From Betaproteobacteria bacterium (GTDB lineage Bacteria; Pseudomonadota; Gammaproteobacteria; Burkholderiales; JACQAP01): 64,000 nucleotides of DNA. Positions 1 through 64,000 of the stretch are shown one piece after another. A program made the position numbers and the translations under genes. Numbering within the stretch: position 1 is the first letter of the stretch; every line of letters starts with the position of its first letter. The stretch is taken from NCBI GenBank assembly GCA_016194905.1, contig JACQAP010000020.1:62001-126000 (forward strand). The letters run 5' to 3'. The notes under the pieces are model-generated. The model had not been told where the DNA came from. It was given only the letters and a program-made list of their open reading frames with translations, and did no database searches.

Positions 1-227
1 CCTTCGGGGGGAGGGTTGCCCATCAGTTCAAGAAACCGCCGCGTATTCTTGTCGTCCAGAAAAACATAGCCGTCGGGGACCTTGATCGTCGCCTTGTCGC
101 CGATCCGGGCTTCGGATGGGCCGACTTGCCAGGCGAGCTTCTTCAGCTCCGTCTCTATCGTCGAGTCGCCCTGAGCCCATCCGAAAATCGGCCAGACGAG
201 AAATAAAACCCACAGAACCTGCCGCAT
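1..227 (-). CDS. DUF2167 family membrane-anchored protein, N-terminal part (cut by window edge)
   Basis: The first 75 codons are present; the rest lies to the left of the window. The frame opens with a hydrophobic signal-like stretch (RQVLWVLFLVWPIFGWAQG) and continues with the pattern LAWQVGPSEARIGDKATI, then a PDGYVFLD block and RRFLELMGNPP, which matches what I know of the start of DUF2167 proteins (predicted membrane-anchored proteins of unknown function). I chose the ATG at 227 because AGGGG lies a usable distance upstream; an in-frame ATG at 236 would sit too close to that site. Seen: signal-like start and family-like block. Inferred: family membership. No function can be given. Confidence 0.75.
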   Translation of the reverse strand, partial: MRQVLWVLFLVWPIFGWAQGDSTIETELKKLAWQVGPSEARIGDKATIKVPDGYVFLDDKNTRRFLELMGNPPPE

Positions 228-635
228 GATGCGCATCCCCTTTGCTAATTGCGCAATAAATCTGCGCGTTGAAATTCAGGACTATTGACTCAACCCTTCT
301 TCGAGGGATGGTGGAGAAAATCGACCGGGCGGAGAAACATGACAGCCCGGGAATTCACCCGCCCGGCATATTGCGCCACCGGATGTCGCCTTTGCAAGCG
401 ACGAGAGCATGCCGTCTAAGTTGCATAAGGAACTATGCGATCACAGGAAGGGTAGGCCTTGCCTTTTGCCTGTCGTCAAGGAAGAACGAACGGGGCGGGC
501 CTGCAGTGTGAATAAAGGATCACGCGATCGGACGAGTAGCAGCGGCGTCTCGTGGAGTGAATAAGAATGATCCGCAGACTTGTAAAATGGACAATTAGCC
601 CAACTTACAAGACTCGACCAATCTATTGAGCCCCC
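228..635. other. Intergenic stretch without a supportable gene
   Basis: About 400 bases between the DUF2167 gene and the small gene at 636. Open frames here on both strands have compositions typical of non-coding frames and no ribosome binding site. I see no hairpin with a T run and no repeat shared with the rest of the window. It must hold the promoter of the leftward gene, but I cannot point to convincing -35 and -10 boxes. Confidence 0.5.
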
Positions 636-935
636 ATGAAAAAGCCGCCCTCCATGGCAACCAAGTTTCAAAGCAGCATCGCGAAAACCGAAGCGGTAGG
701 CGGAACGTCGGAGGTAAAAATCATGTTCACCGACGAAAGCGGTTTTTCGTTTCAGGCTGTAGCCGGCGATCCGAAGCCAAAGGTGAATGGCGCCGGGGAT
801 TCATTGGCGCATGAATTCTCTGCCGGAGTGAACAAATACACCTTTCTCGCCGCCGGCGTGCAAATGGCATTCAACGATGGGAGCTCCTGCAACATGAATT
901 TCGGCAAGGCGATCGGCGCCTTGCCGTCGTCGTAG
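636..935 (+). CDS. Small hypothetical protein
   Basis: A 99-residue frame of balanced composition (not Arg/Pro/Ala-biased like antisense frames), acidic to neutral, with two Cys-poor beta-rich looking halves (KIMFTDESGFSFQAV and KYTFLAAGVQMAF). I do not recognise a family. No good Shine-Dalgarno sequence precedes the ATG at 636, and a second in-frame ATG at 654 is equally plausible. No signal peptide or membrane segment is visible. It stands alone between two leftward features and is not part of an operon. It could be a cytosolic orphan or lineage-specific gene; that it is real at all is inference from composition. Confidence 0.5.
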   Translation: MKKPPSMATKFQSSIAKTEAVGGTSEVKIMFTDESGFSFQAVAGDPKPKVNGAGDSLAHEFSAGVNKYTFLAAGVQMAFNDGSSCNMNFGKAIGALPSS

Positions 936-1063
936 TCCGCCGCAATATCTCGTCGCGATCACACGGAATTGTCGGCTCGCTCCTGCAGATTACACTCATC
1001 AATACAGCCCGACAGGTTCGGGCCTACACCCCGAAGCGAACGCGGCTTCGGCTCTTTCGACAG

Positions 1064-1306
1064 TCAAGCAGCCATCGGTCTGACCAGTGATTCGATTTCC
1101 GCTTCGGCATCATCCTTTGCCAGACGCAATTCGTAGTCCTTTTGCAAATTCAGCCACAAGTCGGGCGTCGTGCCGAAATAGCGCGCCAGCCGAAGTGCGG
1201 TATCGGCGGTGATGCCGCGTTGGCCCTTCAGTATCGCCGTGATCCGGTTGGCCGGCACATGCAGCGCGTTCGCCAGCGCATTCGCCGTCAGCCCGTGCGG
1301 CTCCAT
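1064..1306 (-). pseudogene. HigA-type antitoxin, 5'-truncated remnant
   Basis: The 80 codons from an internal ATG at 1306 read as the body of a HigA/VapI-type XRE antitoxin: the helix-turn-helix segment LTANALANALHVPANRITAI, the follow-on block KGQRGITADTALRLARYFG, and the typical tail TTPDLWLNLQKDYELRLA. Intact relatives carry about 15-20 more residues in front (a block like HPGEILREEFL). Upstream of 1306 the homology stops and the frame runs antisense into the nucleotidyltransferase fragment starting at 1314. No higB toxin gene lies beside it. Translation from 1306 would still yield a nearly complete DNA-binding domain, so residual function is possible, but autoregulation and toxin pairing are lost. 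Confidence 0.75.
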
Positions 1307-1313
1307 TCCGGAA

Positions 1314-1724
1314 AGCCCGATATTCCCCGAGATTAAATCCCTGGTTGCGAAGACCTTCGGCATCGCCGACGTGGTGCGTGAGTCGCTGCAACCTTTCGCC
1401 CGGAAGATCCTCGCCGCGTTCATCTACGGTTCGGTGGCCCGCGGGGAACACGATGCATCAAGCGACGTCGATGTGCTTGTGGTGGGCGATATCGCGCCAT
1501 CCCGGCTTGCGCCGATGCAACTGGAGCTCGGTCGTATTCTCGGCCGCCGCATGTCCGTCGTAGTCTACGGCGCGGCCGAATTCCGCAAACACATCGCCGA
1601 GCGCGAACACTTTATCGCAAACCTGATGACGCAACCTCGTATCTGGCTCATCGGCACGGAGGCGGATCTTGCGGCCTGGTATGGCAACGGCGCTAGACAA
1701 TCTCGTCGTCGCAAGGCAGCTTAA
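1314..1724 (+). pseudogene. MNT-type nucleotidyltransferase (antitoxin-like), 5'-truncated remnant
   Basis: From 1314 the frame reads as the C-terminal two-thirds of the HTH-nucleotidyltransferase proteins paired with HEPN partners: a linker block SPIFPEIKSLVAKTFGIADV, the catalytic nucleotidyltransferase motif FIYGSVARGEHDASSDVDVL (GS-x9-DxD pattern retained) and the tail IGTEADLAAWYGNG. The N-terminal winged-helix half (normally ~80 residues) is missing; upstream the frame is just the antisense of the higA fragment. The two broken genes therefore meet head to head at about 1306-1314. The frame is still open from an ATG at 1209, so a chimeric protein could be made, but I regard it as a relic. 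Confidence 0.75.
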
Positions 1725-1761
1725 GGCGGAGCCGTCCTCGCCGGCTGAGATCGACGCGCTG
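1681..1761 (+). pseudogene. HEPN-type partner gene, N-terminal stub
   Basis: An ATG at 1681 overlaps the end of the nucleotidyltransferase frame, as is usual in MNT/HEPN pairs. The first 27 codons (ATALDNLVVARQLKAEPSS, then PAEIDAL) match the typical start of the small HEPN-like partner proteins. After about codon 27 the resemblance ends and the frame becomes antisense to the metallophosphoesterase gene. Only the stub of the toxin-like partner survives, which removes the toxic half of the module. Recognition rests on recall of the family N-terminus plus the overlapping gene order. Confidence 0.6.
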
Positions 1762-1821
1762 TCCCCGCGCCTGCCACGCTTTAACCGATTGCAGTTCTGC
1801 GGGCGCCCGCTGGTCATGACT

Positions 1822-2958
1822 TCAGGCCGGCACCAGCCTGAGATGGGTAATTTCGGAAGGCGCGCCGAAGCGCTTGGGCGGCCCCCAGTAGCCGGTGCCG
1901 CGGCTTACGTAAATCCAGAGGTCGTCCAGACGATGCAACCCCGCGGCAAACGGCTCCAGAAGCTTCACGACAAAATTCCAGGGAAAAAACTGTCCACCAT
2001 GCGTATGGCCGGACAGTTGCAGGTGAAAACCGGCTTTCGCAGCAGCGAAGGCCGATCGCGGCTGATGCGCAAGCAGCACTTTCACGGCGGCCTTTTTGGG
2101 CGCGCCAGCCAGCGCCGCAACGGGATCGCTCCGATGCGCAGGATCGAAATGATGCGCGCTCAAGTCGGTAACCCCGGCCACCACGACGGACTCTCCGAAG
2201 TGCTCGAGCACGACATGTTCGTTCAGGAGCACCGACACGCCGAGGCGGCGCATTTCAGCAATCCAGGCATGTACACCGGAGTAGTACTCATGATTCCCGG
2301 TGACGAAGAAAGTGCCGTAGCGCGCCGACAACCGTCCGATCGGCTCCGTATGCGCGGCAAGCCGCCCGACGCTGCCGTCCACGAGGTCTCCCGTGATCGC
2401 GATCATGTCCGCTTCCAGGGTGTTCACCGCATCGACGATCCTGCTCACGTAGCCGTGTTTGATGGTCGCGCCGATATGGATGTCGGTGATCTGGACAATG
2501 CTGAATCCGCGCAACGTCTCCGGCAAGCCTGCGATCGGAACCTCGACCGTCCGTATCCGAGCCCGACGTCGAGCATTGACGAAGCCGACTATCGTGATGA
2601 GAACGGCAAGAACCGGTACCGCGGCCGCACTCCATGCGCGCAACTGCTGGAAGGCGGCCGCATCGATCAACGAACCGCTCGCGGCAACTCCCGACAACAG
2701 GACCACTTCGCGCAACAGCGTCAGGATCAGGAGCGTCGAGAAGAATCCCATGGCCAGGAAGCCCGCTCCGGCCAGGTGATCCGCACAGGGATTCTGTTTG
2801 TTCCGGCGCGCGTACTCGGCGAATGGCAGCACGGACAGTGAGAGGGCCAGCAAGAGAACTGTCGCAACAACGCCCGGCACGCCGAAAGGCATGTCGGGAA
2901 CCAGGCGCCATCCCATGTAGAGATGGAGCAAAAGGACTAGGACAAACAGTCGGAGCAT
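1822..2958 (-). CDS. Membrane-anchored metallophosphoesterase (YkuE-like)
   Basis: 378 residues. The first ~130 form four hydrophobic segments, followed by a cytoplasmic or periplasmic calcineurin-like domain with all metal-binding motifs: TDIHIG (D159, H161), GDLVDG (D191), GNHEYY (N222, H223), a LAHQP block and SGHTHGG near the end. This is the architecture of YkuE-type phosphoesterases, some of which act on lipid-linked or UDP-linked sugar phosphates; the substrate here is unknown. Start taken at the first ATG of the hydrophobic region; its ribosome site is weak. It stands alone; its 3' end has run into the HEPN stub of the decayed toxin-antitoxin patch. Confidence 0.85.
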   Translation of the reverse strand: MLRLFVLVLLLHLYMGWRLVPDMPFGVPGVVATVLLLALSLSVLPFAEYARRNKQNPCADHLAGAGFLAMGFFSTLLILTLLREVVLLSGVAASGSLIDAAAFQQLRAWSAAAVPVLAVLITIVGFVNARRRARIRTVEVPIAGLPETLRGFSIVQITDIHIGATIKHGYVSRIVDAVNTLEADMIAITGDLVDGSVGRLAAHTEPIGRLSARYGTFFVTGNHEYYSGVHAWIAEMRRLGVSVLLNEHVVLEHFGESVVVAGVTDLSAHHFDPAHRSDPVAALAGAPKKAAVKVLLAHQPRSAFAAAKAGFHLQLSGHTHGGQFFPWNFVVKLLEPFAAGLHRLDDLWIYVSRGTGYWGPPKRFGAPSEITHLRLVPA

Positions 2959-3150
2959 GGTGGCCCGCTTTCAGGGCGTGTTCGCACGTCCCCTTATCCA
3001 AAGGGACAACGACTCTGAGATGGGGCGTCTGACGCCAGATACAAGCACGGCTGCTTCCAGTTTGCGAGGGGGGGACTACCAAGTCTGCATAATTGCATTT
3101 TCAGTGCATGTAGACGAACGACTGCCGTGCCTTAGCTCAACTCGTCTGCC

Positions 3151-3211
3151 AGAGCTCTTTTCACCGCGGACGTTCGGACATTCGTCCACGGAATTCCAGG
3201 ATCTTGGGATC
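3151..3211 (+). repeat. Direct repeat copy A flanking a two-gene unit
   Basis: About 60 bases that reappear with a few substitutions and one single-base gap at 5509-5571, in the same orientation. Shared cores include CTTTTCAC, GGACGTTCGGACATTCG and AATTCCAGGA. The copy ends just past the stop codon of the leftward secreted-protein gene. I do not recognise the element; it lies outside coding sequence. Confidence 0.7.
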
Positions 3212-3218
3212 AAGAGAC

Positions 3219-4235
3219 CTATTTCAGCAGGTTATCGAACGATTCCTTGATTCCGTTCCGCACTGCCGGCAGCTCATCCCGTTTTTTCTCGACCAGATCG
3301 TATAGATCCATGCCGAACACCAGATGGACATCGTTGGAGATGCCCTCCACTTCCGATTTGTGCAGTGTCAGTCCCGCCGAGTATCGGCCGTAGCGGAACA
3401 GCGCGCCGTAGCCCATGCCCTGTCCTGTGCTGGTCGTGACGACGGCCGAGACGCCCCACCACTTCGCGTAGCGGCTATCGTCGACGTATCTCACAAAGCC
3501 GATGGGTTCCAGCAACAGGCTTCCCTCCAGATTCGCCCGCTCGCGGCTGCGCGTGTTGATCTCAACGCCGGCAGACGGACGCAGGAACACGACCTGGGTC
3601 TTGAACAGCGGATCGGCATCCGACTTCCCAAGACGCTTGCCATTGAGCCACAGTTCCCAGGGCCACATGGGCAGGCCGTTGCGGATGAGGTCTTCGTGAT
3701 CCGTCGCCTGCTTTTTGACGGCGAGCCACAGCGCCTTCTTATCCTTGTCCTCCTGGGCGGCGAGGGCGATGCCGACATAGCCGGCGATAGCCACCATGTC
3801 GTGGGCGTACGCGGGGACCGGACCAGGCCGGCATGGAATGGTGGCCTTCGACCCGGTCGTGTCGCGTTCGAACAGGATCGCGTCACCGGTGTCGTCGTCC
3901 CTGGAGATTTCCCACAAGCTCGACTGGCGCGATGTCGGCGCGCGCAGATGCCGAAGAAAAGTCTGCACCTGCTGGGTTACCCTCTCCTCGGGGCGGAGCG
4001 ATTGCTCATACGCATCCGCGAGCCGGTTCGTCGCCGCCTGCGGGCGGCCGGCCACGAAATCGGGGTAGGTCTGGTCTTTCAGTACCTCGCGTTCGAACTC
4101 TGGTGATGGGGTGACCGGGACGCCGCACAGCCTCGCAACTTCCTGCGCCCTGCTCGTCGATGACGGCAGGGCGAAGCACACCGCAACCAGGAGCCACGCC
4201 ACACGCACTTTCCACTCCGGGACAGAAAGTCTCAT
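3219..4235 (-). CDS. Hypothetical exported protein
   Basis: 338 residues with a signal peptide (WLLVAVCFALPSSTSRAQ), so probably periplasmic or secreted. The mature part is mixed alpha/beta with no motif I recognise; the C-terminal third is rich in Gly/Tyr/Phe (GQGMGYGALFRYGRYSAGL) and ends in an amphipathic helix. Its ATG overlaps the TGA of the upstream alpha/beta hydrolase gene by four bases (ATGA), so the two are translationally coupled and likely work together. No paralogue is visible in the window. Function unknown; a role in processing or sensing the hydrolase product would be speculation. Confidence 0.75.
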   Translation of the reverse strand: MRLSVPEWKVRVAWLLVAVCFALPSSTSRAQEVARLCGVPVTPSPEFEREVLKDQTYPDFVAGRPQAATNRLADAYEQSLRPEERVTQQVQTFLRHLRAPTSRQSSLWEISRDDDTGDAILFERDTTGSKATIPCRPGPVPAYAHDMVAIAGYVGIALAAQEDKDKKALWLAVKKQATDHEDLIRNGLPMWPWELWLNGKRLGKSDADPLFKTQVVFLRPSAGVEINTRSRERANLEGSLLLEPIGFVRYVDDSRYAKWWGVSAVVTTSTGQGMGYGALFRYGRYSAGLTLHKSEVEGISNDVHLVFGMDLYDLVEKKRDELPAVRNGIKESFDNLLK

Positions 4236-5356
4236 ACCAACTCCTTCAGCGCCTTGAACTTCGCCATCAGATCCTGGATGTCGCCTACGCCGATCATCGC
4301 TTCAAGCTTCTCGCGCAATTCAGCTTGGAGGGCCTCGCCGAGTCCATGCCAGCCCTCTTCGGCCAGCTTTTTTGATTTGTCGATATCGTCCGGCGTGACG
4401 ACATCGGTCATGCGGACCAGCAGCGGCATGTGCACGAGCGGGTTCGAGAGGTAGTGGCCGAAACCATGCACGTTCTTCTCATGGATATGGTCGACGTCGA
4501 TCCGCTTGCCGTTGGTCCGGTTGCCGACCGCAAAGCGCTTCACGTTGCAGATCGGATCGAACCGGTTGTTGACGTCTCGGAAAGCAGCGCATTGCAACAG
4601 GTTGTCGTGCATGCTGCTGAGGTAGTCGCCGTTCACCCGGCTGATCAGCGGGATCACGTTGGACACGAGCAGCAGCGTATTGACCGGGAAGGGCATCGGC
4701 CGATCGGGATGGTCGCGTGTGCCCGTTTCCACTTTCTCGAAGTGATCGCGTTGATCGTCTGACAGGGTTGTCGAAGCGATCAGTTCGGGCGCTTTAGTGA
4801 TGGCCCGCGACGTCGCAAGCGTCGACTTGTCCTTCAGGAAGTCGGCGGTGGCAAGTGTCCACAAGGCATCGTGCGCGACTGCCGTTCCCATGGAATGCGC
4901 GACGATCCCGAACTTCGGGAACTGGCCCTCGAGATTCTGCGCCTTCAGGTGCCGCTGGAGCACCTCACCCGCGAACACCGACGCGACACGCAATCGCACC
5001 GCACGTGCCACGAGGTCGAAGCCCCCGTACAGCAGTACGTCGCCGCCGTAGTCCGCGTACTCGTTCTTGTTGTCGCCGACCCCGGTGAGCAGGGATTGCA
5101 CCTTGCCGATCCAGTCGATGTTGCCACCGACGGGGCCGAGGTCCTCGGCGAGCTGCGCCCACTTCGACAACACCAGGTCGAACAAGTCGTCGTAGAGAAT
5201 CTCGACGGGGTCCACGAAATCGGAGAGGGACTTGCCCTGGAAGCAAGCGTACTGCTTCATGGCTTCGTTCAGCGCGACGACTGGCCCGTCAGGCGCTTGC
5301 GACCATCCTTTGCCGTGACGACCGATACCGTGGACGAAAAAGATCACGTTCTTCAT
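4232..5356 (-). CDS. Alpha/beta hydrolase (lipase/esterase-like)
   Basis: 374 residues. The N-terminus has the oxyanion-type motif FFVHGIGRHG right after the first strand, and the nucleophile elbow AHSMG puts the catalytic Ser at about residue 155; a late His (in GFGHYLSNP) could complete the triad. No signal peptide, so probably cytoplasmic. Start set at 5356 because GGAGG lies seven bases upstream; the frame could open 30 bases earlier at 5386 but without such a site. First gene of a two-gene unit with the exported protein (four-base overlap). Substrate unknown. The whole unit is bracketed by the direct repeats at 3151 and 5509. Confidence 0.8.
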   Translation of the reverse strand: MKNVIFFVHGIGRHGKGWSQAPDGPVVALNEAMKQYACFQGKSLSDFVDPVEILYDDLFDLVLSKWAQLAEDLGPVGGNIDWIGKVQSLLTGVGDNKNEYADYGGDVLLYGGFDLVARAVRLRVASVFAGEVLQRHLKAQNLEGQFPKFGIVAHSMGTAVAHDALWTLATADFLKDKSTLATSRAITKAPELIASTTLSDDQRDHFEKVETGTRDHPDRPMPFPVNTLLLVSNVIPLISRVNGDYLSSMHDNLLQCAAFRDVNNRFDPICNVKRFAVGNRTNGKRIDVDHIHEKNVHGFGHYLSNPLVHMPLLVRMTDVVTPDDIDKSKKLAEEGWHGLGEALQAELREKLEAMIGVGDIQDLMAKFKALKELV

Positions 5357-5508
5357 GGGACGGCCTCCGACAAGTGTGGGGGACACATCATCCGGCCTCG
5401 ACGAGTCGCATCGTCGTCTTGACCGGTGGACTACTCGAACATCATAGTTGGCGGAAGGAGAAAGTCAACCGACGGGATCGTGCCTTGATTCTTGCGGGGA
5501 TTTTGATC

Positions 5509-5571
5509 AGAGATCTTTTCACTGCGGGACGTTCGGACATTCGGCTGCGTAATTCCAGGACCTGCGGAATC
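5509..5571 (+). repeat. Direct repeat copy B flanking a two-gene unit
   Basis: Partner of the copy at 3151-3211. This copy is enclosed by a 9-base perfect inverted repeat, GCGGGGATT at 5494-5502 and AATCCCCGC at 5568-5576, which the first copy lacks. It lies between the hydrolase start and the aldo/keto reductase stop codon. Confidence 0.7.
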
Positions 5572-5602
5572 CCCGCCTAGTTAAGAAAGGAAGTGATCCG
5601 AC

Positions 5603-6550
5603 TCAACGGCCCGCCGCGTCGAGCCGTGCGAGCTTGACGGCATCGAGCTGCAGCCGGGTGGCTGCGAACAGATCTTCGAGTTGGGGCAGGGACGTTGCGC
5701 TCGCAATCGGAGCCGTGATTCCGGGCTGGGCCATCAGCCAGGCGAGCGCGACGCGCGCCGGCGTCGACGACGTTTCCTTCGCAACACTGTCCAGGGCGTC
5801 GAGAATGCGGTAGCCCCGCTCGTTGAGGTATTTCTTCACGCTTTGCCCGCGCGGACTTTTCGCGAGATCCGCTTCGGAACGATATTTTCCCGTCAGGAAG
5901 CCGCTCGCGAGAGAAAAGTAGCTGATTACGCCCACGTTGTTGCGAACGCAGACCTCCCGCAGCCTGGCTTCGAAATCCGCACGGTCGTAGAGGTTGTAGT
6001 TCGGTTGCATCGACTCGTAGCGCGGGAGATTGTGCTGATTGCTCACGGTGAGCGCTGCCTCGAAGCGTTCGGCGCTGTAGTTCGAGGCGCCGATGACCCG
6101 GACCTTGCCGGCCTTGATGAGCGCGTCGTAGGCGCCCAGCGTGTCCGCCAGCGGCGTCCCCGCGTCATCGGTGTGCGACTGGTACAGGTCGATATGGTCG
6201 GTCTGCAGGCGCTTGAGCGAATCCTCGACGGCGCGCTTTATGTAAGCGGGCGAGAGGCCCTTCTTGTTCGGCGCCATCTCCATGCCGACCTTGGCGGCGA
6301 TGACGACCTTGTCGCGCTTACCGCTCTTCTTCATCCATTTGCCAATGATGGTTTCCGATTCGCCGCCCTTGTTGCCGGGGACCCAGCGCGAATACGTGTC
6401 GGCCGTGTCGATGAAGTTGAAGCCTTCATCCACAAACCGGTCAAGCAGGCGCATCGAGGTCGCCTCGTCAGCCGTCCACCCGAAGACGTTGCCACCGAAT
6501 GCGAGGGACGAGACTTCCAGGCCTGAGCGGCCGAGCTTGCGTTTTTGCAT
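5603..6550 (-). CDS. Aldo/keto reductase
   Basis: 315 residues, the usual length for this NAD(P)H-dependent (alpha/beta)8-barrel family. The catalytic tetrad is visible: D48 (FIDTAD), Y53 (DTYS), K87 (AAKVG) and H126 (YQSHTDD). The block IGASNYSAERFE and the C-terminal ALAWLMAQPGITAPI are typical of the AKR11/AKR12-like bacterial group that reduces aldehydes and ketones. AAGGA lies six bases before the ATG. A single gene, no operon partner; the 490 bases upstream are non-coding and should hold its promoter. The physiological substrate cannot be read from sequence. Confidence 0.92.
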   Translation of the reverse strand: MQKRKLGRSGLEVSSLAFGGNVFGWTADEATSMRLLDRFVDEGFNFIDTADTYSRWVPGNKGGESETIIGKWMKKSGKRDKVVIAAKVGMEMAPNKKGLSPAYIKRAVEDSLKRLQTDHIDLYQSHTDDAGTPLADTLGAYDALIKAGKVRVIGASNYSAERFEAALTVSNQHNLPRYESMQPNYNLYDRADFEARLREVCVRNNVGVISYFSLASGFLTGKYRSEADLAKSPRGQSVKKYLNERGYRILDALDSVAKETSSTPARVALAWLMAQPGITAPIASATSLPQLEDLFAATRLQLDAVKLARLDAAGR

Positions 6551-7039
6551 GCCGATTCCTTCGTCGAAAGAGGAAAAAGTCGTGCACTCACGAACTCGCC
6601 GGGCCGTGGCTCACAGCAATGATCCTTCAAATCTGCGCTGGCGGGATATGGATCTTGAATATCGATTGATGAGGATCAGGTCCGCATAGCATAAACTGCC
6701 TTTTACCAACGACTGCAGGCCGCCAGGTAGGGCAAGCGCGAACTACTGATTCCCACTTCACAATGCCGTGGCCGAAGCTCGCAACCGGTGTGTGAAAATC
6801 ATCGTTCGTTAGTACGGGATGACAGTGCTTGATAGGGCGTTGGTGGGACGGAGACGCAGAAGGCGGCCAAGACGTAACTACTAAAGTGAGTTTGGATCGA
6901 ACCAGATGCGATGAGGGCCAATATGCAATTATGCACGTCTCTGACAGACCCGCATGCCACCTAGCGCCTACTATGTGAGTGTATGAAACCGCTATCTGCA
7001 ACCTGCTGGCCGTCGTGCGCCAGGGAAAATCGTTCGCGA
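6551..7039. other. Intergenic stretch between divergent genes
   Basis: About 490 bases between the aldo/keto reductase (leftward) and the small exported protein (rightward). One leftward frame of 124 codons (6627-7001) is open but lacks a ribosome site and a convincing composition. I see no terminator hairpin and no repeat. It presumably holds both promoters. Confidence 0.45.
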
Positions 7040-7429
7040 ATGATCAAGATCGGACACGCAGGCATGCTGGTGGCAGCCGGCTTCTTGCTCAATGCGCTTT
7101 TGTCGTCAGGCTTTGCCGAAGAGACGAAGATCCGTCCCGGGACAATCATCCAGTTCAAAACCGCGACTCCAGCCTGTTTCTCCCGGGAAGGCCTGCAGGA
7201 ATACCTGACGTATCTCGTGAGACGCGAGAAAGCCAAAGCCAGGGCCATGTTGTTCGAGTCCGGCGGGAACAAGTGCTTCATTCTGCCGCCGACGAAGAAA
7301 CTCAAGGTGATTTCCGCAGAATATAATCCCGGTTCGGATGTCGCGCTCCTGCAAGTCGTCGGCGCCGATGTCACATCAGCCGAGGGTACTTGGACTTTGG
7401 CAACCGGAGCCGTTCCGGTCAGCCCGTGA
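7040..7429 (+). CDS. Small exported protein of unknown function
   Basis: 129 residues from the ATG at 7040, which places a clean signal peptide at the N-terminus (MLVAAGFLLNALLSSGFA with cleavage before EET). A longer frame from 6983 would put the hydrophobic segment too far in. No strong Shine-Dalgarno site precedes any candidate start. The mature protein holds two Cys (ATPACFS and NKCFIL) that could pair in the periplasm, and a central basic helix (LVRREKAKARAMLF). I do not recognise the family. Isolated gene. Confidence 0.65.
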   Translation: MIKIGHAGMLVAAGFLLNALLSSGFAEETKIRPGTIIQFKTATPACFSREGLQEYLTYLVRREKAKARAMLFESGGNKCFILPPTKKLKVISAEYNPGSDVALLQVVGADVTSAEGTWTLATGAVPVSP

Positions 7430-7459
7430 CGATCCGCCTCGCGGCATGAACGTACTGAT

Positions 7460-7494
7460 GGGGTCAAATCGGAAAATCGCGTCAGCCTGACCCC
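7460..7494. repeat. GGGGTCA/TGACCCC inverted repeat
   Basis: Perfect 7-base arms (7460-7466 and 7488-7494) with a 21-base spacer, just after the small exported protein gene and before the end of the ABC operon. It is followed by a run of CTCTGGC-like short repeats (7494-7547). No T run, so I would not call it a terminator. Confidence 0.45.
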
Positions 7495-7589
7495 TCTGGC
7501 ATCACTCTGGCTCTCACGCCTCTAGCCCTCTGTTGGCTCTCTGGCTATGGCGACGCGCATGCGTTCGTTCTTCTGTCTTGCCGGTCTGA

Positions 7590-9212
7590 TCAGTTAACGC
7601 CGCCGAAAGCAAAGCCGCGCCCCGGCGCTGCTTCCAGCAATGCTCGGGTGTACGCATGGACCGGATGCCGGAACACTTCAGCAATCGGCCCCTGCTCCAC
7701 GACTCGCCCCCGCTGCATCACCGCCACCCGATTGCAGATCTGCGCCGCAACCCTGAGATCGTGCGTAATGAAAATCATGGTCAGTCCCAGGCGCCCCTGC
7801 AGGTCCCGGAGCAGATCGAGAATCTGCGCCTGAACCGAGACGTCGAGCGCGGAGACCGCCTCGTCAGCGATCAGCACCTCGGGCTCGATCGCGAGCGCAC
7901 GGGCGATGCAGATTCTCTGCCTCTGTCCGCCCGAAAACTCATGCGGATAGCGGTCGAGGGAGCGTTGCGTCAGGCTTACCAGCTCCAACAGCTCGGCCGC
8001 CTTTTTGTAAGCTTCACTGCGGGCCGCACCGAAATTCATCGGTCCCTCGGCAATCGCGGCGCCGACTGTTCGGCGCGGATTGAGAGAGCGGTACGGGTCC
8101 TGGAACACCACTTGCACCTTGCGGCGGAAGCGCAAAGCCGCCTCGCCGCGCAGCCGCGTCACCACCTCGCCGTCGAGTTCGATTTCGCCACTGCTGGGTT
8201 CAATCAGCCGCGCGATCATGCGGGCGACGGTGGACTTGCCCGATCCGGATTCGCCGACGATGCCGAGCGTCTCTCCCCGGTTCACACTCAGTTCTACCGA
8301 CTCGGCCGCCCGCACCTGGTGGCTGCTGCGCAGCCAGCGGCCGCTTTCGAACACCTTACCGAGGGCGCGGGTGCGCAGATGAACCGGCGCCTGTGCCCGC
8401 GATTGCGTATTGCGCGGAACGAGGCTGGGTACGGCATCGAGCAGCATGCGCGTGTATTCGTGCCGCGGATGCACGAGCAACTCCCGCGCCGGCCCGGATT
8501 CGACGAGCTCGCCGAGCTTGAGCACCGCGACCCGGTCGGCGATCTCCGAGACCACGCCGAAATCGTGAGTGATGAACAGCACCGCCGTACCGTTTTCGCG
8601 CTGCAGCTCGCGGATCAAGTGCAGGATCTCCGCCTGGGTGGTGACGTCAAGCGCGGTGGTGGGCTCGTCTGCGATCAGTAGCATCGGCTTCAGGATCAGC
8701 GCCAGGGCAATCATGATGCGTTGGCGCTGTCCGCCCGAAAGCTGGTGCGGGTAGGCGGCGTAGATTCGCGCCGGGTCCGGCAGCCGCACGCGCTCGAGCA
8801 TTTCCAGGATGCGCGCGCGCCGCTGCGCCTGTTTGACAGCCGTATGCTGGCGCAGCAGTTCGTCGATCTGAGAGCCGCAGGTCATCACCGGGTTGAGCGC
8901 GGTCATCGGCTCCTGAAATATCATCGACATCTTTTCTCCGCGCAACCGGCGCAGCCTGTCCGGCGCCGCCTGCAGCAAGTCCTCGCCCGCGAGCAGTACG
9001 CGTCCGGTAACCGGCCGCACGCCGGCCGGCAGCAGACCCATCACGGTATGGGCGATGACCGATTTGCCCGAACCCGATTCGCCGAGCAGGCAAACCACTT
9101 GCCCGGCAGCTATTTCAAAGCTGACCCGGTCGACGGCATGTAGGCGATCGGCGCCGGGCGGCAGCCGCACGCGCAGGTCTTCAACGCGCAGAACCGGCAT
9201 TGCGGCGCTCAT
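7590..9212 (-). CDS. Peptide-type ABC transporter, fused double ATP-binding protein
   Basis: 540 residues carrying two complete ABC domains, equivalent to DppD and DppF (or OppD/OppF) joined in one chain, as in GsiA and YejF. Each half has a Walker A (GESGSGKS at 44-51 and again near 320), a signature (LSGGQRQ; FSGGQRQ) and a Walker B (LLIADEPTTALD; VLIADEAVSALD), and each ends in the oligopeptide/dipeptide C-terminal region. It powers import through the two permeases encoded just upstream; its ATG overlaps the stop of the DppC-like gene by four bases. Last gene of the operon. The second Walker B reads DEA instead of DEP, a common and harmless variant. Confidence 0.93.
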   Translation of the reverse strand: MSAAMPVLRVEDLRVRLPPGADRLHAVDRVSFEIAAGQVVCLLGESGSGKSVIAHTVMGLLPAGVRPVTGRVLLAGEDLLQAAPDRLRRLRGEKMSMIFQEPMTALNPVMTCGSQIDELLRQHTAVKQAQRRARILEMLERVRLPDPARIYAAYPHQLSGGQRQRIMIALALILKPMLLIADEPTTALDVTTQAEILHLIRELQRENGTAVLFITHDFGVVSEIADRVAVLKLGELVESGPARELLVHPRHEYTRMLLDAVPSLVPRNTQSRAQAPVHLRTRALGKVFESGRWLRSSHQVRAAESVELSVNRGETLGIVGESGSGKSTVARMIARLIEPSSGEIELDGEVVTRLRGEAALRFRRKVQVVFQDPYRSLNPRRTVGAAIAEGPMNFGAARSEAYKKAAELLELVSLTQRSLDRYPHEFSGGQRQRICIARALAIEPEVLIADEAVSALDVSVQAQILDLLRDLQGRLGLTMIFITHDLRVAAQICNRVAVMQRGRVVEQGPIAEVFRHPVHAYTRALLEAAPGRGFAFGGVN

Positions 9213-10153
9213 ATCTTGCGCGCCCCACGCTCGTTGAAACGCGGGTCGAGCGTGTCACGCAGCCCGTCACCCAGCATGTTCACGGCGAGCACCGTGAGCG
9301 CGAGGAATACGCCCGGGAACAGGACATTGTGCGGATACTGGTTAAACTGCAGCCGCCCCTCGGCCATGATGTTGCCCCAGGTCGGCACGTCCGTTGACAG
9401 ACCCGCACCGAGAAAACTCAGGATCGCCTCGACCAGGATGGCCGATGCACAGATATAGGTGCCCTGCACGATCAGCGGCGCCAGCGTGTTGGGCAGGATG
9501 TGGCGGTAGAGCAGCCTGAAGGTGCGGGTGCCGACCGCTACCGCTGCCTCTACGTAGGGCTCCTCCCGGATCGACAGCACCAGTGAGCGCGTCAGCCGCG
9601 TCACGCGTGGGATCTCGGGAATGGCGATGGCCAGGATGACGGTCCACAACGAGGCGCGCCACAGCGACACCAGCGCAATCGCGAGCAGGAGCCCGGGAAT
9701 CGCCATTATCCCGTCCATGATGCGCATTACGATGCCGTCGAGCCAGCGCACGTAGCCGGACACCAGCCCGATGGCCACACCCGCCAGCAAGCTGAGCGCA
9801 GCCACCGTTATTCCCAACACCAGCGAGACGCGGCCGCCGTAGAGCACCCGGCTGTAGATATCGCGCCCATAACTGTCGGTGCCCATCCAGAAGGTATGGG
9901 CAAAGCTGTCCCCGAGAAGCGTGGTGACCGTGGCGGCGGCGCCCGGCAACAGGTCGCGATTGGTCGGGTCGATCCATGTCGCATCGATGGTGCCGAGCCA
10001 GGGCGCGCACGCGGACACGATACCCAGCACGATGAGCACCATCCCGCCGATCAGCACCGCGGTGTTTCCGAGCAGCCTGCGCGACGTACCTCGCGCCGCA
10101 AGCGCTTCATCCCGTCCGGGAGATTCCAGAGTCGGATCGGAAAGCGGAATCAT
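9209..10153 (-). CDS. Peptide-type ABC transporter permease, DppC-like
   Basis: 314 residues with six predicted membrane helices and the binding-protein-dependent permease signature around EAAVAVGTRTFRLLYRHILP (the EAA loop that contacts the ATPase). The N-terminal ~30 residues are cytoplasmic, followed by the first helix LIGGMVLIVLGIVSACAPWL, as in DppC/OppC. The frame is open much further upstream, but the ATG at 10153 overlaps the TGA of the DppB-like gene (TGATG), which fixes the start by translational coupling. Pairs with the DppB-like permease. Confidence 0.93.
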   Translation of the reverse strand: MIPLSDPTLESPGRDEALAARGTSRRLLGNTAVLIGGMVLIVLGIVSACAPWLGTIDATWIDPTNRDLLPGAAATVTTLLGDSFAHTFWMGTDSYGRDIYSRVLYGGRVSLVLGITVAALSLLAGVAIGLVSGYVRWLDGIVMRIMDGIMAIPGLLLAIALVSLWRASLWTVILAIAIPEIPRVTRLTRSLVLSIREEPYVEAAVAVGTRTFRLLYRHILPNTLAPLIVQGTYICASAILVEAILSFLGAGLSTDVPTWGNIMAEGRLQFNQYPHNVLFPGVFLALTVLAVNMLGDGLRDTLDPRFNERGARKI

Positions 10154-11094
10154 CAGTAGCGAATGCGTGGGTCGAACAACGTGTAACTGAGGTCGATGAG
10201 CAAATTGACAACCACGTATGCGGCGGAGAACAACAGGATTACGCCTTGAATCGTGGGGAAATCGCGCGCCAGCACGGCATCCACGGTAAGCCGCCCCAGT
10301 CCGGGGATCGCGTAGACGCTCTCTGTCACCACCACGCCACCGATCAGCAACGCGATGCCGATTCCGATCACGGTCACGATAGGGATGGCGGCATTGGCCA
10401 GCGCATGGCGGACCAGCACCACGGGCTCCGGCAGCCCCTTCGCGCGCGCGGTGCGCACAAAGTCCTCGGTAAGCGCGTCGGATACGGCGGCGCGCGTAAC
10501 GCGCGCAATCAACGCAATGTAGATCACCGACAGGGTGAGGCTCGGCAGGATCAAATGTCGCATGCATGGAATCAAGCCATCGGCAATCCGGCGATAGCCC
10601 TCCACCGGAAGCCAGCCGAGTTTGAGCGAAACCAGCCAGATCAGCAGGTAGGCAAGCACGAATACCGGGATGGAGAAGCCGAGCGTGGAAAAACCCATGA
10701 GGACGCGGTCGAGCCAGCCACCGCGTCGCCAGGCCGCCAGCACCCCAAGCGGAACGGCAACCAGTACCGCGAGCACGATGGTGGCGAGCGCCAGCGCGAG
10801 CGTGGGTTCCAGCCGCTGCGCGATCAGCGCGGTCACCGGCATCTTGAAAAAGAACGACTCGCCGAGATCGCCGCGGAGAACGGCAGCGATCCAGATGCCG
10901 AACTGTACCGCGAGCGACCTGTTGAGCCCGAGGCTGTCGCGGATCTTCGCGATCTGCTCAGTCGTCGCGCTGTCGCCGGCAATCACCGCCGCCGGGTCTC
11001 CGGGCGTGAGCCGCAGCATCAGAAACACGAACACCGCCACCACCAGCAGGACGGGAATCGTGGCAAGAATCCGGCGCAGAATGAAACGAAGCAT
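10153..11094 (-). CDS. Peptide-type ABC transporter permease, DppB-like
   Basis: 313 residues. Begins with the classic DppB/OppB start (MLRFILRRILATIPVLLVV) and the block RLTPGDPA, has six membrane helices and an EAA-type loop (FVRTARAKGLPEPVVLVRHA), and ends in DLSYTLFDPRIRY, all typical of this permease type. Forms the channel with the DppC-like partner; TGATG overlap with it. Lies 91 bases downstream of the binding-protein gene. Substrate class is peptide/nickel/glutathione-like; which one is decided by the binding protein and cannot be read here. Confidence 0.94.
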   Translation of the reverse strand: MLRFILRRILATIPVLLVVAVFVFLMLRLTPGDPAAVIAGDSATTEQIAKIRDSLGLNRSLAVQFGIWIAAVLRGDLGESFFFKMPVTALIAQRLEPTLALALATIVLAVLVAVPLGVLAAWRRGGWLDRVLMGFSTLGFSIPVFVLAYLLIWLVSLKLGWLPVEGYRRIADGLIPCMRHLILPSLTLSVIYIALIARVTRAAVSDALTEDFVRTARAKGLPEPVVLVRHALANAAIPIVTVIGIGIALLIGGVVVTESVYAIPGLGRLTVDAVLARDFPTIQGVILLFSAAYVVVNLLIDLSYTLFDPRIRY

Positions 11095-11185
11095 CTGGAA
11101 GAAAGGGTTCGTCGCTGACGAATCTGGTTAATCGGGCATACCGTCAGGATCTCGATGCAGCAGATCCCCGGCGACCTGCACGCGA

Positions 11186-12760
11186 TCAGTGCTTCTGCAG
11201 ATTCCAGGGCACTAGGAAGAAGCCGATCACGAACCCGGTCACATTCTTGCGGGCCGCCACGGGAAAGTTGTACTCGCCTACCGGCACGTGAGTGCCGATT
11301 TCCATGGCGCGCGCCTGCGTCTTTTCCGCCAGCGTCTTGCGTGACTTCTGGTCGTCCGCACGGGCAAAGGCATCCCGCAAGTCCTCGAGCGCTTTGTCGC
11401 AAGGCCAGCCGAACCAGGTCTTGTCGCAGGCGGCGTTGAGCGCCGAATTGGAGATCGGGTTCATCACGTCCACCGAGGCCCAGACCGTGAGGAAGATATT
11501 CCACCCGCCTTGCGAAACGGGGTCCTTCTTGGCCCGGCGCGACACCAGCGTTTGCCAGTCCATCGCCTGCATGTCCACCTTGAACCCGGCCTGGCGCAGC
11601 AACTGGGCGGCGACGACCGGCAGCTTGGCGATCACCGCAAGGTCGGTGGGCTGCATGATCACTACCGTAGTACCGTCGTAGCCGGAATCCTTGAGCAGTT
11701 GCTGGGCCCGCTTCATGTCCGGTTTGGCGATAAAGTCCATCGCGACTTCGGTGGCATAAGCGGTACCGCAGGGATAGACGGAAAAACAGGTGCGGTACAT
11801 CTCGGGGATGCCCACCTGAGTGCGCAGGAACGCAAGCTGGTTCATCGCGGCCATTGCCGCCTGGCGCACCTTGGGGTTGTCGAAGGGCGGTTGCAGTTGG
11901 TTGAAGCGCAATATCGCTTGATATCCGAGCGGGTTGGTCTCAACCACCTGGATGTTCTTGTCCGCCTTGAACGATGCATAGAGCTCGTGAGCCGGCGCTT
12001 CGATTACGTCGATCTCGCCAGCTGCGAGCGCGTTGGCCTGGGTCTGGGGATCCTTGATGATCACCCACTCCACGCGGTCCACGTTGACCCGTTTGCCACC
12101 GGCGGTACCACTGGGCGGTTCCGGGCGCGGCTGGTAGTTCGGGTTCTTGACGTAGACCACCTTCTCACCCGGCTTCCATTCGTCTTTCCTGAAAATGAAG
12201 GGACCGGAGCCGGTGTAATCGTCGATCTGCTTGTCGGCGGGCGTTTCCGCCACCCGCTTGGGCATGATGAAAGGGACGTTGGAGCTGGGCTTGCCGAGAG
12301 ACTCGAGCACCAGACCGTAGGGCTCGGTGAGTTTCACGCGCAAGCTCCTGGCGTCAATCGCTTCCATGCTTTCGACAAAAGACATGAGCTTCTCGCCCAT
12401 GCTGTCGCGCTTGCCCCAGCGGCTGAGCGAGGCGATGACATCCTCGCTGGTGACCGTGGCGCCGTCGTGAAAGGCAAGTCCTTCGCGCAGCGTGAAGGTC
12501 CAGGTCTTCTTGTCCTTGCTGACCGTGTATTTGTCCACCATCTGCGGCCGGATCCCGCCCTTGGCATCCATGCCGAAAAGCGTGTCGTAGATCATGTAGC
12601 CGTGATTGCGGGTGATGTAGGCGGTGGTCCAGATCGGATCGAGAATGGTGAGATTCGACTGCGGCGTGATGCGCAGGATCTTCTCGCCTTGCGCGGACGC
12701 TGGCCCGCACAAAATCAATGCGAAAAATCCGGCAAGCACCAGAAGTAAGCGCAAGCGCAT
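11186..12760 (-). CDS. ABC transporter substrate-binding protein, family 5
   Basis: 524 residues from the ATG at 12760, chosen because AAAAGGGG lies just upstream and because it starts a clean signal peptide (LLLVLAGFFALILCGPASAQ). The mature protein has SBP family 5 landmarks: an early block with LDPIWTT, DGATVTSEDVI, GSGPFIF and a C-terminal Cys pair. First gene of the importer operon (binding protein, DppB, DppC, ATPase), so it delivers the ligand to the membrane complex from the periplasm. Ligand unknown: peptides, glutathione or opine-like compounds are all imported by this family. It is divergent from the ArsR gene at 12953, with 192 bases between them. Confidence 0.92.
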   Translation of the reverse strand: MRLRLLLVLAGFFALILCGPASAQGEKILRITPQSNLTILDPIWTTAYITRNHGYMIYDTLFGMDAKGGIRPQMVDKYTVSKDKKTWTFTLREGLAFHDGATVTSEDVIASLSRWGKRDSMGEKLMSFVESMEAIDARSLRVKLTEPYGLVLESLGKPSSNVPFIMPKRVAETPADKQIDDYTGSGPFIFRKDEWKPGEKVVYVKNPNYQPRPEPPSGTAGGKRVNVDRVEWVIIKDPQTQANALAAGEIDVIEAPAHELYASFKADKNIQVVETNPLGYQAILRFNQLQPPFDNPKVRQAAMAAMNQLAFLRTQVGIPEMYRTCFSVYPCGTAYATEVAMDFIAKPDMKRAQQLLKDSGYDGTTVVIMQPTDLAVIAKLPVVAAQLLRQAGFKVDMQAMDWQTLVSRRAKKDPVSQGGWNIFLTVWASVDVMNPISNSALNAACDKTWFGWPCDKALEDLRDAFARADDQKSRKTLAEKTQARAMEIGTHVPVGEYNFPVAARKNVTGFVIGFFLVPWNLQKH

Positions 12761-12952
12761 ATGTGACCCCTTTTCTTCGCGGACTGCCCGGATGGTAAGG
12801 CAAGAGATGTGCCGAGCAATACCACCCGTCTGCGCCGGCACGGCAGGTCACATCAGAATGCCATACCACGCACCTAGGCGCACCGTCATCGCAGGAATAC
12901 ATATATTGACCTTTCCTGGACATCCGAATCCGATCGGGTTTACCTTGGAATC

Positions 12953-13246
12953 ATGGCAACCTCCAAAGATGCTCGACTGACGGACCGGCAGATTGCGCGG
13001 ATCTCCCGCGCCCTGGCCGAACCGCGACGCTATCAGATCCTCAAGCAGATCGGGTCCTCCGACGACCCGTGTCCCTGCAGCGTCCTGCACCAAGCCCACG
13101 ACGTAAGCGCCGCGACCCTCTCTCATCACATCAAAGAGCTGGAGACGGCCGGCTTGGTCCATATCGTTCGCGAAGGCAAGTTCATGAACCTCGTCCTCCA
13201 ACGCGACGTACTGCGCGCCTACCTGGACCGACTCTCGAAAATTTAA
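12953..13246 (+). CDS. ArsR-family winged-helix regulator
   Basis: 97 residues, a typical ArsR-type length. The helix-turn-helix reads as [20 protein letters not shown] (recognition helix [10 protein letters not shown]), followed by a beta wing ([12 protein letters not shown]) and a C-terminal dimer helix. A DPCPCS motif ahead of the HTH offers two Cys, but I see no full metal site of the CxC...H type, so it may sense redox or small molecules. It sits 94 bases before an SDR gene, and a palindrome in that gap (13287-13302) is a likely operator, so it probably represses the SDR gene and perhaps itself. It is also divergent from the ABC operon. Confidence 0.88.
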
Positions 13247-13286
13247 TCCTGCAGAGCCGTGCATGGTTGACTTCACGCTTTTTCAG

Positions 13287-13302
13287 TTAGATACTTGTCT
13301 AA
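13287..13302. promoter_or_regulatory. Candidate ArsR operator upstream of SDR
   Basis: TTAGATACTTGTCTAA is an imperfect palindrome (TTAGA-N6-TCTAA), followed at once by a second TCTAAT half site. It lies between the ArsR stop and the SDR start, about 40 bases before the ATG at 13340, a position suited to repression. Binding by the ArsR protein is inference. Confidence 0.5.
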
Positions 13303-13339
13303 TCGTCTAATTGAAGACGAATTGATTAGGAGAATGCAG

Positions 13340-14089
13340 ATGAGCAAGTTGACAGGCAAGGTGGCCATCGTGACGGGCGCGTCGAAGGGAATCGGCGCGG
13401 GGATCGCGAAGGGCCTGGGCGCTGCGGGGGCTGCGGTCGTGGTGAATTACGCCTCCAGCAAGGAGGGTGCGGACCGCGTTGTCGCGGAGATCAGCAGCAA
13501 GGGCGGCAAGGCGATCGCGGTCCAGGGCGACATGTCGAAGTCGGCCGACGTGCAGCGGCTGTTCAAGGAAACGAAGAAGGTGTTTGGATCGCTGGATGTG
13601 CTCGTGAACAACGCGGGGGTCTTTGAGTTTGAGCCGCTCGAGGCGGTCACGGAGGCCGAGTTCCACCGGGAGTTCAACACCAACGTCCTCGGTCCGATGC
13701 TGACGATTCAGGAGGCGATGAAGCATTTCGGGCCCAAGGGCGGAAGCGTGATCAACATCAGCTCCGTCGCCAGTGCAAACCCGGTGCCAAACTCGGTGGT
13801 GTACGCGGCGACCAAGAGCGCCGTGGACTCGATCACGCGCGGGCTTGCGAAGGAGTTGGGACCCAGGAAGATCCGGGTGAACGCCATCGCTCCGGGTGGC
13901 GTGGAAACGGAAGGCACCCATCGGATCGGAGTCATCGGAAGCGACTTCGAGAAGCAGATGGTGGCGGAGACCCCGCTTGGACGATTTGGGCAGCCGGAGG
14001 ACATCGCGCAGGTTGCGGTGTTCCTGGCCTCAGATGACTCCGGATGGCTGACGGGCGAGAGAATTACGGCATCCGGCGGCTATCGGTAA
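13340..14089 (+). CDS. SDR family NAD(P)-dependent oxidoreductase (FabG-like)
   Basis: 249 residues. Classical short-chain dehydrogenase with cofactor motif TGASKGIGAG, NNAG motif (LVNNAGVFEF), catalytic Ser in INISSVAS, YxxxK in YAATKSAV, and the C-terminal LTGERITASGGYR. Start set at 13340, with AGGAG seven bases upstream; an ATG six bases earlier is too close to that site. The closest functional groups are glucose/3-oxoacyl reductases; the substrate is not readable. Probably controlled by the ArsR protein encoded upstream. A strong hairpin follows at 14103. Confidence 0.92.
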   Translation: MSKLTGKVAIVTGASKGIGAGIAKGLGAAGAAVVVNYASSKEGADRVVAEISSKGGKAIAVQGDMSKSADVQRLFKETKKVFGSLDVLVNNAGVFEFEPLEAVTEAEFHREFNTNVLGPMLTIQEAMKHFGPKGGSVINISSVASANPVPNSVVYAATKSAVDSITRGLAKELGPRKIRVNAIAPGGVETEGTHRIGVIGSDFEKQMVAETPLGRFGQPEDIAQVAVFLASDDSGWLTGERITASGGYR

Positions 14090-14102
14090 GGCCGCGCGAT
14101 AA

Positions 14103-14140
14103 GGTCCGCCCTCTGCCGATGGTCATGCAGAGGGTGGACC
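14103..14140 (+). terminator. Strong hairpin after the SDR gene
   Basis: Arms GGTCCGCCCTCTGC (14103-14116) and GCAGAGGGTGGACC (14127-14140) pair with a single mismatch around a 10-base loop. It begins 14 bases after the SDR stop codon. It lacks a clean T run, so termination may be weak or the hairpin may protect the 3' end. Confidence 0.6.
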
Positions 14141-14319
14141 CCTTGGTCTGCCTAACAGCTCAAACAGTTACTTGTCTACCTGCTCGGATGTCGCTTGATC
14201 GCGTGACGGTTTTTCGGTCGACGGCGCCTTGTCCTGACTCGCGTATTCAAGCTGGCCCAACACCGAATACCCACAGGCGCACCGGATGTCTCTCTCCCGA
14301 GTGGGTGCGCTCTGTTCCT

Positions 14320-14344
14320 GGGGAGGGGTGCCTCCCCTTTTTTT
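14320..14344 (+). terminator. Rho-independent terminator without an assigned gene
   Basis: GGGGAGG (14320-14326), loop GGTG, CCTCCCC (14331-14337), then seven T. A textbook rightward terminator. The nearest upstream gene ends at 14089 and has its own hairpin, so this may end a short untranslated RNA or catch read-through. Confidence 0.7.
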
Positions 14345-14721
14345 CGACTATCGGTGCCAGCGCATGCTCTTCGAGAACGGCACCGGAGACCGCCAAAGAG
14401 GAGCGAGGAAACCCGGATCAAGCTCGCGGTGCGCATAAACTTTCTTTCTCAAATAGCAGCTTGTCCGGTCAATAAATGGTCTTCATGGGATGTGCCACTA
14501 CCGACCGGTTAATCCCCCATCCGTTCCCGTGGTTTTGAATGACTGCTTCGCCTTGGCAAGCGAAACGTCCGAAGACCGCTGAAACAATCAGACTAAAGTC
14601 AAGAAGATTCTTGCATAATGTTTTGGTCGCCCACCAAGATTACCTAGCATGAGACTTGCCCCGGTAAAGTCTGCGGCGCAAAATGCGCGGTCACACTCGA
14701 ATGCACCGTAGGGATACCCGG
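14345..14721. other. Intergenic stretch, no gene seen
   Basis: About 375 bases between the terminator at 14344 and the winged-helix gene. No frame on either strand has a ribosome site and coding composition. It should carry the promoter of the winged-helix gene; I could not identify it with confidence. Confidence 0.45.
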
Positions 14722-14997
14722 ATGAACACCTCAATTCTCCAATTTCTGAGAGACAACGGCGAACAAATGGACGCCGAGATTGCCAAGGCGCTCCGCATGC
14801 CTAAGGCGCTGGTTCAGAAACACATTTCGCAACTTTCATCGGCGGGAGAAGTGATCTGCTGTCAGGCGACACGATTCTTCAACGGAAAGAAGGTCGAGGG
14901 CGTAAGTTGCCGTCTGTCCGCCTACATACCGCCGCGCGCCACGGGGCCCAAGCCCGGAGCGAAGCGAGGCGTCGCCCCTGTGACGAGTGTCGCGTGA
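14722..14997 (+). CDS. Small winged-helix DNA-binding protein
   Basis: 91 residues from the ATG at 14722. The N-terminal 60 residues fold as a winged helix: SILQFLRDNGEQMDAEIAKA, a recognition helix region PKALVQKHISQLSSAGEV and a wing (VICCQATRFFNGKKVEGVSC). The tail is basic and Pro/Gly rich (PPRATGPKPGAKRG), suited to nucleic-acid contact. A MarR- or replication-regulator-like fold is likely; no effector domain is present. A perfect terminator follows at 15076. Monocistronic; target unknown. The frame is open 39 bases further upstream, but residues there look non-coding. Confidence 0.7.
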   Translation: MNTSILQFLRDNGEQMDAEIAKALRMPKALVQKHISQLSSAGEVICCQATRFFNGKKVEGVSCRLSAYIPPRATGPKPGAKRGVAPVTSVA

Positions 14998-15075
14998 GGC
15001 AATGATCGATCCAGGCAGATCCTCGCCTCGCTTCACATTAGGAACAAACCGATCTGAGCGCAGTTAGATCAAATG

Positions 15076-15107
15076 AAACGGGCACCGAATGGTGCCCGTT
15101 TCTTTTT
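15076..15107 (+). terminator. Rho-independent terminator of the winged-helix gene
   Basis: AAACGGGCACC (15076-15086) and GGTGCCCGTTT (15091-15101) form an 11-base perfect stem with loop GAAT, followed by TCTTTTT. The same stem with a different loop recurs at 17290-17313. Confidence 0.85.
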
Positions 15108-15230
15108 CAGCGCCTACCCTCTGGAGTGGGTACGTGGAGGAAAAACCGGGGCGCTCCTGCAGTGTGCACAAAGCGTTTTCTTGGGGCCAGCGCAGCCTGA
15201 TCCTTTCCTTTCTTCCCGGCCAAGCCGCGG

Positions 15231-15258
15231 TTGACATCGGATGATCGGCTATTACACT
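15231..15258 (+). promoter_or_regulatory. Sigma-70 type promoter of the amidohydrolase gene
   Basis: TTGACA (15231-15236), 16-base spacer, TACACT (15253-15258). It points at the amidohydrolase, leaving a leader of about 65 bases before the ATG at 15331. A perfect -35 box and a good -10 box with near-ideal spacing. Confidence 0.65.
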
Positions 15259-15330
15259 CCATGTCATCCGAGTGCTGGAGGTGGCACGCGCTACCGAAAG
15301 CCGGCTGGTCACCGTCAACATGAGGAGTCG

Positions 15331-16800
15331 ATGATGAAGTTGAATCGTCATGCGTTCCGTGTTCGCCCCGGCATGCGCCAAGGTCTGCGAACGGAAGTGC
15401 CGATCCCGACCCGGCTTGTATCCAACGAGGAGTTTCCGCCGCTGCTGCAGACCGCCGCCCAGCGGGAGGTGGAGGCCCGGATCCTGGCCGAGGCGGGACG
15501 CCTGGCCGCGAGGCTCGGCGTCAGCCGGCGGGACTTCCTGCGGACGAGCGGCGGGATGGTGACGTCGTTCCTCGCGATGAATGCGGTCTTCGGCCGGTTC
15601 TTCAACGTCTCCGAAGCCGAGGCGGCGGATCAGGCGGCCGCACGGGAACTCAAAGGCGGTCCCCTCTTCATCTTCGACGTGCAGCTTCACTATGTCGGGG
15701 CGGGATACGACCCGACGAATGCGGAGGCCGAGCGCAAAGGCGCCGTCGCCAAGGGCAATCTACTGCGCTTGCGCGGTCGGGCGAAGCAAATGAATCCGAA
15801 GCTCGCATCCGACAGCGGCACCCTCGCCGACCTTTCGTGGCAGAACTTTATCAAGGAGGTGTTCCTCGACAGTGAGACCGCGATCGGGCTCATCTCCACG
15901 CCGCCTGGGCCTTATCCGAATGAGGCGGTCGTTCCGCCGAAAGAAATGACGCACATCCGTGACGAGATCAACCGCATCACGCAGTCGCGCCGGATGCTGG
16001 CTCATGGTCTGGTGACGCCGCAGTTGGGGCAGACCGATCTCGACTTCATGGAGATGCAGGCGGAAACGCTGAAGGTCGACGCCTGGAAGGGCTACACCGG
16101 GTCCTGTCCCAAGGGGTTCGACCGGGGCTGGTTCGTCGACGACGAGAAGATCGCTTACCCCATGCTCGAAAAGACCCGCCAGCTCGGAATACGGCGCTTC
16201 TGCGTCCACAAGGGCCTGCCGCTCGGCCCCGTCGCCGATTACAACCATCCGCGCGATCTGATCAAGGCGGCGAGGGATTTTCCCGACATCGATTTTCTCG
16301 CCTACCACTCCGGGCTGCTGGGGGTGGCGGCGGCGAAGGCGTCGGGCGAGGTGCCCTGGACCACCGAGTTCTGCGAGATGAAGAAGAAGAATCCAGGCAT
16401 CAACAACATCTACATGGAGCTGGGCTCCACCTTTGCGCAGCTCGTCACGACCAACCCCACGGCCTGCGCCCATCTGCTGGGCCAGATGATCGAAGCGTTC
16501 GGCGCGGACCACGTGCTATGAGGGACCGACTCGATCTGGTACGGCACGCCGCAGTGGCAGATCGAAGCGTTCCGGCGTTTCGAGATTCCCGACGCACTGA
16601 TCGAGAAGCATGGGTACGCACCGCTGACCCGCTCGGTGAAGGAGCAGATCTTCGGCCTGAACGGGGCGCGGGTTTTCGGCGTCGACGTGAATGCCAAACG
16701 CAACGAAATTCCCAGCGACTATCTGAGCCGGATCAAGATGAGTTATCTCGAGGAGGGCGCTGACCCGAGCCACCACTGGTACGGTTGGGTCGCGGCCTGA
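15331..16800 (+). pseudogene. Tat-exported amidohydrolase (ACMSD-like), interrupted by an in-frame TGA
   Basis: A single frame of 489 codons with one internal TGA at 16519-16521. The N-terminus (GAGGAG ahead of ATG ATG) holds a twin-arginine motif (SRRDFLRTSGG) near residue 70 and a hydrophobic stretch, so the enzyme is probably exported folded by Tat. The rest is an amidohydrolase-2 TIM barrel: FIFDVQLHYVG in place of the usual HxH strand, HKGLPLG, a YHSG block (LAYHSGLLGVAAA), then ADHVL-stop-GTDSIWYGTPQW. Relatives read LWGTDS here, so TGG has become TGA. The 93 codons after the stop keep full family resemblance (EAFRRFEIP, SHHWYGW), so the mutation is recent, or the stop is read through, or it is a sequencing error. 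Confidence 0.75.
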
Positions 16801-16925
16801 CGGGCCGTCGCTTCCCTGTCATTTGGCGCCGGCTCCCCGGCGTCTTCGATCACAATTCCGGTGCTGAGAAAGAGCTTTTTTCGAACACGAAAAAGCGTTC
16901 GTTCTCGTAGCGGAATCGATTTCCT

Positions 16926-16990
16926 GAAAATGAAACGCCCCGATCGATTTCACGTTCGGGGCGTTTTTTTTGGCGCCCAGGCATTCCGGC
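16926..16990 (+). terminator. Terminator hairpin within a dispersed repeat, copy 1
   Basis: AACGCCCCGA and TCGGGGCGTT form a 10-base stem followed by eight T (to 16971). The hairpin and its flanks, from GAAAATGAAACGCCCCG to GGCATTCCGGC, recur at 23681-23741 with a changed loop. As a terminator it could end the amidohydrolase transcript. Confidence 0.75.
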
Positions 16991-17289
16991 ATGATCGAGT
17001 GCCGGCGATAGACCGGGTCAAGCGTGCATAACTTTTTTTCTCGAACGAACGCGATCACGTCTACAAATTTGAATGAGCAACAAAAGGCCGGGTTGTTTCA
17101 TCGTTTCGTAATCTGCCGCGGCTAATCTGGCCAGCGTTCCCGCCCGTGTGAGAAAACCAGGGTACAAAGGGGCGGGAGCATTCGCGCTGACGTCATATTC
17201 AATCGACCCATTCAGATTGCAAAGACCCGCTGACCAGTTGCAAGTAAGGTAATCCGCGCCAGGCCTGCCGCAGGTATGGAGACCAAGCA

Positions 17290-17313
17290 AACGGGCACCA
17301 ATCGGTGCCCGTT
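17290..17313. repeat. AACGGGCACC hairpin repeat
   Basis: AACGGGCACC (17290-17299), loop AATC, GGTGCCCGTT (17304-17313). It has the same stem as the terminator at 15076 but only a weak T stretch (GCTTTAC). A CAGGCGCC motif follows, as it nearly does after the other terminators nearby. Confidence 0.6.
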
Positions 17314-17399
17314 GCTTTACAGGCGCCAGGCGGCGCCTTTCGATGCGTTGCTCACGTCGGGTTAGGCCGATACTTTCTAGTGGGAGACGAGTCCGAAAT

Positions 17400-17531
17400 C
17401 TATATGCTGAACACCCAGGCCGCGAACAAAATCACGCACAGGATCTGCACGATAGCCAAATGCAGCGTGCAGCGCATGATGGCCGTCGTCAGCACTGAAA
17501 CACTCAATCCTCGCAACACGTTGGTCTTCAT
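17400..17531 (-). CDS. Possible 43-residue membrane miniprotein
   Basis: ATG at 17531, TAG at 17400-17402. The upstream GAGGGAGAGGG supplies a purine-rich ribosome site. The peptide starts basic (MKTNVLRGLS), then has a long hydrophobic C-terminal helix (LAIVQILCVILFAAWVFSI), a single-span membrane topology. I recognise no family. It lies in an otherwise gene-poor stretch, which makes it more believable than a frame inside another gene, but the call rests only on start site and hydrophobicity. Confidence 0.35.
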   Translation of the reverse strand: MKTNVLRGLSVSVLTTAIMRCTLHLAIVQILCVILFAAWVFSI

Positions 17532-17822
17532 GCCCTCTCCCTCTTGGCTTTCACAACCACGCGCGGGCAAGAAAAACTGGACCTGTCCGCATCCCGACGC
17601 GTCCTTACGTGGATCGCGCTGGGCGGGATGCTGTTGCCAACCTTTGGTGCGGGCAAGCCGGCCGGGCGGTGTTGCTACCAGCGCTGCTCCGAGTATCGAA
17701 GAACGCTACAATGGAGTAGTCGGACCGTCTCGGTTGCCCGACGAGCCGCTAACTGACCAGAGGGAATTCAGATCGACAAGCGGGCCTGGAGTCAGGTTGT
17801 AGGGCTCTTGGCCCCCAAGGAA

Positions 17823-18719
17823 CTAAGCTGCTGCAGGAACTTCGATCCCTTCCTGCTCGCACGTGGGCGCAACGTCCGACACCGTCGCGCGCTGCATGTC
17901 ACGCGGCCAGCGCAAATCGTCGTAGCCTTTGCCGCGATGCATGGTGCAGCGGTTGTCCCACATCACGAGATCGTGCATGCGCCAGCGGTGCGTGTAGACG
18001 AACTGCCGCTGGGTCGCGTGCTCGATGAGCTGCTGTAGCAATGCCTGGCCTTCCTCTTCCTTGATGCCGAAGATCCGCCCGGCGTGGGAGGCGAGATACA
18101 GCCCCATGCGCCCGGACCCGGCATGCCGGCGTACCAGGGCCTGCGGAACCGGCGGCAGCGTCTGATTCTCCTCGTCGGAGAAATCGGTAAAGCCCAGTTT
18201 TTTGCGCGAGTACATGATGGCGTGCTCGGCAACCAGCCCGCGCAGGCGTAGTTTCATTTCATCCGCGAGGGCATCGTAGGCGGCCCGCATGTCGGCGAAC
18301 TCGGTCTGGCCGCCGACCGGTGGAATGCTGCGTGCGTACAGCAGCGAGGCTTTCGCCGGCAGACGTCGAAACGAGCTGTCCGTATGCCACATCCGGTTGC
18401 CCATTTCGAACATGCGCTTGCGGCTCTTCTCGCCCCAGATCCCGTCGTTTGGATCCAGGTTGGATACGTCCGCGATTTCGGCGCGGACGCGCAACTTCGC
18501 GTCGCTGCGGGTGGCATGAATGGTGGTTTCCAGCGGGCCGAAGTTGCGCGCGAAATCGAGGTGCTGGTCGGTCGATAGCTGCTGGTCAGGAAAGACCAGC
18601 ACCGAGTAGCGATTGAACGCCGCATCTATTTCGGCGCAGTCTTCACCCGACAGGGGTTTCGAGAGATCGATATCGCCGATCTCGGCGGCGAAACTTTCGG
18701 TAACAGGGTAAACCGTCAT
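17823..18719 (-). CDS. TauD/TfdA-family Fe(II)/2-oxoglutarate dioxygenase
   Basis: 298 residues, the usual length. The iron facial triad is visible: H112 and D114 (MWHTDSSF) and H261 (NRCTMHRG); Arg at about 273 or 277 would bind 2-oxoglutarate. The blocks GGQTEFADMRAAYDAL and HATQREF-like (HATQRQFVYTHRW) resemble TfdA, the 2,4-D dioxygenase, more than taurine dioxygenase. The reaction couples 2-oxoglutarate decarboxylation to substrate hydroxylation, often C-O or C-S bond cleavage. GGAGG precedes the ATG. Single gene; the neighbouring cupin and GST may belong to the same detoxification region. Aryloxyalkanoate as substrate is inference. Confidence 0.9.
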   Translation of the reverse strand: MTVYPVTESFAAEIGDIDLSKPLSGEDCAEIDAAFNRYSVLVFPDQQLSTDQHLDFARNFGPLETTIHATRSDAKLRVRAEIADVSNLDPNDGIWGEKSRKRMFEMGNRMWHTDSSFRRLPAKASLLYARSIPPVGGQTEFADMRAAYDALADEMKLRLRGLVAEHAIMYSRKKLGFTDFSDEENQTLPPVPQALVRRHAGSGRMGLYLASHAGRIFGIKEEEGQALLQQLIEHATQRQFVYTHRWRMHDLVMWDNRCTMHRGKGYDDLRWPRDMQRATVSDVAPTCEQEGIEVPAAA

Positions 18720-18852
18720 TGGCTCCTCCCATTTTTATCATCAGGGTGTCCGGAAACTATAGCGCCGCCGTCCAGGTTGTCAATTGTCCGTATTCCGTTC
18801 ATGGGCAATCCAGGTCAGGCATGCACCACGCTTGCAGATTGCATTCGTCATT

Positions 18853-19461
18853 TCACTCCGCCTTGAACTCGATCACGATTCCAAGAAGCGGTGTGTCTCC
18901 TACATTTTTGACCATATGGATCACCGGCGGGCTGAAGGCGGGACGGTCGGGTATGGTCTCCACGAACTTCGACGGCTCGCCGTCGGGCCACTGCTGAAGA
19001 CGAGCCTGGTTCAACTGGATGACGACGCGCTGGCTGTGGCTATGCCGCGCGCGGGTATCGCCGGGTGCGAGTTTTTCTTCGAAGACGAAAAAATCCTTAC
19101 CGTCGTAGCGGATCGTGTTTTTCTCCGGCGGGATAAGCTCGCCGGGTGACTGGCCCGGAGGGTGATCTGTCTTGATCGCTACTTCGAAGAAAGAACCGCC
19201 GTTCGGCGGTTCGTACGATTGCCCCGGCCCGAAGACCGCGATGTCGCCACGTGCCATCGTTCGTCGGGCACCGTCCGAGGTCAGTTCGATATCGCCAAGG
19301 GCCACGATCACGCGGTCGGCGCATTCCGGACCATGCGCCAGGGCGCACGGTGCTGCGTCCCGCGTGACGCGGACGTAATCATTGTCGAGGACGATCTCGC
19401 CGGCGAAAGCGGAGATCGACAGCAGCAGGAGCGCCAGGAATCTCATCGCCAAGAATCTCAT
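18853..19461 (-). CDS. Exported cupin-like protein
   Basis: 202 residues with a signal peptide (FLALLLLSISAFAG). Two similar beta-barrel halves can be seen: IVLDNDYVRVTRDAAP with GDIAVFGPGQ, then DFFVFEEKLAPGDTRARHSH with a His pair, and the end GIVIEFKAE. This suggests a periplasmic bicupin or a cupin with a degenerate first half. The start is doubled: a 15-base tandem duplication makes the peptide begin MRFLAMRFLA. GAGGT lies ahead of the first ATG, which I chose. Leftward like its neighbours but separated from them by 130-180 bases. No known function. Confidence 0.75.
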   Translation of the reverse strand: MRFLAMRFLALLLLSISAFAGEIVLDNDYVRVTRDAAPCALAHGPECADRVIVALGDIELTSDGARRTMARGDIAVFGPGQSYEPPNGGSFFEVAIKTDHPPGQSPGELIPPEKNTIRYDGKDFFVFEEKLAPGDTRARHSHSQRVVIQLNQARLQQWPDGEPSKFVETIPDRPAFSPPVIHMVKNVGDTPLLGIVIEFKAE

Positions 19462-19637
19462 CGGTTACCTCGCAGTAGAACACCGGGGTCTGGCCCGAAG
19501 GTAAATGGAGAGCACCCAGCGCGCAGAACTGCATTATGGATGCATTTATACGGGCCTGCGCCTGTTATCGCCCCAGTCAGATGAGAGACAGCGCCAGCAT
19601 GAGGTGATTTGTTGGTCGGCGGGTGCCACCACGTTGA

Positions 19638-20024
19638 TTACTTGCCCTTGACGTAGCCCAGGCTCTCCACGATGAGGTTGTCGCGCACACACGTCAGGTT
19701 CACGCCGCGCACGGAATTGCTGTCGCCTTCGCCCCATCGATACCGCCAGCGGACGATCGCCCGCTCCCCGGCGATGAAGATATCCTCGACCTCGAAGTGT
19801 GTGCCTGGTGTGGTTGCAATTCCCTGCCAGAGAGCCAGGCATGCCTCGCGCCCCACGTGCCGCGAGCCATTCGGCGCAGGCTGCGAGTTCTCGACGACGC
19901 ATTCCTCCGCGACCAGATTGGTCAGGGCGGCCGCATCATGACGATGAAACGCCTCATTGAACAGCCGGATCACTTCTGCCGTCGCGCTGTCCGTCGCCGA
20001 CACCGGCTCTTTCGCATTACTCAT
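19638..20024 (-). CDS. SnoaL-like (NTF2-fold) protein
   Basis: 128 residues. The pattern AEVIRLFNEAFHRHDAAALT, then NGSRHVGREACLALWQGI, HFEVEDIFIAGERAIVRWRY and a final DNLIVESLGYVKG is that of small nuclear-transport-factor-2-like proteins, including SnoaL cyclases and limonene-epoxide-hydrolase relatives. Such proteins bind small hydrophobic ligands in a cone-shaped pocket. No catalytic residue can be assigned. Stand-alone gene. Confidence 0.82.
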   Translation of the reverse strand: MSNAKEPVSATDSATAEVIRLFNEAFHRHDAAALTNLVAEECVVENSQPAPNGSRHVGREACLALWQGIATTPGTHFEVEDIFIAGERAIVRWRYRWGEGDSNSVRGVNLTCVRDNLIVESLGYVKGK

Positions 20025-20072
20025 GGCCTTGCTCCCGAATTATTGAGTCCTACAAAATTAGAGACAAACATT

Positions 20073-20170
20073 CCCTCATCCCATTCCTTCTCCCTGAGGG
20101 AGAAGGGCATGCACTTCTCTCTCCGCAATTCATACGGACCCTCTCCCTCCGGGAGAGGGTAGGGTGAGGG
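20073..20170. repeat. Intergenic CCCTCTCCC/GGGAGAGGG nested hairpin repeat
   Basis: Two stems in a row, CCTTCTCCCT...AGGGAGAAGG (20086-20106) and CCCTCTCCC...GGGAGAGGG (20139-20159), enclosed by outer arms CCCTCATCCC (20073) and GGGTGAGGG (20162). This pattern is common between genes of many proteobacteria. It lies between the SnoaL-like gene and the GST gene. Confidence 0.7.
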
Positions 20171-20246
20171 AGGCATAGCCCGGGTGAGGGCAAACAGCAC
20201 GAGGATTTCCAGACTGTCATCTATTCTGTAAAGCTCAATAGCCACA

Positions 20247-20882
20247 TCAGGACTTCGCGCGACTTTTCTGCTCTTCCTGGTACAACGCCCATTCCTCGCC
20301 GACCGCCTTCGCGACGCTTGGCCGCTTTAGCATCCGCTGGTGGTAGGCACTGACCGCGGGCCAGTCGGCCAGATTTACCCCGCTCGACGCCGCCCAGTTC
20401 AGCACGGTCGCCAGATACGCGTCGGCCACGCTAAAGCGATCGAGCAGGAACTCGTTTGCCGAGAGGTGGCGTTCCAGGACCCCAAGGCGCAGCGCGGCCT
20501 TTTCGCGCGCATAAACTTTCGCACCCTCGGGCGCCTTGGGGTCCAACAGTGGAACGAAGACGGCCTTCTGCAGTTCCGTTCCGATGAATCCGAGCCATTC
20601 CTGGAGTCGGGCGCGTTCCAGGCCCTCGGCTGGCGCGAGCTTCGCGGCGGGAAAGCGGTCGGCGACGTACTGCAGTACTGCTGCATTCTCGGTGAGTAGA
20701 ACGCCATCGTCCGTGCGCAGCACGACCACCTGTCCCATCGGGGTGATGTCGAAGAAGTTCGATCCATCGGCGAGGCGCTTCGTCTTCATGTTGACGTAGG
20801 TGTATTGGGCTTCCGCGCCGGCTTCGTACAACGCAATTCGCGTGGCGAGCGAGCACGCGAGCGGGGCGAAGTACAGGTTCAT
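20247..20882 (-). CDS. Glutathione S-transferase (GstA/beta-class-like)
   Basis: 211 residues from the ATG at 20882, with GGAGG eight bases upstream. The N-terminal thioredoxin-fold half holds the start NLYFAPLACSLATRIALYEA (Ser/Cys at the beta-class catalytic position) and the glutathione-contact block LLTENAAVLQYVADRFP; the C-terminal helical half follows with FSVADAYLATVLNW. Catalyses glutathione conjugation or thiol transfer in the cytoplasm. It is transcribed away from a TetR regulator 76 bases away, which probably represses it. gshA at 37692 supplies glutathione in the same genome. Confidence 0.93.
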   Translation of the reverse strand: MNLYFAPLACSLATRIALYEAGAEAQYTYVNMKTKRLADGSNFFDITPMGQVVVLRTDDGVLLTENAAVLQYVADRFPAAKLAPAEGLERARLQEWLGFIGTELQKAVFVPLLDPKAPEGAKVYAREKAALRLGVLERHLSANEFLLDRFSVADAYLATVLNWAASSGVNLADWPAVSAYHQRMLKRPSVAKAVGEEWALYQEEQKSRAKS

Positions 20883-20906
20883 CGTCAATTCCTCCACGGT
20901 TTGGTG

Positions 20907-20930
20907 TTTTTGTACTATATTGCACATAAA
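20907..20930. promoter_or_regulatory. Candidate TetR operator between GST and TetR genes
   Basis: TTTTTGTACTATATTGCACA followed by TAAA is an imperfect palindrome (TTTTGTAC against TGCACATAAA read on the other strand), AT-rich and centrally placed in the 76-base divergent gap. A second GTACAAAAA half lies at the start of the TetR gene. It could overlap both promoters. Confidence 0.5.
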
Positions 20931-20958
20931 TAACCCGCGTCAACGAGTTTTAGGCAGA

Positions 20959-21648
20959 ATGGTACAAAAAGGCAAAATGGCACAACAAGAAGAGAAGAAG
21001 CGCCGCGGTCGGCCGCGCGCCTACGATACGGAGCAGGCGCTCGCGCAGGCGACGCGTGCGTTCTGGCGAACCGGCTTCTCGGGCACGTCGCTCGATGATC
21101 TGAGCGCGATGACCGGCATGAACCGGCCCAGTCTGTATGGTGCGTTCGGAGACAAGCGCGCCTTGTACCTGACGACGCTCGAGGGCTACATCGCGCGCGG
21201 GCGCAGGGGCATGGAAGAAGCCCTGGATTTCGACCGGCCGCTGCAAGAGGTGCTGATGCGCGTCTACGACGGGGCTCTGTCGCTTTACATGCCGGAGAAG
21301 GGAATGGCGCGCGGCTGTTTCCTGATCGGCACCGCCGCGACCGAGGCCGTGGGTGATGCGGAGATACGATCGAAGCTCGCGGAGGGCTTGCGCGAGTTCG
21401 ACCGCGCATTGGAAGCGCGCCTGCGGCATGCCCAGGCACAAGGCGAACTGGATGCGGCGGCCGATCCGGCCGTACTCGCCAGGATCGCCTCCGCCGTTTT
21501 GCACACGCTCGCAATCCGCTCCCGCGCCGGCGATTCGCGCGCCTCGCTGAGAGCGACCGCGGACGCGGCGATGCAACTGATCTGCGGAACGAAGACTGTC
21601 GCGCGGAAAAAGCGCGTCGTGCGGAAGAAACGGCTCAAGCCTGCATAG
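20959..21648 (+). CDS. TetR/AcrR-family repressor
   Basis: 229 residues. The N-terminal DNA-binding domain is clear: RGRPRAYDTEQALAQATRAF, then GFSGTSLDDLSAMTGMNRPS and LYGAFGDKRALYLTTLEGY, the latter containing the recognition helix. The ligand-binding half contains a Cys in GMARGCFLIGTAAT. The C-terminus is an unusual basic tail (VARKKRVVRKKRLKP), perhaps extra DNA contact. ATG at 20959 or 20977. Divergent from the GST gene, hence its likely repressor, responding to an electrophile or drug. The tail is longer than usual for the family. Confidence 0.9.
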   Translation: MVQKGKMAQQEEKKRRGRPRAYDTEQALAQATRAFWRTGFSGTSLDDLSAMTGMNRPSLYGAFGDKRALYLTTLEGYIARGRRGMEEALDFDRPLQEVLMRVYDGALSLYMPEKGMARGCFLIGTAATEAVGDAEIRSKLAEGLREFDRALEARLRHAQAQGELDAAADPAVLARIASAVLHTLAIRSRAGDSRASLRATADAAMQLICGTKTVARKKRVVRKKRLKPA

Positions 21649-21912
21649 CTGCCCGTTGCTTTGGGTTGTGCTGCTGAATTCGAAACCACTGCGGGTCAGG
21701 CTGTGCCCGCAATTCCCCCCACCGGACACACGGGTTCCGAACGTACAAAACTTCCGCAAGCGCATTCAATAAGCAATCTGCGGCAACGCCTATCTTGCAA
21801 GCCATGGACGGTGGAAGGAAGTTTCCAGTCCTCGGTGCCGCTGGACGCTGTTCAATGAAGCATCCTGCGACAATTTGCATCAAAAGCATTCGAAGAATGA
21901 AAGGATTTGAAA

Positions 21913-22179
21913 ATGAAAGTTTCTTACCTGGCTCTTGCTGCGGCGTTTGCCGCGACGGCGACCGGCGCTTTTGCAGAAACTGGCGTGAAGATCACACAGA
22001 TCGATAACGTGGCCAACGTCTACGGTCGCGCAGGCGTTCCGAACGTGAGAATCGCCGGCCCCGTTGTAACCCGTCCCGCTGAAGCAGTCCCCGCCGGGTC
22101 TACCATCGAACCCGGTCCCACCGCCGTTGCAATCGGCACCGGAAGTTCGAACGTCAACAACGTACTCGGCCGTTCGTAA
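21913..22179 (+). CDS. Small secreted protein
   Basis: 88 residues starting at an ATG with AAGGA eight bases upstream. A clear signal peptide (SYLALAAAFAATATGAFA, cleavage before ETGVK) precedes about 67 mature residues poor in charged groups, with repeats of Val/Asn/Gly (NVANVYGRAGVPNV; GTGSSNVNNVLGRS). No Cys. I know no family. It has its own strong terminator, so it is an independent and perhaps well expressed gene. A surface or periplasmic role is inferred from the signal peptide only. Confidence 0.7.
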   Translation: MKVSYLALAAAFAATATGAFAETGVKITQIDNVANVYGRAGVPNVRIAGPVVTRPAEAVPAGSTIEPGPTAVAIGTGSSNVNNVLGRS

Positions 22180-22242
22180 TCCCCGGGAAGTAGTTCGTGG
22201 CGTTTTAGTCCCGAACTTATTCACGGTTGCAATAAAGTCCAA

Positions 22243-22291
22243 GCGGGCCTTGAACTGTCGATACGACAAGTTCGAGGCCCGTTTCTTTTTT
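22243..22291 (+). terminator. Rho-independent terminator of the small secreted protein gene
   Basis: Arms GCGGGCCTTGAACTGTCG (22243-22260) and CGACAAGTTCGAGGCCCGT (22264-22282) pair with two mismatches, followed by TTTCTTTTTT. One of the longest stems in the window. Confidence 0.85.
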
Positions 22292-22358
22292 ACCCGGCGC
22301 CATTCGAGCGGATGAAGCGCATGGGGTTCATCACCGAGGAGACCTCAGCGCGCAGGCG

Positions 22359-22991
22359 CTATTTCGCGGCGAGCGGATTTGGTGTGGGCGCGCCGATCCT
22401 GGTCAGCGTATTGCGATCCGTGTGGTGAAAAGGTTCGGTCTGGCCGCGGATCATCAGCACGGTGTCCTCGTCGTAGGACCAGGTGCCATCGGCGTTGATG
22501 TCGACTTTGATCCGGTATTCGACGGTCTTGAATGCATGCTCGAGAAACGGGTTCGAGCAGATGCCGTACGTTTCGGTTCCGCGGGTCGCGACCAGTTCGA
22601 AACTTTTCGCATCCGCACTGGCCTTGCCGACCGCCATCGCGATCTGGCCGCGCGGGATCGCGAGCGACTGGATCACCGTGCCGGTTGCCGGCTCCCACAG
22701 CCAGTATCCCACCTGGTCGTGGTACAGCTTGGTCAGACCGGGTTTCACTATATAGGTGTGGTAGCGCAGGCCATAGAACAACTGCGGCCCGTTGGTCACC
22801 GGATCGATCGGCTGGAGCTCGATCCGTTCGAAGAATGCCTGCTTTCTCGGGCCGTCAGCCTTGGGCTTGACGTCCAGGCCACGCTCCCCCATCCAGATTC
22901 CCGCCATGCCGGACAGGGGGCCGAGATTCTTCAGCGTATCGCCGTCCTGGTCGGCCGGCTCGGTGTAGATATCTTCCGGATAGGCGCTCAT
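22359..22991 (-). CDS. Heme-binding beta-barrel protein (nitrobindin/FABP-like)
   Basis: 210 residues. The early block LGPLSGMAGIWMGERGLD, then ERIELQPIDPVTNGPQLFYG and the conserved LYHDQVGYWLWEP, followed by SLAIPRGQIAMAVG, is the pattern of bacterial nitrobindin-like or DUF1794-type ten-stranded barrels; the His in LYHDQ region or a late His pair (PFHHTD) could bind heme. These proteins are thought to bind heme and react with NO or peroxynitrite. ATG at 22991 chosen as the first Met of the conserved part; upstream frame is non-coding in character. Single gene. Assignment to this fold is moderately sure, heme binding is inference. Confidence 0.7.
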   Translation of the reverse strand: MSAYPEDIYTEPADQDGDTLKNLGPLSGMAGIWMGERGLDVKPKADGPRKQAFFERIELQPIDPVTNGPQLFYGLRYHTYIVKPGLTKLYHDQVGYWLWEPATGTVIQSLAIPRGQIAMAVGKASADAKSFELVATRGTETYGICSNPFLEHAFKTVEYRIKVDINADGTWSYDEDTVLMIRGQTEPFHHTDRNTLTRIGAPTPNPLAAK

Positions 22992-23286
22992 GCTTGTTCT
23001 CGTGAACGGATTGTCGAATATGGCGTCTTTATCGCAGCGGCGTTGCATGCTTGCGCAGACTCTCATGTCACATCTTGCCAGCCTTGCGCGGCGGGCGCCA
23101 AGTTCGCTCTTCGAGAGGTTGTTCCAGGATGATGGGAGGATAAGTGCTGGTTCCCGCACGCGCGGCCGCTCTTTCGCGCTCTCACGATGGTCGCCGGGCT
23201 GGCGGACGCCGTGAGTTATGTCAAGCCGGGACCTGTCTTCGTCGCCAGCGTAATCGGTGCCCGGTTTTCCGGGAACGAGCCGCCTT

Positions 23287-23628
23287 TTACGTTGCGCGTC
23301 GGCGTTGCGGCTGCAGCAAGGTGGCGATTGCCGCATCGACGCGGCCATTGGGCTGCACCTGCAGCCATGCGCTGATATCGATGACCAGGGGCCGAATCTC
23401 GTCGATCTTCAGTTCCGCGGCTCGGAGGGCCGATATGAGTTCACTGGCGACTACGCGGATATAACTCCCCTCGGGGGCCAGGCTTTGCGATACCAGCCCT
23501 ATCGCCAGGAGATCGGAGCGATGACTTTCACGGAACCAGGGTTTGCCGATGGCTTCCAGCCCGACCAGCGCGGGAAGTTCTGTTTTGATGGGATTCTTGA
23601 TCCCGAGGGGAAGAAGCCGCTTTTTCAT
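23287..23628 (-). CDS. Hypothetical protein
   Basis: 113 residues with natural composition: a basic start (KKRLLPLGIKNPIK), the block LVGLEAIGKPWFRESHRSDL, a helix LISALRAAELKIDEIRPLVI and a basic tail. No signal peptide or membrane span. I believe similar short proteins occur in other Burkholderiales, but I cannot name a function. No good ribosome site precedes the ATG at 23628. Leftward, possibly cotranscribed with the nitrobindin-like gene downstream at 22991, though 295 bases separate them. Confidence 0.6.
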   Translation of the reverse strand: MKKRLLPLGIKNPIKTELPALVGLEAIGKPWFRESHRSDLLAIGLVSQSLAPEGSYIRVVASELISALRAAELKIDEIRPLVIDISAWLQVQPNGRVDAAIATLLQPQRRRAT

Positions 23629-23680
23629 CGATTGTGAAACGGCATAAAAACCGGTTTCTTGAGCCCGTAGATGAAGACCC

Positions 23681-23741
23681 GAAAATGAAACGCCCCGGTC
23701 GCTTTCGCGAACGGGGCGTTTTTACTGCCAGGCATTCCGGC
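23681..23741. terminator. Terminator hairpin within a dispersed repeat, copy 2
   Basis: AAACGCCCCG (23688) pairs with CGGGGCGTT (to 23720), followed by T on the plus strand and preceded by AAAATGAAA, which is a T run on the minus strand, so it can act both ways. Second copy of the block at 16926-16990. On the minus strand it directly follows the mini-gene at 23742-23825. Confidence 0.75.
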
Positions 23742-23825
23742 CTAGTTGCCAGCCAGACTCCTGAACCCTGCGGTTGATCCAGTTCCAGAGTGCTGCCGAC
23801 CGGTGCTGCCTTGGTTGTCTCTCAC
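23742..23825 (-). CDS. Mini-gene with perfect Shine-Dalgarno site (27 codons)
   Basis: Minus strand: AAAGGAGGTGATCC, the exact complement of the 16S rRNA 3' end, sits seven bases before a GTG at 23825. The frame (VRDNQGSTGRQHSGTGSTAG...) stops at TAG 23742-23744. A sigma-70-like promoter lies 33 bases further upstream and a terminator follows, so this is a complete small transcription unit. Read one frame over after codon 12, the DNA encodes LWNWINRRVQESGWQLGRN and ends exactly at the terminator, which looks more like real protein; a single-base deletion may have split an older ~35-residue gene. No family known. Confidence 0.4.
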   Translation of the reverse strand: MRDNQGSTGRQHSGTGSTAGFRSLAGN

Positions 23826-23857
23826 GGGATCACCTCCTTTCAAAGTTGCCAGACATT

Positions 23858-23885
23858 AGTGTATCAAAAGGAATGCGAACTTCAA
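23858..23885 (-). promoter_or_regulatory. Sigma-70-like promoter of the mini-gene
   Basis: On the minus strand TTGAAG (23885-23880), 16-base spacer, TACACT (23863-23858). The predicted transcript starts about 25 bases before the GTG at 23825. The -10 box is identical to that of the amidohydrolase promoter. Confidence 0.5.
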
Positions 23886-24099
23886 GCGCCCGAAACCGGG
23901 CCAAGCCTGTACAGTTGCGGAAGTTGTGGACATCCCGTCGACCGCAGCATTCTGCAAGCCGGCCGGCGTTATTTCATTTGTAGGTCATCCGACACCTCGT
24001 TAAGCGCACAGGCAGCGTAGAAAGGCGCCCATCAAAACCCCGAAAAGAACCCGGCCGCCCGTCGATGAAGGCCTCGTCGACGAGGTCATCGGCCAGCTC

Positions 24100-24888
24100 A
24101 TGAGCGACAAGGAAGCGGTGGTCTACGTCGTGCGCTGCGGGGAAGAGATTCGCTGCGCAAAGGTGTACAAGGAGGCCAACCAGCGCAGCTTCCGCCAGGC
24201 CGTTCAGTACACCCAAGGCCGCAAGGTCAAGAACAGCCGCCGTGCCCGTGCCATGGAGAAGGGCTCCCGCTACGGGCGAAAGGAGCAGGAGGAGGCTTGG
24301 CAGCACGCCGAAGTCGACGCCTTGCGCCGTCTCGCGGCTGCCGGCGTGCGCGTTCCGCAGCCGTATAATTTTCTGGATGGCGTGCTGCTGATGGAGCTGG
24401 TGAAAGACGACAACGGCCATGCCGCGCCGAGGCTCAACGATCTTGCGCTGACACCGGAGCAGGCCCGCGAATATCATCACACGCTGATCATGCAGGTCGT
24501 ACGCATGCTCTGCGCCGGCGTCGTCCACGGTGATCTGTCCGAATACAACGTGCTCGTCGGCAGCGACGGGCCGGTCGTCATCGATCTGCCGCAGGCCGTC
24601 GACGCCGCGGGCAACAACGGCGCCGAGGCCATGCTGGAGCGGGACGTCGACAACCTGACCGCTTACTTCGGCCGCTTCGCTCCGGAACTTCGAACCACCG
24701 ACTACGGCAAGGAAATCTGGTCGATCTACGAAAGCGGCGCGCTTCAGCCCGATGTCGCGCTGACCGGTTGCTTTGTGCGCAGTGAAGATCCCGTCGGCGT
24801 AAACAGCGTCATTCGCGAAATCGACGATGTGGTGAAGGAAGGAGCGGCACGTCAACGCCACAGGCAGGCGCTGGAGTTCGAGAAGTAG
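24100..24888 (+). CDS. RIO-type serine/threonine kinase, conserved start codon reads ATC
   Basis: 262 residues from the first ATG. Kinase motifs are intact: the ATP-region lysine in CAKVYKEAN, the catalytic loop VHGDLSEYNVL (Asp and Asn present) and the metal-binding Asp in VVIDLPQAVD. Bacterial RIO relatives are ~280 residues and begin about 23 residues earlier with a sequence like MKTPKR. Here the same residues are encoded directly upstream (IKTPKRTRPPVDEGLVDEVI), but the expected ATG is ATC at 24031, with AAAGG six bases ahead of it. No ATG, GTG or TTG lies between the preceding in-frame TAA (24001) and 24100. Either AUC initiates, or a shortened protein starts at 24100. Targets of bacterial RIO kinases are poorly known. 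Confidence 0.85.
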   Translation: MSDKEAVVYVVRCGEEIRCAKVYKEANQRSFRQAVQYTQGRKVKNSRRARAMEKGSRYGRKEQEEAWQHAEVDALRRLAAAGVRVPQPYNFLDGVLLMELVKDDNGHAAPRLNDLALTPEQAREYHHTLIMQVVRMLCAGVVHGDLSEYNVLVGSDGPVVIDLPQAVDAAGNNGAEAMLERDVDNLTAYFGRFAPELRTTDYGKEIWSIYESGALQPDVALTGCFVRSEDPVGVNSVIREIDDVVKEGAARQRHRQALEFEK

Positions 24889-25100
24889 GCGGAGATCCGG
24901 TTTTGCCCGCTTCCTGGACAAACCATACCATTGACGATCTGCGCCGTGGCCTGGTGCCTCTCGAAAGAGGAAACGTCCAAAAATGCGGAAGCATTGTCCA
25001 GCACCTCAACACCGTGCGGCCCATGGCCGGGGAACTTCAAGCCCATGACAGAATCTTCTATCAGAGTCGGTTCGACTCTTACCAACCTAAAGGAGCAATC

Positions 25101-25526
25101 ATGGTCAGGAAGGCATGGGCAGTGTGGAAGGGCGGTATCAAGGAAGGTGGTGGCACGATTTCCACCGAGACCGGCGTGCTCAGGGAAGCGCCTTATGGTT
25201 TCAAATCGCGCTTCGAAGGCGGCAAAGGCACCAATCCGGAAGAACTGATCGGCGCCGCGCATGCGGGCTGCTTTTCGATGGCGTTTTCCCTGATGCTGGG
25301 CACGGCGGGCCTGACCCCGGAGAAAATCGAGACGCATGCCGACGTCACGCTCGACAAGATCGGCGACGGCTTCGAGATCACCGCGAGCCACCTGACCGTA
25401 ACGGCGAAAATTCCCGGCGCGAGCGCAGCGCAGTTCCAGGAAATCGCGGCCAAGGCCAAGGCCGGCTGCCCGGTGTCGAAGTTGTTGAAGGCCAAGATCA
25501 CGATGGATGCGAAGCTGGAAAGCTGA
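25101..25526 (+). CDS. osmC: OsmC-family peroxiredoxin
   Basis: 141 residues with AAAGGAG ahead of the ATG. Both redox-active cysteines are present: AAHAGCFSMAFS (about residue 57) and KAGCPVSKLLKAKI near the C-terminus; the conserved Arg/Glu region GFKSRFEGGKGTNPEELIG is also typical. OsmC proteins reduce organic hydroperoxides in the cytoplasm using a dithiol reductant. Single gene, 212 bases after the RIO kinase. A strong hairpin at 25627 may end its transcript. OsmC rather than Ohr is judged from the KGTNPEELIGAAHAGC pattern. Confidence 0.92.
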   Translation: MVRKAWAVWKGGIKEGGGTISTETGVLREAPYGFKSRFEGGKGTNPEELIGAAHAGCFSMAFSLMLGTAGLTPEKIETHADVTLDKIGDGFEITASHLTVTAKIPGASAAQFQEIAAKAKAGCPVSKLLKAKITMDAKLES

Positions 25527-25626
25527 ACCGCTTGCAGTCCGGGGTGCTCCTCGCCTCGGGTCCAGATTCGCAGGGCTCGACTGTCGGCTACGCGTCAGCC
25601 GGAATCGGTAAGTCGGAATCATACGC

Positions 25627-25658
25627 TTCATTCGCCGCGGTTCTTCGCGGCGAATGAA
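25627..25658. terminator. Perfect 13-base hairpin between osmC and the reductase fusion
   Basis: TTCATTCGCCGCG (25627-25639) and CGCGGCGAATGAA (25646-25658), loop GTTCTT, no mismatch. It lacks a long T run, so it may act as a 3'-end stabiliser or a Rho-assisted terminator for osmC. Confidence 0.55.
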
Positions 25659-25766
25659 AACTGGAGTGGTGCTACATTGGCAATGCCGGCGAGATGATTG
25701 GCGAGAATCGCAGTTTCGTCACCCCCCGTTTCCAACAACCCGTGTCACCGATGCAGGAGCCGCACG

Positions 25767-27461
25767 ATGGCGAACGATCTTCTCGAAAAGCGTCGCGAAC
25801 AGATGTTTCCCAAGCTCACGTCACGGCAGATCGAACGCCTGGAAACGCATGGTCAACGCATCGAGACGCGCGAAGGTGACGTGCTGATCGAACCGGAGGA
25901 CCGCGAGCACAAGCTCTTGGTTGTCCTGTCCGGCAGCCTCGAGGTTCTCCTTCCCGGGATGCTCGGCGAGCAATTGGTAACGCTGCTGATGCCGGGTGAT
26001 TTTTCCGGCGAGATGAGCACGCTGCGCGGCGTCGCCGGTTTCACGCGTATCCGCGTTCGCGAAAGCGGAGCGGTGCTGGCGATCAGCGAAGAGAATCTGC
26101 GCAACGTCGTGCAGACGGACGCCGAGCTGAGCGAGATCTTCATGCGCGCCTTCATTCTGCGCCGCATGGGATTGCTGGCATCCGGGCAAAGCGAGGTGGT
26201 GCTGCTCGGGTCGCGCCATTCGGCGGGCACGCTCCGGGTCAGGGAATTCCTGACGCGTAACTCCTTTCCCTACGTGAATATCGACATCGACAGCGATCCC
26301 GGCGTGGAGGCCTTGCTCGAGCGTTTCCATCTCACCGTGGAGGATATTCCCGTCGTCATCGGCCGCGGCGGACGGGTGTTAAAGAATCCCAGCCTTCACG
26401 AGGTTGCCGAATATCTGGAGATGAATCCCACGATCGACGATACGACGATTCATGATCTGGTCGTGGTCGGCGCCGGCCCGGCAGGACTGGCGGCCGCTGT
26501 TTATGCGGCTTCGGAGGGACTGGATGTACTCGTCGTGGAAACGACTGCGCCCGGCGGGCAAGCCGGATCGAGTTCGAAAATCGAGAACTACCTGGGTTTC
26601 CCCACCGGGATTTCCGGCCAGGCGCTGGCCGGTCGCGCGCTGGTGCAATCGCAAAAATTCGGCGCCCACGTGAACGTTGCCTGCCAGGCAAAGCAGCTCT
26701 ACTGCGAGCGCCGGCCTTACCAGCTCGAGTTGTCGGATGGGCGGGTTTTGCTCGCTAGCGCTATCGTCATCGCAACCGGCGCGAAGTACCGCGAGTTGAA
26801 GATCGAAAACCTGCAGCGATTCATCGGTACGGGCGTCTACTATGCCGCCACCCACCTGGAAGCGAGGCTCTGCGACGGCGAGGAAATCGTCATCGTGGGT
26901 GGAGGCAACTCCGCGGGGCAGGCCGCGGTGTTCCTGGCCAGCAGTTGCCGCCACGTCCATATTCTGGTTCGCTCCGATGGTCTGGCCGAAAGCATGTCCC
27001 GCTACCTGATCCGGCGCATCGAAGAAAATCCGAACATCACCTTGCACGTGCGCACGGAGATCGTGGCGCTCGAGGGAGCGGACCGGCTCGAGAGAGTCGG
27101 CTGGCGCAGCGCTTCGAGCGACAACGTGGAAATGCGCGAGATCGGTCACGTCTTTCTCATGACAGGCGCCGTGCCTAACACCGACTGGATGCAAGGCTGC
27201 GTGAGTCTCGACGACAAGGGCTTCGTACGCACGGGAGCCGACCTGCATGCCGAGGATCTGACGGCCGCGCAATGGCCGCTGCCGCGATCACCTTACCTGA
27301 TGGAGACGACTCTGCCGGCCGTGTTCGCCGTGGGCGACGTGCGCTCCGGCAGCGTCAAGCGCATTGCTTCCGCGGTCGGCGAGGGATCGATCTGCATTCA
27401 GTTCGTGCATCGCGCGCTGAGCGAATTATCCGTTCCTTCCCGGCAACGATCCGCAGCCTGA
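25767..27461 (+). CDS. Cyclic-nucleotide-domain / glutaredoxin-like / thioredoxin-reductase-like fusion
   Basis: 564 residues from the ATG at 25767 (AGGAG eight bases upstream). Domains: a cNMP-binding beta barrel at ~15-130 (GDVLIEPEDREHKLLVVLSG, PGDFSGEMSTLRGV); a thioredoxin/glutaredoxin-like fold at ~140-215 (VVLLGSRHSAGTLRVREFL, with SRHS where CxxC is expected, and IPVVIGRGGRVL); then an FAD/NAD(P)H reductase domain (VVVGAGPAGLAAAVYAA, VIATGAKYREL, IVGGGNSAGQAAVF, FAVGDVRSGSVKR). The CxxC pair of true thioredoxin reductase (CATCDG) is missing. So it is a flavoprotein pyridine-nucleotide oxidoreductase possibly gated by a nucleotide, not a disulfide reductase. First gene of a five-gene rightward run. 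Confidence 0.87.
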   Translation: MANDLLEKRREQMFPKLTSRQIERLETHGQRIETREGDVLIEPEDREHKLLVVLSGSLEVLLPGMLGEQLVTLLMPGDFSGEMSTLRGVAGFTRIRVRESGAVLAISEENLRNVVQTDAELSEIFMRAFILRRMGLLASGQSEVVLLGSRHSAGTLRVREFLTRNSFPYVNIDIDSDPGVEALLERFHLTVEDIPVVIGRGGRVLKNPSLHEVAEYLEMNPTIDDTTIHDLVVVGAGPAGLAAAVYAASEGLDVLVVETTAPGGQAGSSSKIENYLGFPTGISGQALAGRALVQSQKFGAHVNVACQAKQLYCERRPYQLELSDGRVLLASAIVIATGAKYRELKIENLQRFIGTGVYYAATHLEARLCDGEEIVIVGGGNSAGQAAVFLASSCRHVHILVRSDGLAESMSRYLIRRIEENPNITLHVRTEIVALEGADRLERVGWRSASSDNVEMREIGHVFLMTGAVPNTDWMQGCVSLDDKGFVRTGADLHAEDLTAAQWPLPRSPYLMETTLPAVFAVGDVRSGSVKRIASAVGEGSICIQFVHRALSELSVPSRQRSAA

Positions 27462-27577
27462 AAGCAATGCCGCGAATGCCTGCGGCGGGAGAATTAGAGT
27501 GCCAGCAACTGCTTTTCTCCCGGCACTCAGCACTCACTCCCATTTTGATAAAGTCCGTCTTTCCGGGAGGAAACGCG

Positions 27578-29011
27578 ATGAGCGGATTCGCCGAGTACGA
27601 ACAATACGACGCGCTGGGACTGGCCGATCTGGTTCGGTGCAAGGAAGTGACGCCGGACGAACTCCTCGAGGCCGCGATCGGGCGCGTCGAGGCGCGCAAT
27701 CCGGCGGTCAACGCCGTGACCATGAAGCTCTACGACTACGGCAGGAAAGCGATCGCCGACGGGCTTCCCGACGGGCCGTTCCGCGGCGTGCCCTTCCTCA
27801 TGAAGGATCTCACCTCGCCGGTCGCGGGTGTGCGCATGACGCGAGGCTCCCGGTTCTTTGTCGATACGCCGCCGTCCCCGGCAGACAGCGAACATGTGAA
27901 GCGGCTGAAGCGCGCAGGGCTCGTCATCTTCGGACGAACCAACACCTGCGAGCTCGGGCTTTCGCTGACATGCGAACCGCAGCTCCATGGCCCGACTCGC
28001 AATCCGTGGAACGTCGCGTACATCTCGGGAGGTTCGAGCGGCGGCGCCGCTGCGGCTGTCGCGTCGCGCATGCTGCCGATGGCGCATGCTTCCGACGGGT
28101 TCGGCTCGATCCGCGCGCCCGCAGCGTGTTGCGGACTGGTCGGATTGAAGCCGACGCGCAGCCGCAACACGTTTGCACCGTTTTCCGGCGAGGGCCTCGG
28201 CGGCGTGTCGACCGAGCACGCCGTGACGCTCAGCATCCGCGACAGCGCCGCGTTGCTCGACGCGACGCGCGGAGCAGGGCCGGGAGATCCGTACGTCGCG
28301 CCGCTGCCCGCGGGCTCCTATCTGAAGGAAGCCGGCACGAATCCGGGCAAACTGAAAATCGCGTGGACCGCCGCGGCGCCGAACGGTGCTAAAGTCGATC
28401 CGGAATGCCTGCGACTGCTCGCCAAGACAGTGAAGCTCTGCGCCGATCTCGGCCATCACGTCGAGGAGCGTGATCCCGAGATCGATCGGGCGGCGGTCGT
28501 GCCGACCTTTCTTACGCTCGCATCGGCGAATACCGTCGTGAACCTCGCCGGCCATCCGACGGCCGGCCGGCCGGCGCGCGAGGGCGAAGTGGAGCGTATC
28601 ACCTGGCTGACCGCGAAAATGGGAGAGAACATCAGCGCACCGGATTACGTTCGCGCCACGCAAACGGCGCATCGCCTCGGACGTCAGATGGCCGCGTTCC
28701 ATGCGGATTGGGATGTGCTGCTGACGCCGGGGCTGAGTTCGCCCGCCGCGAAGCTCGGCTGGCTCGACATGATGATGAACGACGTGAACGAGTACTGGCA
28801 CCGTGTATTCACCTTCTCGCCGTTCACGGTGTGGTTCAACCTTACGGGCCAGCCCGGACTCATGCTGCCACTCGATCAGAGTGCGGGCGGGTTGCCGCTG
28901 GCGGTCCAGCTCGTCGGGCGTTTCGGCGACGAGGCGACATTGATTCGCCTCGGTGCCCAGCTCGAAGCGGCACGCCCCTGGTTCGACCGCAAGCCCGCGC
29001 TCGCGGCGTGA
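27578..29011 (+). CDS. Amidase (amidase signature family, NylA-like)
   Basis: 477 residues, GGGAGG before the ATG. The Ser-Ser-Lys triad is in place: K76 (PFLMKDL), S153 within ISGGSSGGAAAA and S177 in SDGFGSIRAP; the spacing matches that of 6-aminohexanoate-cyclic-dimer hydrolase (72-150-174). Hydrolyses a carboxamide or lactam; natural substrate unknown. The C-terminal part has the typical LTGQPGLMLPLDQS block. Cytoplasmic (no signal). Lies 116 bases after the reductase fusion and 116 before the Rieske-FAD gene, all in the same direction, so a shared transcript is possible. Confidence 0.9.
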   Translation: MSGFAEYEQYDALGLADLVRCKEVTPDELLEAAIGRVEARNPAVNAVTMKLYDYGRKAIADGLPDGPFRGVPFLMKDLTSPVAGVRMTRGSRFFVDTPPSPADSEHVKRLKRAGLVIFGRTNTCELGLSLTCEPQLHGPTRNPWNVAYISGGSSGGAAAAVASRMLPMAHASDGFGSIRAPAACCGLVGLKPTRSRNTFAPFSGEGLGGVSTEHAVTLSIRDSAALLDATRGAGPGDPYVAPLPAGSYLKEAGTNPGKLKIAWTAAAPNGAKVDPECLRLLAKTVKLCADLGHHVEERDPEIDRAAVVPTFLTLASANTVVNLAGHPTAGRPAREGEVERITWLTAKMGENISAPDYVRATQTAHRLGRQMAAFHADWDVLLTPGLSSPAAKLGWLDMMMNDVNEYWHRVFTFSPFTVWFNLTGQPGLMLPLDQSAGGLPLAVQLVGRFGDEATLIRLGAQLEAARPWFDRKPALAA

Positions 29012-29127
29012 GTGTCGTGCGCCCGGCGCCGGAGGCGCCGATGCCGGATAGGGTCGCGACAGAGTTGCCCGAGCGCGGTATCTTGCTCGCAGCGGTTCTC
29101 ATGCAATGATCTCGCTGGGAGGACTTC

Positions 29128-30693
29128 ATGGCGGACGTGGAAGACACTTCAAAACCGGATCTGAAAAACGGCGTTTCGCTCGACAGTCTCGTGGATGGTG
29201 GGATGGTTGTCGGGCGCGTCGATGAAGAAGACGTGATCCTGGCGCGGCGAGGCGACGAATTTTTCGCGGTGGGTGCGCACTGCACGCATTACCACGCGCC
29301 GCTCGCGGACGGCCTGATCGCCGGCGACACGCTGCGTTGTCCATGGCATCACGCCTGTTTCAGCCTGCGCACCGGCGAGGCGCTGCGTGCGCCTGCGCTG
29401 GATCCGATCGCCTGCTGGCGGGTCGAGCGGGTGGGCAATACGGCCTTCGTCCGGGAGAAAATCGCCGAGCCGGGCCCGGGTAACGCGCGGCCACATACGA
29501 ATTCGGGCGGCACCCCGGCCCCGGTCGTCATTGTCGGGGGTGGTGCCGCCGGATTGGCCGCCGCGGACATGCTTCGTCGCGAAGGCTACGAGGGGGGTGT
29601 GACCCTGATCAGCGCGGACGACTCGCCGCCTTGCGACCGGCCGAATCTGTCCAAGGACTATCTCGCGGGCACGGCGCAAGAGGATTGGATTCCACTGCGA
29701 CCGCCGGAGTATTACACCGAGCGGCGCATCGACCTCGTGCTCAATTCGCGTGTGTCATCGCTCGACTTGAAACTGAAACGCGTGCAACTCGAGAACGGCA
29801 AGACCTACGGATTTGGGGCCTTGCTGATCACGACCGGCGCCGACCCGGTGCGATTGCCGATCCCCGGCGCGGCGGATTCCCAGGTCCATTATCTGCGCAC
29901 ATTCGCAGATGCCCGGGCGATTGTCGCCAGGGCCGCAAACGCGAAGCGCATGGTCGTCGTTGGCGCAAGTTTCATCGGTCTCGAAGTCGCCGCCTCGCTG
30001 CGCGCACGCGAGATCGAAGTGCATGTCGTCGCGCCTGATAAGATGCCCCTGGAACGCGTCATGGGACCGGAGGTGGGCGGCTTCATCCGCAAGTTGCACG
30101 AGGCTCACGGGGTGGTCTTTCATCTGGGACAGACCGTCAGCCGCGTGGACGGACGCCGGGCAACGTTGAGCGATGCGACTGTGCTCGATGCGGATTTCAT
30201 CGTCCTCGGCGTGGGCGTGCGGCCCTCGATCGCCCTGGGCGAGCAAGCCGGCCTGGCCATCGACCGTGGCATTGTGGTCAACGAATATCTCGAAACCAGC
30301 GCGTCGGGGGTATTCGCCGCCGGCGACATTGCACGGTGGCCCGATCCGCATTCCGGCGATCGCATTCGCGTCGAGCATTGGGTGGTGGCCGAACGCCAGG
30401 GCCAGGTGGCGGCAAAGAATATACTCGGCCAACGCGTGCGCTTCGACGCAGTGCCGTTTTTCTGGAGCCAGCACTACGATCTCGCCATCAACTATGTCGG
30501 CCACGCGGAAAACTGGGATGCCGTCGAGATCGATGGTTCGCTCGACGCAAAAGATTGCGCCGTGACTTACAAGCGCGGCAATCGCACGCTCGCTGTGGCG
30601 ACGATCTACCGCGACCTTCACAGTCTGCAGGCCGAACTGGCGATGGAGCAGAAGGCATCGGAAAAGCCGGACAGCCAAGGCGGGTATAAATGA
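29128..30693 (+). CDS. Rieske [2Fe-2S]-FAD oxidoreductase (AIFM3/ferredoxin-reductase-like)
   Basis: 521 residues. The N-terminal ~105 form a Rieske domain with C52/H54 (HCTHYHAPL) and C71/H74 (CPWHHACF). After a Pro/Gly linker comes a ferredoxin-NAD(P)H reductase-type flavoprotein: VVIVGGGAAGLAAADML, NLSKDYLAG, the NAD motif VVVGASFIGLEVAASL and FAAGDIARWPDPHSG. This fused layout is known from AIFM3-like proteins. It should pass electrons between NAD(P)H and a partner through the cluster; the partner is unknown. GGAGG lies ahead of the ATG. Third gene of the run; 25 bases separate it from the DUF5996 gene. Confidence 0.9.
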   Translation: MADVEDTSKPDLKNGVSLDSLVDGGMVVGRVDEEDVILARRGDEFFAVGAHCTHYHAPLADGLIAGDTLRCPWHHACFSLRTGEALRAPALDPIACWRVERVGNTAFVREKIAEPGPGNARPHTNSGGTPAPVVIVGGGAAGLAAADMLRREGYEGGVTLISADDSPPCDRPNLSKDYLAGTAQEDWIPLRPPEYYTERRIDLVLNSRVSSLDLKLKRVQLENGKTYGFGALLITTGADPVRLPIPGAADSQVHYLRTFADARAIVARAANAKRMVVVGASFIGLEVAASLRAREIEVHVVAPDKMPLERVMGPEVGGFIRKLHEAHGVVFHLGQTVSRVDGRRATLSDATVLDADFIVLGVGVRPSIALGEQAGLAIDRGIVVNEYLETSASGVFAAGDIARWPDPHSGDRIRVEHWVVAERQGQVAAKNILGQRVRFDAVPFFWSQHYDLAINYVGHAENWDAVEIDGSLDAKDCAVTYKRGNRTLAVATIYRDLHSLQAELAMEQKASEKPDSQGGYK

Positions 30694-30718
30694 ACCTCAT
30701 AACAACGAAAGGTCACGA

Positions 30719-31627
30719 ATGGCTATGATCTCCGTGACGGACAAGGCATGGCCGGCATTGCCGCTCGACGCATGGCGAGATACGTACGCGACGCTGCACA
30801 TGTGGACGCAGATCGTGGGCAAACTCTGTCTCGCTCTCACGCCGCGCACCAATCATTTCTGGAATGTCGCGTTTCAGGTCACGTCGCGCGGGCTCGCGAC
30901 ACCGTCGCTGACGGCGGGCGACCACTCGCTGACGATCACCTTCGACTTCGTCAGCCATGAACTCGTCTTTCAGTGTTCGGACGGCCGCACGGAAACGATT
31001 GCGCTCGAGCCGCGCACGGTGGCCGACTTCTACCGCCTGGTGATGGAGACGCTGGGCCGGATGGGTCTCGACGCGAGGATCTGGACGATGCCGGTCGAAA
31101 TTCCGGATCCGATCCGCTTCGAAGCGGACACGATGCACCGGTCGTACGACCGGGCGTATGCAAGCGCCTTCTGGCGAGCCCTGGTCGCGATGAAACCGGT
31201 GTTCGAGCGTTTCCGCTGCGACTTTGTCGGAAAATGCAGCCCGGTACATTTTTTCTGGGGAAGCTTCGATCTCGCCGTGACGCGTTTCTCCGGCCAACGG
31301 GCGCCGCAGCGCGCCGGCGCCGACTCGATCACTGCTGAAGCATATTCGCACGAAGTCATCAGTCACGGCTTCTGGCCGGGCAGCGGTGCGATTCAGCAAC
31401 CGGCGTTCTACGCCTATGCGGCACCCGAACCCGAGGGCTTCAAGGACGCTCCGGTCCGTCCGGCGGCTGCGTTTTACAGCAAAGACCTTTCCGAGTTCAT
31501 GCTGCCGTATGAAGCAGTACGGACCGCGGCATCGCCCGAAAAGGAACTCGCCGCATTTCTCGAGAGTACATACGACCTGGCGGCTGCTCTCGCAGAATGG
31601 AACCGCGCCGACCTTGAACGAAAGTGA
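30719..31627 (+). CDS. DUF5996 family protein
   Basis: 302 residues. The order of conserved blocks fits DUF5996: WPALPLDAWRDTYATLHMW, QIVGKLCLALTPRTNHFWNV, PDPIRFEADTMHRSYD, HFFWGSFDLAVTRFSGQRAP and SHGFWPGSGAIQQPAFYAYA. Many conserved Trp/His/Tyr suggest an enzyme or ligand binder, but no catalytic mechanism has been described to my knowledge. No signal peptide. AAAGG precedes the ATG. Sits between the Rieske-FAD gene and an SDR gene with tiny gaps, so a joint redox or catabolic role with them is a fair guess. Confidence 0.85.
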   Translation: MAMISVTDKAWPALPLDAWRDTYATLHMWTQIVGKLCLALTPRTNHFWNVAFQVTSRGLATPSLTAGDHSLTITFDFVSHELVFQCSDGRTETIALEPRTVADFYRLVMETLGRMGLDARIWTMPVEIPDPIRFEADTMHRSYDRAYASAFWRALVAMKPVFERFRCDFVGKCSPVHFFWGSFDLAVTRFSGQRAPQRAGADSITAEAYSHEVISHGFWPGSGAIQQPAFYAYAAPEPEGFKDAPVRPAAAFYSKDLSEFMLPYEAVRTAASPEKELAAFLESTYDLAAALAEWNRADLERK

Positions 31628-31638
31628 GAAACGACGAA

Positions 31639-32358
31639 ATGAGTGAGAGATTCTCGGGCAAGGTGGCACTGGTGGCCGGCGGTACCGGCGGATTGGGACG
31701 CGCGGTGAGCCTGGCGTTCCTGCAGGAAGGCGCCAAGGTGACGGTCACCTATCGCAAACTAGAAGAATTCGACGCCTTGAAACAAGCAGCGGGCGCGAAG
31801 GGCTCACGGCTGGTGGGCCACGCTACCGATGTCACCGACGAAACTTCAGTGAACCAGCTCGTCGGGAAGATTCTCGCGGAACACGGGAAGCTGGACGCTT
31901 TGGTGAATACAGTCGGCGGTTACGCCGGCGGTGTACCACTGTGGGATTTGCAGACCAAGGTCCTCGATCAGATGCTGGCGCTGAATCTGCGCCCGGGTTA
32001 CGCGTTGTCGCGTGCAGTGGTACCGGCGATGCTGAAACAGGGACGCGGGGCGATCGTGAACATTGCCGCCAAGGCGGCACTCGATCACCCTGCCGGCGTG
32101 GCCGCGTACGCTGCTTCAAAAGCCGCGGCGTTGGCGCTGCTGGATTCCCTGGCCGCGGATCTGAAGGGTAGCGGGGTGCGGGTGAACTCGATTCTTCCCA
32201 GCATCATCGATACGGAGGTCAACCGGAAGGCAATGCCCAAGGCGGACTTTGCGATCTGGCCGAAGCCCGAGGACATCGCGCGCGTCATCCTGTTCCTGTG
32301 CAGCGACGATGCCAAAGTCATTCATGGGGCGGCCATTCCGGTTTATGGGGATAGCTGA
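31639..32358 (+). CDS. SDR family protein with altered active site
   Basis: 239 residues. The Rossmann cofactor motif (AGGTGGLGRAV) and YxxxK (AYAASKAAAL) are present, but the NNAG motif reads NTVGGYAGG and the catalytic Ser block INISS is NIAAKAAL, i.e. the usual Ser is Ala. Either another residue takes its place or this is a reductase with unusual chemistry or none. Start: ATG at 31639; a GTG at 31624 overlapping the DUF5996 stop is possible, and neither has a strong ribosome site. Last gene of the rightward run, converging on the aminotransferase 18 bases away. Confidence 0.86.
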   Translation: MSERFSGKVALVAGGTGGLGRAVSLAFLQEGAKVTVTYRKLEEFDALKQAAGAKGSRLVGHATDVTDETSVNQLVGKILAEHGKLDALVNTVGGYAGGVPLWDLQTKVLDQMLALNLRPGYALSRAVVPAMLKQGRGAIVNIAAKAALDHPAGVAAYAASKAAALALLDSLAADLKGSGVRVNSILPSIIDTEVNRKAMPKADFAIWPKPEDIARVILFLCSDDAKVIHGAAIPVYGDS

Positions 32359-32376
32359 AGCTTCAACTTCCCGCGA

Positions 32377-33606
32377 CTATCTGTGTGCCTTCGCGCTGCG
32401 GGCCGGGACAGCGAACTCGCGATGACATACCTCGGCGAGCCTGGCGACGCCCTCACGGATGCCCTGCTCCGAGGGATGGGCGAAGCAAAGGCGCAGCCGG
32501 GTCTGTCCCGCGCCGGCATCGATCATCCATTCGGCACCGGGGTTGATCGCCACGCCCGACTGCAGCGCCAGTTGCGTCAGGCGAGTCGTGTCGACGCCAT
32601 CCGGTAACGTCACCCAGAGGAAAATGCCGCCCGCCGGATCGTCGAACTTGGCTGCCGCCCCGAACTGTGTGCGAAGCGCCTCGATCATCACATCAAGCTT
32701 GCGGCGCAGGGTTTTCCTCAGCGCCCGCACGTGAGACTCGAAATGGTCTTGACAGTATTCCGCGAGGATCATCTGCTCGAGGGCACCCGACCCGCCATCG
32801 CTCTTGATACCGAGAATGCGGCTCATCAGCGGCCAGCCGGTGACGAGATAACCGATCCGCAGCGCCGGCGCGATCGACTTCGAGAACGAGCCGATGTGGA
32901 TGACGCGGTCGTCGCTCACCATGCCGCGCAGCGCTCGCGGACGCGTGCCTTCCCACACCAGATCCGCGTAACACTCGTCTTCGAAGACCGGCGCGCCGTA
33001 ATCCACGGAGAGCCCGAGTATCTCGGTCCGCCGTGCCTCGCTCATCACGGTGGCGGTCGGGTTTTGCACCGTCGGGATCGTGTAGATGTACTTCGGCCTG
33101 ATGCCGCGGCGCTTGAGATCATCGAGCGCCGTCTTCAGCCCGTCACTGCTCAGGCCGTCGTGATCGACCTCGACACCGACGATATTCACGCCCAGGCGCT
33201 TCAACCGCGTAATGGCACCGCCATAAGTCATTTGCTCGACGATGACCGTGTCGCCCGGCGACAGCAGCACCTGATTGACGAGATCGAGGCCTTGCAACGA
33301 GCCCGACGTAATCAGGATCTCGTCGGGCGAACAGGCGATGCCGGCATCGTTGGCGAGCTTGCGGGCGATGAATTCGCGCAACGGGCGATAACCGAGAGGG
33401 CCGCTCTGGAGTCCATACGTGGACAGGGTCCTGCCCTCGCGTTTCAGCACCGTGGTTGCGGCCGCGATCAGGCCCTCGACCGGGACGCTGTCGGCATCGT
33501 TGTGGCCGCCGACGAAATTGTATTTCGGAAAGTCGGTCCACCTGGCGGTGGCCGGCGGCAGATCGGGGCGAAGCAGTTCAGCGTAGTCGAATAGCTCGGC
33601 AGCCAT
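32377..33606 (-). CDS. PLP-dependent aminotransferase (fold type I, LysN/MocR-catalytic-like)
   Basis: 409 residues. Fold type I aminotransferase: LGYRPLREFIARKLAND, ITSGSLQGLDLVNQVLLSPG, the Asn contact in TIPTVQNPTATVMSE, ECYADLVW, and the Schiff-base lysine in HIGSFSKSIAPALRIGY; Arg for the carboxylate in TRLRLCFA. It lacks the GntR-type HTH of MocR regulators, so it is a free-standing enzyme of the 2-aminoadipate/valine-pyruvate type. Substrate uncertain. Start ATG at 33606. Leftward, converging on the SDR gene; a 180-base gap separates it from slyX. Confidence 0.9.
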   Translation of the reverse strand: MAAELFDYAELLRPDLPPATARWTDFPKYNFVGGHNDADSVPVEGLIAAATTVLKREGRTLSTYGLQSGPLGYRPLREFIARKLANDAGIACSPDEILITSGSLQGLDLVNQVLLSPGDTVIVEQMTYGGAITRLKRLGVNIVGVEVDHDGLSSDGLKTALDDLKRRGIRPKYIYTIPTVQNPTATVMSEARRTEILGLSVDYGAPVFEDECYADLVWEGTRPRALRGMVSDDRVIHIGSFSKSIAPALRIGYLVTGWPLMSRILGIKSDGGSGALEQMILAEYCQDHFESHVRALRKTLRRKLDVMIEALRTQFGAAAKFDDPAGGIFLWVTLPDGVDTTRLTQLALQSGVAINPGAEWMIDAGAGQTRLRLCFAHPSEQGIREGVARLAEVCHREFAVPARSAKAHR

Positions 33607-33786
33607 GGGCTTTCCTTATCGGCGCGCATCGGACAGGCTGCGCGCGGGATGGCATCCTTTCAAAACGTCGGTGCATATCGTATGGTATTCGTGAAAGGAG
33701 TTCTGGTGGGCGGGGCCGCAGTGGCTGATGGACAGCGGGGAATTCCCGCGCATGTTGGCCCGCTAGCCGGAGAAGACCCGCCGGCG

Positions 33787-33987
33787 CTAGGTGTGCGGCG
33801 GCGTTTCGTCGCGCAGATTGCGGGGCTCCGCCGGGAGCGCGGTCCGCACCTGCTCGCGCAAGGTGCGCAGTTCCATCTGGAGTTGGTCGATCTGTTGTTG
33901 CTGGCGATAAATGGTTTGGTTCAGCGCTTCCAGCAATTCCTCGGAAAAACTCAGCTTTGCTTCAATTTCCGCGAGGCGGGATTCCAT
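33787..33987 (-). CDS. slyX: SlyX family protein
   Basis: 66 residues from the ATG at 33987 (AGGAG eight bases upstream). Almost entirely a coiled coil: ESRLAEIEAKLSFSEELLEA and LNQTIYRQQQQIDQLQMEL, the hallmark of SlyX, with a short Pro-rich tail. Function in the cell is not settled. It follows the S4 RNA-binding gene after five bases and is surely cotranscribed with it. Confidence 0.9.
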   Translation of the reverse strand: MESRLAEIEAKLSFSEELLEALNQTIYRQQQQIDQLQMELRTLREQVRTALPAEPRNLRDETPPHT

Positions 33988-33992
33988 ATTCT

Positions 33993-34229
33993 TTACTCCT
34001 GGCGCGGGCTTCGCTTTGTCGTTACGAATACTTTGACGCCGCGGCACTCCACCGTCTGCCCGGCGTGAATCTTTGCGGTCTTGCGGCTTTCCGGCCGGCC
34101 GTCCACCGTGACCTTACCTTCGGCGACCATGTGCTTGCCCTGCCCGCCGCTATCGGCAATGCCCGCCAGCTTGAGCAGATCGCACAGCCGGACATGCTCG
34201 TCTTTCAACTGAATCTGGATGGTTTCCAT
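33993..34229 (-). CDS. S4-domain RNA-binding protein (YbcJ-like)
   Basis: 78 residues. A minimal S4 domain: IQLKDEHVRLCDLLKLAGIA, GGQGKHMVAEGKVTVDGRPE and the end RKTAKIHAGQTVECRGV, as in YbcJ, which binds structured RNA and is linked to ribosome biology. Start ATG at 34229 with a weak GGGA site; the longer frame upstream lacks family resemblance. Operon with slyX. Confidence 0.9.
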   Translation of the reverse strand: METIQIQLKDEHVRLCDLLKLAGIADSGGQGKHMVAEGKVTVDGRPESRKTAKIHAGQTVECRGVKVFVTTKRSPRQE

Positions 34230-34379
34230 AGTGTCCCGATGGGTTTTATTCGACTCTAGCTCAATCAGCCCGGCCCGCGAAGGGGGATGGGTGTCCTGCG
34301 CATGCATTGCGGTGTTCTGGACTTACAATACCGGAATCCATTGCCGATCTGATCGGTCCAACTTTCCGAGTATCGCCTG

Positions 34380-35969
34380 ATGCAATCCCTCAGCTTCGAC
34401 AATGCGTTCGTGCGCGAACTGCCTGCGGACCCGACGACCGGGCCGGGACGGCGACAGGTGCACGGGGCATTGTATTCGCGCGTGGAACCCACGCCGGTGG
34501 CCGCGCCACGACTGATTGCGTATTCGCACGAGGTGGCCGCGATGCTGGACATCGATCCGGCCGATATCGAATCGCCGGCCTTTGCGCAGGTATTCGGCGG
34601 CAACGCATTGCTCGATGGCATGCAACCGTATGCTGCCAACTATGGCGGACATCAGTTCGGCAACTGGGCAGGCCAGCTCGGCGACGGCCGCGCCATCACG
34701 CTGGGCGAAACGATCAATGCGAAAGGCGAACGCTGGGAGCTGCAGTTGAAGGGCGCGGGTCCGACGCCGTATTCGCGCACGGCCGACGGCCGCGCCGTGC
34801 TGCGCTCGTCGATACGCGAATTCCTGTGCAGCGAGGCAATGCATCACCTCGGCGTGCCGACGACGCGTGCCTTGAGCCTGGTGGCGACCGGCGAACCGGT
34901 CGTGCGGGACATGTTCTACGACGGCCATCCCCGGTCCGAAGCGGGCGCGATCGTGTGCCGGGTGGCGCCGTCGTTCATTCGTTTCGGCAACTTCGAACTG
35001 CCGACGTCGCGCGACGACGTCGACCTCCTGAACAAGCTGATCGCCTTTACGATCCGACGCGATTTCCCGGAGTTGATTTCCGACAGGAGCGGTCGCGGGC
35101 AGGCCGGGCAACCGGGCGAGCAGGTGCGCGCGGAGTGGTTCACACAGGTCTGCGAGCGTACCGCCCGCATGGTTGCGCACTGGATGCGGGTCGGTTTCGT
35201 GCACGGCGTGATGAACACCGACAACATGTCGATCCTCGGCCTGACCATCGACTACGGCCCGTATGGCTGGATCGATGATTTCGATTTCGACTGGACACCG
35301 AATACGACCGACGCGCACGGGCGCCGCTACCGCTTCGGCCAGCAGGCGCAGATCGCGTACTGGAATCTGGGGCAGCTCGCCAACGCACTGGTGCCGGCCT
35401 ATGCCTCCGTCGACCCGCTGCACGCCGGTCTGCAGCGTTATGTGGACGTTTTTACTGCGACAGATCGCGGCAACATTGCAGCAAAACTCGGCCTGGCCGA
35501 ATGTCTGGATGAAGACGAGGAACTCATGCAGGCACTGCAGGCGTTGCTGCAGGAAGCGGAGGTCGACATGACTTTGTTCTTCCGCGCGCTGAGCGACATC
35601 GATTTCAATTCGCCGAACCTTGCGCCGTTCAGCCATGCCTTCTATGACGAGGCGAAGCAGCGGCGAGCCGAGCCGGGATTCGACGACTGGCTGCTGCGCT
35701 ACGCCGCGCGTGTGCGGCGCGACGGGATGCTGGCCGTGGAACGCCGTTCGCGCATGCATGCCGCCAATCCGCGCTACGTTCTGCGCAATTATCTGGCGCA
35801 GCAGGCGATCGACCGTGCCGAACAGGGCGACGATGCGGGGATCCACGAACTACTCGACGTGTTGCGTCGTCCCTACGAGGATCAGCCCGGCCGCGAGCAG
35901 TTTGCGCAGCGCCGGCCCGATTGGGCGCGTAACCGGGCAGGGTGCTCGATGTTGTCCTGCAGCTCGTGA
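34380..35969 (+). CDS. selO: SelO/YdiU protein adenylyltransferase
   Basis: 529 residues, close to the usual length. A pseudokinase-fold enzyme that transfers AMP to Ser/Thr/Tyr of redox proteins. Landmarks: [55 protein letters not shown], the catalytic [20 protein letters not shown] segment, and the C-terminal [12 protein letters not shown]; bacterial SelO has Cys at the selenocysteine position of the eukaryotic protein. Divergent from the S4/slyX pair, with a 150-base gap. Activity is linked to oxidative stress and glutathionylation, fitting the nearby gshA. Confidence 0.95.
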
Positions 35970-36051
35970 AGAGTCGAGGATCGAGCCGGCGCGTTTTTTC
36001 TTTACAAACCCGTGACCCTAAATCGATACTGGGGCCACATGGAGGCTAGTC

Positions 36052-36339
36052 ATGGCTAAAGCACCAGCAGTTATCGGGTTCATATCACGGGAGGACTACG
36101 CCGAGTTTCGTGCGGTTTGTGTCGACGGGGATGGCATGCCGAATGACTACAAAGTCTTTCTGAAAACCTACAACCAGCAGCTTGGCGAGCTTCGCGCAGG
36201 CGGCGTATCCCCCACTCAAATGAATATAAAGCCCGGTGAACTGGCTGCCTGGTGCAAGGCCAATGGGCATGCAATCGATAGCAGCGGCCGCGCTGCCTAT
36301 GCGAACTTCGTTTTCGCGGGATTGAACATCAAAAGATAA
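36052..36339 (+). CDS. Hypothetical protein
   Basis: 95 residues, GGAGG six bases ahead of the ATG. Predicted helical and mixed: AVIGFISREDYAEFRAVC, MPNDYKVFLKTYNQQLGELR, ELAAWCKANGHAIDSSGRAA. No signal peptide or known motif. The strong ribosome site and natural composition make it credible. It stands alone between selO and a transporter fragment. Confidence 0.7.
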   Translation: MAKAPAVIGFISREDYAEFRAVCVDGDGMPNDYKVFLKTYNQQLGELRAGGVSPTQMNIKPGELAAWCKANGHAIDSSGRAAYANFVFAGLNIKR

Positions 36340-36378
36340 CGCGGCATTGATGTCCGGATTTTTTTCTGACTGAAATCC

Positions 36379-36516
36379 GTGGCGCCGCCGGACATCAGCC
36401 TCAACCACATTTTCGTCTCGGTGCTGCCGTTCATCGCGCTGCAAATCGCGGGCCTGCTCGTCGTGCTCTTTCTGCCGGACGTGGCGCTATTCCTGCCCAG
36501 GCTGCTACACCAGTGA
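36379..36516 (+). pseudogene. TRAP transporter large-permease (DctM-type) C-terminal fragment
   Basis: 45 codons from a GTG to TGA read APPDISLNHIFVSVLPFIAL followed by a hydrophobic QIAGLLVVLFLPDVALFLP and the end RLLHQ. This is what the last membrane helix and C-terminus of TRAP-transporter DctM subunits look like (…DI-x-IFRG…PFI…LALW-LP). The rest of the ~430-residue permease and its DctP/DctQ partners are absent. A perfect terminator follows at 36549, as if the original operon end had been kept. Fragment by homology recall; a real 45-residue membrane peptide cannot be excluded. Confidence 0.6.
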
Positions 36517-36548
36517 TTCGTGACGCGTCGGACATGCAGCCGGGAAAT

Positions 36549-36576
36549 CCGCGATAGGGTAGTATCGCGGTTTTTT
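36549..36576 (+). terminator. Rho-independent terminator
   Basis: CCGCGATA (36549-36556), loop GGGTAG, TATCGCGG (36563-36570), then six T. It follows the transporter fragment and lies just ahead of the ribosome site of the FKBP gene, so the FKBP gene either has a promoter overlapping it or is regulated by read-through. Confidence 0.85.
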
Positions 36577-36591
36577 AGGAGCGGCTTTGTG

Positions 36592-37260
36592 ATGCGAACC
36601 ATTGTGCTCTGCCTGCCGGTTTTGCTCGGCATCGGATTTTCCGCCGCGCAAGCTGCGGATCTTGCGAACGACGAGCAGAAAGCCCTTTACGCCCTCGGCG
36701 TTGCGATCAGCGAATCCCTGGCCGAATTCTCGCTGAGCGAGTCCGATCTGGAAATCGTGAAATCCGGCCTCTCCGATGGCATCCTCAAGCGCCCGCTGAA
36801 GGTCGAAGCGCAGAGCGTCAAGCCAAAGGTGCAGCAATTGGTCAAGGCGCGTGCCGCGATTGTCGCGGAAAAGGAAAAGAAGGGCAGTGCCGCATTTCTC
36901 GCGAAGGCCGCCGCGGAACCCGGTGCCAGGAAGACCGCATCAGGCGCCATCGTGACCACGCTGCAAGAAGGCAAGGGGCCGTCGCCCAAAGCCTCTGACA
37001 CGGTCAAGGTCCACTATCAGGGAACCCTGGTAAATGGAACGGTGTTTGACAGCTCCATTCAGCGCGGTCAGCCGGCCACGTTTCCGCTCGGTAACGTGAT
37101 CAAGTGCTGGACCGAGGGCGTGCAGGAGATCAAGGTCGGTGGCAAGGCCCGCCTGGTGTGCCCGGCCGACATCGCTTATGGGGATCGCGGATCACCGCCC
37201 GCCATCAAGCCCGGCGCTACTCTTCTCTTCGAAGTCGAGCTGCTCGAAATCGTCAAATAA
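36592..37260 (+). CDS. FKBP-type peptidyl-prolyl cis-trans isomerase, exported (FkpA/Mip-like)
   Basis: 222 residues with a signal peptide (IVLCLPVLLGIGFSAAQA). The N-terminal helical dimerisation part (NDEQKALYALGVAISESLAE; Lys-rich KARAAIVAEKEKKG) precedes a C-terminal FKBP domain: VKVHYQGTLVNGTVFDSSIQ, FPLGNVIKCWTEGVQEIKVG, IAYGDRGSPPAIKPGATLLF. Acts as a periplasmic folding helper. AGGAG lies 11 bases before the ATG at 36592, or 8 before an in-frame GTG at 36589, so either may start translation. Converges with the small gene at 37301 across a strong hairpin. Confidence 0.93.
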   Translation: MRTIVLCLPVLLGIGFSAAQAADLANDEQKALYALGVAISESLAEFSLSESDLEIVKSGLSDGILKRPLKVEAQSVKPKVQQLVKARAAIVAEKEKKGSAAFLAKAAAEPGARKTASGAIVTTLQEGKGPSPKASDTVKVHYQGTLVNGTVFDSSIQRGQPATFPLGNVIKCWTEGVQEIKVGGKARLVCPADIAYGDRGSPPAIKPGATLLFEVELLEIVK

Positions 37261-37268
37261 AGAAGACG

Positions 37269-37295
37269 GTCGGGGTCCCCGTTGGGGACACCGAC
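37269..37295. terminator. Hairpin between convergent genes
   Basis: GTCGGGGTCCCC (37269-37280) and GGGGACACCGAC (37284-37295) with one mismatch and loop GTT. It lies between the FKBP stop (37260) and the stop of the leftward gene (37301), so it can serve both, although no long T run is present. Confidence 0.6.
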
Positions 37296-37300
37296 ATGAG

Positions 37301-37573
37301 CTAAGAATGCCGCTCGGGTGTTTTGGCCGGCCCGAGCACCGGTTCATCGTCGGGCTCCGCGCCGTGATAGGTCACGCGCAACGCCTCGTCCTCGGCGTCG
37401 TCCCAGGCTTTTGCGGCGCGCTGGTCGAAGCGCGCACGGCTGCTGCGCTTCATCACGGCGTCGTAGGCCCGCTCGACGCTGAGCCCGCGCTTCTCGATCA
37501 GTGCGGTCGCGGCCCGGCATCCCGCCTCGATATCGTCCGTGGGTGCCCGGGAATCGAAAATCCAGAGTTTCAT
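37301..37573 (-). CDS. Hypothetical protein
   Basis: 90 residues: MKLWIFDSRAPTDDIEAGCR, then helices (GLSVERAYDAVMKRSSRARF; KAWDDAEDEALRVTYHG) and an acidic tail. Cytoplasmic, acidic overall. AGGA lies seven bases before the ATG. I do not recognise a named family. It is 118 bases downstream of gshA's stop in the same direction, so it could be the tail gene of that transcript. Confidence 0.6.
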   Translation of the reverse strand: MKLWIFDSRAPTDDIEAGCRAATALIEKRGLSVERAYDAVMKRSSRARFDQRAAKAWDDAEDEALRVTYHGAEPDDEPVLGPAKTPERHS

Positions 37574-37691
37574 GGGTGTTCCTGCAGTAAGAGATTCCGT
37601 GTTTCGCGATTCTAAAAAAATATCCGGACAAATGCGAGGACGGGCGAAAACGAAAAAGAGGCACTCCGGGCGAATTCGCTACCCTGTCCGC

Positions 37692-39254
37692 TCAGCTTTT
37701 CCGCTGAATCGGAACCGCGTTCAGCCGTTCGGGCGCCAGATATTGCTGCCGGTAGATCTCGAAAGGCAGGCTATCGGACACTTCAATGTTTCGTTGTTCC
37801 TCGAGCGACTCCTTCGCCAACTGGGCAAATCGTTCCTCCACTTCAGCGGGAAGCGGCAATCGCTTGATGTCGGCAGCGTGGCGCAGCGACTGCGCGACGG
37901 TGAAGCGGATGTAGGAGCTGTCGTGGCGCTCCCGTATTTCCCTGAGCACGCGGGCGGAAGGGACGGAATCGGGATCGTTCAGCGCGGCGACGGCAGCCGC
38001 GAGCGCGTCGCAATACGCAGTGCCCCCGTGCGCGGCATCGAGCGCCGCGGCGATCGGCTCGCATTCGACCATCAGTTGCCGACCCCATTCGAACAGACCC
38101 ACTTTCTTTCCATGCCTTTCGAGCCGCAGGCCGGGCTCGCGCCCGCGAGCGGCGACACGGTTCTGGTTGCGCCCGATGGCGGCGATTTCCTCGGGGGTGT
38201 CGGCGGGGCTCTCTTCGAGCAGGCAATGCAGCAGGAACACGTCGAGCAGCCGGATCGTGGCCGCGCCTATGCCGATCGCACGGAACGGATCGAGATCCAT
38301 CAGGCGTACTTCGACGTATTCGACGCCGCGCTCGCGCAATGCGTGCAGCGGCCGCTCGCCCGGACGGATGACGCGCTTCGCCCGGACCTTGCCGTAGAAC
38401 TCGTTCTCGATCTGCAGCAGGCTGGTGGCGAGCTGGCGGTAGTCATCGCCGTCGCGGATGCCGATCGTCTCGTAGGGCGGGTAGGGTTGGGTGAGCGCGT
38501 CGTAAAGCGAGGCGCCGTAGTTTTCCAGGTTGTTGTAGCTCACTGCGAGCGCGGACTGCGCATCGCTGTGGTAGCCGAGCCGCCCCATGCGCAGCGACGT
38601 GGCGTGAGGCAGATGGAACGTGCCGCGGCCAAACTCGCGCAGCTCGTGCTTGCGGCCTTCGACGAAGCTTGCGCACACCGCAGGCGATGCGCCGAACAGG
38701 TAGAACAGGAGCCACGCATTGCGCCGGAAGTTGCGGATGAGCGCGAAGTACGCTTCGTTCGGCTCGCCGACACCCGGTATCGGCCAGACGATGTCGGGCA
38801 GCGAGAAATTGTAGTGAATGCCGGAAATCATCTGCATGCGCCGGCCGTAACGGTGCGACAGTCCGGTGCGGTACACCGTCTTCATGCGGCTGACGTTGGA
38901 GCGACCATAGCGGCCGATCGGGATGGCATCGTCCGCGGGCAGTCCGCAGGGCATGCTCGCGCACCACATCATCTCGTCGCCGAGCGCGCGATAGACGACC
39001 TGATGGATCCGGGTGAGTTCCTCGAGGCAGGACTCTACGCCGGTGTGCACGCCGGTGATCAGCTCGAGCTGCGACTCGCTAAAGTCGGTGGTGATGTGCG
39101 GATGGGTAAGCGCCGAGCCGAGCGTCAACGGGTGCGAGGTCATGGCGAGCTTGCCCTCGGGACGCACGCGCAGGCTTTCCTTCTCGATACCGCGACGGAT
39201 GCCCTTCAGTACGGCGGGCGAAAGTGTGCGCAGGCTTTCCTGGATCTTGTTCAA
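37692..39254 (-). CDS. gshA: Glutamate-cysteine ligase
   Basis: 520 residues, the length of the proteobacterial class-1 enzyme. Joins glutamate and cysteine using ATP, the first and rate-limiting step of glutathione synthesis. Landmarks: GIRRGIEKESLRVRPEGKLA, TTDFSESQLELITGVH, MWCASMPCGLP, SGIHYNFSLP, EVRLMDLDPF and the block YNNLENYGASLYDALTQPYP. ATG at 39254. It supports the GST at 20247. gshB is not in the window. Monocistronic or followed by the small gene at 37301. Confidence 0.96.
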   Translation of the reverse strand: MNKIQESLRTLSPAVLKGIRRGIEKESLRVRPEGKLAMTSHPLTLGSALTHPHITTDFSESQLELITGVHTGVESCLEELTRIHQVVYRALGDEMMWCASMPCGLPADDAIPIGRYGRSNVSRMKTVYRTGLSHRYGRRMQMISGIHYNFSLPDIVWPIPGVGEPNEAYFALIRNFRRNAWLLFYLFGASPAVCASFVEGRKHELREFGRGTFHLPHATSLRMGRLGYHSDAQSALAVSYNNLENYGASLYDALTQPYPPYETIGIRDGDDYRQLATSLLQIENEFYGKVRAKRVIRPGERPLHALRERGVEYVEVRLMDLDPFRAIGIGAATIRLLDVFLLHCLLEESPADTPEEIAAIGRNQNRVAARGREPGLRLERHGKKVGLFEWGRQLMVECEPIAAALDAAHGGTAYCDALAAAVAALNDPDSVPSARVLREIRERHDSSYIRFTVAQSLRHAADIKRLPLPAEVEERFAQLAKESLEEQRNIEVSDSLPFEIYRQQYLAPERLNAVPIQRKS

Positions 39255-39353
39255 GCGGGTGTGCCTCGACGTGGAGAGGGCGTAAAGTAACAGAAGGTTG
39301 GGTTCGATTCGTATGCCAGGCGCCAGGCGCCAGGGGCCGGGGCGGGCGCGGGC

Positions 39354-40757
39354 TTATTTGCCGAGCGCTGCGACGACGGCTGCGACGAGCTGGTCCTGGG
39401 CCCAGCGCTTTCCGTCCGGATCGACGCCGGTGCGCACGATCACCAGATCGCGGCCGGGAACGATCGTCACGAACTGCCCCTTGTTGCCGGCGGTCGTGAA
39501 GGTTCCCGATGGCACGCCCGGCATCTGATCGAGCAGCCAGAACTGCGCGCCGTAGCCCCATTGTCCAGCGACCGGCGGCCGCGTGGGCGCAGGCGTGCTG
39601 GAAAATTTCACCCAGCCTTCCGGCAGCAATCTTTTGCCATTCCACACGCCATCGTTCGAGAGCAGCAGGCCGAAGCGCGTCAAATCGCGGGCTGTGGTGT
39701 AGGTCTGGCTCGAGCCGACGAAATTCCCGAGATGATCGATCTCCATGCGCGTGTGATACATGCCGAGCGGATGCAGCAGCTCATCGTAAGGGAAACGCAG
39801 GTATTTCAGATCATCCGCGAGCCGATGGCGCAACGCCCGCAGCAGCAGCAGCGTGTCGTTGTTCGCATACTTCCAGCGCGTGCCCGGCGCCACTTCCAGC
39901 GGCGTGGTCGTCACTGCGCTGATCACATCCTCCCCGCCGAAGTAGACCGCGTAAGTATTCGGACCGCCGCTGAAGAGCCCGCTGGACATCCACAGAAGCT
40001 GCTTGTGCGTGATGGCCCGCCGCGGATCGCCCGGATAATTCCATTCGGGAATGTTCACCGGCGCGTCCAGATCCAGCAGGCCCTGCTTCGCAGCGATGGC
40101 GAGCAGCGCCGCCGAGATGCTCTTCGCCGTTGACCAGGTGCGATAACCCGAGTGAACGCCGAATCCGGGACGGTAGCGCTCGGCGACGATCTTGCCGTTC
40201 TTCACGATGATGACGGCGGTCGTGACGACCCCGGCGCTCTCCCCGTAACTCTTGCCGTCGAAGGCGCGATCCAGAATGGGCGCCAGTGTGCGATGGCGTG
40301 CGTCGAGGCCGCTCGCGGGAAGATCGACGCGATCGCCGCCGGGAAATGGCAGGTTACCGACATCGGGCGGGGGCGAGTACTGGACATTCGGCAAGCGCGG
40401 GATGTCGCCGATCTGCCAGTGCGGCGGCAGCACCGTACAGCCCATGGTGTCGCGAAAGGCGGCGACGCGGACGATCTCGCCCGAAATGTCGGTCGCCGTC
40501 ACGAGTCTGCGCTGCTCGTCGATGACCGGATCGGGGTAGCCGAGCCCTCCGACGTCGACCAGTTCGACCGTTTTGATGTCGTCCAGCGGACGACCGGCGA
40601 AGAAGTGCGCCGAACAGGTAAACAGCGCACGATAGCCCGCCACGATAAGGGGTTCCTTCTCGTCGGCTATGCCGGCGGGGCGCTGATAGGGCGCCGCAGC
40701 AAGAGCAGGGGCGAGCAGCGACAGCAGGATAATCGACAGGGCGAACTTGTTTTTCAT
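39354..40757 (-). CDS. Exported serine hydrolase, beta-lactamase/class C-like
   Basis: 467 residues from the ATG at 40757 (GAAGG upstream), with a signal peptide (FALSIILLSLLAPALAA). The catalytic SxxK is STAKSI (S209, K212), the YxN motif is in KYANNDTLL, and the third motif appears as AGNKGQF. An N-terminal ~140-residue region of unknown role precedes the hydrolase domain. Family members act as esterases, D-aminopeptidases or carboxypeptidases; true beta-lactam resistance is unlikely without the KTG-type box. Divergent from the rhomboid gene. Confidence 0.88.
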   Translation of the reverse strand: MKNKFALSIILLSLLAPALAAAPYQRPAGIADEKEPLIVAGYRALFTCSAHFFAGRPLDDIKTVELVDVGGLGYPDPVIDEQRRLVTATDISGEIVRVAAFRDTMGCTVLPPHWQIGDIPRLPNVQYSPPPDVGNLPFPGGDRVDLPASGLDARHRTLAPILDRAFDGKSYGESAGVVTTAVIIVKNGKIVAERYRPGFGVHSGYRTWSTAKSISAALLAIAAKQGLLDLDAPVNIPEWNYPGDPRRAITHKQLLWMSSGLFSGGPNTYAVYFGGEDVISAVTTTPLEVAPGTRWKYANNDTLLLLRALRHRLADDLKYLRFPYDELLHPLGMYHTRMEIDHLGNFVGSSQTYTTARDLTRFGLLLSNDGVWNGKRLLPEGWVKFSSTPAPTRPPVAGQWGYGAQFWLLDQMPGVPSGTFTTAGNKGQFVTIVPGRDLVIVRTGVDPDGKRWAQDQLVAAVVAALGK

Positions 40758-40888
40758 ATGTACGCCTTCATTTATTGACGGGCGGGATTCAATTAAAGTG
40801 AGCCGAACGTTTCGACGGTGCCGAAGCGTAACATGCAAACGATTTCCCGCTGGGCTGGTCGAACCCGCCGCGAAAAACAAGGAACCCC

Positions 40889-41503
40889 ATGCCTGCATTC
40901 ACGCAAGCCCTCATCATCGCCAACGTCGTGGTCTATCTCCTGGATGTGCAGATGGGGCATGCTCTGATTCAATGGTTCGCCCTCTGGCCGGGCGACGGCG
41001 CCGGCCTGGCGAGCCTTCCGCTCCTGACGCCGTGGCAACTCGTGACCTACAGTTTTCTGCACGGCGGCCTGACCCATCTTGCATTCAACATGTTCGCGTT
41101 GTGGATGTTCGGCGGCGAGCTGGAGCGGGTCTGGGGCGTACGCCGCGTGGCCATGGCTTACTTTGCCAGCGTCGTGAGCGGCGCAGTGGTGCAGTTGTTG
41201 GTCAGCGGCCTGTTTGGTCCCGGTGGCGGACTCGTTGTCGGTGCGTCCGCGGGCGTGTTCGGGATTCTGCTGGCCTACGCTCTGGTTTTTCCGAATCGCA
41301 CCATCGTGCCGCTGATTCCGCCGATTCCCATGCCGGCACGCGTATTCGTGCTGCTCTACGCGGTGCTGGAACTGGTGCTCGGTGTCACGGGAACGCAAGC
41401 GGGCGTCGCCCATTTTGCGCACCTGGGCGGACTGCTGGGTGGCTGGCTGGTCTATCGCTACGGGCGCAGTGCACCCGGAAACTGGCGCGGTCGCATGCGC
41501 TAG
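40889..41503 (+). CDS. Rhomboid family intramembrane serine protease
   Basis: 204 residues, six membrane helices. The catalytic dyad is present: S120 in VVGASAGVFGIL and H178 in HFAHLGGLLGGWL; the loop HGGLTHLAFNMFALWMFGGE with the conserved helix-2 His/Asn is also typical. Cleaves membrane-spanning segments of other proteins within the bilayer. AAGGA five bases ahead of the ATG. Divergent from the serine hydrolase and convergent, eight bases apart, with the DUF2914 gene. Confidence 0.94.
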   Translation: MPAFTQALIIANVVVYLLDVQMGHALIQWFALWPGDGAGLASLPLLTPWQLVTYSFLHGGLTHLAFNMFALWMFGGELERVWGVRRVAMAYFASVVSGAVVQLLVSGLFGPGGGLVVGASAGVFGILLAYALVFPNRTIVPLIPPIPMPARVFVLLYAVLELVLGVTGTQAGVAHFAHLGGLLGGWLVYRYGRSAPGNWRGRMR

Positions 41504-41511
41504 CCGGCGCG

Positions 41512-42630
41512 CTATTCGATATCGGATTCGAAGTTGCGCGTCGCCTCGGGCGCGATGGCGACATCGAAGTAGACCCGCCCGATCTCGCGTTCGTCTGTGG
41601 TTTCCACCTGCAATTTCCAGTCGCCGGGCTGATAGTTGGATTTCATGCCGTAGCCGCGGAAACCCTTTTCGCGTCCCCCGAGTATCTTGATGGGAATGGA
41701 ATCCTGCAGTTTCCAGCTCCCCGTGTTGTCCTTCCAGTACCAGCGCATCAATACCTGGTCGGAAAAGCGCGCGGGAGAGAAGACGCGGAAGAACACATAA
41801 ATTTTGTCGCCGGGCTGCGCGAGGAATTTCTGGTCGCCGTGGTGCCAGATGCGCCAGAACGGCCGCTCGTGACTGAGCCTGAACGTATCCTCACTGCGCT
41901 CGACGTTGTGATAGACGCCGATGAAGGGAATGGACAGCGGCACGGGCGGGATCAGCCTGAATACATAGAGCGACAGGAAGCCGATCAGCACCAGGCCGAA
42001 CGGCACGAGGATCTGCTGCCTTGCCTGCTGTGTCCTTTCGGGCGCGTGAATGCGGATGCGCCGGTTGATCACGGCCAGCGGCAGGCAGCCCGCCAGCATC
42101 GATAGCAGGAAGACGAACAGCCCGATCGATCCCACGAACACCGGAACGATGTTGGCCGAGAACGACAGCAGGCAAAGGCTGAACAGGGCGAACTTGAGCG
42201 ACAGTCCGAGTTGCGCCTTCAGTCGACTGGATTCGTTGGCCACCAGCAGGGCCGCCAGCACCAGCATGAAGGCGAACGATACGAAGAGTGAGGCGCTCTT
42301 GAAGAAGAACAGCGTATACAGGTTGAGCAACGTGCCCAGTAGAAAGTGGACGAGGGCGGTGCGGTACGCGTAATACCAGCGCTTCAGGGTGGGCATCGCG
42401 CCGGTATCGGGAGCAGGTCCGCCTTCCGAGAAGAACATCTGCAGCAGGATCACAGCGATGAGCAGGAGATACGCTGCTTGCTGGACGATCGTGGACCAGG
42501 CGTCGATGCGATCGAGCATCGCAATATCGAAAACGAAGCCCCCGGCGAAAGCCGCAATGTCGAAAGCAGGTTCGTGGCGTTCGTAGTAAAGCTTGAGCCG
42601 CTGGAACCGGGAGGATGGCGTTTGGTCCAT
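41512..42630 (-). CDS. Multi-span membrane protein with C-terminal DUF2914 domain
   Basis: 372 residues from the ATG at 42630. About 230 residues form seven or more hydrophobic helices (e.g. AYLLLIAVILLQMFFS; PVFVGSIGLFVFLLSMLA), followed by a soluble domain ending in VYFDVAIAPEATRNFESDIE that matches DUF2914 (block RFSDQVLMRWYWKDNTG and NYQPGDWKLQVETTDEREIG). DUF2914 is an extracytoplasmic beta domain of unknown role. The ribosome site is weak and an upstream ATG at 42684 is possible. A free-standing DUF2914 protein is encoded at 45402. Confidence 0.82.
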   Translation of the reverse strand: MDQTPSSRFQRLKLYYERHEPAFDIAAFAGGFVFDIAMLDRIDAWSTIVQQAAYLLLIAVILLQMFFSEGGPAPDTGAMPTLKRWYYAYRTALVHFLLGTLLNLYTLFFFKSASLFVSFAFMLVLAALLVANESSRLKAQLGLSLKFALFSLCLLSFSANIVPVFVGSIGLFVFLLSMLAGCLPLAVINRRIRIHAPERTQQARQQILVPFGLVLIGFLSLYVFRLIPPVPLSIPFIGVYHNVERSEDTFRLSHERPFWRIWHHGDQKFLAQPGDKIYVFFRVFSPARFSDQVLMRWYWKDNTGSWKLQDSIPIKILGGREKGFRGYGMKSNYQPGDWKLQVETTDEREIGRVYFDVAIAPEATRNFESDIE

Positions 42631-42987
42631 TTTTATTCTGTGGGCAGAGCGGCCTCGGAAAATTGAGCCGTCTTTCGCCGGCATCGGGGCTGCAACGGGC
42701 GCGGCGGCGAATAATGATCTCGTCGGGCGACGCAGGTCAAGCGCCGCCAGACACGGCGCTCTGCGGTGAAGGTTTCGCGCCTCCTTGGTGCGGCAAACCG
42801 TCCCGCGCACCATCGCCGGCCGCTGCCAATCTGTCCGGTTTTCCTAAGCGCTTGATTGCGCGAATACCGATGCTTGGCATGTTCGTTGCGATGCGTTGGT
42901 GGCGACAAGTCGAAGGCCGAACCGGCGCGCGCCGTTCGCCGTCCAAGACTCGAGCATCTTCCATCAATCACGCAAAGGGGGTCTGCT
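42631..42987. other. Intergenic stretch, no gene seen
   Basis: About 355 bases between the DUF2914 membrane protein gene (leftward) and the small secreted protein gene (rightward). Frames here lack ribosome sites and coding composition. It should hold both promoters; I cannot pin them. Confidence 0.45.
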
Positions 42988-43215
42988 GTGAAACGAAAAC
43001 TCGCATCAGTATTGGTTTCCCTGGTATTCGGATGGCTGACCACGGCCGCAATTGCGGAGGAGGAGACTGCGACGGCATCCGCCGACTCGTCCGCCGGCAC
43101 GAGCGAGCCGGCGGCTGTGACGGATCAGTCAACCGATACGGCGACCATTGATACGTCAACCAATGACGGAACCATTGCGGCCTCGCCCACTGAAACCGAG
43201 ACCGACTCAAAGTGA
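42988..43215 (+). CDS. Small secreted Thr/Ala/Asp-rich protein, GTG start
   Basis: 75 residues. Start chosen at GTG 42988, with AAGGGGG seven bases upstream; the ATG of the longer frame has none. Signal peptide KLASVLVSLVFGWLTTAAIA, cleavage before EEETA. The mature part is almost only Thr, Ala, Ser, Asp, Glu (DQSTDTATIDTSTNDGTIAA), strongly acidic and without Cys, Trp or Tyr, hence disordered. A terminator follows at 43276. No family recognised; perhaps an envelope or exopolymer protein, or a metal/calcium buffer, but this is a guess. Confidence 0.6.
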   Translation: MKRKLASVLVSLVFGWLTTAAIAEEETATASADSSAGTSEPAAVTDQSTDTATIDTSTNDGTIAASPTETETDSK

Positions 43216-43275
43216 ACTATCCCGGGGCAGTACCCGGCGGCAGACATAGGTCCGGTGTAGTCCTCCGCAAAAAAT

Positions 43276-43299
43276 AACCCGCTTCGGCGGGTTTTTTTT
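43276..43299. terminator. Bidirectional Rho-independent terminator
   Basis: ACCCGC, loop TTCG, GCGGGT, followed by eight T and preceded by a run of A, so it works on both strands. It ends the small secreted protein gene (rightward) and the DUF1345 gene (leftward). Confidence 0.88.
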
Positions 43300-43970
43300 C
43301 AGATCAATCCGGCCACCATGTTGATCGTCAGGGCCAGTATCCCGGTTGCGTAAAAGAACGAGATGATGCCGTGCGTGAGTGCAAGCCCGCGCATGGCCGG
43401 ATTCGTGATCTGAACGTCGGACACCTGGAACGTCATGCCGATCGTGAACGAGAAGTAAACGAAATCCATGTAAGTTGGCATCGCCTCTCCGGGAAACGCC
43501 AGGCCCTTGTACAGGGTCGCACCGTTGGCGGTCCCGGCGGGCGTGCTGGAGTAATAGTCGTGGGCGTAATGCAGCGCAAAGATGGTGTGAATGAATGCCC
43601 AGGAAAGAACAATCGTCGCGACGATCAGGCTGATACGCACGATCTTCTCGAATTCACCGGCATTCCTGATCAACGGCACCTCCCCGGCAATGGCAACCAG
43701 GCTCGCGCTCCCGGCGACCAGCGTCAGGAACAGCACTGTCCACTTCCCCGCGTCCTGCTGGGCAGCGATGCGCTTCATTGTTTCGGGTAGTGCGCGTCTG
43801 AGCCCGATGAGCAGGGCCGTCGCGACCAGAACGCCGGCGTCCCAGGAAAGAATGAAGCGCAGCCGGCCCGACATGGAGCTGAAGACGAAGAGAAGCCCAT
43901 ATATCAGGACTCCGCTCGCCACGCCCGCGGCCAGACGCGGCCGCCGCAGGCGAAGCCAGAGGATGCGCAT
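43299..43970 (-). CDS. DUF1345 family membrane protein
   Basis: 223 residues from the ATG at 43970. Several membrane helices and the characteristic block HTIFALHYAHDYYS followed by GLAFPGEAMPTYMDFVYFSF and TIGMTFQVSDVQI, which is the DUF1345 signature and resembles the pore region of two-helix potassium channels. A role in ion transport is possible but unproven. A GTG at 44000 is an alternative start. Its 3' end meets the shared terminator. Confidence 0.87.
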   Translation of the reverse strand: MRILWLRLRRPRLAAGVASGVLIYGLLFVFSSMSGRLRFILSWDAGVLVATALLIGLRRALPETMKRIAAQQDAGKWTVLFLTLVAGSASLVAIAGEVPLIRNAGEFEKIVRISLIVATIVLSWAFIHTIFALHYAHDYYSSTPAGTANGATLYKGLAFPGEAMPTYMDFVYFSFTIGMTFQVSDVQITNPAMRGLALTHGIISFFYATGILALTINMVAGLI

Positions 43971-44167
43971 GCCGGCATGATCCAGTTTGTGCCCCGTCAC
44001 CTTTGCACCCTGTCTTTCGAATCCTCGCCGACTCCGTGGAGGACTTGCGTCAGGTTTCGGCGCTGTACCGGTTCGTCGTCGGCGTAACATCAGAAAACAC
44101 CGGCGGAAACCGGCGCATCATCTTCACTTTACCGCAAGTTTGGATTCGCTTGTCTGCGAGGATGACT

Positions 44168-45394
44168 ATGCATGCAATCGACCTGTTGCCTGGACGAAAT
44201 CTCTTTTTCAGCGTGCTCGTGCTCGGGCTGCTGCTTGCTGCCTGTGGCGGCGGCGGGAACGGCGGAGGCACAACGCCGGCCGGGGTTGCACTTCACCTCG
44301 AGCGCATCGATGCGGCCCTGAGCCTGAGCTTTCCCGTCTTCCTGACCGCCCCTCCGGGGGACACGGCCCGGTTGTTCGTGGTCGAGAAGGGCGGGCGTAT
44401 CAAGGTCGTGGACAAGGCCACAAGATCGTTGATCGGAACGGGCACCTTTCTGAACATCACGAGCCTTGTTTCCACCGGCAGTGAGCAGGGTTTGCTAGGC
44501 CTGGCCTTCGATCCGAACTATGCGGCCAACCGGCGCTTCTACGTCAGCTATACGGACACGAGCGGTAATTCCGTCATTGCGCGATACGTGGCCGATCAGA
44601 ACAGTCCCAACGTGGCGGTCGGTACTGCCGATCGCATCATCCTTACGTTGGCGCAACCATTTACGAATCACAACGGCGGAATGATCGCTTTCGGTCCGGA
44701 CAATTTCCTTTACATCGGGTTTGGCGATGGAGGAAGCGGGGGAGATCCCGACGGCCGTGCGCAAAATCCCGCGGATCTCCTCGGGAAGCTGCTGCGCATC
44801 GACGTGTCGCAGGGCACCGCACCCCAACCTGCTTACACCATTCCGTCCGACAACCCCTTTGCGGCAGCGGTCCTGGGCAAAGAAATCTGGAGCCTCGGCC
44901 TGCGCAATCCCTGGCGGTACAGCTTCGACAGACAGACGGGGGATCTCTACATCGCGGATGTGGGGCAAGGCAACTGGGAGGAGGTCGATGTTTCGACTTC
45001 GACTGTGGCCGGCGACGCGGGCAAAGGAGTCAACTACGGATGGAACGTGATGGAAGGAAACCATTGCTATCCTCCCGGTACGGCGATATGCAGTACAGGC
45101 GGGATGACCCTGCCTCGACTCGAGTATGACCACAGAAACGGAGCATGCTCGATAACCGGGGGCTATGCCTACCGCGGGGCCGCCATCCCCGCTCTGCAGG
45201 GTACGTATTTCTATGGCGATTTCTGCGCGGGATTCGTGCGCAGTTTCCGGCTGGTGAACGGTACTGCCACCCAGTTCTTCGATTGGGCCGCACTCCGCCC
45301 CGGAGGAAACATCACCAGCTTCGGCGAGGATGCGGCAGGCGAGCTCTATATCATGACTTCGGGCGGACGGCTGTATCGCATCGCGCAGGGCTGA
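44168..45394 (+). CDS. PQQ-dependent sugar dehydrogenase (Asd/sGDH-like lipoprotein)
   Basis: 408 residues with a lipoprotein signal (VLVLGLLLAACGGGGNGGG, lipobox LAAC), so anchored to the outer or inner membrane facing the periplasm. The six-bladed propeller of soluble aldose dehydrogenases shows in VFLTAPPGDTARLFVVEKGG, GLLGLAFDPNYAANRRFYVS, FTNHNGGMIAFGPDN, GDGGSGGDP, SLGLRNPWRYSFD and DVGQGNWEEVDV. Oxidises aldoses with PQQ as cofactor; PQQ synthesis genes are not in the window. GCGAGG six bases before the ATG at 44168. Single gene. Confidence 0.9.
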   Translation: MHAIDLLPGRNLFFSVLVLGLLLAACGGGGNGGGTTPAGVALHLERIDAALSLSFPVFLTAPPGDTARLFVVEKGGRIKVVDKATRSLIGTGTFLNITSLVSTGSEQGLLGLAFDPNYAANRRFYVSYTDTSGNSVIARYVADQNSPNVAVGTADRIILTLAQPFTNHNGGMIAFGPDNFLYIGFGDGGSGGDPDGRAQNPADLLGKLLRIDVSQGTAPQPAYTIPSDNPFAAAVLGKEIWSLGLRNPWRYSFDRQTGDLYIADVGQGNWEEVDVSTSTVAGDAGKGVNYGWNVMEGNHCYPPGTAICSTGGMTLPRLEYDHRNGACSITGGYAYRGAAIPALQGTYFYGDFCAGFVRSFRLVNGTATQFFDWAALRPGGNITSFGEDAAGELYIMTSGGRLYRIAQG

Positions 45395-45401
45395 GCGCGC
45401 A

Positions 45402-45770
45402 TCATTTCACCGTAAATTTCGTTTCGTTCAGCGTGACGCCTGCGGAGTCACTGACCGTGACGGTCCAATCACCGGCTACATGTAGAGTCTTGTTCGCCCA
45501 GGTGCGCCACGGAGTGCCGCCTATGTTCAGTGTCGCCGGGTAGGCCTGGTCGTTGATCTTCCAGGTTACCGTCAGCGTTTCACCGGCCGCGTCTTCCACT
45601 TTCAGCCAGAGGTAAGCTTTTTCGCCGGGAGCGAAGGTCGTGGTTTCGTCGGTAATTTTTCGATCGACGATACTCTTGCCAAGTTTTGCCTCGGCTACCT
45701 TGCCGGCCGGGAACGCCAGCGCCGGAACGAGCAACGCGAGCATTGCAAACAGAGCGAGAAGCTTTTTCAT
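45402..45770 (-). CDS. Exported DUF2914 domain protein
   Basis: 122 residues, GGAGG before the ATG at 45770. Signal peptide LLALFAMLALLVPALAFPAG, then a single DUF2914 beta domain: ITDETTTFAPGEKAYLWLKV, TVTWKINDQAYPATLNI, HVAGDWTVTVSDSAG. It corresponds to the C-terminal domain of the membrane protein at 41512 but is free in the periplasm. The frame stays open far upstream by chance. Function unknown; ligand or polymer binding is a guess. Confidence 0.85.
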   Translation of the reverse strand: MKKLLALFAMLALLVPALAFPAGKVAEAKLGKSIVDRKITDETTTFAPGEKAYLWLKVEDAAGETLTVTWKINDQAYPATLNIGGTPWRTWANKTLHVAGDWTVTVSDSAGVTLNETKFTVK

Positions 45771-45896
45771 TGTGAACCTCCTGTCTCCAGTTGTGTCTTT
45801 GCCGAAAATGTCCGGCAACCCTTGGCTGCATGCCACTAATCCACAATGGCGCCATGACAGCGCTAAATCATACGTCGATTCGGTCCGCTTCTGTGA

Positions 45897-46049
45897 ATTG
45901 GGGAACAATTGCCGGAACTGGCCGCCGCGCGGGCCGACGAATTGTCCGGCCAATTCGTGGTCGACGGCCACACGCATTTCCTGCGCGACTATCTTGCCGC
46001 CGGCGGTGTGCGCAGCAACCTGCGCCACGGTTACGTGACGCGCGCCTGA
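45897..46049 (+). pseudogene. Amidohydrolase fragment (N-terminal strand)
   Basis: About 50 codons, starting right after an in-frame TGA and without a start codon, read QLPELAAARADELSGQF, VVDGHTHFLRDYLAAGG and then lose resemblance. The HTHFLRD block is the first metal-binding strand of amidohydrolase-2 proteins related to the one at 15331. The rest of the gene is gone, replaced by the 3' end of the MFS gene on the other strand, which it overlaps by 19 bases. A relic of gene loss. Confidence 0.6.
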
Positions 46050-47230
46050 CCCAGCGACCGATGCGCGGCAACCCGCACGGCGAACCAATATCCGAGCAGA
46101 CCCAGTCCGGCACCGCTGATCACGAAAGTCCAGCCATAATTCAGCAGGCGGATGGCAACCCCGCAAACGGCGACGCCACCCGCCTGTCCCATGAACAGAC
46201 AAAAAGCGAAAACGGCGATCGCGGTGCCGCGCGCCTGCGGCGCCATTTCGGTGGCCCGCGTCTGCAGCGTGTTGTGGAACATGTAGAAGCCGAATCCCGC
46301 GACGATGACGACTGGAATGGCTGCCTGCCACCATGGCAGCAGCGGCAATATCGCCATGCAGATGAACATCAGCGTGCCGCCGAGCCGCACGAAGCCTTTT
46401 TCGCCGAGCCGGGCAAGCAACCATTTCACCATCAGGCTGTAGACCACGCCGCCGAGGCCGAACCCCGCGAGCATGCCTCCGATCAACAGGTAGGACAGGC
46501 CGAAGCGTTCCTTGAGATAAGCGCCGGTGTAGGCGAACGCGCCATAGAACAGTCCGCCTTCCAGAAATACGGTGAGGACCACGATGCGCACCCATCGATC
46601 GCCGAGGACGGCGGCGTAGTTGCGCCATACGTTGCCGTGAGGCTTCCCGACTGCGGAAGCCGCGGGACGCGTGCGGCGATCGACCGTGAACAACACGATG
46701 CTCACCATCAGGAACACCGCTGCCATGACGTCGAACACCCGGCGCCAGCTGATGAATTCGGCCAGCGCGCCGCCCAGCGCCGGCCCGAGGATCTGCCCCA
46801 TGAGGATGAAGCTGAGGAAGCGGCCGAGCGTGGCCTGGCGTTTCTCGTAAGACGTATTGTCGCCGATCCAGGCCAGCGAGAGCGGCACGATCGCGGCGGC
46901 GCCGATGCCGGTGGTGAAGCGCAGCGCAGCCAGTGCAGGCAGCGTCGGTGCAAATGCGCAACCGAGCGAAGCCGCCGAGGCGATCAGCGTGGCGCCGCCG
47001 ATGACGCGCAGTTTGCCGATGCGGTCGCCGAGCGGGCCGTGCACGATCTGGAACAGCCCGTAGGCGAGCGTGAATGCGGTGACGACGACCGAAGCCGTCG
47101 TTGGCGGCACCGCGAAATCTTCCGCTACGGTCGGCAGCAGCGCGTCGAACAGGCGCAGGTTGGCGCCGGATGCGAATGCAGCAGCGGCGAGAGCGAGGAG
47201 GGCTGGAGGCATGGCGGGCGAAAGCGGCAT
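46031..47230 (-). CDS. MFS transporter (drug/arabinose-exporter type)
   Basis: 399 residues with twelve predicted helices. The family motifs are present: GPLGDRIGKLRVIGGATL between helices 2 and 3 and GQILGPALGGALAEFISWRR in the motif C region of helix 5, which marks proton-driven exporters (12-TMS DHA1 group). Start ATG at 47230. Substrate unknown. Monocistronic; divergent from the DUF1499 gene. Confidence 0.9.
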   Translation of the reverse strand: MPLSPAMPPALLALAAAAFASGANLRLFDALLPTVAEDFAVPPTTASVVVTAFTLAYGLFQIVHGPLGDRIGKLRVIGGATLIASAASLGCAFAPTLPALAALRFTTGIGAAAIVPLSLAWIGDNTSYEKRQATLGRFLSFILMGQILGPALGGALAEFISWRRVFDVMAAVFLMVSIVLFTVDRRTRPAASAVGKPHGNVWRNYAAVLGDRWVRIVVLTVFLEGGLFYGAFAYTGAYLKERFGLSYLLIGGMLAGFGLGGVVYSLMVKWLLARLGEKGFVRLGGTLMFICMAILPLLPWWQAAIPVVIVAGFGFYMFHNTLQTRATEMAPQARGTAIAVFAFCLFMGQAGGVAVCGVAIRLLNYGWTFVISGAGLGLLGYWFAVRVAAHRSLGQARVT

Positions 47231-47328
47231 TCTGCCCGGTTGCGTTGCTTAAATCGACAGAAACCTCGGAGTAGAATCCGGCACGAAGTGGGCAATCCGA
47301 TCCCCTCGTCCTTCTCATGGAGCAGACT

Positions 47329-48090
47329 ATGAACGCACAACAAAGTCCCGGCCCGGCGCGCCTTGGCAACCGGTTGGTCGTCATCGGATTACTCGTCGCC
47401 CTGGCAAGCGCCGCAGCGATGGTTTTTTCCGGGATCGGCTATCGGCTCGACCTCTATCATTTTCGCATCGGATTCACGATTCTTCGCTGGGCCTTCTGGT
47501 TCGCGCTGGCCGGCGCGGTCCTGTCGGTGGCCGGCCTAGTGATCACCGGCGGAAGGCCCCGCCGAACCCTGGTCGCGGCGTTCATCGGCGCCGCGGTCGG
47601 TGTCATGGCGGCATACATTCCCTGGACCTGGAAGCAGACGGCCGACGCGCTGCCCTACATCCACGATATCAGTACCGATACCGCAAGCCCGCCGGAGTTC
47701 GTCGCCGCCGCCAAACTCCGCAAGCCGGGTGACCATCCGGTGACTTATGACGGCAAGGAAGTCGCCGACCTGCAGCAGAAGGCGTATCCCGACGTCGTTA
47801 CCCTGACGACCAAGACCCCCGGCGAAAAAGTATTTGAAGCCGCGAAGACCGTCATCGCGTCGATGGGCATGCAATTGGTCGATGCCGACCCGGCCCAGGG
47901 ACGCATCGAGGCCAACCAGACCAGTCTGTTCTACGGATTCACCGATGACATGGTCGTTCGCATTACAACCGGCACGGATGGAACGAAAGTGGATGTGCGT
48001 TCAAAATCGCGCGTCGGCCGCAGCGACCTCGGCCAGAATGCGAAGCGCATCCGCGCTTTTCTGCAGCGTCTGAAAACGAACCTGGGCTAG
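47329..48090 (+). CDS. DUF1499 family membrane protein
   Basis: 253 residues. Three N-terminal membrane helices (LVVIGLLVALASAAAMVF; FWFALAGAVLSVAGLVI; LVAAFIGAAVGVMAAYIPW), then a soluble DUF1499 domain: LPYIHDISTDTASPPEFVAA, AYPDVVTLTTKTPGEKVFEA, GRIEANQTSLFYGFTDDMVV and VDVRSKSRVGRSDLGQNAKR. Function unknown. Start ATG at 47329 with GGAG six bases before it, preferred over the ATG at 47317. Convergent with the DUF4870 gene (four-base overlap). Confidence 0.85.
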   Translation: MNAQQSPGPARLGNRLVVIGLLVALASAAAMVFSGIGYRLDLYHFRIGFTILRWAFWFALAGAVLSVAGLVITGGRPRRTLVAAFIGAAVGVMAAYIPWTWKQTADALPYIHDISTDTASPPEFVAAAKLRKPGDHPVTYDGKEVADLQQKAYPDVVTLTTKTPGEKVFEAAKTVIASMGMQLVDADPAQGRIEANQTSLFYGFTDDMVVRITTGTDGTKVDVRSKSRVGRSDLGQNAKRIRAFLQRLKTNLG

Positions 48091-48488
48091 AACGCCATCG
48101 GTTTGCGGTCCTGCAGCGTCAGCCAGCCGCGCGCGACCCGGTAGATGACCCAGAGGCCGGCCGCGATGCAGATGATCCACGCCACTGGGATGCCGATCAG
48201 CGTCACGAACAACATCGCGCCGATCACGATCCACAGCAGCGCAAACCAGAACGTGCGGATCTGCCAGCGAAAATGGGATTCGAGGAATGTGCCGCGGGTG
48301 TTGTGCCGATAGACGTAGTTGATGATGACCGCGATGATCGACGGAATGCCGAATACGAAAGCGCCGACGATGGTGACCGCACTGGTCAGCCCGATGAGGA
48401 TGCTGAGGGCATGCAGCGCGTAGATGATCTGCGCGGTGGTGACGAGCGAGCTTGGAGCCCCGTCGCCGGAAATTTCGATTTCTGCCAT
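48087..48488 (-). CDS. DUF4870-like small membrane protein
   Basis: 133 residues from the ATG at 48488 (GGAG upstream). Three hydrophobic segments (ALHALSILIGLTSAVTIVGA; TFWFALLWIVIGAMLFVTLI; VAWIICIAAGLWVIYRV) with the block NYVYRHNTRGTFLESHFRWQ between the first two are typical of the DUF4870/Tic20-like group. Role unknown. Stop codon overlaps that of the DUF1499 gene on the other strand. Confidence 0.82.
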   Translation of the reverse strand: MAEIEISGDGAPSSLVTTAQIIYALHALSILIGLTSAVTIVGAFVFGIPSIIAVIINYVYRHNTRGTFLESHFRWQIRTFWFALLWIVIGAMLFVTLIGIPVAWIICIAAGLWVIYRVARGWLTLQDRKPMAF

Positions 48489-48564
48489 GCCGTTCTCCAG
48501 GGTTTCGATAAGAGCTACGGGCTTCGACCCGTTGCCGCCCGGAAAATTCAACCGGCGGTTCGCG

Positions 48565-49839
48565 TCACCAGGCTGTTGCCAGCATCGTGACGACGACCAG
48601 TGCCATCGCCGCCGTTGCCAGCCAGCCGAGAAATTTCAGACGGCGCTTGATCACGAACTGACCCATAACCTCGGCCCGGGTTGCTATCAGCATCATCACG
48701 ATCATGATCGGAACCGCGATGACGCCGTTGATCACGGCGCTCCAGAACAACGCCTTGATCGGATCGATCGGGGTGAAATCTAGCAGCAGCCCGCCCAGGG
48801 TCGCGAACGCGATGATTGCGTAAAATTCCGTGGCCTCGAACAGTTTGCGGTCGAGGCCCTGGCGCCAGCCGAAGCTGTCAGCCACGGCGTAAGCGGTGGC
48901 CCCGGCCAGCACCGGCACCGCCAGCATGCCCGTGCCGATGATGCCGAGGCTGAACAGCAGGAAGGAGAAGTCGCCCGCGATCGGGCGCAGCGCCTGCGCT
49001 GCCTGGGCGGAAGTCTGGATCTGGGTGATGCCCGCGACATGCAGGGTCACCGCCGCGGAAAGAATGATGAAGAAGGCGATCAGGTTGGAGAAACCCATGC
49101 CGACGTAAGTGTCCAGCTTGATGCGACACAGGTGCAGCCGGGCATCTTCCGGCGTGCTCGTCAGCGAGGAGGAGCCGTTGCCGGCACGCAGCTCCTCGAC
49201 TTCCTGGGAGGCCTGCCAGAAGAACAGGTAGGGACTGATCGTGGTGCCGAACACCGCGACCACGACAGCGACGAACTCCGGATTGAACGACAGTTCCGGC
49301 GCCAGCGACTGCCGGATCGCCGGGATCCAGTCTATGTGCACCGAGAACGCGACCGCCACATACGCCAGCAGCGACAGCGTCAGCCATTTCAGCACGCGCA
49401 CGTAGCTCTGATAAGGAATGAAGACCTGCAGCAGCAGGCTCAGCATGCCGAAGACGACGGCATGGCCGTGTTCGCCGCCGCCCACAACCAGTTGCAGAGC
49501 TTCGCCCATGGCGGCGATGTCGGCCGCGATGTTGATGGTGTTGGCTATGACGAGCAGTGAAACGACGACCAGCAGGACCCAGCGCGGAAACAGGCGGCGG
49601 ATGTTGGCGGCAAGACCTTCACCCGTGACGCGGCCGATGCGCGCGCTGACGATCTGGATGCCGACCATCAACGGGAAGGTGATCAGCGCCGTCCACAGCA
49701 TGTTCAACCCGAACTGCGCGCCGGCCTGCGAGTAGGTGGCGATGCCGCTCGGATCGTCGTCGGCGGCGCCGGTGATCACGCCGGGACCGAGTTTGCGCAG
49801 GAAGGATTGGCCGTCCGTCTTTTTCAGCGGTTCGCTCAT
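48565..49839 (-). CDS. NRAMP-family divalent-metal transporter, DPSG variant
   Basis: 424 residues, eleven or so helices, GGAG before the ATG at 49839. The helix-1 metal motif DPGN of MntH is DPSG here (GAADDDPSGIATYSQAG), and the helix-6 MPH motif is absent; the block FGTTISPYLFFWQASQEVEE replaces it. This variant marks a separate NRAMP-related branch whose substrate (possibly Mg2+ or Mn2+) is uncertain. Single gene between the DUF4870 gene and the efflux cluster, same direction. Confidence 0.88.
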   Translation of the reverse strand: MSEPLKKTDGQSFLRKLGPGVITGAADDDPSGIATYSQAGAQFGLNMLWTALITFPLMVGIQIVSARIGRVTGEGLAANIRRLFPRWVLLVVVSLLVIANTINIAADIAAMGEALQLVVGGGEHGHAVVFGMLSLLLQVFIPYQSYVRVLKWLTLSLLAYVAVAFSVHIDWIPAIRQSLAPELSFNPEFVAVVVAVFGTTISPYLFFWQASQEVEELRAGNGSSSLTSTPEDARLHLCRIKLDTYVGMGFSNLIAFFIILSAAVTLHVAGITQIQTSAQAAQALRPIAGDFSFLLFSLGIIGTGMLAVPVLAGATAYAVADSFGWRQGLDRKLFEATEFYAIIAFATLGGLLLDFTPIDPIKALFWSAVINGVIAVPIMIVMMLIATRAEVMGQFVIKRRLKFLGWLATAAMALVVVTMLATAW

Positions 49840-49954
49840 GGGTTCTCCGGAAAGGAGCACAGGGCGAACGCAATGGGGTCGCGCGGTGCCGCGGCTCTAA
49901 CGCCAGCCGGCGAATAGCGTTGACGTCGCGGACGACGGGCCAACGAACACGGTG

Positions 49955-52900
49955 TCAGGCGCCTGCGGTCACGGCCGGAGTGCGACCGCGACGACGCTCA
50001 TTCCAGGTCCTGGCCCTCTCGAGATAAAGGTAGATCACCGGTGTGATGTACAGGGTCAGCAGTTGCGACACCATCAATCCGCCGACGACTGCGAGACCCA
50101 GCGGCTTGCGGGCTTCCGATCCGGCGCCGAGACCCATTGCGATCGGCAGCGTGCCCATCAGTGCCGCGGCCGTCGTCATCATGATCGGCCGGAACCGGAT
50201 CAGGCAGGCCTCGTAGATCGCCTGTTCGGGCGGCTTGCCGTCCTTGCGCTGCGCTTCGATGGCGAAGTCGATCATCATGATGGCGTTCTTCTTCACGATG
50301 CCGATCAGCATGATGAGTCCGACGAAGCCGTACATGTTGAGGTCGAGCTTGAACAGCATCAGCGTCAGCAGCGCACCGAAGCCGGCGGTCGGCAGTCCGG
50401 ACAGGATCGTGACCGGATGGACGTAGCTCTCGTAGAGGATGCCGAGGATCAGGTAGATCACGAAGATCGACATGATCAGCAGCATGCCCATCCCGGCCAA
50501 CGACGACTGGAATGCCTGCGCCGCGCCCTGGAAGCTGCCGATCACAGTCTGCGGAATGCGCAGGTCGGCGACGAGCTTGTTGAGCTGGCCGATCGCCTGG
50601 CTCAGCGACACGCCCGGCTTCAGGTTGAACGACAGCGTTACCGCCGGCAGCTGTCCCTGATGGGTGACCGTCAACGGGCTGACTCCGCGTTCGACGCGAG
50701 CCACCGACGACAGCGGCACCAGCGTGCCCGTGCCCGAGCGCACGTAGAGCAGGGACAGCGCTTCGGGGCTGGACTGGTACTCCGGCGCCAATTCCAGGAT
50801 GACCCAGAATTCGTTGCTCGGCGTGTAGATGGTCGACACCTGACGCGAGCCGAATGCGCTGTAGAGGGCGTCCTCTATTTGTTCCGCGGTCACGCCCAGG
50901 GAGGAGGCCTTGTCGCGGTCGATCTGCACCTTCACGGTCGGATTGGTGATCTGCAGGTCGCTGTTCACGTCGATGAATTCGGGCAGGCTGCGCAACTTCG
51001 CTTCCAGGATCGGCGCCCAGTGATACAACTCCTGGGTATCGGCATCCTGCAGCGTGTACTGGTATTCGCTCTTGGTCACCTTGCCGCCGATGCGCACTGG
51101 AGGGATATTTTGCAGATACACCTTCATGCCGGGTATGGACGTGAGCTTCGGCCTCAGCTCCTGGATGATGGCGTCCGCGTGCAATCTTTCCTTGCGCGGC
51201 TTCAGGCGTATGAAAATGCGGCCGAGGTTCAGCGTCTGGCTCGATCCCGAAGAGGAAGGACCGATGAAGGCCATGGCGGCCTCGACGTTCGGGTCGGCTT
51301 GCACGATCCGCGCCGCCTGCCGTTGTTTCGCCGCCATGGCATCGAAGGAAATATCCTGCGCGGCCTCGGTGAAGATCAGCAACTGCCCGGTGTCCGTGCT
51401 GGGCAGGAAGCCTTTCGGCATGGCCGCGAACAGCCATGCGGTCACGCCGAATATCGCGAAGAACACCAGCATCGTGACCCGGCTGTGTCTGATCGACCAT
51501 TTCAGCGTCGAGTCGTAGACGTCGCGCACCGCATCGAACGCGCGCTCGCTCCACCGGTAGATCCTGCCGTGGCGGTCGTGCGCGACCGGGCGCAGCCAGC
51601 GGCTGCACAGCATCGGCGTCAGCGACAGCGACACAAAACCCGATACCAGCACGGCGGCCATGATGGTGACCGCGAACTCGTGCAGCAGCTTGCCGAGAAT
51701 GCCGCCCATGAACAGAACCGGAATGAACACCGCGGCGAGCGACAACGTCATCGACACGATGGTGAAGCTGACTTCGCGCGCGCCTTCCAGCGTCGCCTGC
51801 ATGGCGGCCTTGCCCATTTCCATGTGGCGGCTGATGTTCTCCAGCATGACGATGGCGTCGTCGACGACGAAGCCGACGCAGAGCGTGAGCGCCATCAGCG
51901 AAAGATTGTCCAGGCTGTAGCCCAGCAGATACATTACCGAGAAGGTGCCGACGATCGACATCGGCAGCGCCAGGCTGGGAATGAGCGTGGCGGAGATATT
52001 GCGCAGGAAAAGGAAAATCACCAGCACCACCAGCGCGAGCGCGAGCATCAGCGTGAACTGCACGTCATTCACGGATTCGCGCACCGAGTCGGAACGGTCG
52101 TAGAGGATATCCATTTTCAGGCCGGCCGGCGCCTGCGCGCGGAAAGTCGGCAGCAGCTTTTTGATCGAATTCACGATCTCGATGGTGTTGGTGCCCGGCT
52201 GGCGCTGGATGGCGAGCACAATGCCACGCTCGTCGTTGAGCCAGGCGGCAAGCTTGTCGTTCTCCACGCTGTCGATCACCCGGCCGATTTCGCTCAGCCG
52301 CACCGGCGCCCCGTTGCGATACGCGATCACGATCGGACGGAATGCCGCCGCATTCTGCAGCTGGCCGTTCGATTCCACCGTATAGGCGCGATGCGCGCCG
52401 TAAAGCGTGCCGGTGGGCAGGTTGGTGTTGTGCCGGTTGATCGCGCCGGCAATCTCGTCGATGCCGATGCCGCGGGAAGCGAGCGCCTTTGGATCGAGCT
52501 GCACGCGCACCGCGTATTTCTGCGAGCCGATGATCTGCACCTGCGCAACGCCGTTGATCGTGGAAATGCGCTGTGCAAGCAGCGTCTGCGCGTATTCGTC
52601 CACCGTCGACATCGGCAGCGTCGTCGAGGTCAGGGCAAGGTAGAAGACCGGTGCGTCCGCGGGGTTGACCTTCTGGAATGCCGGCGGCGTGGTCATCTGC
52701 GGCGGCAACTGCTTCAGCGCGCGCGTGATCGCGGCCTGCACATCCTGTGCGGCGGCATCGATGCTGCGGTCGAGCGAGAACTGCAGCGTGATGCGGCTTA
52801 TGCCCTGTGCATTGGTGGAGTCCATCGAATCGAGGCCGGCAATCGTGGAGAATTCCTTCTCCAGCGGCGTCGCCACGGCGGAAGCCATGGTCTCCGGGCT

Positions 52901-53062
52901 TGCGCCCGGCAGCGACGAGGTTACCGCGATCGTGGGGAAATCGATGTTGGGCAGGTCCGACACCGGCAGCAACCGGTAGCTGACGACGCCGAAGGTCAGA
53001 ATGCCGAGCATGATCAGGCCGGTCATGACCGGCCGGCGGACGAAGATCTCGGCGATGCTCAC
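49955..53062 (-). CDS. RND efflux pump inner-membrane subunit (second system)
   Basis: 1035 residues, full length. Two large periplasmic loops between twelve helices, start EIFVRRPVMTGLIMLGILTF, proton-relay Asp pair in [17 protein letters not shown] (helix 4), and conserved [18 protein letters not shown]. Proton-driven exporter of the HAE1 group, partnered with the adaptor encoded immediately upstream (four-base ATGA overlap). It must use an outer-membrane channel, likely the NodT-type protein encoded at 54341. Last gene of the cluster. Substrates probably drugs, dyes or solvents. Confidence 0.94.
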   Translation of the reverse strand: MSIAEIFVRRPVMTGLIMLGILTFGVVSYRLLPVSDLPNIDFPTIAVTSSLPGASPETMASAVATPLEKEFSTIAGLDSMDSTNAQGISRITLQFSLDRSIDAAAQDVQAAITRALKQLPPQMTTPPAFQKVNPADAPVFYLALTSTTLPMSTVDEYAQTLLAQRISTINGVAQVQIIGSQKYAVRVQLDPKALASRGIGIDEIAGAINRHNTNLPTGTLYGAHRAYTVESNGQLQNAAAFRPIVIAYRNGAPVRLSEIGRVIDSVENDKLAAWLNDERGIVLAIQRQPGTNTIEIVNSIKKLLPTFRAQAPAGLKMDILYDRSDSVRESVNDVQFTLMLALALVVLVIFLFLRNISATLIPSLALPMSIVGTFSVMYLLGYSLDNLSLMALTLCVGFVVDDAIVMLENISRHMEMGKAAMQATLEGAREVSFTIVSMTLSLAAVFIPVLFMGGILGKLLHEFAVTIMAAVLVSGFVSLSLTPMLCSRWLRPVAHDRHGRIYRWSERAFDAVRDVYDSTLKWSIRHSRVTMLVFFAIFGVTAWLFAAMPKGFLPSTDTGQLLIFTEAAQDISFDAMAAKQRQAARIVQADPNVEAAMAFIGPSSSGSSQTLNLGRIFIRLKPRKERLHADAIIQELRPKLTSIPGMKVYLQNIPPVRIGGKVTKSEYQYTLQDADTQELYHWAPILEAKLRSLPEFIDVNSDLQITNPTVKVQIDRDKASSLGVTAEQIEDALYSAFGSRQVSTIYTPSNEFWVILELAPEYQSSPEALSLLYVRSGTGTLVPLSSVARVERGVSPLTVTHQGQLPAVTLSFNLKPGVSLSQAIGQLNKLVADLRIPQTVIGSFQGAAQAFQSSLAGMGMLLIMSIFVIYLILGILYESYVHPVTILSGLPTAGFGALLTLMLFKLDLNMYGFVGLIMLIGIVKKNAIMMIDFAIEAQRKDGKPPEQAIYEACLIRFRPIMMTTAAALMGTLPIAMGLGAGSEARKPLGLAVVGGLMVSQLLTLYITPVIYLYLERARTWNERRRGRTPAVTAGA

Positions 53063-54216
53063 GACGACTTCTCCGGCGTTTTGGCGCTGACCTTGGAGCC
53101 CGGCAGGATGCGCGAGGCACCGTCCACCACGACGGTTTCACCGGGCTTGAGTCCGCCGGCGATCACGGTCTCCGCGCCTTCCGTGCGCGCGACCTGCACC
53201 GGGCGCAGCTCGACGCTCGAATCTTCCTTGACGACGTAGACATACTGGCCGCTCGGGCCGGTCTGCAACGCCTGCGTCGGCACGACCAGCGCCTTCTCAT
53301 CGTCGCGCAGCGTGACCCAGGATTCGACGAACTGGCCCGGCCAGAGTTGTTTGTCGTCGTTGGAGAAAATACCGCGCAGCTTGATGGTGCCGGTGGCCAC
53401 GTCGACCGAGTTGTCGAGGAAGGCGAGCTTGCCGCCGATCGCCTTGCCTTTCTCGAGTTCCACCTCCACGCGCAACGGCGCCTTCTTCTGGCGCGCGCGG
53501 ATCTCGTTCAGGTATTGCTCGGGCACCGCGACGCTGACGTAGATCGGCTCGATCTGGTTGATCACCACCATCGCCACCGTGTCGTTGGCCTTGACCATGT
53601 TGCCTTCGGAAAGCATCACCTTGCCGGCGCGGCCATTGATCGGCGAGCGGATCGTCGTATAGCCGAGGTTGATGCGCGCATGCTGGACCGCGGCTTCGTC
53701 CGCGGTGACGCTCGCTTCCGCTCCCCGGAAATTGGCGGCGACCTGCGCGTATCCCTCCTTGGAAACGAAGTTCTGCTTCAGCAAATCCTGGTAGCGCTGT
53801 TCCTGCCCGCGCAGGTAGTCGAGTTGCGCCTGATCGTGGGCGAGATTGGCCTGCGCCTGTTCGAGCTGGGACTGATAGGGTTTCGGATCGATCTGGAACA
53901 GCGGGTCGCCCTTGACCAGGTCCTGGCCATCCCGCACAGGGGTAGCGATGATCTGGCCATCGACGCGGGATTTCACGGCGACGGAGGCGACCGTCTCGAC
54001 ATTGCCGATCGCATGCAGGCGCAGCGGCATCGATTTTTCGACGACCTGCCCGGTCAGCACGGGCACGGTCGGTACGGTTTTCTTGGCTTCGGCCTGGGCG
54101 CCGCCGCCCTTGTCGGAGCAGGCGCCCAGCATACTGGCCGCAAGCAGCGCGGGAAACGCGACCGATAAAATCCTGGTCGCGTTCGAGGCTGGTCGAAAAA
54201 CGGGGCGGGTTGTCAC
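53059..54216 (-). CDS. RND periplasmic adaptor lipoprotein (second system)
   Basis: 385 residues starting at GTG 54216, preferred over the ATG at 54264 because GAGGAGG lies nine bases upstream. Signal peptide with lipobox (LLAASMLGACSDKG). Typical membrane-fusion layout: barrel-sandwich strands (SRVDGQIIATPVRDGQDLV), a long coiled-coil hairpin (QSQLEQAQANLAHDQAQLDY) and the second lipoyl half (RSPINGRAGKVMLSEGNMVK), then beta-barrel. Links the RND subunit encoded downstream to the outer-membrane channel. Confidence 0.93.
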   Translation of the reverse strand: MTTRPVFRPASNATRILSVAFPALLAASMLGACSDKGGGAQAEAKKTVPTVPVLTGQVVEKSMPLRLHAIGNVETVASVAVKSRVDGQIIATPVRDGQDLVKGDPLFQIDPKPYQSQLEQAQANLAHDQAQLDYLRGQEQRYQDLLKQNFVSKEGYAQVAANFRGAEASVTADEAAVQHARINLGYTTIRSPINGRAGKVMLSEGNMVKANDTVAMVVINQIEPIYVSVAVPEQYLNEIRARQKKAPLRVEVELEKGKAIGGKLAFLDNSVDVATGTIKLRGIFSNDDKQLWPGQFVESWVTLRDDEKALVVPTQALQTGPSGQYVYVVKEDSSVELRPVQVARTEGAETVIAGGLKPGETVVVDGASRILPGSKVSAKTPEKSS

Positions 54217-54340
54217 GTTGAAAGTCCTCCTCACAGCTTCAGCGATGCCGGTCCGGTCCGGCACTCATCTTGTCGCATCTCAGTTGTAATCTTGCGCTCA
54301 TTTGTTTGCGTCGTGCACGGGTCGCGCGTCTGCCGCGTTT

Positions 54341-55822
54341 TCATCGCGCCGGCGCCGCATCTTTACGCGGATAAGGGTCGCCGCGCGCCAGTTCGTCCGG
54401 CGTCGGCAGGCCGGACGCATTCCAGCCGCCGCCCAGCGCCTTGACCAACAGCACGCTGGCCGCCAGCCGCCGGTTCAGGACGTCCACCGCGGTTCTTTCG
54501 TTGACCAACGCCGTCGCCTGTACTGTCACCACGTTCAGATAGCTGACGATGCCGGCCTTGTACTGGTTGGTGGTCAGGGCCACCGACTGGCGCGCATTCT
54601 GCACCGCTTCGTTCTGAATCGCCGCTTCTTCCTCCAGGATACGCAGCGCCACGAGGTTGTCCTCGACTTCCTTGAAGCCGGTGAGCACGGTCTGCCGGTA
54701 ACCCGCGACGTTGGCATCGTAGGCGGCAATGGCCTGATCGGTCTGCGCGCGACGCAGGCCGCCGTCGAACAGCGTCTGTGCCAGCGCCGGTCCGAGCGAC
54801 CAGAAGCGGCTGGGCGCAGTCAGCCAGTTCGAGAAACTCGAGCTCTGGAAGCCGCCCGATGCGGACAATGTGAGGGACGGGTAGTAGGCCGCTTCGGCGA
54901 CGCCGATCTGCGCATTTGCCGCAGCCATGCGCCGCTCGGCGGCGGCGATGTCGGGGCGGCGCTCGAGCAGGCTGGACGGGATTCCCGCCGGACGTGGTGG
55001 CGGCGACGCCGTAAGCGGGGCCACGACCAGCGAATACGAGGAGGCGGGTTTCCCGATCAGCAGGGCGATGGCATGTTCGAGTTGCGCGCGCAGCACGCCG
55101 ATGTCGAGCGCCTGAGCCTGCGTTGTCTTGAGCTGGGTCTGCGCCTGGATCACGTCGACCTTGGCGACGACGCCCGCCGTGTACTGGTTCTGCGTCAGTG
55201 TCAGCGAGCGCTGGTACGCGGCTATGGTGTCGTCGAAAAGCTGTTTCTGCGCATCCAGCGCGCGCAACTGGAAATAGTTCTGCGCCAGCTCCGCCTGGAC
55301 CGACAGCCGCAGCGCTTCGAGATCGGCTGCACTCGCCTGTGCGCCGGCTTCGTTCGACTCGACGGTACGGCGCACGCGGCCCCACAGGTCGAGTTCCCAG
55401 ACGGCATCGAGAGGCAGCGAATAGCTGGTGCTGGACGACCGCGAATTCTGTACGAAGGTCTGGTTCTGGTTGCCGAGATTGGAGGAAGACTGCCCGCGCG
55501 TAACCGATGCGCCGCCGGATACGGTCGGCAGATAGCCCGATCGCGCCGATTGTACCAGCGCGCGCGCCTGGCGAAACTGGGCGGTGGCCTGCACCAGATT
55601 CTGGTTGGAAATGCTGACCTGTTCTTCGAGGTCGTTGAGCAGCGGGTCGTTGAAGGTTTCCCACCACTTGCCGCGCAATTCCCGATCGCGTGGCTGCGCT
55701 GTTTTCCAGCCCTCCATTTCCTTGAACGCGGCCGGTGTGTCCGCGGTCGGCCGCACGTAGTTCGGCCCGACCGTGCACGCGGCGAGCAATGCGAGGGCTG
55801 TGGTGGCGGCGAGGTATCTCAT
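54341..55822 (-). CDS. Outer-membrane efflux lipoprotein, NodT/OpmB-like
   Basis: 493 residues from the ATG at 55822; the frame is open far upstream by chance. Lipobox LALLAACTVGPNYVRP is the classic start. Two OEP repeats with long helices (NLVQATAQFRQARALVQSAR; GVLRAQLEHAIALLIGKP) and the motif LLERRPDIAAAERRMAAANA. Trimeric TolC-like exit duct. Lies between the MdtC-like gene (upstream) and the second adaptor gene (downstream), so it probably serves both systems. Confidence 0.94.
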   Translation of the reverse strand: MRYLAATTALALLAACTVGPNYVRPTADTPAAFKEMEGWKTAQPRDRELRGKWWETFNDPLLNDLEEQVSISNQNLVQATAQFRQARALVQSARSGYLPTVSGGASVTRGQSSSNLGNQNQTFVQNSRSSSTSYSLPLDAVWELDLWGRVRRTVESNEAGAQASAADLEALRLSVQAELAQNYFQLRALDAQKQLFDDTIAAYQRSLTLTQNQYTAGVVAKVDVIQAQTQLKTTQAQALDIGVLRAQLEHAIALLIGKPASSYSLVVAPLTASPPPRPAGIPSSLLERRPDIAAAERRMAAANAQIGVAEAAYYPSLTLSASGGFQSSSFSNWLTAPSRFWSLGPALAQTLFDGGLRRAQTDQAIAAYDANVAGYRQTVLTGFKEVEDNLVALRILEEEAAIQNEAVQNARQSVALTTNQYKAGIVSYLNVVTVQATALVNERTAVDVLNRRLAASVLLVKALGGGWNASGLPTPDELARGDPYPRKDAAPAR

Positions 55823-55832
55823 GGAAAGATCC

Positions 55833-55962
55833 TGAACCACGGAGAACACGGAGGCCACGGAGGAACTACAAGGCAAACGGATAGCAACGTGATTCCGTAT
55901 TTGTGTTCCTCTCCGTGTTCTAAAAGGGTACTCCACGCTTCGCGAGGGTATCCGTGGTTCAA
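55833..55962. repeat. 130-base nested inverted repeat inside the efflux cluster
   Basis: TGAACCACGGA (55833-55843) pairs with TCCGTGGTTCAA (55951-55962), and GAACACGGAGG (55844-55854) pairs with CCTCTCCGTGTTC (55908-55920). It fills almost the whole gap between the MdtC-like gene and the outer-membrane channel gene, so it will fold in the mRNA and may cap or attenuate the downstream part. Confidence 0.75.
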
Positions 55963-55968
55963 TTTTTA

Positions 55969-58900
55969 TCATGCTGGATTTCCAACCGTTTCGACTGGCC
56001 GCGTGCGCCTGGCGAAAGCGCGCTTGCAATAAAAACGGAAGCGGTCCAGGTAGAGATAGACCACTGGCGTGGTGTAGAGCGTGAGCATCTGGCTGACGAT
56101 CAGGCCACCGACGATCGAGATGCCGAGCGGACGGCGCAGTTCGGCGCCGTCGCCGAATCCGACGGCGAGCGGTATTGCACCGAGCAGCGCGGCCATGGTC
56201 GTCATCATGATCGGACGGAAGCGCAGCAGGCAGGCCTGGTAGATCGCCTGCTCGGGCGTCATTCCCAGCCTGCGTTCGGCATCGAGCGCGAAGTCGATCA
56301 TCATGATCGCGTTCTTCTTGACGATGCCGATCAGCAGAATCACGCCGATCAGCGCGATGATGCTGAATTCGGTTCCGCATACGAGCAGCGCGAGCAAGGC
56401 ACCGACGCCGGCTGAGGGCAGGGTCGACAGGATGGTGAGCGGATGCACGAAACTTTCATAGAGTATGCCGAGCACGATGTACACCGTCAGCAGCGCGGTC
56501 AGGATCAGCCAGGGTTGGCTGTTCAGCGAAGCCTGGAATGCGCGCGCAGTGCCCTGGAAGCTTCCCTGGATCGAAGTCGGTACGCCGATGCGGTTGAGCG
56601 CGTCGTTGATCGCGCGCGTTGCGTCCGACAGTGCAACGCCGACCGGAAGATTGAACGAAATCGTCGAGGCGACGAACTGTCCCTGGTGGTTCACTGCAAG
56701 CGGCGTGCTGGTCGGGCCGTAGCTCGAGAAGGCCGACAGCGGCACCTGCTTGCCATCGGTGTTGCTCACGAACACGTCATCCAGCGCGTCCGGGCTTTGC
56801 CAGTATCGGGGCGCGGCTTCCATCACCACGCGGTATTGATTCAGCGCTGTATAGATGGTCGACACCTGACGCTGGCCGAACAAGTCGTTGAGCGTGGCGT
56901 CGATCGTGCGCGGGCTGACGCCGAGCCGTGAGGCGGCGTCGCGGTCGATATTCAGCGAAGTCTGTATTCCCTTGTCCTGGCTGTCGGTGTTCACGTCGGC
57001 CAGTTGCGGCAACTGGGTCAGCGCCTGACGGATGCGCGGTTCCCACGCGCGCAGTTGAGCGAGATCGTCCGCCTGCAGCGTGTACTGGTACTGCGCATTG
57101 GCCGCGCGCCCGCCCATGCGGATGTCCTGCACCGGCTGCAGGAACAGGCTGGCGCCGGGCTCGCGCGCAAGCTTGCCGCGCAATCGCGCAATCACCATGT
57201 CGGCGGACATCTTGCGCTGCGATAGCGGCTTGAGCGAGATGAACATCTGGCCGCTGTTGCGCTGTCCGCCGCCGGTAAAACCGATGACGTTTTCCACTGC
57301 CGGGTCCTGGCGCACGATCTCGATGAAATCGGCGAGCTTTTTCTGCATGGCCTGGAACGAGATGCCCTGGTCGGCCTGAATGGACCCGCTCAACCGGCCG
57401 GTGTCCTGCTGCGGAAAGAAACCCTTGGGCACGATCACGTAGAGATAGACGTTCACGCACACCGTCGCCGCGAGCAGCAGCATCATGAAGGGGCTGTGCC
57501 GCAGCCCCCACCCGAGCGAGCGCTCGTAACCGTGCAACAGCGAGTCGAAGGCGCGCCGGCTGAGTCGCGACAGCCGGCCCGGCTCGGCCTCCGGTTTTTC
57601 CGGCCGCAACAGGCGTGCACACATCATCGGCGTGGCAGTAAGCGAGAGCACCAGGGACACCAGGATCGCGACCGACAGCGTGACGGCGAATTCGCGGAAC
57701 AGCCGGCCGATGATGCCGCCCATCAACAGGATGGGGATGAACACGGCGATCAGCGACAGGCTCATCGACAAGACCGTAAAGCCGACTTCGCGCGAGCCCT
57801 TGAGCGCGGCTTCCATCGGTGGCACGCCTTCTTCGATGCGGCGGGAGATGTTCTCCAGCACTACGATGGCGTCGTCCACGACGAAACCCGTCGCAACGGT
57901 CAGCGCCATCAGCGACAGGTTATTGAGACTGTAACCGGCCAGGTACATCACGCTGAATGTGCCGAGCAGGGACACCGGGACGGCCACGGTGGGGATCAGG
58001 GTCGCGGAAGCTTTGCGCAGGAACAGGAAAACTACCATGACTACCAGTGCAATGGAGATCAGCAGTGTGCGTTCGACTTCATGCAGCGAAGCGCGGATGG
58101 TCGGTGTACGGTCTATCACCACCGCCAGGTCGATCGCGCTCGGGATCGACGCCTTCAGCAACGGCAGGGTCGCCCGGACCCGGTCCACGGTCTCGATGAT
58201 GTTCGCCCCCGGCTGCCGGTTCAGGATGACAAGTACGGCCGGCTTGCCGTCGGCCGATCCGGCGTTGCGCAAGTCCTGAACCGAATCCGTTACTTCGGCG
58301 ACGTCCGACAGGTGCACCGCGGCGCTGTTGCGGTAGGCGACGATCAGCGGCAGATACTCGGCAGCTGCCCTGGCCTGGTCGTTGGCGTAGATCTGCCAGT
58401 GCCGTGCGCCGTCCTCCACCATGCCTTTGGGCCGATTCGCATTCGCCGCGGCAATCGCATTGCGCACGTCCTCCGTACCGATGCCGTACTTGTGGAGCGC
58501 CGACGGAAGCAGCTCCACGCGTACCGCCGGCAGAGAACTGCCGCCGACGGAAACCTGGCCGATGCCTTCAATTTGCGAGAGCTTCTGCGCAAGGATGCTG
58601 GATGCGGCGTCGTACAACTGGCCGCGAGTCATGGTTTCCGATGTCAGCGACAGAATCATGATCGGCGCATCGGCCGGATTGACCTTGCGATAGGTCGGAT
58701 TGCTCGGCAATCCGGTGGGTAGCAGCGCGCGCGCGGCATTGATCGCCGCCTGCACGTCCCGCGCCGCGCCGTCGATGTTGCGGTCGAGGTCGAATTGCAG
58801 CGTGATGCGGGTCGAGCCCAGCGAACTCGACGACGTCATCTCGGTGATGCCGGCGATGCGGCCCAACGCACGCTCCAGCGGCGTCGCCACTGTTGCGGCC

Positions 58901-59076
58901 ATGGTTTCCGGACTGGCCCCCGGCAGCGAGGCCTGCACCGAGATCGTCGGAAAGTCCACCTGCGGCAACGGCGACACCGGCAGCAGCCGGAACGCCATGA
59001 CGCCCGACAGGGCGATCCCCACCGTGAGCAGGGTGGTCGCCACCGGGCGGTGGATGAAGAATTCGGAGAACTTCAC
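55969..59076 (-). CDS. mdtC: RND efflux pump subunit, MdtC/MuxC-like
   Basis: 1035 residues. Start [20 protein letters not shown], periplasmic loops with [20 protein letters not shown], and the proton-relay pair in [17 protein letters not shown]. In MdtABC/MuxABC pumps two different RND chains form a mixed trimer; this is the second chain (C), its ATG overlapping the stop of the B gene by four bases. Exports bile salts, novobiocin-like and other amphiphiles in known systems. Confidence 0.92.
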
Positions 59077-62000
59077 GGCCGCGCGCTCCCGGTCTGCGCT
59101 TCCTCGACGGGCTTTCTGGCCTGCATTCCGCGTCGATGCGCCAGCCGGTCGAAAGCGAGATAGATCACCGGCGTCGTGAACAGCGTCAGCGCCTGGCTGA
59201 CCAGCAAGCCGCCGACCATGGTGATCCCGAGTGGATGCCGCAATTCCGAGCCCACGCCGCTGCCTAGCATCAGCGGCAGTGCGCCCAGCAGCGCGGACAG
59301 CGTCGTCATCAGGATCGGACGAAAGCGCAGCAGGCAGGCCTGGCGGATGGCTTCGCGCGGGCTCTTGCCTTCGTTGCGTTCGGCGTCGAGCGCGAAGTCG
59401 ATCATCATGATCGCGTTCTTCTTGACGATGCCGATCAGCAGGATGATGCCGATGATGGCGATGATGCCGAGGTCGGTGTGCGAAAGCATCAACGCCAGCA
59501 GCGCGCCGACGCCGGCCGAGGGCAGCGTGGACAGAATCGTGACCGGATGGATATAGCTTTCGTACAATACGCCGAGCACGATGTACATGGTCACGATCGC
59601 CGCCAGGATCAGCAACAGTGTGTTGTTCAGGGACGATTCGAACGCAAGCGCTGCGCCCTGGAAACTGGTCTGCGTGCTTGCCGGCAATCCGATCTCCGCT
59701 TCCACCGCACGAATCGCGCGAACTGCATCCCCGAGGGAAGATCCGGGGGCAAGATTGAATGAGATCGTGCTCGCCGGGAACTGGCCCAGGTGATTGATGG
59801 AAAGAGGCGCCGTATGTTCGTTCACGCGCGCGATCGCGGACAGCCGCACCTGTTGTCCGTCCGTCGAGGTGACGAAAATGTCGTTGAGCGCGGCCGGGCC
59901 TTTCTGAAAGTCGGGCTGTACCTCGAGCACGACGCGATACTGGTTCGACTGCGTGAAGATGGTCGAGATCATGCGTTGGCCGAATGCGTTGTAGAGCGCG
60001 TTGTCGATCGCGGCCGGCGTGATGCCGAGCCGCATCGCGGTATTGCGGTCGATCTCGACGTAGGCCTGCAATCCCCGGTCCTGCAGGTCGCTGGCGACAT
60101 CGGCGAGCTGCGGCGACGCGCGCAGGCGCTCGACCAGTTTCGGCACCCAGATGCCCAGATTGTTTGCATCCGCATCTTCCAGGCTGAACTGATATTGCGT
60201 GCGGCTGACGCGGTCCTCGATGGTCAGGTCCTGCACCGGCTGCATGTAGAGCGAGATGCCCGCGACCTGCGCGAGCTGCGGTTGCAATCTGCGGATGACT
60301 TCAGTGGCGTCGATGCCGCGCGCCTTCAACGGTTTGAGGTTGATCAGCATGCGGCCGCTGTTGAGCGTCGCGTTGCTGCCATCCACGCCGATGAACGACG
60401 ACAGGTTTTCCACCGCAGGATCCTGTAACACGACTTTGGCGAGGTCCTGCTGGCGTTGCGCCATCGCCGCGAAGGAGATCGACTGCGGCGCCTCGGAGAT
60501 GCCCTGGATCACGCCGGTATCCTGCACCGGGAAAAAACCTTTCGGCACGAAGAAATAGAGCAGCACGGTCAACGCCAGCGTGCCGAGCGCGACCAGCAGG
60601 GTGGCGGCCTGGCGGTCCAGCACCCAGTCGAGCATCCTGCCGTAGCGTGCGATCACCGCGTCGAAGAAGCGGCCGCCCGAGCGATAAAAGCGGCTTTGCT
60701 CCCCTTCCGGGATATGGCGCAGCAGCCGCGCGCACATCATCGGCGTAAGCGTCAGCGAGATGAATGCGGAAATCAGGATCGCGACCGCCAGCGTGATGGC
60801 GAATTCTCGGAACAGGCGGCCGACCACGTCGCCCATGAACAGCAGCGGAATCAATACTGCGATCAACGAGAAGGTCAGGGAGATGATCGTGAAGCCGATC
60901 TGCTCGGCGCCCTTGAGCGCGGCTTCCAGCGGCTTCATGCCTTCCTCGATGTAGCGCGCGATGTTCTCGATCATGACAATCGCGTCATCGACGACAAAAC
61001 CGGTGGCGATGGTCAATGCCATCAGCGTGAGGTTGTTGATGCTGAATCCAGCCAGGTACATGACGCCGAAGGTGCCCACGAGGGACAGCGGTACCGCCAC
61101 GCTCGGAATGAGGGTGGCGGCGACGTTGCGCAGAAACAGGAAGATCACCATGACCACCAGCGCTACGGCCAGCAGCAGTTCGAATTGCACGTCCTTGACC
61201 GACGCGCGGATCGTCGTCGTGCGATCGGTAAGCAGGTCGACGTCCACCGAACCGGGCAGCGTGGCCTGCAACTGCGGAAGCAGTTTCTTGATGCGATCCA
61301 CCACCTCGATCACATTGGCGCCCGGCTGACGCTGGACGTTCAGGATGAGCGCCGCCTTGTCGTTGGCCCAGGCGGCGAGGCGCACGTTCTCCGCGTCGTC
61401 GACGACATCCGCGACGTCGGTCAGCCGGATCGGCGCGCCGTTCTTGTAGGCGATGATCAGGCGCTGGTATTCGTCGGCGGACTTGAGTTGATCGTTGGCA
61501 TCGATCGTCGAGGCACGCGACGGGCCGTCGAAACTGCCTTTGGCCTGATTGACGTTGGCATTGCCGATCGCGGTACGCAGATCATCCAGGCTCATTCCAT
61601 AGGCTGCCAGCGCTTTGGGGTTCGCCTGGATGCGCACTGCGGGGCGCTGGCCGCCTGACAGACTTACCAGCCCCACGCCCGGCAACTGCGAAATCTTCTG
61701 CGCGATGCGCGTGTCGATCAGGTCCTGCACTTTGGGCAGCGGCAACGAGTTCGACGTGATGGCCAGAGACAGGATGGGCGTATCGGCGGGATTGACCTTG
61801 TTGTAGATCGGCAGCGACGGCAGGTCCTGCGGCAGCAGCGAAGCGGCTGCGTTGATCGCGGCTTGTACCTCTTGTTCGGCGACGTCGAGCGGCAGGTCGA
61901 GGCTGAACTGCAACGTAATCACCGATGCGCCACCGGAACTGGTGGACGACATCTGGTTCAATCCCGGCATCTGGCCGAACTGGCGCTCCAGCGGCGCGGT

Positions 62001-62189
62001 GATCGAAGAGGTGGTAACGTCGGGGCTCGCGCCCGGATACAGGGTGACGACCTGGATGGTGGGATAGTCGACTTCCGGCAGCGCCGATAATGGCAGCAAG
62101 CGATAGGCGACGATGCCGGAAAGCAGAATGGCGACCATCATCAGCGAGGTCGCCACCGGACGCAGAATAAACAGACGCGACGGATTCAT
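59073..62189 (-). CDS. mdtB: RND efflux pump subunit, MdtB/MuxB-like
   Basis: 1038 residues. Start [40 protein letters not shown] in the first periplasmic loop, and proton-relay Asp pair in [17 protein letters not shown]. The [16 protein letters not shown] wording is typical of MdtB/MuxB and separates it from the C chain. Follows the adaptor gene after twelve bases. Confidence 0.92.
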
Positions 62190-62201
62190 GCGCCGCGCGG
62201 A

Positions 62202-63512
62202 TCAGCTGCTGGAGGCGGGCGGCGATGCATCGCCATCGCGGCGGCGCTTGCCGTGTTTTGGCGTCCCGCCATCTGCAGGAGCGGCGGCGGCATTACGCTC
62301 ACCGATCTCCACCTTGGCGCCTTCGCGCAGTTTGTCGGTGCCGTCCACCACCACGCTTTCCCCGGCCGACAGTCCCGACTCGATGGCGGCGGTTTCTCCT
62401 TCGGTCGGCCCGAGCTTTACCGTGCGCACGGTAACGCTTTTGTCGTCCCTGACCACGTAGACGAAGGTGCCCTGCGTGCCGCGCTGGACTGCAGCTGCCG
62501 GGATGAGGATGATTCCGCGCATGACGTCGAGCAGCATGCGTGCGTTCACGAACTGGTTCGGGAACAGACTGGAATCGTCGTTGGCGAACTGCGCCTTCAG
62601 CTTGATCGTGCCGGTGGCGGGATCGATCTGGTTGTCCACCGTCAGCAGTACCCCGCTGGCGAGTTTCGTTTTACCCGCGCGGTCGTAGACATCCACCGTC
62701 AGCTTCCGGCCTGAATGCAATTTCTTCATCACGGCGGAGATATTGTCTTCCGGGAGGGTGAAAACCACCGTGACCGGTTGCAGTTGCGTGATGACCACGA
62801 TGCCGTTGGTGTCGCCGGTATGGACGATGTTGCCGACGTCGACCTGGCGCAGGCCGAGCCGTCCGCCGATCGGCGCGGTAATGCGCGAATAGGTGAGTTG
62901 CAGCTTGGCACTGTCGATCTGGGCCTGGTCCGCCTTGAGTGCGCCTTCGTACTGGCGAACCAGGGAGGCCTGCGTGTCGAGTTGCTGTTTGGCGATGGAG
63001 TCTTGCTCGAACAGCGTGCGATAACGCTCGAGGTCGGCCTGGGCGTTTTTCAGCAGCGCCTGGTCGCGAGCCATGGTGCCTTCGGCCTGCGCGAGCTGAA
63101 CCTGGTAAGGACGTGGATCGATCTGCGCGAGCATGTCGCCTTGCCTGACCACCTGACCCTCGCGGAACATCACCGCGCTGAGTTCGCCGTCGACATGCGT
63201 CCTGACGGTGACGGTGTTGAGCGGCACGACCGTTCCCAGCCCGTTCAGGTAAAGGTTGATGTCGCCGACCCTGGCCGCCGCCGCGACCACCGGCTGGCTG
63301 CGGTTCATCGCATTCATGCCCGGCTTTTCGCCCGACTGCTGCATGCCGGCCGGTTTGCCGCCCTCGGGCTTGGCAAAAACGAAGTAACCGGTGCCGCCCA
63401 GAATGCATAACACCAGCAACCAGACCCAGGTACCCCGCCACCAAGCCTTGGAAACAGTGCGGTGTTGCATGCCGGCGGGAATCAGATCTTCATCGAGAGG
63501 GGCATTGCTCAT
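62202..63512 (-). CDS. mdtA: RND periplasmic adaptor, MdtA/MuxA-like
   Basis: 436 residues from the ATG at 63512. A single N-terminal anchor helix (GTWVWLLVLCILGGTGYFVF) replaces a lipoprotein signal, then the adaptor fold: LNTVTVRTHVDGELSAVMFR, IDPRPYQVQLAQAEGTMARD with coiled coil, ITAPIGGRLGLRQVDVGNIV and VTVVFTLPEDNISAVMKKL. The C-terminus is a long charged and Ser/Ala-rich tail. First gene of the efflux operon; divergent from the response regulator, as baeR-type control of mdtABC in E. coli would lead one to expect. Confidence 0.92.
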   Translation of the reverse strand: MSNAPLDEDLIPAGMQHRTVSKAWWRGTWVWLLVLCILGGTGYFVFAKPEGGKPAGMQQSGEKPGMNAMNRSQPVVAAAARVGDINLYLNGLGTVVPLNTVTVRTHVDGELSAVMFREGQVVRQGDMLAQIDPRPYQVQLAQAEGTMARDQALLKNAQADLERYRTLFEQDSIAKQQLDTQASLVRQYEGALKADQAQIDSAKLQLTYSRITAPIGGRLGLRQVDVGNIVHTGDTNGIVVITQLQPVTVVFTLPEDNISAVMKKLHSGRKLTVDVYDRAGKTKLASGVLLTVDNQIDPATGTIKLKAQFANDDSSLFPNQFVNARMLLDVMRGIILIPAAAVQRGTQGTFVYVVRDDKSVTVRTVKLGPTEGETAAIESGLSAGESVVVDGTDKLREGAKVEIGERNAAAAPADGGTPKHGKRRRDGDASPPASSS

Positions 63513-63670
63513 CGGTTCGTTCCGGATGATTTCGGATGCTTTTCTCAGGAGTGACAACTGTATGTCATAGCCCCGCGCGCTATGTAACGAAATGTCCGGG
63601 GTCCGGCGGGGGTTACAGTAAGTGACAAAACTTCTCCCAATTGGTTTCGGTCGGAGGTATAAGAGCAGCC

Positions 63671-64000
63671 ATGCGAGATCGCGTCCTGATTGTCGATGAT
63701 GACGAAGACATCCAGTCCCTGCTGGAGGAATACCTGCGCAAGAATGGTTTCGACGCGCATGCCGTGGCGGACGGCAAGGCGATGTGGGAGGCGCTGGCGT
63801 TGAAGCCGGTGAGTTTGGTGGTGCTGGATCTCATGTTGCCCGGCGAGGATGGTCTGTCGCTTTGCCGCCAGTTGCGGTCGCGTTCCCAGGTGCCGGTGCT
63901 GATGCTGACTGCCCGCGGGGAAGCGGTGGATCGCATACTCGGATTGGAAATGGGCGCCGACGATTACCTGGCCAAACCCTTCGATCCGCGGGAACTGCTG
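63671..64000 (+). CDS. OmpR-family response regulator, N-terminal part (cut by window edge)
   Basis: 110 codons are present, the whole receiver domain: acidic pocket D9/D10, phospho-acceptor D53 (VVLDLMLPGEDGL), switch T80 (MLTARGE) and K102 (AKPFDPREL). The DNA-binding half is beyond the window. GGAGG lies about 12 bases before the ATG. The wording ADDYLAKPFDPREL is typical of OmpR-type regulators. It faces away from the efflux operon across 158 bases; a regulator beside an MdtABC-like pump is likely to control it. Confidence 0.92.
   Translation, partial: MRDRVLIVDDDEDIQSLLEEYLRKNGFDAHAVADGKAMWEALALKPVSLVVLDLMLPGEDGLSLCRQLRSRSQVPVLMLTARGEAVDRILGLEMGADDYLAKPFDPRELL

Follow-up and report, generated by a model that had tools for sequence, protein, structure and literature searches.

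In the window, by which we mean the whole 64,000-nucleotide stretch of DNA that was analyzed, the gene for a RIO1-like protein kinase carries ATC (24031–24033, plus strand) at the position of the family start codon. Comparison with relatives indicates that this non-canonical first codon is real, conserved and recurrent, and that it is most likely used as the start. The reading that we favor, and consider probable, is that AUC at 24031 serves as the start of the RIO kinase, that it would be a slow start of the kind rejected by IF3, and that the level of the kinase would hence be low. In several relatives, this position is likewise occupied by AUC or another irregular codon, which argues for a start that is probably real but weak and that would limit the kinase.

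The kinase gene, its first codon and its leader

The gene occupies 24031–24888 on the plus strand (285 amino acids counted from the ATC, with the stop codon included in the coordinates) and belongs to the PA4780 family. Its product matches Pfam PF01163 at 1.7e-44 and scores 467.8 bits against NF041645, the NCBIfam equivalog for PA4780 family RIO1-like kinases, for which the curated cut-off is 350. The whole profile is covered, positions 1–273 of 274 being aligned with residues 1–273 of the window's kinase. Because profile position 1 aligns at the ATC, this codon represents the first residue of the family, and the original prediction, which had placed ATC at the family-conserved start, is borne out in this respect. 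The motifs HGDLSEYN and IDLPQAV are present. Residues H166, G167, D168, L169, S170 and N173, and residues I184, D185, L186 and P187, do not vary among 35 aligned sequences, the window's included; we take these two segments (H166–N173 and I184–P187) to be the RIO catalytic and metal-binding motifs. The top phmmer match is RIO1 (9.5e-17), and Foldseek matches the kinase fold best to pre-40S-bound human RIOK1 and to Rio1 of A. fulgidus.

From 24031 the window reads ATC AAA ACC CCG AAA AGA, in frame with the kinase. An in-frame TAA (24001–24003, plus strand) closes the upstream frame 30 bases before the ATC, and the nine codons from the TAA to the ATC (GCG CAC AGG CAG CGT AGA AAG GCG CCC) include no start. 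The next in-frame ATG, GTG or TTG is the ATG of codon 24 (24100–24102, plus strand), and a reading of the codons agrees with the earlier claim that none of these triplets occurs between the TAA at 24001 and the ATG at 24100. Use of codon 24 as an alternative start would delete a helix (residues 5–12) and a strand (residues 18–24), which the AlphaFold model places in the N-terminus as a predicted part of the kinase fold. The mean pLDDT of the model is 81.7, with means of 83 for residues 1–10 and 90 for residues 11–20.

The AAAGG that had been noted ahead of the ATC is present at 24021–24025 (plus strand), at a spacing of five bases and not the six first given. It is a weak Shine-Dalgarno-like stretch (duplex of −3.4 kcal/mol) within a leader block common to several relatives, and the alignment places this GCGCAGAAAGGCGCC-like block directly before the start in several clade members. 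At −3.4 kcal/mol, the window has no strong or extended Shine-Dalgarno of the sigR, cvfC1 or ccpN type. The pairing with the 16S tail has a median of −3.15 kcal/mol in the 10 ATC genes and −3.20 kcal/mol in 118 ATG genes. Stronger Shine-Dalgarno sequences among the non-canonical genes are confined to L034 (−6.5 kcal/mol) and to L274, L309 and L310 (−6.6 to −6.9 kcal/mol), the last three having AGGAG before codon 1. A possible small hairpin (24011–24029, plus strand; −6.4 kcal/mol, with 8% of shuffles as low) adjoins the start codon. A leader hairpin of the form GCGC-AGAAAG-GCGC was considered and dropped, as 5% or fewer of the shuffles were as low in just three of 16 leaders (L028, L043 and L119), the window's not among them.

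First codons and N-termini among relatives

The genomes compared include three congeners of the window's genome (G000). Two of them, G002 and G003 (proteins 87% identical), have ATC at the same codon behind a different upstream sequence, and the third, G001 (protein 77% identical), has TTG at the RIO start. The original prediction had envisaged sister strains with ATG; both sister species carry ATC. Altogether, ATC is the first RIO codon in ten distinct genomes: that of the window (L001), those of the two sister species (L021, L022), and those of L028, L032, L034, L045, L268, L269 and L295. The other irregular first codons are ATA (L078, L274) and GTC (L309, L310), and an irregular first codon is kept across species.

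The frequency of such codons was gauged in samples of different scope. A first survey of 100 loci, consisting of whole genomes plus the 80 best named contigs with duplicates counted, returned ATG in 86, ATC in nine, GTG and TTG in two each, and ATA in one. With 23 loci added, the distinct coding sequences (n = 109) comprised ATG 97, ATC 7, TTG 2, GTG 2 and ATA 1. An even draw of the window's order contained 399 genomes, 125 of them with a RIO match; once two weak matches (G290, G138) were omitted, the 123 clear genes began with ATG (113), TTG (5), GTG (2) or ATC (3), and all three ATC genes came from the window's genus (G000, G002, G003). Eighty of these 123 genes, fetched separately, had ATG in 76 cases, TTG in three and GTG in one. 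A further search, centered on the ATC genome G402, pointed to a family of 98 genomes. Matches turned up in 35 of these, and omission of the weak one in G509 left 34 clear genes. Their first codons were ATC (7), GTC (2), ATA (1), GTG (3), TTG (1) and ATG (20), i.e., non-canonical in 10 of 34. Over all distinct full sequences (n = 140, a set biased towards relatives of ATC genes), the counts were ATG 118, ATC 10, GTG 5, TTG 3, ATA 2 and GTC 2. Weak second matches (G241, G339, G506, G507, G400, G502) and the infC fragment L137 were left out of the start counts. Three metagenome-assembled records (L024, L032, L093) bear the title Bordetella parapertussis; their RIO genes group with uncultured betaproteobacteria, and the titles look wrong.

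In a tree of 61 chosen RIO sequences, the ATC genes fall into group A (L001, L021, L022), group B (L045, L028, L032, L034) and group C (L268, L295, L269), with L269 paired with the long ATG branch L013. Group D unites the ATA gene L274 with the GTC genes L309 and L310, and the ATA gene L078 stands alone. Groups A and B are each uniform for ATC. The starred branches of the tree cannot be reconciled with fewer than four gains or losses of the non-canonical state, or with fewer than two for ATC alone; this state therefore recurs or is lost repeatedly.

The codons that follow the ATC are under constraint in clade B, where codons 2–23 have a pS of 0.542, a pN of 0.067 and a pN/pS of 0.124, and the ratio further on is 0.126 (codons 24–60) and 0.229 (codons 61–200). 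Within residues 2–26, all 13 strongly conserved positions are kept in L021, L022 and all four clade B sequences, a scoring that omitted L268, L269 and L295. The suggestion that AUC acts as a rare initiator thus gains support from comparison, in that the sister species share the ATC and the N-terminus is kept in six other ATC genomes. Codon 24 is not Met in five of 109 family sequences (K in three, T in two). In one of these, L078 (RBG_16_57_12), codon 1 is ATA, codon 24 encodes Lys and the first in-frame ATG, GTG or TTG comes at codon 66. This gene, from one metagenome-assembled genome, would be the cleanest single case for obligatory initiation at codon 1.

Alternative readings of the ATC codon

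The window's own copy shows possible signs of drift. These bear on the alternative, in our judgment unlikely, that the window's species has lost, or is losing, this start, the product being made from the ATG at 24100 (23 residues shorter) or the gene decaying, while the sisters still use AUC. Measured against the agreement of L021 and L022, codons 2–26 of the window hold four amino-acid changes (I7T, Q8R, L10P, G26D) and no silent one, compared to six amino-acid and 27 silent changes in codons 27–265 (Fisher p = 0.003 for the contrast). At both position 10 (L) and position 26 (G), the conserved residue is found in 108 of 109 sequences, and the sole exception is the window; G26 presumably belongs to the nucleotide-binding loop, by homology with other RIO kinases. 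The pN/pS of clade A is 0.589 for codons 2–23, where pS is low (0.161), and 0.080 and 0.128 further on. Constraint up to the first codon is seen in clade B, L021 and L022, and the excess change in codons 2–26 is a feature of the window copy. A −10-like box (TAAAAT, TAAGAT, TAGAAT, TAGACT or TAAACT), judged by eye, occurs in 12 of 13 aligned leaders and is missing from the window's. The leaders of L268 and L295, outside this 13-leader alignment, have no clear −10-like box, and a promoter scan of 23600–24150 found no promoter-like site. A start at codon 24 would also have GAGG 14 bases before the ATG at 24100 (−6.6 kcal/mol in a 20-base window).

Several observations speak against a lost start. 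Codons 27–265 of the window remain constrained, and the first codon is still ATC, the same as in both sisters. Initiation at codon 24 would leave G26D unexplained, as this change lies beyond that codon. Canonical clade mates commonly carry this GAGG too, and its distance from the ATG is probably too great for a good site. A codon-24 Shine-Dalgarno special to ATC genes was rejected, the median being −6.6 kcal/mol both in ATC genes and in 21 canonical clade mates (20-base window, one-sided p = 0.29). In a 15-base window, the ATC genes fared better than the clade mates (p = 0.04), at energies of −2.2 to +0.9 kcal/mol. Of the earlier claim of start loss, what stands is the excess of amino-acid changes in codons 2–26; the constraint on the rest of the gene speaks against the claim. 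Given the four amino-acid changes with no silent one and the missing −10-like box, the N-terminus in the window may be weakly expressed or slowly drifting, in the window's species only. Such drift would leave the case of the other ATC genomes untouched.

We consider it improbable that the mRNA is leaderless, with AUC as its 5′ end and no need for a Shine-Dalgarno sequence. In other branches, a −10-like hexamer (at least four of six matches) stands 6 bases before the start in 19 of 102 non-ATC sequences, the number at any other distance from 0 to 39 bases being at most eight, and the window has TAGAAA 7 bases before its ATC. This TAGAAA is not common to the sisters L021 and L022, and five ATC genes (L028, L032, L034, L045, L269) have TAAAAT 30–67 bases before the start, which implies a leader in those five. 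In the order at large, L016, L017, L018, L019, L223, L240 and other members have CACAAT, TACACT or TATACT some 5–7 bases before the RIO start, which suggests leaderless RIO mRNAs in those non-ATC branches.

Translation from a codon further upstream, canonical or other, with the ATC as an ordinary isoleucine codon, is less probable still. In-frame canonical codons do occur upstream in four of the ten ATC genes (L034, L045, L268, L269), as well as in the ATA gene L274 and both GTC genes (L309, L310). However, there is none between the upstream stop and codon 1 in the window's gene and five other ATC genes (L021, L022, L028, L032, L295), or in the ATA gene L078, and the window offers merely nine sense codons between its TAA and ATC. 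The upstream codons, read in frame, are not kept as protein: their pN is 0.478 in clade A and 0.589 in clade B, where the nine codons before the ATC change freely. Moreover, the upstream ATG of L045 and L269 overlaps the −10-like TAAAAT, and the TTG of L034 lies five bases after it.

Finally, a sequencing or assembly error for ATG at base 24033 can practically be dismissed: many related records are metagenome-assembled, but ATC is found in ten distinct genomes with differing upstream sequences, two sister species among them.

Initiation at AUC and comparison with known non-canonical starts

Initiation at the AUC of 24031 remains our preferred reading. The initiator tRNA (anticodon CAU) would pair with the AU of AUC and mispair at the third base. 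This mispair would make initiation slow and yield a complex of the type that IF3 rejects, and a start so slow and so disfavored would keep the RIO kinase at a low level. We infer the ribosomal start at AUC, its low yield, the setting of that yield by IF3 and the selection for a weak start; control by IF3 is proposed by analogy with infC and sigR, together with kinetic work that treats IF3 as a fidelity factor (PMC8266586). A bolder version, possible and put forward tentatively, would make the RIO gene a second infC, its start repeatedly taking an IF3-rejected form (AUC, AUA, GUC) and the amount of kinase being set by start-codon fidelity, i.e., by IF3 or the state of the 30S subunit.

Three tRNAs of G000 have the anticodon CAU, one of which is initiator-type (three G:C pairs in the anticodon stem and C-A at the acceptor end). 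An altered initiator tRNA was rejected as an explanation, for this single initiator-type tRNA looks ordinary. The 42 tRNAs of the G000 assembly (stretches L138–L168) lack tRNA-Ile(GAU) and tRNA-Ala(TGC), perhaps owing to missing rRNA operons. General use of AUC starts in the window's genome was likewise unsupported. Twenty-eight non-overlapping conserved ORFs of contig C20 were compared with stretches of three sister genomes, a small sample in which many pairs are distant paralogues, and the RIO gene was alone in being conserved for 30 codons beyond the first canonical start of both sequences. Three other flagged ORFs (3, 3 and 8 codons) look like loose alignment ends. The minus strand of the window also holds three ORFs of more than 1000 residues (49964–53059, 56038–59055 and 59076–62186), with relatives of 28–30% identity on G001:C4.

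The comparison with infC made in the original prediction proved apt. The aligned infC start is ATA in G000, G002, G003 and G008 and ATC in nine others, which covers 13 of the 13 genomes checked; by sequence, an AUA or AUC start is thus already in use for one gene in the window's genus. Five of the nine ATC infC genes (L124–L127, L129) also have a canonical in-frame codon upstream, none of them in the window's genus. The infC of G000 (L130, C29:170951–171457) belongs to the set L124–L136. A short second IF3-like frame (L137; genome G404, C185:3375–3521) encodes 59 amino acids and scores 53 bits, the family cut-off being 60; its N-terminus begins at ATC behind GAGGAG, and it may be a paralogue or a fragment.

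Outside infC, few non-canonical starts are conserved. One orthologous RIO gene with at least four gains or losses of such a start amounts to a natural experiment on the keeping of a poor start codon, and it provides a lead on the role of bacterial RIO kinases. A further suggestion is that gene callers restricted to ATG, GTG and TTG would shorten such proteins, for instance at codon 24. To our knowledge, the bacterial PA4780 type has no established ribosome role, and literature searches returned no paper on one. The window's kinase shares sequence and fold with archaeal and eukaryotic RIO1, and its likeness to RIOK1 and Rio1 invites the speculation that the bacterial kinase, too, might be linked to the ribosome. 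The searches, with most subscription journals outside them, likewise returned no paper that describes a bacterial RIO kinase with an AUC start.

Among the known systems, E. coli pcnB reportedly has an inefficient AUU start that limits expression. The likeness lies in this limitation, whereas the gene and the codon are different and there is no link to RIO. The infC gene resembles the RIO gene in its AUH start, in these same genomes too, but all four of its computed leaders have a strong Shine-Dalgarno sequence (−6.4 to −9.3 kcal/mol; −9.3 in G000), which most AUC RIO genes lack. No role in initiation is known for RIO kinase, and the parallel therefore implies no autoregulatory loop of the infC type. 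One study reports that infC is autoregulated through an ATT start in E. coli and starts with ATC in Streptomyces, and that IF3 represses the GTC start of Streptomyces sigR, a start found in 32 of 34 species; sigR also has the highly conserved ribosome-binding site AGGAGGTG (PMC5472188). As there described, sigR resembles the RIO gene in that it is regulatory and its non-canonical start is conserved, and GTC recurs in the RIO relatives L309 and L310. It differs in having AGGAGGTG where the window has AAAGG, and repression by IF3 is demonstrated for sigR and proposed for RIO.

In S. aureus, cvfC1 starts with AUU and ccpN with AUA. Both starts are conserved, are specified by extended Shine-Dalgarno motifs and were located by ribosome profiling; relative to AUG they yield about 10% in poor medium, and ccpN up to 30% in rich medium (PMC13009471). 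The conservation of a non-canonical start is shared with RIO, whereas the window's start has no extended motif of this kind and is known from sequence. Elsewhere, AUC is counted as one of the seven initiation codons that act most strongly in E. coli (PMC12350097). Of 61,358 ancestral AUG starts in a published reconstruction, one changed to AUU and two to CUG, counts derived from annotated starts, which some switches may have escaped (PMC5622118). Set beside these systems, the RIO gene would show two peculiarities, namely a family that repeatedly changes its start codon and an AUC start that mostly appears without a strong Shine-Dalgarno sequence.
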